Origin: a virus
Reading direction: 5' to 3' (one strand)
Length of the DNA: 20,702 bases
Virus record (IMG/VR): IMGVR_UViG_3300034106_004901
Location: 1 to 20,702 of that record
In this document: positions 1 to 20,702 of the stretch, piece after piece
Layout: the number at the start of each line of letters is the position of its first letter
Numbering within the stretch: position 1 is the first letter of the stretch
The notes under the pieces: generated by a model
Told to the model about the DNA's origin: nothing
The model's input: the letters and a program-made list of their open reading frames with translations, nothing else
Database searches by the model: none
Translations under genes and position numbers: made by a program

Positions 1-190
1 TTAAATTGTGATTTATGATGTAAATTTATAAACTATATATTATATAATAATTGAATTTGTAATAGTTTTTTTTGAAATTAATATAGCTAATAGATTAGTT
101 TAAAGATTAATTTTAAGTTAAAAAAATCAAATACTCTAAATGTTTTTATTTAGACTTTTAATTAAATATTTGCTAATTGAAAATGCAACA
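1..190. other. AT-rich intergenic stretch, nothing recognised
   Basis: This stretch lies downstream of the M15 peptidase gene at the left edge of the window. It is extremely AT-rich and has no open frame, no clear hairpin-plus-T-run terminator on either strand and no RNA gene that I can recognise. It may hold the end of the leftward virion operon transcript. Confidence 0.5.
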
Positions 191-607
191 TTATATAGAT
201 GCAAGTTCAAAGTGCATTCCATCCTTCCTTTTCCAAGTTCCTCCCCAATCAAAACCTGCATCTGTAAAACATTTTACAAAGCCAGGAGAAAGATTAGGTT
301 TCATGTTTAATTGATTCCAAGCAGCATTAACATCTATTGCTATTCCCCAAGAATGTAAACTAGGACTTGAAAGACCTCTTTTATTTCTAATGTTAAAGCA
401 ACCATCAAATGTTTTTAATTCAATAACATAACCTCTATTAATAAGATTTTTAAATGCTTGTTCTAAAGGTTTAATTATATCTTTATTACAATATAATCTT
501 TTAGGAATTACACCTATTTCTAATTCAGTAGGTACATCCCATAAAACCATAAACTTTTCTAATTCAGGTTTTCCATATTTAGCTAATGCTTGTTTACTAG
601 TTACCAT
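191..607 (-). CDS. M15-family peptidase, probable phage endolysin
   Basis: This 138-residue protein looks like a VanY/L-alanyl-D-glutamate peptidase-type zinc enzyme that cuts peptide crosslinks of peptidoglycan. The zinc-site pattern is visible: H85 and D92 in HSWGIAIDVN, and H132 in DGMHFE near the C-terminus, preceded by the FDWGGTW segment usual in this family. The length fits a single catalytic domain, with no signal peptide or wall-binding domain. Its ATG lies inside the last codons of the portal gene (11-base overlap), so it is the last cistron of the leftward structural operon and is probably translationally coupled. A lysis role is inferred from family and context; a virion-associated wall-degrading role is also possible. 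Confidence 0.85.
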   Translation of the reverse strand: MVTSKQALAKYGKPELEKFMVLWDVPTELEIGVIPKRLYCNKDIIKPLEQAFKNLINRGYVIELKTFDGCFNIRNKRGLSSPSLHSWGIAIDVNAAWNQLNMKPNLSPGFVKCFTDAGFDWGGTWKRKDGMHFELASI

Positions 608-3095
608 TATTTTTATTTCTAGCGTTTATAAGTGCTACTTGAATATCATTTTCTTGGTTAGCTAATTCAACATCAAGCTTTTCTCTCTCAAGTTTCATCT
701 TATCATTTAATTCTTTTGATTTAAGAGCTAACTCTTTTGATTTAAGATTAGTCTTAGTCTCTTCTTGTTTCATCTTAGCTTGATGGTCAAGATTAATTTT
801 AAGAGATTTATTTTGTTCAGCTAATTGTTTAAGAGCTAAATCTCCAGATTCATCAATAACTGAAGGTTCAGCATTAGCATAACCTAAAGCTTGTAATTCA
901 GCTACATAAATTCTTGTTTTAGATTCAGTATCTATTTTATACTTCTGGAGTTCATACTCCATTTGTTTAAGTTGTAATTGTTGACTTTGAAGTTCTTTTT
1001 CATGCTCCATTTGTCTTTGAGAAGCTTGTTGATCTCTTTCCAACTTAGCTCTCTCAGCCTCCTCAACTTTTCTTTTAATAGAAGCTGTAGAATCATTAGA
1101 AGCTATATCCATAAGTATTGTAGGACTTACCATACCTGTCTGAACTGATTGTCCTATAGCTTGTCTTAAAGATTCAAGCATTCTAGCATCATGTATACCA
1201 TAACCTACTTGAACATTGTAATCAGCTTCATAAATAACTTCTGGATCTAATCTAACAGATTTAATATAAGCATCATCAGTAACATACTGAATCCATTCAG
1301 CTCCATTTTTAACACAACTTTTAGCAGCTTCTAAAAGCATTCTTAAAGCTCTTAGTTTAACTTCTTCATGTATAAAGAAATAAGGTTCTGTAATATTACT
1401 TGAGGCTTGCATTTGCATTTGAGTAACACCTAAACCATCAGGAGTTTTTTCTCCTCTTCTTTGAGGTGGTATACCACAAATACTGTCCATATCAGACTCA
1501 ATTTCAATAAGTTCTTTTCTACAAATCTGTAAAAAAGTAGCATCACCTATTTGAATATCACCTGCTTGACTAGACATATTTCCAGCAAGTTTACCCATAG
1601 CCTGACCTTTTTTACCTTCTTTAAATGAATCAGATACTTTCCAACCCATCTTAGCAGCAAAATATACTATTTGATCAGGAGACCATTCATCAGGAATACT
1701 AGATAAATCTAAGTTAGCTACTCTACCAATATACTTAGCAAAGGCATCATTAAGTTTATATTGAACCGCATTATACCTTAAGTTATAGTTTCTCATAAGG
1801 TCATATAAACACAAATCTATTTCACAACCAGCATAACCTAAAGAACATTCTGAAATATTATCTAATTTTCTATACTGTAATTTTCTAGGTTCTAGCTTAA
1901 CAAATATATCATCAGCTATCCTAGTACTTTCATAAACTTCAGTAATCCATTTCCATTCAATAGTTTCACCTGTAAATTTATTTAATTTATATTCTTCTGA
2001 TACCCAATCAGTTTGTAAATTACCATTCTCATCATAAAAAGTAAGTTTACCTACTTTTCTTTGACCTTTCCATCTAACATGAATAACCCTAACATTACCT
2101 CTTTGGTCATAAAAACCTTTGAATAAGTTAGGTTGATTAATATTTTCAGGTAAGTCTTCACCATTAAGCATAGGCATAGCTACAGCTGCTCCAGTGTTTT
2201 CATCAACACCTTTAGTCCACATAGCTGAAGGACCATACCATTTGTAAGGAGGATAACCTCCATATCTTGTATTTAATTTATCAATATCTTCTGGAGTAAG
2301 ATACTCATAATACTTATCAATTACTTTACCAATAGGTTCATATATTAATTGACAAGAAGCATCTGAATTTTCATAAAAAGGATCTTGAGGAGACTTTAAG
2401 AAGTATATTGTCTCAGCAGGAACTGTTTCAAATATTGGTTTATTATTGAAGACATCAATGTTAAATACTTCTTTACCAGTAATAATCTGTTCTTCAAAAC
2501 CTCTATTAAATTTAAACTTAATATTCAAATAGTTAAATAGATATTTAAGAAGTTCCATACTTCCTATTTCTCTAGTATCTTGCCAGTTCTTTAAATCTCT
2601 TTGGAAATCTTCTAATCTTTTTTGAAGTTCTTCTTCTGAACTAGAAGTATTTTGTATTTCTTGTACTACAAACTGATCTATATAAGCTTTCTTAGCTCTT
2701 TCTTTATCAGTAATAGCATCCCTGTTAGTTACATAAACTACCCATTCAAATTTTCTCTTTAATTCTTCTCCTACTAAAGTATTTACTCTAGGATTAGAAA
2801 TAGGATAATGCTTAAAGTCATTAGGTAATCTAACTCCTTCAAGACCATGAGGGTTTACAATCCTTCTATACTCAGAATTATCTATGTAACCATTGTAATA
2901 AGTCTGTTTATTAATCAGAGTCTTATTGGTTATATTAGGTATACCAGTCTTACCATTAAGAAGCAAAGATTCAAAATATAAACAGTTTTTAATATACCAT
3001 TCATCATTCTTTTCAGAATAAGATATCTTTTGATTAGGAAAAACTAGATTAGTTAGACCAGTATTAAAATCACTATATTTACTGTATGTAGGCAT
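597..3095 (-). CDS. Portal protein, crAss-like
   Basis: This 832-residue protein is read as the portal, the dodecameric ring at the capsid vertex through which DNA is packaged and the tail attaches. Supporting points are its position directly after TerL, its length, an N-terminal segment with NPRVNTLVGEE followed by an alternating helical body, and the QMQMQASSN-type segment near residue 565 that resembles crAss-like portals. The last ~150 residues (about 680-830) are a long charged Gln/Glu/Lys-rich coiled coil, an extension seen in portals of this group. It ends in TAG, consistent with the standard code. The gap to TerL is 51 bases, too short for a separate gene. Confidence 0.8.
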   Translation of the reverse strand: MPTYSKYSDFNTGLTNLVFPNQKISYSEKNDEWYIKNCLYFESLLLNGKTGIPNITNKTLINKQTYYNGYIDNSEYRRIVNPHGLEGVRLPNDFKHYPISNPRVNTLVGEELKRKFEWVVYVTNRDAITDKERAKKAYIDQFVVQEIQNTSSSEEELQKRLEDFQRDLKNWQDTREIGSMELLKYLFNYLNIKFKFNRGFEEQIITGKEVFNIDVFNNKPIFETVPAETIYFLKSPQDPFYENSDASCQLIYEPIGKVIDKYYEYLTPEDIDKLNTRYGGYPPYKWYGPSAMWTKGVDENTGAAVAMPMLNGEDLPENINQPNLFKGFYDQRGNVRVIHVRWKGQRKVGKLTFYDENGNLQTDWVSEEYKLNKFTGETIEWKWITEVYESTRIADDIFVKLEPRKLQYRKLDNISECSLGYAGCEIDLCLYDLMRNYNLRYNAVQYKLNDAFAKYIGRVANLDLSSIPDEWSPDQIVYFAAKMGWKVSDSFKEGKKGQAMGKLAGNMSSQAGDIQIGDATFLQICRKELIEIESDMDSICGIPPQRRGEKTPDGLGVTQMQMQASSNITEPYFFIHEEVKLRALRMLLEAAKSCVKNGAEWIQYVTDDAYIKSVRLDPEVIYEADYNVQVGYGIHDARMLESLRQAIGQSVQTGMVSPTILMDIASNDSTASIKRKVEEAERAKLERDQQASQRQMEHEKELQSQQLQLKQMEYELQKYKIDTESKTRIYVAELQALGYANAEPSVIDESGDLALKQLAEQNKSLKINLDHQAKMKQEETKTNLKSKELALKSKELNDKMKLEREKLDVELANQENDIQVALINARNKNNGN

Positions 3096-3146
3096 TTTAT
3101 ATGAAAATAGAACAATTTTAATAAATTAAATTCTATTAATTAGTAA

Positions 3147-5228
3147 TTATTGAAAATTATTGTTAAGTTTAATATAGCTACTTCTATTATCTTCATACCC
3201 TGAAAAATGCTTTGCAAAGAATCTATGTTTAGAAATATCCTCATAGTTATCAGTATTAATATTTTGAGTTAGTTTAAATCTATCTTCTTTAAGTATCAAT
3301 ACCATTCTTAAAGCTGATATTCTATCAGCATTTAATTTAGGATTCCAATAAATTATCTCTTTTAACAGTGGTTTGCTAGGTATAAACATAGTATTAGTAA
3401 TACCGTTTTCTTGACCTTGAGCTTGTTCTAACATCCAAGTCTTAATAAGTTCATTACCATAAACATTAACTGCTTCAGTAGTACCTGTACCTTTAGATTG
3501 ATTACCTGAAGTATAAGTAGTCTTAACTATCTGTGTATCTTTTAATATTTTAGGAGTATCACATAACAAGTATAAAGAGTTCTTTTGTTCAAAATGTCCA
3601 AATAAACCTTTCTTGTTATTCTCATAATTAGTTATTGCATTATAATACATGAGTAGTCTTCTAACATTCTCATAGTATTGTTTAGCTGTCTCAGGTCTAG
3701 CTGTATATTCAGCTACTATTCTACCTGTAAGAGCATGCATAACTAAAGTAGAACCTAAAGATTCTGAATTTTCAGCATAATCATCATCATAAGGGTCAAT
3801 ACCAGCTATGTATGTACCCCAAGCAGGATTCTCTTGATAAGGTTCTTCAAATATCTCTATACAACCTTCTTTAGAAGCTGCTTTTGAAATAGGAAAATCT
3901 CTAATAGGTTCTCTAATACTTATTTCTCTAGTTAAAACATTATCTTCAGTTAGATTAAGTTTAACAGCTTGACCTACATTCAAATGACTTTTAGTTTCTA
4001 AGTCAGCTAATCTTTCTTCAGCTAAATATGTAGGAAAAGGTGATTTTGCTGATATTAAAAATGCTTCTTCCCAATATATAGGAAACTGAGTTACAAAGTT
4101 TCTATAAGCCATGGGATCAGGTGACTTCTTAAGCTTTTCTCTATTAGCTAATAAATCATCTATTGCTGCAAATATATTTGAATTACCGTCCTCATCAACC
4201 ATATCTTGCCCATAATAAGTAGAATTTTTATTCTTACATTTACCCCATCTTCCAAAATAAGCTGCTGAGAAAAAACCTATAGTTCTTTCTTCATTTTTAG
4301 GGTCTTTAAAACCAAGCATATTATACAAATCAGGTTCAGTAAATATCTTTTTAAAATGTATACTACCTGTTTCCATGTTATCAGAAGAACCAAACATTAT
4401 ACATACTCCAGTATAGTTACTACCATCTTTAATAAGAGGTTCTGATAAACCATAAGCTTCTATAATATTTGGAAATATACCTGATTCATCTAAGATTAAC
4501 CAACTAGCAGTTCTACCAACACCAGCAGAAGGTCTATCCTTAAATGTAATAGCTTCTACTGAAGACATTAGACCTTTCCAAACCTTCTTACCTTCAACAT
4601 CTACTTGATATCTAGCTTTAATAAGGTCTTGAGTATCAGGGTTTCTAATTCTTCCAAACTCTGTATATGTATTTAAAAAGTTACAGTTATCTAATACCAT
4701 CTTCATAGTATTACTACTGTAATCTGAAAGATAAGCACCTATAATAGTAGAACTATCTCTAAAGAAATTAAACTCATGAGAGCTTACACCACTGGCCTTG
4801 TAAGACCAACCTTGCCTTCTACCTTTAACAGATACTAAAGACTTTTCATAAGCTCTACAATAGTCCAGCAAATGAAAGTAATAGTAATCTAAATCTACAA
4901 ATCTAGGAAAGTCTTTAACTTTTCTTCTAGTATCATTATCAGCATCAAGTAATATCTGAACATAGTTTAAATAAAAATAGTGTTGTCCAGTAATCCTAAT
5001 ACCTTTTGAATTAGTAAAACCTTCCAAACACCTTCTTCTTTCTTCTTTCCAAAATTCTTTATACTGAAAAGTATTTTTAGCATATTTAGTGTAACATTTT
5101 TCCTTCTTAAAGAACAATGCTCTTTCTCTAAACTCATTACTATTAGTAAACTTTTCTACATAAGGTACATATTCTTTAGGAATATGGTCAAATCTAAACA
5201 AATGTTCAGAAACAATATCTTTACTCAT
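3147..5228 (-). CDS. terL: Terminase large subunit (packaging ATPase/nuclease)
   Basis: This 693-residue protein is the DNA-packaging motor. The N-terminal ATPase has a Walker A-type motif KGRRQGWS at residues 135-142 and a Walker B-type LILDE ending at E248. The C-terminal nuclease begins near residue 474 with AGIDPYDDD, whose D478 is a likely metal ligand; the acidic YEN segment near residue 535 probably continues the site. A phage-typical TGQHYFYLNY segment precedes the ATPase (about residues 81-90). I chose the ATG at 5228 rather than an in-frame TTG six bases upstream, because this ATG overlaps the stop of the preceding gene in the coupling pattern ATGAGTAA. The size and neighbours fit crAss-like phages. 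Confidence 0.92.
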   Translation of the reverse strand: MSKDIVSEHLFRFDHIPKEYVPYVEKFTNSNEFRERALFFKKEKCYTKYAKNTFQYKEFWKEERRRCLEGFTNSKGIRITGQHYFYLNYVQILLDADNDTRRKVKDFPRFVDLDYYYFHLLDYCRAYEKSLVSVKGRRQGWSYKASGVSSHEFNFFRDSSTIIGAYLSDYSSNTMKMVLDNCNFLNTYTEFGRIRNPDTQDLIKARYQVDVEGKKVWKGLMSSVEAITFKDRPSAGVGRTASWLILDESGIFPNIIEAYGLSEPLIKDGSNYTGVCIMFGSSDNMETGSIHFKKIFTEPDLYNMLGFKDPKNEERTIGFFSAAYFGRWGKCKNKNSTYYGQDMVDEDGNSNIFAAIDDLLANREKLKKSPDPMAYRNFVTQFPIYWEEAFLISAKSPFPTYLAEERLADLETKSHLNVGQAVKLNLTEDNVLTREISIREPIRDFPISKAASKEGCIEIFEEPYQENPAWGTYIAGIDPYDDDYAENSESLGSTLVMHALTGRIVAEYTARPETAKQYYENVRRLLMYYNAITNYENNKKGLFGHFEQKNSLYLLCDTPKILKDTQIVKTTYTSGNQSKGTGTTEAVNVYGNELIKTWMLEQAQGQENGITNTMFIPSKPLLKEIIYWNPKLNADRISALRMVLILKEDRFKLTQNINTDNYEDISKHRFFAKHFSGYEDNRSSYIKLNNNFQ

Positions 5229-5742
5229 CTTCAAACATACCTTTAGTTTTATTACCTATAACCCTTTCTCCAGACTGTTGTTCTTTTCTACAGATTTCTT
5301 TAGCTTGATTAAGTGCTTCCATTAATTTAGGAACATTGATAATAGCTTTAGTTACCTTATCAATATCATCCTCAGCAAAATCTACATTCTTAAAGTATTC
5401 CTCCATCTTGTAGATTGTATTGTACTGAGATTCAAGCATTCTCATAGAAGGTGTCATTGAATATTTCTTATAACTTTCAATACCACTCTTGAGTAAACTG
5501 TCAACTTTAAAGTTTTTTTCACCTAAAACATCTTCACATATAGTCTGATGTTTCTGTTCTTCAGTATATTCAAAAAAAGGAGAATCAAAGTCTGAATAAA
5601 ACCATATATAAGTAATCTCTTTAAAAGCTTTACTTTTATCTTTAGACTTATCCCTCTTCCATATTTCAGAAAAGGGATAAATCAATAAAGATTCTGGTTT
5701 TATTTCAACTTTGTCTTCAACTAAATCAAATAATTTAGCCAT
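5221..5742 (-). CDS. Conserved phage protein upstream of terL
   Basis: This 173-residue protein is not assigned to a family. It starts with an aromatic-rich globular part (residues about 15-60, including EITYIWFYSDFDSPF) and continues as a mostly helical, charged region ending in a flexible tail. It sits between the GroES-like gene and terL and overlaps both by 8 bases (ATGGCTAA upstream, ATGAGTAA downstream), so it is made with the terminase. A small-terminase or virion-assembly role would fit the position, but no motif shows it; that is inference only. Confidence 0.75.
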   Translation of the reverse strand: MAKLFDLVEDKVEIKPESLLIYPFSEIWKRDKSKDKSKAFKEITYIWFYSDFDSPFFEYTEEQKHQTICEDVLGEKNFKVDSLLKSGIESYKKYSMTPSMRMLESQYNTIYKMEEYFKNVDFAEDDIDKVTKAIINVPKLMEALNQAKEICRKEQQSGERVIGNKTKGMFEDE

Positions 5743-6259
5743 GACTTACACTAGTATTTTCTGTAAAAAAAGTAGCTTCTTTTGGTTTTAAAAAAGATTC
5801 AATTTGGTTTTCCATAAATTGATAAACTACAGCTTCTGGAGTTTCAATAGCAAGCATCAGTGGAGCTGATAACCTAATAAGTACAATATCTCCAGGTTTA
5901 ACTGTACAGTTTTTACCTACTTTATGTACTTTAACAAATCTAAACATCTTCATACCTTCTGTATCACTCATCATAAAATCAGCTACAGTAAATAAACCTG
6001 ATTTACTATCAATTTTAGTTTGAATAGTAGTAAACCTTCTTTCTCCTGGTTCTACATCTAGATTTTCCCATTCAATAGGAATACTAATCATTGTATCATG
6101 ATTAAGTTTTTCTTTAAGAAAATCAGATATCCTTTCAGTACCCATTGGAGCAGGTCCACGATTAAGTTTTTCTTTAAGTCTTTCAATGTTAGCTAATTCT
6201 TCAGGTGTAGTTTTACTACTACCATTACCACCCATATAAAATCTATCTTTTGTTTGCAT
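5735..6259 (-). CDS. Possible GroES-fold (co-chaperonin-like) protein
   Basis: This is a 174-residue protein. Residues ~110-157 resemble the C-terminal half of GroES: a strand with VHKVGKN, then TVKPGDIVLI (compare the GroES VKVGDIVIF-type strand), then a strand and a closing segment QFMENQIESFL like the GroES terminal 'E-x-D-I-L' strand. The first 60 residues are a charged helical extension not found in GroES. Phage co-chaperonins such as T4 gp31 help fold the capsid protein, and this gene lies in the structural operon. The resemblance is by eye and weak; a different beta-barrel protein is equally possible. The ATG overlaps nothing upstream, and its end overlaps the next gene's start by 8 bases. 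Confidence 0.7.
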   Translation of the reverse strand: MQTKDRFYMGGNGSSKTTPEELANIERLKEKLNRGPAPMGTERISDFLKEKLNHDTMISIPIEWENLDVEPGERRFTTIQTKIDSKSGLFTVADFMMSDTEGMKMFRFVKVHKVGKNCTVKPGDIVLIRLSAPLMLAIETPEAVVYQFMENQIESFLKPKEATFFTENTSVSHG

Positions 6260-6260
6260 G

Positions 6261-6497
6261 TTAGTTATTGTTTTGTGTTTTATTTAAAATGTTTTCTTTA
6301 AAATACTTTAGTTTTTTATTTGGTATAATTCTACCTATTCCTGAGATTTCAAGTACCTCTTCTTCACACTGTTTACTGTATTTATCAAATACTTTCCAAG
6401 GACAAAGGTATATTTGATATACCTGTTCTTCAGTGTAATTAAATTCATTAGCTACTTGCTTTATTATCTGTTGGATTTTCTTCTGTTTTGCTGACAT
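6261..6497 (-). CDS. Small helical protein, unknown
   Basis: This 78-residue basic protein has no family assignment. It begins with a charged helix followed by NYTEEQVYQIYLCPW and a loop ISGIGRIIP before a Lys/Asn-rich tail. The TEEQV...IYLCPW pattern recalls small phage proteins that carry a short helix-turn unit, but this is not diagnostic. Its start lies 50 bases inside the end of the winged-helix gene, and its stop is 1 base from the next start, so it is embedded in the same operon. Confidence 0.7.
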   Translation of the reverse strand: MSAKQKKIQQIIKQVANEFNYTEEQVYQIYLCPWKVFDKYSKQCEEEVLEISGIGRIIPNKKLKYFKENILNKTQNNN

Positions 6498-6855
6498 TAC
6501 TTTTAAATATAAAAGTTAGAGTATTATCTAATTTAGGATTAAATAATAACATTTCATTTATTACAGGATTATCATCTAAATCCAATGTAATCAACCCTTT
6601 CTTTTTTAAATTATGTAAACTTGTGTTAAATGTAGCTACTGAAATACCTAAATCAAGTCTACATTTTTTTCTTTCAGTATTATGAAAAGATAATTTCCAT
6701 ATAGTAGAAAGATCTGTAAGTTTAATATCATTAACATAATAATTATACTTGTTTATAAAGAAACTTAAAATACTAATTTCTATAGAATTAGATTCTAGTA
6801 CTTTAATCAAGTAATCTTTAACAGGATCTTCACTTTTTATTACAAATTTACCCAT
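6448..6855 (-). CDS. Winged-helix DNA-binding protein, putative
   Basis: This 135-residue protein has a central helix-turn-helix signature, LGISVATFNTSLHNLKKKGLI (about residues 69-89). There the recognition helix is followed by the 'KKGLI' turn into a beta wing typical of winged-helix proteins. The flanking residues are two helices upstream and a strand-rich C-terminus. Similar small winged-helix proteins occur near the terminase in crAss-like phages. It could regulate the structural operon or act in packaging; neither is shown. It is not a full-length known repressor, since no dimerisation or effector domain is visible. Confidence 0.75.
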   Translation of the reverse strand: MGKFVIKSEDPVKDYLIKVLESNSIEISILSFFINKYNYYVNDIKLTDLSTIWKLSFHNTERKKCRLDLGISVATFNTSLHNLKKKGLITLDLDDNPVINEMLLFNPKLDNTLTFIFKSNVSKTEENPTDNKASS

Positions 6856-6864
6856 GATTTTTTA

Positions 6865-7146
6865 TTAAAAGTCTATAATATCTCTATTACCACTATTATA
6901 CATAGCCACTTGGTCTGGCCCAGCATACATAGTTAAAAATGAGATAATTTCATCAATCATCAACTTAGTTTTAGGTCCAATAAAAGGAATAATTTTAATA
7001 ATTCTTAAAATCAAGACAATAAAACTAGAATACTTCAACAATTCTACTGGAAAAGGTCTACCTTTTACCACATACATTTTTTGGCTCATATTTACTTGAG
7101 CAAATTCAGCTTTATTCAGCTCCTTCAGATTCTTGATTATTCCCAT
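6865..7146 (-). CDS. Small protein with a hydrophobic segment, unknown
   Basis: This 93-residue protein has a basic N-terminal helix, then a hydrophobic stretch SSFIVLILRIIKIIPFIG (about residues 40-57) that could be membrane-inserted or an amphipathic helix, and a further helix with EIISFLTMYAG. No family is recognised. Its first 35 bases overlap the end of the upstream gene, so co-translation is likely. The position among virion-operon genes suggests a structural or host-takeover role, without direct evidence. Confidence 0.7.
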   Translation of the reverse strand: MGIIKNLKELNKAEFAQVNMSQKMYVVKGRPFPVELLKYSSFIVLILRIIKIIPFIGPKTKLMIDEIISFLTMYAGPDQVAMYNSGNRDIIDF

Positions 7147-7414
7147 TTTCTTCTTTAAGTTTATTTTTAACGTACTGAGCTACAACTCTTTTATTGTATG
7201 TAATACCTACATACTTTTTATTATCTACACTATATAAAGATTTCCATACTACTGTACCTTTCTTAATCTCTTTTAGCATAAACTTCTCTAAAAGCCTTCT
7301 TTTCCTATAATCTTCTACAGATTCTTCTTCTTGTCTTTCAGGTTTAAAGAAATATTCAGGAATTTTATATTCCTCTACATTCTCTTTTTCTACATGTTCA
7401 TCTAGTTCAGACAT
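7112..7414 (-). CDS. Small charged phage protein, unknown
   Basis: This 100-residue protein is acidic at the start, with EKENVEEYKIPEYFFKPE, then has a helix with ESVEDYRKRRLLEKFMLKEI, then a short strand-rich part ending in an acidic tail. It has no recognised family. I place the start at the ATG at 7414 because it overlaps the upstream stop in the pattern ATGTCTGA (8 bases), the same coupling style seen through this operon. The longer frame has an extra four residues before it. Confidence 0.75.
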   Translation of the reverse strand: MSELDEHVEKENVEEYKIPEYFFKPERQEEESVEDYRKRRLLEKFMLKEIKKGTVVWKSLYSVDNKKYVGITYNKRVVAQYVKNKLKEENGNNQESEGAE

Positions 7415-7727
7415 TTTTAAAATCAATTATTTCAAGGTTAAACACTCTTTTAATTTTATCTACAAATATATCATAATTTTCATTAACCATATATACTAAA
7501 TCATTACCTTCTTTATCAAAGATATTAAACTGTGTTTGATTTTCTTCAAAAGAAGGAATAATTTCTATAATATTTTCTTTTTCAACATTAATAATTGAAG
7601 TAAGAACTCTTTTATCATTATCATTATCATCTTCATTATTATGTAGATGCTGTAAAACAGGGTCAGTGTACTCAGGACCAGCACTCCTGTTAATTCTCAT
7701 ACCTATTAGGTCAAGTTTTATAAACAT
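7407..7727 (-). CDS. Small phage protein, unknown
   Basis: This 106-residue protein begins with a strand-like segment MFIKLDLIGMRI, which is followed by a low-complexity Asp/Asn-rich linker (about residues 31-40) and then a strand/helix region with FNIFDKEGNDLVY. It has no recognised family. It starts 1 base after the neighbouring upstream gene and overlaps the next gene by 8 bases. The layout, two ordered parts joined by an acidic linker, suggests an adaptor-like protein, but this is speculation. Confidence 0.7.
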   Translation of the reverse strand: MFIKLDLIGMRINRSAGPEYTDPVLQHLHNNEDDNDNDKRVLTSIINVEKENIIEIIPSFEENQTQFNIFDKEGNDLVYMVNENYDIFVDKIKRVFNLEIIDFKNV

Positions 7728-7728
7728 T

Positions 7729-7926
7729 TTATTTAGTATTTAATATTTTATTTTTCTTTCTCCATTTATCCAAAGCCTTAACTACCTCCTCATAACCTTC
7801 AACTACATCTTCTAGACCTTTTTTAGAATATATAGATAATACTACTGTACTCTTAGTTACAGCAATCTCTTTAGTAAATTCATCATACTCAGCTAAATAA
7901 TCATCATCATCATCAAAAGTTGCCAT
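7729..7926 (-). CDS. Small acidic protein, unknown
   Basis: This is a 65-residue protein. Residues 4-13 are nearly all Asp/Glu, produced by repeated GAT/GAC codons. A strand with AVTKSTVVLSIYSKKGLEDV and a Lys-rich helical tail follow. No family is recognised. It is packed within 1 base of the next gene and 23 bases from the previous one. Codon use matches the neighbours. Confidence 0.65.
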   Translation of the reverse strand: MATFDDDDDYLAEYDEFTKEIAVTKSTVVLSIYSKKGLEDVVEGYEEVVKALDKWRKKNKILNTK

Positions 7927-7949
7927 GTTTCATTAATCTTATATATTTT

Positions 7950-8255
7950 TTACCATTTATTAGCTGGACATTTAGAGTTAACTGAGAAAACCTTCTTATC
8001 TATAGGACAACCACAACCTTCATAAGTACTACTACCAATAGTAATACTCTTATTATGATCACAAAAGTACTTATCAGGATAAACTTTCATAACTGAAGTA
8101 GGTTCACTAACTTCTGAACCTTTAGTATACAAAGGACATTTTCTACAAATATCCAATCTTTTTTCAGCTAAAAACATAATATCATCATCTAATTTACCTA
8201 CCTGATTAAGGTAAGAGTTTTTCCAACCATTAAGTATTTCTCCAGCTTTACTCAT
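7950..8255 (-). CDS. Zinc-ribbon-like Cys-rich phage protein
   Basis: This 101-residue protein begins with a helix, then has RLDICRKCPLY (C37, C40), C65, a GCGCPIDKK segment (C81, C83) and CPANKW (C96) at the end. The pairing of C-x2-C with later GCGC and CPA-x-W motifs looks like a small zinc-binding fold that recurs in crAss-like and other Bacteroidota phage structural operons. The exact role is unknown; a virion-assembly or DNA-binding adaptor role would be typical. Zinc binding is inferred from cysteine spacing only. Confidence 0.8.
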   Translation of the reverse strand: MSKAGEILNGWKNSYLNQVGKLDDDIMFLAEKRLDICRKCPLYTKGSEVSEPTSVMKVYPDKYFCDHNKSITIGSSTYEGCGCPIDKKVFSVNSKCPANKW

Positions 8256-8257
8256 TA

Positions 8258-8479
8258 TTATTTTTTTAATACAGTTCCTTTAAAAACTTCTTTATTAATC
8301 CATGATTTACAATCAACTTTTAACTTACCTTCATGTAAATATTTATCAATTGGACCATGATACATTGGTAGATAACTAACAGGTTCATCCTGGTCATCCA
8401 ATTTAACATAGAAATTAACATCAGTACTACTTTTACTCAAGTAGCTTTTTAACTCTTCTAAACTTGTTACACTTACCAT
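8258..8479 (-). CDS. Small phage protein, unknown
   Basis: This 73-residue protein has a predicted helix (TSLEELKSYLSK) and then strands with NFYVKLDDQD and KLKVDCKSWINKE. It has no recognised family. Its ATG overlaps the stop of the upstream 56-residue gene as TAATG, which supports both start sites. It is followed after 2 bases by the zinc-ribbon gene. Confidence 0.7.
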   Translation of the reverse strand: MVSVTSLEELKSYLSKSSTDVNFYVKLDDQDEPVSYLPMYHGPIDKYLHEGKLKVDCKSWINKEVFKGTVLKK

Positions 8480-8649
8480 TATTCAAACTTTACTTTAATT
8501 ACATTCTCTTCATTAGTAGTCTTAAGATCTAAAGAGTAACCTTTTACAATTCCAATAAACTTATTATCACTCAATATTTTTTTAAACTCTATAAATTTCT
8601 CAACTGCTTCAGTAAGAGAATTAAATTTATATTCTTTTGATTCTAACAT
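8479..8649 (-). CDS. Short conserved-looking protein, 56 residues
   Basis: This short frame runs from an ATG at 8649 to a TAA at 8479-8481. The protein starts MLESKEYKFNSLTEAVEKF, continues through IGIVKGYSLDLK and ends with VIKVKF. Helix-strand-strand alternation, AT-rich codon use like the neighbours and a TAATG coupling junction to the next gene all support it as real. No family is recognised. Confidence 0.65.
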   Translation of the reverse strand: MLESKEYKFNSLTEAVEKFIEFKKILSDNKFIGIVKGYSLDLKTTNEENVIKVKFE

Positions 8650-8704
8650 AAGACAAAGGTATTAATAATTTTATTAATAAAACAAATTTTTTTAACTTTT
8701 ATAT

Positions 8705-9163
8705 TTATAAAACATACTTATACAAATCAAATTCTCCTACTGTCCAATCTTTATCAGCATATTCTAGTATTTTACTATCTAAAAAAGCATTTGTTGTATA
8801 CCATTCTCTTCCATAAATACTTTTATTGTTCTTATGAAATTTACTTTCAAATTCAATTGGAGGAAAAGCCCAAAAAGTTCTAACTTCTTCTATTGTAGGA
8901 TTTTGAGTAATATATTGTTTTATTCTCTTTTTTACATTTTTAGCTCTACCTATTTTATAAATAAATTCTTTTAAACCATAATCATACATTCTTAAAATAT
9001 ACATATTTGGATTATTTTTCATATATTGTAAACTTTTTGGAAAAGTTTTTTTACAGAATTCATCATATTCTTTTTTAGAATTACATTCTGCTAATACTAC
9101 AGTTTTATTTACCCAATCTATTACTGTTAAAATTTGATTTTCTTTTAATTTAATATCATCCAT
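8705..9163 (-). CDS. GIY-YIG-type nuclease (T5orf172-like)
   Basis: This 152-residue protein resembles the T5orf172 branch of the GIY-YIG superfamily, metal-dependent nicking/cleaving nucleases often carried as homing or stand-alone phage enzymes. Visible signs are MYILRMYDYG (start strand), YKIGRAKNVKKRIKQYI (the G-R-x-x-N...R core), and a later EFESKFH...GREWY segment whose Glu is the usual metal ligand. I start at the ATG at 9163; a TTG four codons upstream is less likely. It opens the minus-strand operon, 54 bases ahead of the next gene, and faces the divergent intergenic region. It could be a mobile element or a host-DNA degrading enzyme. Confidence 0.78.
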   Translation of the reverse strand: MDDIKLKENQILTVIDWVNKTVVLAECNSKKEYDEFCKKTFPKSLQYMKNNPNMYILRMYDYGLKEFIYKIGRAKNVKKRIKQYITQNPTIEEVRTFWAFPPIEFESKFHKNNKSIYGREWYTTNAFLDSKILEYADKDWTVGEFDLYKYVL

Positions 9164-9175
9164 ACTATTTAACAA

Positions 9176-9700
9176 TTAAACATAATACACCCCTTGATTT
9201 TTGCTAAACAACTGTTACCAATTGTCCTTTTTAACCTCTATTCTTTCATAATTGCCGTGTTTAGCCTACACAGATATTAAACTACTAGGTGTAAAGTTAT
9301 TAAACTTTAGCTCTTTTTATGACCCTATCTGCCCAATTACTACTAAAACCTTAAAGGTCTGTTTCTGGAATATCGGAGATAACCTCTTCTTTATTTAAGA
9401 ATACTAATCCGACGTCTAAGAGAATTCTATTTCTATTATTCTCTGGTACTTAGTTAGAGTTTCCAAATGCAAAACTATAAAATAAAATAATAACTTCCAA
9501 ATTTATTTTTAATAAATCATGTAACTAATCTATAATCAATGAGAATAATTTTTGGAGAATATTTTAATAAAAAATAAAAAATTTTTTTTAAAATTTTTAA
9601 AACATGTTTTATTTATAGGTGTGGTGGATAACCTTTTAAAACCCTCCCCTGGTGTTGCGGGCCAAGACCCTTAACCCCCTTGGCTTTCAGCAGTTTAACA
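9176..9700. other. Divergent intergenic region, hairpin-rich, possible ncRNA and promoters
   Basis: About 525 bases separate the leftward and rightward operons, so outward promoters for both are expected here. No clear Bacteroidota promoter core could be fixed by eye. Positions 9183-9475 are less AT-rich than the surroundings and hold several inverted repeats: TAAAGTT/AACTTTA (9292-9309), TACAC/GTGTA (9267-9293), TCGGA/TCCGA (9373-9412) and AGAGAAT/ATTCTCT (9419-9444). A very AT-rich stretch (9475-9610) follows. Next comes a patch with markedly higher GC (9619-9700) containing the hairpin GCCAAG/CTTGGC (9661-9684) just before the next gene. A structured RNA is plausible but neither strand nor family is recognised. 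Confidence 0.45.
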
Positions 9701-9928
9701 ATGCTTAATCCTACAAAATTACAGGCAAAATATGCCTTCACTGGTGGTAACTCCAACAATGTTGAAGTTACAGAGGACAACTTTAAAACCTTGTCCTCTT
9801 CTCAACAACTTCTGATTAACCTTTGCTTTGCTACAGGCATTAATCCTCAGTTGACGGAAGCCAAAGACGGAAAGTCCAGGTGGCTGTCCAGAGACAGTGT
9901 TGAACAACTTACAAGTAAATTGTTCTAA
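9701..9928 (+). CDS. Small soluble protein, unknown, GC-richer than neighbours
   Basis: This 75-residue protein starts MLNPTKLQAKYAFTGG. I use the ATG at 9701; a TTG seven codons upstream lies within a leader hairpin and is unlikely. The sequence includes NVEVTEDNFKTLSSSQQ, LINLCFATGINPQ and SRWLSRDSVEQLTSKLF. No family is recognised. Codon use differs from the rest of the window: many C- and G-ending codons (ACC, GCC, GAC, CTG, TCC) where neighbours use A/T endings, suggesting another origin or selection for high expression. It is followed directly by a strong terminator, so it is a single-gene unit and probably highly expressed. Confidence 0.75.
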   Translation: MLNPTKLQAKYAFTGGNSNNVEVTEDNFKTLSSSQQLLINLCFATGINPQLTEAKDGKSRWLSRDSVEQLTSKLF

Positions 9929-9933
9929 AAGTT

Positions 9934-9965
9934 AAGACCTCGAAAGAGGTCTTTTCTTTTTTTGA
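9934..9965 (+). terminator. Strong intrinsic terminator
   Basis: A perfect 8-bp stem, AAGACCTC with GAGGTCTT, closes on a GAAA tetraloop and is followed by a T-rich run. It begins 6 bases after the stop of the small gene ending at 9928. Confidence 0.95.
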
Positions 9966-10751
9966 TTTACTATATATATACATACTTTATATTAAAATAT
10001 GTATATATTTATTATTTAGAATCATTCTAAATAAGAGTGTAAGTGATTGATAATCAACTTTTCCACCAACTCACATAAATCTTATTATTCAAAAAAACTC
10101 AGCTATATATTATATCATAGCTAAAAATTTACTAATCAATTACCTTGACCAAATGATAGGTATATAGATTAATTATGTTCCAACCTAAACTATCCAGTTC
10201 GTGACTGGTATTGTACAGAAGCCATCTAACTGTTGGCCAGAGCATTATTCTAGTTAAACGTGCCAGAAACTAAATACTAGATAACCTTATGGTTGATAAA
10301 CCTTAACAAGCATGTGGGGCTACTATTACATTCTTATTGTGTACTGTTAATACACTTTAAGTATCAAATCATTTAACAGATGATAATGTAAAGTTAGTGC
10401 AGACTTAAAAATCATGCAGTTTTAATCCAGCTTTGATAAACTGGTAACTGATACTTTAATCAGAAAAATCCAATCAGATAAAAACTCACTCTGATTGACT
10501 CTTATGGTGTGAGAAACCATTATTAAGAAGACAAATAGTTCGCTATTAACTTCAACATTTGTAGGAGATTGAGAGGTCTCTGTTTGCAAGATAGCTATTG
10601 CAAATATAACTGCTTATGTAACTATTAAAGAAGGATGAACATAAAGCTGGTATTTCCCAGATATATCCTTTAGCCTATTAGCTGTAATAGGTGAGTCATT
10701 AATCCCACTGGTCTAGCCCATTACCAGATAAATAATTAAAGGCTAAAACAA
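9966..10751 (+). ncRNA. Long structured non-coding region, probable RNA or 5' leader
   Basis: There is no credible ORF in this 786-base stretch, yet it is less AT-rich than the genes and full of local structure. Examples are ATTTAGAA/TTCTAAAT (10014-10032), CCAGT/ACTGG around 10191-10205, an apparent H-type pseudoknot (AATCAGA 10472-10478 with TCTGATT 10490-10496, and CTCAC 10485-10489 with GTGAG 10509-10513), AATAG-TTCG-CTATT (10534-10547), TTTGCAA/TTGCAAA (10583-10604) and the leader element at 10669-10747. It starts right after a terminator, so it may have its own promoter. It may be one or several RNAs or a long leader for the gene at 10752. No RNA family was recognised; strand is assumed plus. 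Confidence 0.5.
10669..10747 (+). promoter_or_regulatory. Leader RNA element, copy A
   Basis: The outer stem TTTAGCC (10669-10675) / GGCTAAA (10741-10747) encloses two arms: TATTA-GCTG-TAATA (10676-10689) and CTGGT (10708-10712) / ACCAG (10723-10727) with loop CTAGCCCATT. The outer stem ends four bases before the start codon of the next gene. A second copy occurs at 11852-11899 with a compensating pair. A role in translation control is inferred from position. Confidence 0.55.
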
Positions 10752-10976
10752 ATGATGTATAAAACAATAGAATTAGTTACCTTACATGGTAGACATCTAA
10801 CTATTAAAGGGATCACTAAAGGTAGTAATGCCATAGTAGATTCTAAACATGGTATATTCTTAATCTCTAAACGAAACTTTAACAGATTAATTGCTAGTGA
10901 TAGTAATGAATGTGTAGGAGTTATATCTAAAGTAGAAGGTTTTGATTTACCTATGTTTAAAACTTTAAAATTCTAA
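10752..10976 (+). CDS. Small protein, unknown
   Basis: This 74-residue basic protein starts MMYKTIELVTLHGRHL; the second Met is also a possible start. It looks strand-rich: TIELVTLHG, LTIKGIT, AIVDSKHGIFLIS, then NRLIASDSNECVGVISKVEG. This alternation suggests a small beta-barrel or SH3-like fold. No family is recognised. It sits four bases after leader element A and is followed by a large hairpin (10986-11057), so it is probably a one-gene transcript unit. Confidence 0.7.
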   Translation: MMYKTIELVTLHGRHLTIKGITKGSNAIVDSKHGIFLISKRNFNRLIASDSNECVGVISKVEGFDLPMFKTLKF

Positions 10977-10985
10977 TAACAAATT

Positions 10986-11062
10986 AAACACCAGATTCTT
11001 TGTGTTGCTAACAGGTCTTTACCTACAGTAAAAGCATAATCAAAGTTTCTGGTGTTTTATTT
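10986..11062 (+). terminator. Large hairpin, terminator or structured 3' RNA
   Basis: AAACACCAGA (10986-10995) pairs with TCTGGTGTTT (11048-11057). After a 2x2 internal loop, CTTTG (10998-11002) pairs with CAAAG (11041-11045). Inside is a further arm AGGT-CTTT-ACCT. The 3' side runs into TTTTATTT. It acts plausibly as a terminator for the gene ending at 10976, but the inner branching is larger than a simple terminator needs. Confidence 0.65.
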
Positions 11063-11158
11063 AACAACTCTTAAAAGTTCAGAGTATAAAATGAAGAATA
11101 GGAGTGCTAGTGTATTACTTGAAATAGTAATAAAGCTCAAACTCAAATAACCCCAAAC

Positions 11159-11440
11159 ATGGCAACACTAATACTAACTTGTGGAAAACAAGTAGAAACC
11201 AAAATTGGAGCTAAATTCTCTGATATATTTGGTAAAAACTTTCCTACTCCAGGTAAATGTAGAAAATGGTTAAAAGCTCATAAAGCTAAAGGTATTAGAA
11301 TTGTAGAAGATAACTACAAAACTAAATCTCTCAGAACTACTGACCATAAATCATATTTACATGAATGTAAATTTGTCAGACAATATACTTATATTGCTGA
11401 AATGGGAATCAATAATGCTGGTATAATTACTCATCCATAA
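11159..11440 (+). CDS. Small basic protein, unknown
   Basis: This is a 93-residue Lys-rich protein. It begins with MATLILTCGKQVETKIGAKF, has a helix around KCRKWLKAHKAKGIRIVED, then a basic strand-rich middle and ends INNAGIITHP. The basic charge and K-R-K-W patch suggest nucleic-acid or ribosome binding, but no known motif is present. An untranslated leader of about 100 bases precedes it. The next gene starts 10 bases downstream, so the two form a small operon. Confidence 0.7.
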   Translation: MATLILTCGKQVETKIGAKFSDIFGKNFPTPGKCRKWLKAHKAKGIRIVEDNYKTKSLRTTDHKSYLHECKFVRQYTYIAEMGINNAGIITHP

Positions 11441-11450
11441 AATCATACTA

Positions 11451-11657
11451 ATGATAATATTTGAGACAGTTAGTCAAGCTAAAAACTTTGTTAGCAAACA
11501 ACAATCACAGTTTCATGTTGAAGATTGTGGTTGTTGTGGCTATGATTTATTTACAAAAATCTCAAATAAAAGAGTTTTGAAAATAAATTCAGGTTTTCAC
11601 AAAGGTTTTCCATATATGGAAGTAGAAGTAATTGGAAGAATAAAGCATGTGAAGTAA
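11451..11657 (+). CDS. Small protein with a CGCCG motif, unknown
   Basis: This 68-residue protein contains HVEDCGCCGYDLFTK (cysteines at 26, 28 and 29), a compact cluster that could bind a metal, followed by strands with KRVLKINSGF and YMEVEVIGRIK. No family is recognised. It follows the upstream gene by 10 bases and is probably co-transcribed with it. Confidence 0.68.
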   Translation: MIIFETVSQAKNFVSKQQSQFHVEDCGCCGYDLFTKISNKRVLKINSGFHKGFPYMEVEVIGRIKHVK

Positions 11658-11790
11658 TTAATCACTATATTTTATACACTATAAAATGAAGCTATATTTT
11701 CAGAGGTTGTGTCTCTGTAAAGCTACTGAATTAGCTTACTTATTGAATTAAGGTTAAATACCAAGTGTGTTCACAATACTCAATTAACAA

Positions 11791-11832
11791 TATATAATAC
11801 AGTATAAACTAATTATTATACTGTATTATATA
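11791..11832. repeat. Perfect 16-bp inverted repeat with 10-base loop
   Basis: TATATAATACAGTATA (11791-11806) is exactly complementary to TATACTGTATTATATA (11817-11832). There is no T-run after it on the plus strand, so an ordinary terminator is not the obvious reading. A bidirectional terminator, RNA-processing hairpin or protein-binding palindrome are alternatives. Confidence 0.8.
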
Positions 11833-11851
11833 ATTTCAATTTAATTTTAAA

Positions 11852-11899
11852 TTAACCTCATTGGTCTAATCCATTACCAATTAAAATAATAGAGATTAA
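11852..11899 (+). promoter_or_regulatory. Leader RNA element, copy B
   Basis: An outer stem TTAACCTC (11852-11859) / GAGATTAA (11892-11899, one mismatch) encloses ATTGGT (11860-11865) / ACCAAT (11876-11881) with loop CTAATCCATT. Compared with copy A the loop is nearly identical and one stem pair changes from C-G to T-A. It ends five bases before the ATG of the membrane-protein gene. Confidence 0.55.
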
Positions 11900-11904
11900 A
11901 AAAA

Positions 11905-12117
11905 ATGAAAAAACTAAACAAACTATTTCAATTATTCCTTGGACTATGTATATTACCTATAATCTATATGGGAATATGTAGCTTATTTAATTTAATAATA
12001 AGCAAACTATTTATTGTTGGATTTCTTAATATACAATATAGTCCAATATGGGTAATATGGTTCATACTTGGTATGATACTAGAAATTTTCTATTTTGATC
12101 AAGTAGCAAATGTTTAA
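11905..12117 (+). CDS. Small two-helix membrane protein, unknown
   Basis: This is a 70-residue protein. A basic N-terminus (MKKLNK) is followed by two hydrophobic segments at about residues 7-31 and 46-64, separated by a short loop with NIQYSP. This predicts two transmembrane helices. Function is unknown; small phage membrane proteins often act in lysis (holin-like), superinfection exclusion or host takeover. No holin family motif is recognisable, and it is far from the endolysin gene, so I do not call it a holin. Its start is placed by the leader element five bases upstream. Confidence 0.7.
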   Translation: MKKLNKLFQLFLGLCILPIIYMGICSLFNLIISKLFIVGFLNIQYSPIWVIWFILGMILEIFYFDQVANV

Positions 12118-12187
12118 TTAAGGATTTTATCTGGTAGACTTCATATATCAGAGGCTTCTCACTGATGCTTAAAGTGATTTAATAAAA

Positions 12188-12361
12188 ATGATAATAATGG
12201 AAACAATAATACAGACTCAACCATCTTTAGAAGGTGTTAAGTTGAGTCAAGCAATACCTTTTCTTGAGGTTATTGCTCATCAAAACAAACTGGTTTTAAG
12301 TAAGCTTTCCAGTTTTAAAAAAGCTAGTAGAATTTTATTAATCTCAATATGTAACAACTAA
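12188..12361 (+). CDS. Short protein, 57 residues, unknown
   Basis: This short frame runs from ATG at 12188 (or a second ATG at 12197) to TAA at 12359-12361. The protein includes PSLEGVKLSQAIPFLEVIAHQ and a basic C-terminus with SFKKASRILLISICNN. The stop overlaps the next ATG by one base (TAATG), the usual coupling style in this genome, which is the main support. No family is recognised. Confidence 0.55.
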   Translation: MIIMETIIQTQPSLEGVKLSQAIPFLEVIAHQNKLVLSKLSSFKKASRILLISICNN

Positions 12362-12588
12362 TGGAAAAACCTGAACCTTTTGTAGCTATTAACAGAGAAT
12401 CTGCTATAGCTAAAGCTCAAGACTGGGCTAAGAATAATGGTGCTTTAATTGTAAATCTTAATTCTAAACCAGAATTACTTTCTAATCCTTATGGATGGTG
12501 GGTATGTACAATTGATGTCATTGAACAAAAAGAACATGCTTTAGAAGGTATTACATTAGATAATTCAAATAATATCAATGCTGTTTAA
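12361..12588 (+). CDS. Small protein, unknown
   Basis: This 75-residue protein begins MEKPEPFVAINRESAIAKAQ. Next come a helix with KAQDWAKNNGALIVN, the aromatic turn NPYGWWVCTIDV, and an acidic tail. No family is recognised. It starts on the stop of the previous frame (TAATG) and its own end overlaps the next gene's start by 11 bases, so it lies in a tightly coupled cluster of small genes (12188-13359). Confidence 0.7.
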   Translation: MEKPEPFVAINRESAIAKAQDWAKNNGALIVNLNSKPELLSNPYGWWVCTIDVIEQKEHALEGITLDNSNNINAV

Positions 12589-12859
12589 AGATAAAATCTT
12601 TGTCTATGATGAAGAAGATTTGAAATACCATGAAATTGAAAATCATATATTAATAAGTAAAAGTTTATCTTACTATTTATTATCTTTTTTTCTTTTCATG
12701 GTATTTTTTTCTTTTGCCACTGTAGAACAATACCTACAAGCTAAATCTAATGAAAAGACTGCTAAAGATGTTGCTAAAGAAATCAATAGTGAATTACAAC
12801 AATCTGAGCTTAATCTTTATTATTGGAAAGAAAATCAATTAAAACAACCTAAAAACTAA
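12578..12859 (+). CDS. Small membrane protein with one helix and a coiled coil
   Basis: This is a 93-residue protein. A charged N-terminal part (residues 1-27) precedes one hydrophobic segment, SYYLLSFFLFMVFFSFATV (about residues 31-49). A charged C-terminal helix (EQYLQAKSNEKTAKDVAKEI and on) follows and could form a coiled coil. This topology resembles an inner-membrane spanin or a small phage membrane regulator, but no family signature is present and no partner outer-membrane lipoprotein gene was seen nearby. Its start overlaps the end of the preceding gene by 11 bases. Confidence 0.7.
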   Translation: MLFKDKIFVYDEEDLKYHEIENHILISKSLSYYLLSFFLFMVFFSFATVEQYLQAKSNEKTAKDVAKEINSELQQSELNLYYWKENQLKQPKN

Positions 12860-12865
12860 AATCAA

Positions 12866-13087
12866 ATGTCACAACAACAAACTAAAAGAGAACAAAGAAC
12901 AGTATTTGGAAATTACCCTATGAAATCTTATGCTGATTATAGAAATGAGATTGAAAGAGAAATCAATGCTAATAAATATAAACCTAATCCTCTAGATTTT
13001 CAAAAAACTGAAGAGGAAAAAGCTTTATTAAAACAGCTAAAGAAGACTTCTAACAAGACTTTTACTCAACATGTTATTCTTAACTAA
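12866..13087 (+). CDS. Small charged protein, unknown
   Basis: This 73-residue, mostly hydrophilic protein starts MSQQQTKREQRTVFGNYPMK and has a helix SYADYRNEIEREINAN, followed by a Lys-rich segment. It is likely helical and perhaps partly disordered. No family is recognised. It follows the previous stop by 6 bases and its TAA overlaps the next ATG by one base. Confidence 0.68.
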   Translation: MSQQQTKREQRTVFGNYPMKSYADYRNEIEREINANKYKPNPLDFQKTEEEKALLKQLKKTSNKTFTQHVILN

Positions 13088-13359
13088 TGAGAATCAATAA
13101 TGTTCCACTGATAAGTTATTCCTTACCTCAACTAGTGGAATTAAGAGATCAAGTAATAAATGATAAACTTGATTTAAAAGGAAACAGTAAAATTTATGTA
13201 TTTCTAGAAATAGAAAAAACCATAAATAGAAAAAAATATGTGAATAGAATTAAAAAGAAGAAAGAAAATTCTATTTTAAAGAAAACAAATATTTTAATGG
13301 GTAAAATAAAATTCATAGAAACCCATAACAATATTTGGAAAATACATATTACAAAGTAA
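13087..13359 (+). CDS. Small very basic protein, unknown
   Basis: This is a 90-residue protein. The N-terminal part (PLISYSLPQLVELRDQV) is a short helix typical of small phage proteins. The rest is strongly basic, with NRKKYVNRIKKKKENSILKK and an end KIHITK. The Lys/Arg-rich tail suggests nucleic-acid contact. The composition is also that of AT-rich DNA read in a K/N/I-biased frame, so the C-terminal half is less certain. The TAATG junction with the upstream gene supports the start. Confidence 0.6.
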   Translation: MRINNVPLISYSLPQLVELRDQVINDKLDLKGNSKIYVFLEIEKTINRKKYVNRIKKKKENSILKKTNILMGKIKFIETHNNIWKIHITK

Positions 13360-13456
13360 ATATAAATAGTAATATATCTCTGTAAAAACATTAAACATGC
13401 TTATTAGCAGTTACAGGTACGATTAATGAAAGTTGTAATTTACTAAAAGGTTTTCT

Positions 13457-13490
13457 AATATCTTTTAATCCTTAAAAAGATATTTCTTTC
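13457..13490 (+). terminator. Possible intrinsic terminator
   Basis: AATATCTTTT (13457-13466) pairs with AAAAGATATT (13475-13484) around an 8-base loop and is followed by TCTTTCT. It is AU-rich and hence weak, but lies at the end of the small-gene cluster and ahead of the next gene's leader. Confidence 0.5.
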
Positions 13491-13530
13491 TAAAATTAAA
13501 TAAAACAATAATAATCTAAAATTTAAAATC

Positions 13531-14010
13531 ATGCTTACTAAAAATTCAACTAATGCTCAACTAGAACAAGCTTTATCTGCTCAATTAGAAACTAAAAAAT
13601 GTGTACTATTTGCAAAAGCACCTACATCTAATCCAGAATATACAACCTTGTTCTTTTGTCAAAAAGCAGAAGTAGCTACAGCAGCTACTGAAGCTCAAAG
13701 ACTATTGTTGGGATGGGGTAATAGCACTCGTATTTTGAGAGCTATTCATAACTCAAAAACTTCTATCTCTGCTAACTTCCAAGTTGGTCAAACAGTTCCT
13801 CTAGATATTTTTATTGAAGAGAAAACTATGCCAGCATATGATGGTCAAGCTGCTAAAGTAAATCCTTCTACAGGTGAAGTTATTACATATAATGGTCTAC
13901 CTGTTTATGAACATGGTAGTCTAGTATCTGTAGGTGAAGGTGGAATTAAAAGACTAGAAAGAACACCAGCTCCAGTAGCTAATGTTACTGCTGCTGTATT
14001 TGCTTCTTAA
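13531..14010 (+). CDS. Abundant-looking Ala/Thr-rich phage protein, unknown
   Basis: This is a 159-residue protein. The first half (ATAATEAQRLLLGWGNSTRILRAIHNSK) is helical. The second half looks like a small beta-barrel, with VGQTVPLDIFIEEK, VITYNGLPVYEHGSLVSV and GGIKRLERTPAPV. Its Ala/Thr/Gly-rich composition, less biased than its neighbours, and its flanking terminator suggest high expression. A single-stranded DNA-binding or similar OB-fold protein is one thought, but there is no OB-fold signature I can point to. It stands alone as a transcription unit with a terminator 13 bases after the stop. Confidence 0.75.
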   Translation: MLTKNSTNAQLEQALSAQLETKKCVLFAKAPTSNPEYTTLFFCQKAEVATAATEAQRLLLGWGNSTRILRAIHNSKTSISANFQVGQTVPLDIFIEEKTMPAYDGQAAKVNPSTGEVITYNGLPVYEHGSLVSVGEGGIKRLERTPAPVANVTAAVFAS

Positions 14011-14022
14011 TTAGTCTAAAAT

Positions 14023-14056
14023 AAATACTCCAGATGAAATATTCTGGAGTATTTTA
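14023..14056 (+). terminator. Intrinsic terminator
   Basis: An 11-bp stem AAATACTCCAG (14023-14033) / CTGGAGTATTT (14044-14054) is followed by TTA. It ends two bases before the tRNA-Arg gene, so it may also serve as a processing signal for that RNA. Confidence 0.85.
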
Positions 14057-14057
14057 T

Positions 14058-14131
14058 CTTTCTGTAGCTCAGTTGGATAGAGCAACAGCCTTCTAAGCTG
14101 TGGGTCATAAGTTCGAATCTTATCAGGAAGA
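14058..14131 (+). tRNA. tRNA-Arg (UCU)
   Basis: A full cloverleaf is visible. Acceptor stem CTTTCTG (14058-14064) pairs with CAGGAAG (14124-14130), discriminator A at 14131. The D arm is TAGCTCAGTTGGATAGAGCA. The anticodon arm ACAGC-CTTCTAA-GCTGT gives anticodon UCU. The T arm is ATAAG-TTCGAAT-CTTAT. CCA is not encoded. UCU reads AGA, the predominant Arg codon in the phage genes here, so this tRNA probably supports phage translation. Confidence 0.97.
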
Positions 14132-14190
14132 CTATTGATACTTGTATCAATAAATAAACCTTATATTTAAGGGGTTAGATATAATGTTAT

Positions 14191-14221
14191 AGGGGAGTTG
14201 AAATAATACTCCCCTTTTTTT
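14191..14221 (+). terminator. Strong intrinsic terminator
   Basis: AGGGGAGT (14191-14198) pairs with ACTCCCCT (14208-14215) around a 9-base loop and is followed by a T-run. It ends the tRNA-Arg transcript ahead of the 561-residue gene. Confidence 0.93.
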
Positions 14222-14253
14222 ACAATTTTAAATAAATTAAAAACTAATAAACA

Positions 14254-15939
14254 ATGTTAATAGAAGACTTACCAATAGAAATACAAGAAGTTGTATTTAA
14301 AAGACAAAAAGAACAAGGAAATACTAAAACTAAAAATATATCATTAGATGATGATAAAAGTCAAGGTAATTTTAATTGGTATGAAAGTATAGAAGGTCTT
14401 GACTTTTGGAAAGATATAAACCATGGAGATTTTACTGAATTTTATAAAAAATATCCTAAAGAAGAAGATGAATCTTTGGTAGGTAGATATATTAAAGCAT
14501 TAATAGATTATCCTTCTGGTGGCTATGTTAAAAAAGATGAAATAGGTTTAATTACTAAAGAAGTAATTTGTAATAAGTATTGTGTAGATTTTCCAAGTCA
14601 GAAAAATTATATAATAACTAAATCTTTAAATACAGATATATATAAATTATTACCTAAAGATTATAAACCAATAGAAAGTAAACCTATGACTTATGAACAT
14701 TCACCATTTCCTACAGATGGAAATTATTTTAAAGCTAAAGTAATTAAAGATATTATTAGAAAAGACATAGGTACAAAAGGTTCTTTACCAGATATAATTC
14801 GAGCAGGTAGTATTACTTGGTTTAATAAATATTATGATTATTATAATGTTATAAAAAATCAAGAAAATAATTGTGTTTGTCCTGAAAATAATAGATATAG
14901 TGCTAACATTCCTGCTGAATATTTTGAAATAATTGAAGATGAGTCTAAAACAGAAGGTAAATCTGAAATTAAATTAGAAAAAGATAAATACTATCGTTTG
15001 AAATTTGATTCAACATTTTTTATTGATAAAATTAAATCTATAGATTGTAATGAGGGTACATTTGATAGTTATGGGTATATAGATATTAATCGTAAAAATT
15101 GGATAAATCCTGATGAATGTTGTATAATATCTGATGTAAAAGAATGTCATCCAGCTACTGAAGATGAGATAGCTTGGTGGAATATTTGTCATTATAAAAA
15201 TAAATATATACCTAGTAAAGAAGAATTGATAGAAGAAGCTAAGAAAAAATATCCTATTGGTACTAAATTTTATCCTGCTCATTTAGGTGGTAAAAAAACT
15301 TATTGTACAGTTACCACTGATAAGTTTAGAGTAGAGTATGGTATTGAAGTTAATGTTTATGCTTTAACTAAAACAAGGAGAGTTTATTCATTAACATCTG
15401 ATGAAGAATATACTGATGGAGCTGATTATAATAGAAATGTTTTTTCTGCTGGTAAATGGGCTGATATAGTAAAAGAAAAATCTGTTGAATCTATTGTAGA
15501 ATCTAAAAGTGATTACATAGATGTAGGATTTAAAATAGGTGATAGAGTAATAGGTTCTGGTAAAGAAGGTATTATATTAGGTTTTACTAAAGATAAAGAT
15601 GAATGTGTAATAAAAATTACTGATGGTACTAGAGGTCATAACGGAAGTTTTCTTGAGTATTGGTATGATGATTATGGTTTACCAATAAATTACTATAAAA
15701 ATGGTGAAGACAAGTATTATGTATCTGTAAAAGCTTTAACAAAACTACCTGATTCAAACACATCTAATATATCTCAAGAACAGTATATAACAGGTGTAGA
15801 CCCTTATAGTATAAACCCAACAACAAGTAACCAATCTTTCCTAATTTATAAATCAAAAAATAGTTTAGATACTACTGTCCAAAAAGTATCTGAAATTTCA
15901 ATAGAATTAAAACAAAAATCAAAAACAATTAAATTTTAA
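14254..15939 (+). CDS. Large phage protein with repeated SH3-like/KOW-like segments, unknown
   Basis: This is a 561-residue protein. Its start, LPIEIQEVVFKRQKEQGN followed by NFNWYESIEGLDFWKDI, is a pattern I have seen at the front of many Bacteroidota phage and prophage proteins, without a known function. The body appears to be built from repeated small beta units: one near residues 245-270 (KYYRLKFDSTFF...), one near 335-400 (YPIGTKFYPAHLGGKKTYCTV, then NRNVFSAGKWADI), and one near 425-500 (FKIGDRVIGSGKEGIILGF, then KYYVSVKALTKLP). The C-terminus is Ser/Lys-rich. The repeats suggest a binding scaffold, but the ligand is unknown. It precedes the coiled-coil gene by 4 bases, so the two form an operon. 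Confidence 0.75.
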   Translation: MLIEDLPIEIQEVVFKRQKEQGNTKTKNISLDDDKSQGNFNWYESIEGLDFWKDINHGDFTEFYKKYPKEEDESLVGRYIKALIDYPSGGYVKKDEIGLITKEVICNKYCVDFPSQKNYIITKSLNTDIYKLLPKDYKPIESKPMTYEHSPFPTDGNYFKAKVIKDIIRKDIGTKGSLPDIIRAGSITWFNKYYDYYNVIKNQENNCVCPENNRYSANIPAEYFEIIEDESKTEGKSEIKLEKDKYYRLKFDSTFFIDKIKSIDCNEGTFDSYGYIDINRKNWINPDECCIISDVKECHPATEDEIAWWNICHYKNKYIPSKEELIEEAKKKYPIGTKFYPAHLGGKKTYCTVTTDKFRVEYGIEVNVYALTKTRRVYSLTSDEEYTDGADYNRNVFSAGKWADIVKEKSVESIVESKSDYIDVGFKIGDRVIGSGKEGIILGFTKDKDECVIKITDGTRGHNGSFLEYWYDDYGLPINYYKNGEDKYYVSVKALTKLPDSNTSNISQEQYITGVDPYSINPTTSNQSFLIYKSKNSLDTTVQKVSEISIELKQKSKTIKF

Positions 15940-15943
15940 TGTC

Positions 15944-16321
15944 ATGGCAAAAACCAAAGTAACATCATTTGTAAACCAATTTTTAGCATTGGTAAAAGGA
16001 GATTCAGCAACTGTACAAGCTGAAAAAGTATTTAGACAAGCTCAATCAGCTTTGAATGTTCAAATTAATTCTCTTAAAGGAGATACAATTAATTTTGAAG
16101 ATGCTATTACTGAAGCTCAAGAAGAGCTAGCTAAAGCTAAAGTAAATAACGGACTAGCTATTACAGACAGAGGTAGTTATGTACAAGTTCTTTTGAATAA
16201 AAAGAATAAATTGACTACTGCTGAAGAAAATCTAGAAGGTCATAAAGCTAAACTTAGTTTCTTAGAAGAAACTTTGAAATCTTTAGAAGCTGAAGAATCT
16301 CCAGTAGAACAAGCAGCTTAA
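15944..16321 (+). CDS. Coiled-coil protein, unknown
   Basis: This 125-residue protein is almost entirely helical. After an N-terminal helix (SFVNQFLALVKG), there are two Ala/Glu/Lys/Leu-rich helices at about residues 27-72 and 80-120. They have heptad-like spacing (AEENLEGHKAKLSFLEETLKSL) and form a helical hairpin or dimeric coiled coil. No family is recognised. It starts 4 bases after the 561-residue gene, with no terminator between them, suggesting a shared transcript and perhaps a shared complex. Confidence 0.75.
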   Translation: MAKTKVTSFVNQFLALVKGDSATVQAEKVFRQAQSALNVQINSLKGDTINFEDAITEAQEELAKAKVNNGLAITDRGSYVQVLLNKKNKLTTAEENLEGHKAKLSFLEETLKSLEAEESPVEQAA

Positions 16322-16387
16322 CAATTTAAATTAGGATTGGTTAAAACCTTCAGAGGGTGGTATAGGTTAAACTCTCTTTTTATTAAA

Positions 16388-16882
16388 ATGGAATATACTT
16401 TTCATATTGAACAATTAGAACTAGCTAATGATTTTGAATTTTACATCTTAAACTATTGTGGTATTTATTATAAAAGAGAAGTTTCTGAATACTTTTATGA
16501 ATTTACAATAGAAGGAACTCCTTCTAAAATAGATAGTGTAATTACAGAATTAGAAAAATTAAAAAATAGAAAAAATTATTATGTATCTATTACTTCTGAA
16601 TTAATTAGAGATGTAACTTTGGAATTTGTAAGAGAAAAGATTAGATTAAGAAAAGAAGGTTGGTATAATATGATTGTATGTACTAATAATTGGAAACAGT
16701 TTACTAAAAAAGATTTTCATACTTTTGCAGTAAGACCTCCTAAAAAGAAATATCATATATCTGATAAACCTGATAAAAGAGGATTCTATCATTTATTTGA
16801 TTATACTAAGCCTAAAAACAATAAAATAAAATCTGTAAATAGAGAAAAATTAGTACTACATGCTAAATTACATTTAGATTAA
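16388..16882 (+). CDS. Small basic phage protein, unknown
   Basis: This 164-residue protein starts at the ATG at 16388; an upstream in-frame TTG (16337) would extend it by 17 residues but lies in an untranslated leader. It has an N-terminal alpha/beta part (YTFHIEQLELANDFEFYILN, then YFYEFTIEGTPSKID) with a helix. The C-terminal part is basic and aromatic (WKQFTKKDFHTFAVRPPKKK) and ends with a Lys/Arg-rich tail. No family is recognised. It precedes the tmRNA gene by 6 bases, so the RNA may be processed from a shared transcript. Confidence 0.72.
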   Translation: MEYTFHIEQLELANDFEFYILNYCGIYYKREVSEYFYEFTIEGTPSKIDSVITELEKLKNRKNYYVSITSELIRDVTLEFVREKIRLRKEGWYNMIVCTNNWKQFTKKDFHTFAVRPPKKKYHISDKPDKRGFYHLFDYTKPKNNKIKSVNREKLVLHAKLHLD

Positions 16883-16888
16883 ATATAT

Positions 16889-17261
16889 GGGCCTGACAGG
16901 ATTTGACCTTGTGGATATATAATAGTAAGCAAATACAGCATCGTCCTCTAAGAGTGTGCTGTTTAAACCTAGGGGATAACTATAGATGGAAACACTGTAG
17001 AACTTGGTACTGGAAAATGTGCCATCGCTGACCTTTGTAACTTAGCCTTGGCTAATGTTGAAGCTCCTGTACTTGAGCTTGTCTAATTAAGTACAAACTC
17101 TTTCCTAAGAGTAAATTGGAGGTAGGTCATTGCTGCATACCATAGATTAGCACATATAGTTGAAGGCTATAAAATTTTGAGTATTTAGAAAAATACTATA
17201 AATTTGTAGAAAGCTATTATTATTTTTCAAGGATACGAGATTTCGATTATCTCCAGGTCCA
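16889..17261 (+). ncRNA. ssrA: tmRNA (transfer-messenger RNA)
   Basis: tmRNA rescues ribosomes stalled on broken mRNA by adding a degradation tag. The tRNA-like ends are clear. GGGCCTG (16889-16895) pairs with CAGGTCC (17254-17260) and discriminator A is at 17261. The T arm is GAGAT-TTCGATT-ATCTC (17237-17253), and the 5' end carries the GGATTTGAC motif. PK1 forms from ACAGCA/TGCTGT (16935-16962) with TCCTCTA/TAGGGGA (16944-16976). PK2 forms from AAGCTC/GAGCTT (17061-17080) with TGTACTT/AAGTACA (17068-17095). ACTCTT/AAGAGT begins a further pseudoknot. CCA is not encoded. The resume codon is probably GGA at 16988, in frame with a TAA at 17084, but the tag end is unusual (see findings). A terminator is at 17349. 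Confidence 0.92.
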
Positions 17262-17348
17262 CTTAACTAATTAATAATCAATTAGTTATAGTTTCTTACT
17301 TCTATAAAAAGTAAGTGGTGGATTACAACCTAACTGGTTGGACCTTTT
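17262..17348 (+). other. tmRNA 3' trailer with hairpins
   Basis: The trailer contains TAACTAATT/AATTAGTTA (17264-17288), CTTACTT/AAGTAAG (about 17294-17314) and CAACC/GGTTG near 17326-17340. A TGGACC element just before the terminator could pair with GGTCCA at the mature 3' end. It may guide 3' processing. Confidence 0.45.
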
Positions 17349-17385
17349 AATAGAGCCTTTATTAATTTAGAGGCTCTATTTTATT
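17349..17385 (+). terminator. Intrinsic terminator of the tmRNA
   Basis: A 9-bp stem AATAGAGCC (17349-17357) / GGCTCTATT (17372-17380) with a 14-base loop is followed by TTATT and T-rich sequence. It closes the tmRNA transcript. Confidence 0.85.
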
Positions 17386-17406
17386 AATTTAAAAAAAAAT
17401 ATTTAT

Positions 17407-17808
17407 ATGGAAGACAATATAGTTTACAATGCTATAAAAACACCTGATGGTGCAATATTACAATCTAAATATAGACATGATTATGTTAGTTATACTGATG
17501 AAAATGGTCAATATTATGCAGTAGATGGTGGTTTAGAATATCTTAGAAGAAGTTGGGATAAACCTGATTACACAGAATTAAGTAAAACATTTAAAGAATG
17601 TACTTTAGATGAATGTACTAAATATTTAAACTGGGGTCAGAATTATGATGCTGATATGAATAAATTACCTGAAACCATATTTAAACCTATATGTGAGTTA
17701 AATACAGATCATATAGAAGCTATATTAGAAGGTGGTTATTGTAGGAATGAGATGTATTTAAAAGTATTTGAATATGAATTAAATAAAAGAAAAGATAAGA
17801 GAATATAA
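17407..17808 (+). CDS. Small phage protein, conserved-looking, unknown
   Basis: This is a 133-residue protein. The first part resembles a recurring phage domain: a start with VYNAIKTPDGAILQSKYRHDYVSYTDENG, where H24-D25 and the DENG turn recall entries in phages of several hosts, followed by YAVDGGLEYLRR. The C-terminal part contains the sequence PICELNTDHIEAILEGG, which resembles the end of the same domain type. I cannot name the function. It lies between the tmRNA terminator and the unusual Leu-type tRNA gene (10 bases downstream), so it is probably co-transcribed with that tRNA. Confidence 0.72.
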   Translation: MEDNIVYNAIKTPDGAILQSKYRHDYVSYTDENGQYYAVDGGLEYLRRSWDKPDYTELSKTFKECTLDECTKYLNWGQNYDADMNKLPETIFKPICELNTDHIEAILEGGYCRNEMYLKVFEYELNKRKDKRI

Positions 17809-17818
17809 ATAAAAAAAC

Positions 17819-17969
17819 AGTCAGGTGGCGGAATTGGTAGACGCTATTAAATTAAACTTTAAGGAGGTCATTGGTTTAAGTCCAATAAGAGAAATCTTTA
17901 GTTCAGCATTGCTGAGAACACCAGAAGTAAATGATTTAATATTTACAGGTTCGAATCCTGTCCTGACTA
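17819..17969 (+). tRNA. Leu-type tRNA gene with ~78-nt insertion
   Basis: Both ends are a clear tRNA: acceptor AGTCAGG (17819-17825) / CCTGACT (17962-17968) with discriminator A at 17969; a Leu-type D arm GGCGGAATTGGTAGACGC; T arm ACAGG-TTCGAAT-CCTGT (17945-17961). The total is 151 nt, about 65-78 nt too long. If 17856-17933 is removed, a normal 73-nt tRNA remains with anticodon stem ATTAA/TTAAT and loop ATTAAAT, anticodon UAA (Leu). The resulting variable loop of 4 bases is wrong for bacterial Leu. Unspliced, a 2-mismatch anticodon stem with UAA and an enormous variable arm is possible. CCA is not encoded. Confidence 0.75.
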
Positions 17970-18012
17970 CTAAAAATTAATAAAAATGAATAAATTAGAA
18001 AAATAATTTAAT

Positions 18013-18261
18013 ATGGAAAAACATACTTACGATTTTAAAATATTTAATGGTAGAATAAAAATTTATGTAGATGGTTATGTAATGTTTACATTTAATCAAA
18101 TAGATTTTTTAGGTTATTATGCTTATAAAGATGATACAGATTTATATGGTTTAGATATCTATTTACTTAGAGAAAAAGCAGGTGCTAGTACTATGGAAAT
18201 ATATTTTAAAACTAAAGAAAATTGGTTAGCAATAATTAAATTATTAGATGAAAAATTATGA
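18013..18261 (+). CDS. Small protein, unknown
   Basis: This is an 82-residue protein with an apparent alternating alpha/beta layout: strands KHTYDFKIFNGRIKIYVDG and YVMFTFNQIDFLG, a helix with DLYGLDIYLLREKAG, and a strand-helix end (MEIYFKTKENWLAIIKLLDEKL). No family is recognised. Its TGA overlaps the start of the radical SAM N-terminal gene (ATGA), so it is translationally coupled to it and likely shares its transcript. Confidence 0.7.
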   Translation: MEKHTYDFKIFNGRIKIYVDGYVMFTFNQIDFLGYYAYKDDTDLYGLDIYLLREKAGASTMEIYFKTKENWLAIIKLLDEKL

Positions 18262-18665
18262 TAATAGATGAAGTTATAAGAAAATCTATGATAATTAGAC
18301 CTAGTGGTAGGTCAACAGATTTTATTAGTCCAAGTTTTGGTCATGGTTGTTTATATAATTGTTCTTATTGTGTGACTCCAGATACATTAATTACTACTCC
18401 ATTTGGTTTAAAAATGGCTGGAGAAATTCAGGAAGGAGATCAAGTAATTTCTTTTTCCCTGGATACCTTGAAACCTGAAACAGACTTAATAACTGCAATT
18501 GGTCAAAGGGATACTGATGAACTTTATGTAATTGAAGTAGATGGACAAAGTGTGAACGTAACTGGAGAGCATCCTTTTTATACAAAAAATAGAGGTTGGG
18601 TAGAAGCAAGACATCTAACTGAAAATGATGAACTACTTTGTGATATTGGTGATTTAGTCCAATAA
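18258..18665 (+). CDS. Radical SAM (spore-photoproduct-lyase-like) N-extein + intein N-terminal half
   Basis: This is a 135-residue fusion. Residues 1-37 are the N-extein, ending CLYNCSY, which gives the first two cysteines (C31, C35) of the radical SAM CxxxCxxC motif. C38 is residue 1 of an intein. Residues 38-135 are an intein N-terminal splicing domain with block A (CVTPDTLITTPFG at 38-50, then EGDQVISFS) and block B (VNVTGEHPFYTKNRGWVEA around 104-122). The frame stops at TAA (18663). It needs the C-terminal half at 19214 to trans-splice. The ATG overlaps the upstream stop (ATGA), so translation is coupled. An in-frame joining, for example by a frameshift, is not visible. Confidence 0.9.
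   Translation: MIIDEVIRKSMIIRPSGRSTDFISPSFGHGCLYNCSYCVTPDTLITTPFGLKMAGEIQEGDQVISFSLDTLKPETDLITAIGQRDTDELYVIEVDGQSVNVTGEHPFYTKNRGWVEARHLTENDELLCDIGDLVQ
18369..18662 (+). other. Split intein N-terminal half (98 residues)
   Basis: The region codes for the N-terminal intein domain, from Cys1 (codon 18369-18371) to Q98. Blocks A and B are intact, including the block B motif T-x-E-H-P. The end ENDELLCDIGDLVQ lies beyond block B where an endonuclease domain would be inserted in a full-length intein. Confidence 0.9.
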
Positions 18666-19215
18666 TGTTATTAGGATCAAATACATCTATGTCAGCAAGT
18701 TTACAAAACCATCTTGGGATAATATGATGGTAGTCAATGTTTTCAGTACTATTGGTTAATGCACAGTGTGTAAAGTTTAAATTTTTTTTGAGCTTATACC
18801 ACTCATTAGATTGATATTCTATAGCATGTGAACTACCATCTAAGTAATTAGGATTACCGTTACCTTGATATCTTTCTGATATTATTTTACCTTGATTCTT
18901 TTTACCTAGACCTTGTGCAGTACAATCAGAACAGTAACCTTTTCTTGCTTTAGATTTGGGAGATTGTTCACCACAAATTTTACATATAACCCATTGTGTA
19001 CTTGCTGAAGGAAGTGTTTTATCAATTGTAAATAATAAACCTTCAAACTTTTTCATAGTTCTAGTATCTCTTTTATAGTGTCTACTAGCCTCTTGGAATG
19101 TTCTAAAGATTGGTTTTGATTGTTGATTGAACAATTCAAAATAATTTGTTTCACAGGTAGAATTGCAATAGGTTGTAGACTTTTTTGTAATTTTACCACA
19201 ATATTTACAACTCAT
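18394..19215 (-). CDS. HNH homing endonuclease, antisense between the intein halves
   Basis: This is a 273-residue frame on the minus strand. The N-terminus has two Cys4 zinc fingers: C3-x2-C6 with C17-x3-C21, and ICKICGE (C78, C81) with YCSDC (C95, C98). Residues ~37-60 (FRTFQEASRHYKRDTRTMKKF) look like a short helix-turn-helix or NUMOD-type DNA-recognition segment. The HNH core is IDYHHIIPRWF (H163/H164), FDPNNIIGL (N182/N183) and HQYHKVVHHF (H192 and H196/H197). HNH homing enzymes cut intein-less alleles so the intein is copied in by repair. Residues after about 200 are antisense to intein blocks A/B and are probably carried along. The start ATG overlaps the other strand's ATG in CATG (19213-19216). 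Confidence 0.88.
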   Translation of the reverse strand: MSCKYCGKITKKSTTYCNSTCETNYFELFNQQSKPIFRTFQEASRHYKRDTRTMKKFEGLLFTIDKTLPSASTQWVICKICGEQSPKSKARKGYCSDCTAQGLGKKNQGKIISERYQGNGNPNYLDGSSHAIEYQSNEWYKLKKNLNFTHCALTNSTENIDYHHIIPRWFCKLADIDVFDPNNIIGLNHQYHKVVHHFQLDVLLLPNLYFLYKKDALQLRSHFVHLLQLHKVHQYPFDQLQLLSLFQVSRYPGKKKLLDLLPEFLQPFLNQME

Positions 19216-19333
19216 GGAGTTAAAATTTAAGAAAATAAAAGCTATTACAAAGATAGCAAAAGATACAAAGGTTGTTAACTTTTCTGTAAAAAAGAATGAG
19301 AATTATTTTGCAAATGGAATATTGACTCATAAC
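19214..19333 (+). other. Split intein C-terminal half (40 residues)
   Basis: The region codes for the 40-residue C-terminal intein piece, ending with the His-Asn pair needed for Asn cyclisation (codons up to 19333). The next codon, TGT at 19334, is the +1 Cys. The length is typical of naturally split inteins. Confidence 0.9.
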
Positions 19334-20083
19334 TGTTACATGAAAAGAAATAAATATGAAGGGTTATCAATAGCTACTAATATAGGAGATATTCTTACAA
19401 CTATTAATAACCATTCTTATTTTACAAATGTAGATAAACCTAATCAAACTCATGAAAAATATATTACTTATGATATTTCTTGTAATGAGGATTTTTCTTT
19501 ACATGCTAAATATCATAATTGGGAAAGAATATTTGAGTTTTTTAGAGATCATCCAATAGCAATGGGTAGTTTAGCTACTAAATATGTTAATCCTAATTTA
19601 ACTACATTTGATCCTAAAGGTAAAATTAGAATTAGATTTAGTTTAATGCCTCAAATTATGTCTGATAAATTAGAACCTAATACATCTAAAATAATTGATA
19701 GAATTAAAGCTATTGATGCTTTTATAGATGCAGGTTATGATGTACATATAAATTTTAGTCCTGTAATAGTTGCAGGTAATTGGCTAGAAGAATATGAAGA
19801 TTTATTTAAAATGGTTAATGATTATGTTGATTATAAAGATGTAGTTAAAGCTGAAGTTATATTTCTTACTCATAATGAAGACAAACATAAATATAATTTA
19901 ACTAATAATATTACTGGTGAAGAAGAATATTTATGGATTCCTACAATACAAGAAGATAAAATATCACAATATGGTGGTAAAAATATCAGATATAAACATA
20001 ATTTAAAAAGTGATTTTATTAAATCTTTTGTAGAATTACATGATAAAATAATTGATTGGAATAAAATTAGATATATATTTTAA
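19214..20083 (+). CDS. Intein C-terminal half + radical SAM (spore-photoproduct-lyase-like) C-extein
   Basis: This is a 289-residue fusion. Residues 1-40 are an intein C-terminal domain with blocks F and G (VVNFSVKKNENYFANGILTHN) ending in His39-Asn40. C41 is the C-extein +1 nucleophile and starts CYMKRNKYEG, the third cysteine of the radical SAM motif. The rest matches spore-photoproduct lyase-type enzymes: the core segment IRFSLMPQIMSDKLEPNTS followed by RIKAIDAFIDAGYDVHINFSPVI, then EEYEDLFKMV. Such enzymes repair thymine photoproducts in DNA. Splicing gives 37 + 249 = 286 residues, shorter than typical spore lyases of about 340, so the substrate may differ. No ribosome binding site is obvious upstream. 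Confidence 0.9.
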   Translation: MELKFKKIKAITKIAKDTKVVNFSVKKNENYFANGILTHNCYMKRNKYEGLSIATNIGDILTTINNHSYFTNVDKPNQTHEKYITYDISCNEDFSLHAKYHNWERIFEFFRDHPIAMGSLATKYVNPNLTTFDPKGKIRIRFSLMPQIMSDKLEPNTSKIIDRIKAIDAFIDAGYDVHINFSPVIVAGNWLEEYEDLFKMVNDYVDYKDVVKAEVIFLTHNEDKHKYNLTNNITGEEEYLWIPTIQEDKISQYGGKNIRYKHNLKSDFIKSFVELHDKIIDWNKIRYIF

Positions 20084-20095
20084 AACTAATTTAAT

Positions 20096-20563
20096 ATGAA
20101 AAACATACACATACTACCAAAAGAAGAACCTAAATGTACTTGTAAAGAACATGACCCATACTGTTGTCAAGTTCATGGAACTTGTCCCACTTGTGTTAAA
20201 CAAGAAGAACTTAAACAAGAATGTACTTGTGAGAATCCTACTGATAATACTTGTGATTATTGTGAAAAACAAAACAAGATTGAAATACTGGAAGAAGCTA
20301 AAAAAAGAGCTTTAGAAGAGGAATTGGAAGAAGCAGCTAATAGATTATTTCCTATATCTAAAGGAGGTTCAATGTGGATGCCTTCAACACATGATTGTAA
20401 TCAAGCAAATAAACAAGAAGGATTTATTGTAGGTGCTAAATATATGGCTGAAAGAATGTATAGTGAGGAAGACTTAAGAAATGCTTATAGGTGGGGAACT
20501 ACAGTTAATAATGGAACCAAAGAACATTTTAATGAGTGGCTTAAAAAATTTAAAAAGAAATAA
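20096..20563 (+). CDS. Cys-rich protein with CxHDPYCC motif, unknown
   Basis: This is a 155-residue protein. The N-terminal 60 residues hold ten cysteines in KCTCKEHDPYCCQVHGTCPTC (C14, C16, C23, C24, C30, C33) and ECTCENPTDNTCDYC (C43, C45, C53, C56), which likely bind two zinc ions. This CxHDPYCC/HGxCPTC block appears in many Bacteroidota phage proteins of unknown function. The C-terminal part (about residues 64-155) is helical, with EEALEEELEEAANR-like charged segments and a final basic helix (NEWLKKFKKK). It starts 12 bases after the radical SAM gene, so it is probably in the same operon. Its TAA overlaps the next ATG (TAATG). Confidence 0.78.
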   Translation: MKNIHILPKEEPKCTCKEHDPYCCQVHGTCPTCVKQEELKQECTCENPTDNTCDYCEKQNKIEILEEAKKRALEEELEEAANRLFPISKGGSMWMPSTHDCNQANKQEGFIVGAKYMAERMYSEEDLRNAYRWGTTVNNGTKEHFNEWLKKFKKK

Positions 20564-20702
20564 TGAAAAAAATTAACTTAATTAAATTAGAAACATTAAC
20601 TACTGCTGAGTATCCTCAAGAAGATAAATATCCATCTGGTAATATTATAGCAAAAGGTTTAATGTGGAATTGGTCTAAACCAAAAGTAAATGAATATTTT
20701 AA
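20563..20702 (+). CDS. Truncated start of an unknown gene (runs off the window)
   Basis: An ATG at 20563 overlaps the upstream stop (TAATG) and opens a frame through the window end. Its first residues are MKKINLIKLETLTTAEYPQ, followed by GNIIAKGLMWNWSKP. It has no recognised family, and the protein continues beyond the window. Confidence 0.6.
   Translation, partial: MKKINLIKLETLTTAEYPQEDKYPSGNIIAKGLMWNWSKPKVNEYF

What the first reader, a model, noticed from the sequence alone, without database searches (positions are those of the whole stretch)
18258..20083. Fractured radical SAM gene with split intein and antisense HNH endonuclease
Two plus-strand ORFs code for the halves of one radical SAM enzyme, each fused to one half of an intein (blocks A/B in the first, F/G in the second). 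Between them, on the opposite strand, is an HNH homing endonuclease. Split inteins with a free-standing endonuclease ORF between the halves ('fractured genes') have been described in phage-like sequence. I do not recall one with the endonuclease antisense and overlapping both halves in a spore-photoproduct-lyase-like enzyme of a crAss-like phage. It would be a mobile element that uses protein trans-splicing to keep its host gene alive.
Basis: partly seen in the sequence, partly recalled or inferred. Interest (0 to 1): 0.92.

Follow-up and report, generated by a model that had tools for sequence, protein, structure and literature searches.

The report
Split intein overprinted by antisense endonuclease
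In crAss-like phages a repair-type enzyme gene is cut in two by a mobile protein-splicing element whose DNA-cutting gene is read backwards through the same DNA that encodes half of the splicing domain, so splicer and cutter are physically interlocked and the whole unit hops between phages.

Summary
Two + strand ORFs encode one spore-photoproduct-lyase-family radical SAM enzyme (37 + 249 = 286 residues). It is split exactly before the third Cys of CxxxCxxC; each half is fused to half an intein. Between them, antisense, lies an HNH gene.

The same 965-nt arrangement occurs in 34 complete elements from viral contigs, including two divergent ones (intein-N 67% and 44% identical). 79 distinct relatives have the uninterrupted gene at the same junction. 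Presence/absence changes at least 21 times on the extein tree (10 forced by well-supported branches), and in 459 of 465 pairs the element is more alike than its host gene. One locus keeps a broken extein copy ending exactly at the insertion junction.

The HNH frame runs 272 nt antisense through intein-N in every element. There, intein third positions are frozen (divergence 0.076, against 0.442 in the nine codons just outside) and HNH residues are conserved. A conserved Bacteroidetes-type promoter for HNH probably lies antisense inside intein-C. Splicer and endonuclease are one interlocked dual-coded element: a new variant of the known 'fractured gene' arrangement. Trans-splicing and DNA cleavage are inferred, not shown.

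The parts
18258..18665 (+). N-half ORF: N-extein + intein-N; its start overlaps the stop of the preceding ORF (18013-18261)
18258..18368 (+). N-extein, 37 aa, first two Cys of the radical SAM CxxxCxxC motif (GCLYNCSY)
   Evidence: TIGR03886 positions 62-96; contiguous with the C-extein in 79 distinct uninterrupted relatives
18369..18662 (+). Intein-N, 98 aa; Cys1 and TxxH (T65, H68) invariant in 32 sequences
   Evidence: TIGR01445 above cut-off, PT-HINT 3.6e-11; PDB relatives 2lwy, NrdJ-1 8ubs
18394..19215 (-). Antisense HNH endonuclease gene, 273 aa: zinc-finger-like Cys pairs, HNH motif at residues 161-196
   Evidence: phrog_8048 HNH 5.7e-5; 32-sequence alignment; dN/dS 0.19 outside the overlap
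18394..18665 (.). 272-nt dual-coding region: intein-N codons from about 10 to 98 (+) against HNH residues 184-273 and stop (-), including invariant His192 and His196
19214..20083 (+). C-half ORF: intein-C + C-extein; start codon overlaps the HNH start codon in the palindrome CATG
19214..19333 (+). Intein-C, 40 aa, blocks F/G, ends His-Asn followed by Cys+1
   Evidence: TIGR01443 above cut-off; H39, N40 invariant
19334..20083 (+). C-extein, 249 aa; first residue is the third Cys of CxxxCxxC
   Evidence: PF20903 SPL 6e-15, TIGR03886 7.8e-75, PDB 4fhc 4e-5
19248..19278 (-). Probable HNH promoter inside intein-C, antisense: TTAACA-N17-TATCTTTG (first hexamer TTGACA in 18 of 32 loci); fits the Bacteroidetes -7 box TAHHTTTG
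   Evidence: consensus from PMC6847099

Best explanation
A mobile split-intein element sits in a phage spore-photoproduct-lyase-family radical SAM gene. The two halves are translated separately and would be joined by protein trans-splicing, rebuilding CxxxCxxC with the intein's +1 Cys as third cluster ligand. The HNH protein, from its own antisense promoter, would cut the conserved motif-encoding DNA in uninterrupted alleles, so that repair copies the element in. Promoter (in intein-C), start codon (CATG shared with the C-half) and the 3' third of the HNH gene (through intein-N) are interleaved with the intein, so splicer and endonuclease are inherited and transferred as one 965-nt unit. Shown by sequence: anatomy, dual coding, uninterrupted alleles, horizontal spread. 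Inferred: trans-splicing, cleavage, promoter activity.
For: Same geometry in 34 complete elements. 79 distinct uninterrupted alleles joined at the identical junction. Intein catalytic residues Cys1, TxxH, His-Asn/Cys+1 invariant. Third-position divergence 0.076 in the overlap vs 0.442 (adjacent non-overlapped intein codons), 0.262 (intein-C), 0.305 (HNH outside the overlap); HNH frame open in 27/27 distinct elements while the other two antisense frames have stops in 27/27; antisense dN/dS 0.37. Chance of an open antisense frame under synonymous recoding 0.0012-0.0025 per sequence; Fisher p 4e-17 vs HNH-exclusive third positions. Antisense frame kept in L260 at 44% intein-N identity (tblastn 3e-30). 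Mobility: 21 state changes; element more alike than C-extein in 459/465 pairs, e.g. window vs L082 0.936/0.760, window vs L002 0.805/0.931; flank divergence next to the site in with/without pairs; L084 truncated N-extein ending at the junction. Frozen synonymous codons at the antisense promoter.
Against: No experiment. HNH is below Pfam's cut-off (HNH_2 E 0.24); AlphaFold mean pLDDT is 69.9 with the last 30 residues under 50, and no significant PDB fold match, though HNH nucleases lead the list. Two loci (L091, L092) have ATA where HNH would start. The promoter motif alone arises in 2.7% of synonymous recodings. The cleavage footprint is one locus; flank pairs are not independent.
Confidence: 0.86

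Rival explanations
1. The antisense extension of HNH through intein-N is an accidental open frame: the HNH gene really ends near the gap, and low synonymous variation reflects some DNA-level constraint such as a binding or cleavage site.
For: HNH's HMM match is to its core only (residues 149-197); the last 30 residues are predicted with low confidence.
Against: Constraint is frame-specific: sense position 2, the antisense wobble position, varies more (0.115) than sense position 3 (0.076), the reverse of a normal gene; only the HNH antisense frame is free of stops. The last two invariant His (192, 196) lie inside the overlap. Antisense protein similarity persists in L257 and L260. A protein-independent DNA constraint of this length would not follow codon phase.
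Confidence: 0.05
2. A decayed, non-mobile relic: the HNH is no longer a working homing endonuclease and the split gene is vertically inherited.
For: No activity data; the HNH family is weakly recognised by public models.
Against: HNH frame intact in all 34 complete elements and under purifying selection (dN/dS 0.19); scattered distribution and element/host incongruence.
Confidence: 0.05
3. Ordinary fractured gene: split intein plus a freestanding homing gene inserted in the canonical endonuclease site, with nothing special in the antisense orientation.
For: Anatomy matches the published 'fractured gene' kind (Dassa et al. 2009, known here from memory and reference lists only).
Against: The endonuclease is not merely between the halves: its last 90 codons are dual-coded with intein-N and its probable promoter lies in intein-C.
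Confidence: 0.12
4. Gene fission with no splicing: the two halves work as separate subunits.
For: The N-half and C-half are separate ORFs.
Against: The split falls inside the [4Fe-4S] motif and all intein catalytic residues are invariant.
Confidence: 0.02

Closest known systems
Fractured genes with split inteins (Dassa et al. 2009 NAR 37:2560; paper not held, known here from memory and citations)
   Same: A conserved enzyme gene broken in two ORFs, each with an intein half, and a freestanding endonuclease gene between them, in phage-like metagenomic sequence.
   Different: HNH rather than the Vsr-related EDxHD endonuclease; host gene is a radical SAM enzyme; endonuclease antisense, dual-coded with intein-N, probable promoter inside intein-C. 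Whether any of those loci is antisense could not be checked.
NrdJ-1, gp41-1 and related natural split inteins
   Same: Intein-N is similar to NrdJ-1 (5.7e-7); split between blocks B and F.
   Different: None is described with an overlapping antisense endonuclease in the papers found here.
Intein-containing Rv2578c-family radical SAM protein (NF038136)
   Same: Weak match spanning the radical SAM motif and intein-N (2.6e-5), so an intein probably sits at the equivalent Cys.
   Different: Single-chain cis intein in a bacterial protein of another radical SAM family.
Introns and inteins of crAss-like phages (PMC7886860)
   Same: Self-splicing elements are dense in some crAss-like groups.
   Different: That paper's main text mentions no radical SAM gene, HNH or spore photoproduct lyase; its intein example in TerL is in-frame.
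Spore photoproduct lyase family (TIGR03886, PF20903, PDB 4fhc)
   Same: Both extein halves lie in the family; SPL is the closest solved structure.
   Different: Phage protein is shorter (286 aa vs 346-position model); substrate unknown.

Membership tests
Fractured gene / naturally split intein | One conserved enzyme split over two ORFs, each fused to one intein half | tested here: met
   (same family, continuous profile coordinates; both intein ends above cut-off)
Fractured gene / naturally split intein | Freestanding endonuclease gene between the halves | tested here: met
   HNH 18394-19215
Fractured gene / naturally split intein | Endonuclease of the EDxHD (Vsr-like) family reported with that arrangement (from memory) | tested here: not met
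   Conserved HNH motif and an HNH profile match instead; this is why it is called a variant
Fractured gene / naturally split intein | Halves ligate by protein trans-splicing | not testable with these tools
   Catalytic residues invariant; activity needs experiment
HNH homing endonuclease | HNH catalytic motif | tested here: met
   Invariant H163 H164, N183, H192 in 13 divergent sequences; predicted strand 160-164, strand 184-188, helix 189-199; HMM support weak
HNH homing endonuclease | Horizontal spread of the element independent of the host gene | tested here: met
HNH homing endonuclease | Cleaves the uninterrupted allele | tested here: inconclusive
   One footprint (L084) ending exactly at the junction; no enzyme assay
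Spore photoproduct lyase family | Family profile match and CxxxCxxC in the spliced product | tested here: met
   TIGR03886 7.8e-75 and 2.5e-8 on the two halves, PF20903 6e-15; each half alone is below the TIGR03886 whole-protein cut-off; GCLYNCSY|CY joined as in uninterrupted relatives
Spore photoproduct lyase family | Repairs spore photoproduct in DNA | not testable with these tools
   No activity data
Antisense overlapping (dual-coding) gene pair | Both frames constrained, with suppressed synonymous change in the overlap | tested here: met
Crassvirales (host phage) | TerL and portal of crAss-like type | tested here: met
   TerL 30-33% identity to crAss-like phages over about 90%; portal phrog_6547 1.5e-105, terminase phrog_6681 2.2e-110; family-level placement not tested

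The most novel reading that the evidence does not exclude
The interleaving is an adaptation of the mobile element: by encoding the endonuclease's catalytic 3' third in the DNA of the splicing domain and its promoter in the other half, the element makes part of the endonuclease gene indispensable to the host gene, slowing the decay expected in the homing cycle and preventing splicer and endonuclease from being separated by recombination. No element without an intact endonuclease frame was seen among 34, but about 183 of its 273 codons lie outside the overlap and are not protected this way.
Probability: 0.35. Interest if true: 0.92.

Novelty: new variant of a known kind. Interest (0 to 1): 0.86.

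Why it matters
Homing elements are expected to lose their endonuclease once fixed (homing cycle, PMC3229294), and why some keep it is a long-standing question. Here about 90 codons of the endonuclease, including invariant active-site His, cannot mutate freely without touching a splicing domain that the host gene needs, which makes the question testable. It is also a dual-coding antisense gene pair supported by many natural alleles, and it supplies a family of natural split inteins (98 + 40 residues) that must fold while their codons serve a second protein.

Tried and rejected
Sequencing error or fused cis intein: rejected (34 elements, stops of all three types, closed + strand gap). RNA intron between the halves: no Rfam match there. 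Alternative code: N-half usually ends in TAA. HNH relatives outside this element: none in viral contigs (39 of 39 hits are this element) or GTDB genomes. Cultured phages: no match to C-half or HNH. Weaker intein-N relatives L261-L296: mostly single-chain inteins or other Hint proteins, none with an antisense HNH. First AlphaFold model of HNH was poor; a more diverse alignment improved it but no significant fold match followed. A star-like count of substitution classes showed an excess of sense-nonsynonymous/antisense-synonymous changes (52 seen, 37.5 expected) but no depletion of the reverse class; it ignores frequencies and was not relied on. Dassa et al. 2009 could not be read.

Full report
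Check of the observation. The N-half (18258-18665 +) is a 37-residue N-extein ending GCLYNCSY and a 98-residue intein-N beginning CVTPD; the C-half (19214-20083 +) is a 40-residue intein-C ending LTHN and a 249-residue C-extein beginning CYMKR. NCBIfam intein_Nterm and intein_Cterm both pass their cut-offs, and the spore photoproduct lyase family model TIGR03886 is matched at positions 62-96 by the N-half and 91-346 by the C-half; Pfam SPL gives 6e-15, and spore photoproduct lyase is the closest solved structure. The split falls just before the third Cys of CxxxCxxC, so that the intein's +1 residue is itself a cluster ligand (family knowledge). The antisense ORF 18394-19215 encodes an HNH protein (phrog_8048 5.7e-5; HNH_2 only 0.24).

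It is not an isolated oddity. Scans of viral contigs with the C-half, N-half and HNH gave many relatives. Layout by tblastn and codon-level reading found 32 complete elements including the window; L257 and L260 make 34. In the 32, the C-half start overlaps the HNH start by two bases (CATG; ATA in place of the HNH ATG in L091 and L092), and the gap between the N-half stop and the C-half start is 548 nt (551 and 539 in one each). The element is 965 nt with no length variation in the 31 compared. L260 has intein-N only 44% identical and lacks the first zinc-finger-like part of HNH, yet keeps the same order and the antisense overlap. Uninterrupted relatives join N- and C-extein at the same residue; 79 distinct ones went into the tree.

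The antisense overlap is dual coding. The HNH frame stays open through intein-N in every element, ending near intein codon 10. Among 27 distinct elements, pairwise divergence at sense codon positions 1/2/3 is 0.097/0.115/0.076 in the overlap, against 0.091/0.040/0.442 in the nine intein-N codons before it, 0.130/0.081/0.262 in intein-C and 0.164/0.125/0.305 in HNH outside the overlap (its own frame); the drop begins within a few codons of where the HNH gene ends. Sense position 3 is the middle position of HNH codons and sense position 2 their wobble position, which explains the inverted order. The HNH frame has no stop in 27 of 27 and dN/dS 0.37, while the other two antisense frames have stops in 27 of 27. 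Recoding intein-N with the phage's codon usage leaves the antisense frame open in 0.12-0.25% of draws. HNH residues 184-273 lie in the overlap, including invariant His192 and His196; the second strand and helix of the predicted HNH core are there too, with confidence 67-87 per block for residues 181-230 but under 50 for the last 30.

A promoter inside intein-C. On the minus strand, with a predicted start site 28 nt before the HNH start codon, TATCTTTG fits the Bacteroidetes -7 element TAHHTTTG (PMC6847099; also PMC9723704), with TTAACA or TTGACA 17 nt upstream. The codons making these boxes are frozen (ATA 26/26, AAG 25/26, GTT, AAC, TTT, TCT and GTA 26/26) while most other codons of intein-C vary, and AAG (14 of 194 Lys) and GTC (1 of 87 Val) are rare in this phage. 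The motif alone is not strong evidence (2.7% by chance), so this is called probable.

Mobility. On a tree of 112 extein sequences, presence/absence needs 21 changes, at least 10 forced by well-supported branches. In 459 of 465 pairs the element is more alike than the C-extein. The window shares 93.6% element but 76.0% extein identity with L082, and 80.5% element but 93.1% extein identity with L002. At matched far-extein identity, pairs with/without the element differ more next to the site on the N side (0.735) than without/without pairs (0.864), as co-conversion would give, though pairs are not independent. L084 keeps an extra N-extein copy homologous to uninterrupted alleles right up to the insertion junction, then switches to another upstream gene followed by a full N-extein and the element: the mark expected from a break at the junction.

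Mechanism. Most likely the halves are translated separately (the N-half start overlaps the previous stop; Bacteroidetes lack Shine-Dalgarno sequences, PMC6847099) and trans-spliced to a 286-residue enzyme; the HNH protein cuts the conserved motif-encoding DNA of uninterrupted alleles and the repair copies the element. Anatomy, dual coding and spread are shown; splicing, cleavage and transcription are inferred.

Comparison. It works like, and is best filed as a variant of, the fractured genes of Dassa et al. 2009, which I could not read. It differs by HNH in place of EDxHD endonuclease (from memory), by the host gene, and by the interleaving. No paper found in ten full-text searches describes an antisense endonuclease overlapping an intein, but subscription papers are missing. 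The idea that interleaving slows endonuclease decay (homing-cycle models, PMC3229294) is attractive but unproven: two thirds of the endonuclease gene is not overlapped.

Noticed in passing
window 10283-10417 +: Hatchet ribozyme, 82.6 bits against a gathering score of 51, in a phage genome.
   Followed up: no
window 17819-17969 +: tRNA with about 80 extra bases between anticodon-stem strands (44.2 bits), missed by ARAGORN; possibly a tRNA-Leu carrying an insertion.
   Followed up: partly
L125 4099-5240: An allele without the intein but with another insert: the ORF breaks after TYDIS and resumes at NEDFALH, with a 270-aa ORF between that looks GIY-YIG-like by eye; the gene seems a hot spot for mobile elements.
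   Followed up: partly
L084 2627-2741: Truncated extra N-extein ending exactly at the intein insertion junction, 0.4 kb upstream of the intact N-half.
   Followed up: yes
L278 and L279, 3001-3273: Single-chain intein inserted before the Cys of a radical SAM-like motif (FGCKFGCNF|CLSAGT) in a different protein: the same kind of motif invaded.
   Followed up: no
L260 2869-4706: The most divergent element sits in a protein with the spacing CxxxCxxxxC rather than CxxxCxxC across the junction (GCLGGCMKSY|C).
   Followed up: no
L091, L092 at the HNH start: The HNH start codon would be ATA rather than ATG, while the C-half ATG is kept.
   Followed up: no
window 8705-9175 -: ORF of 156 aa with weak similarity to PHROGs of unknown function (phrog_8130 5.1e-5) and a GIY-YIG-like look by eye (YKIGRAKNVKKRIKQY), possibly another freestanding homing-type gene.
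   Followed up: no
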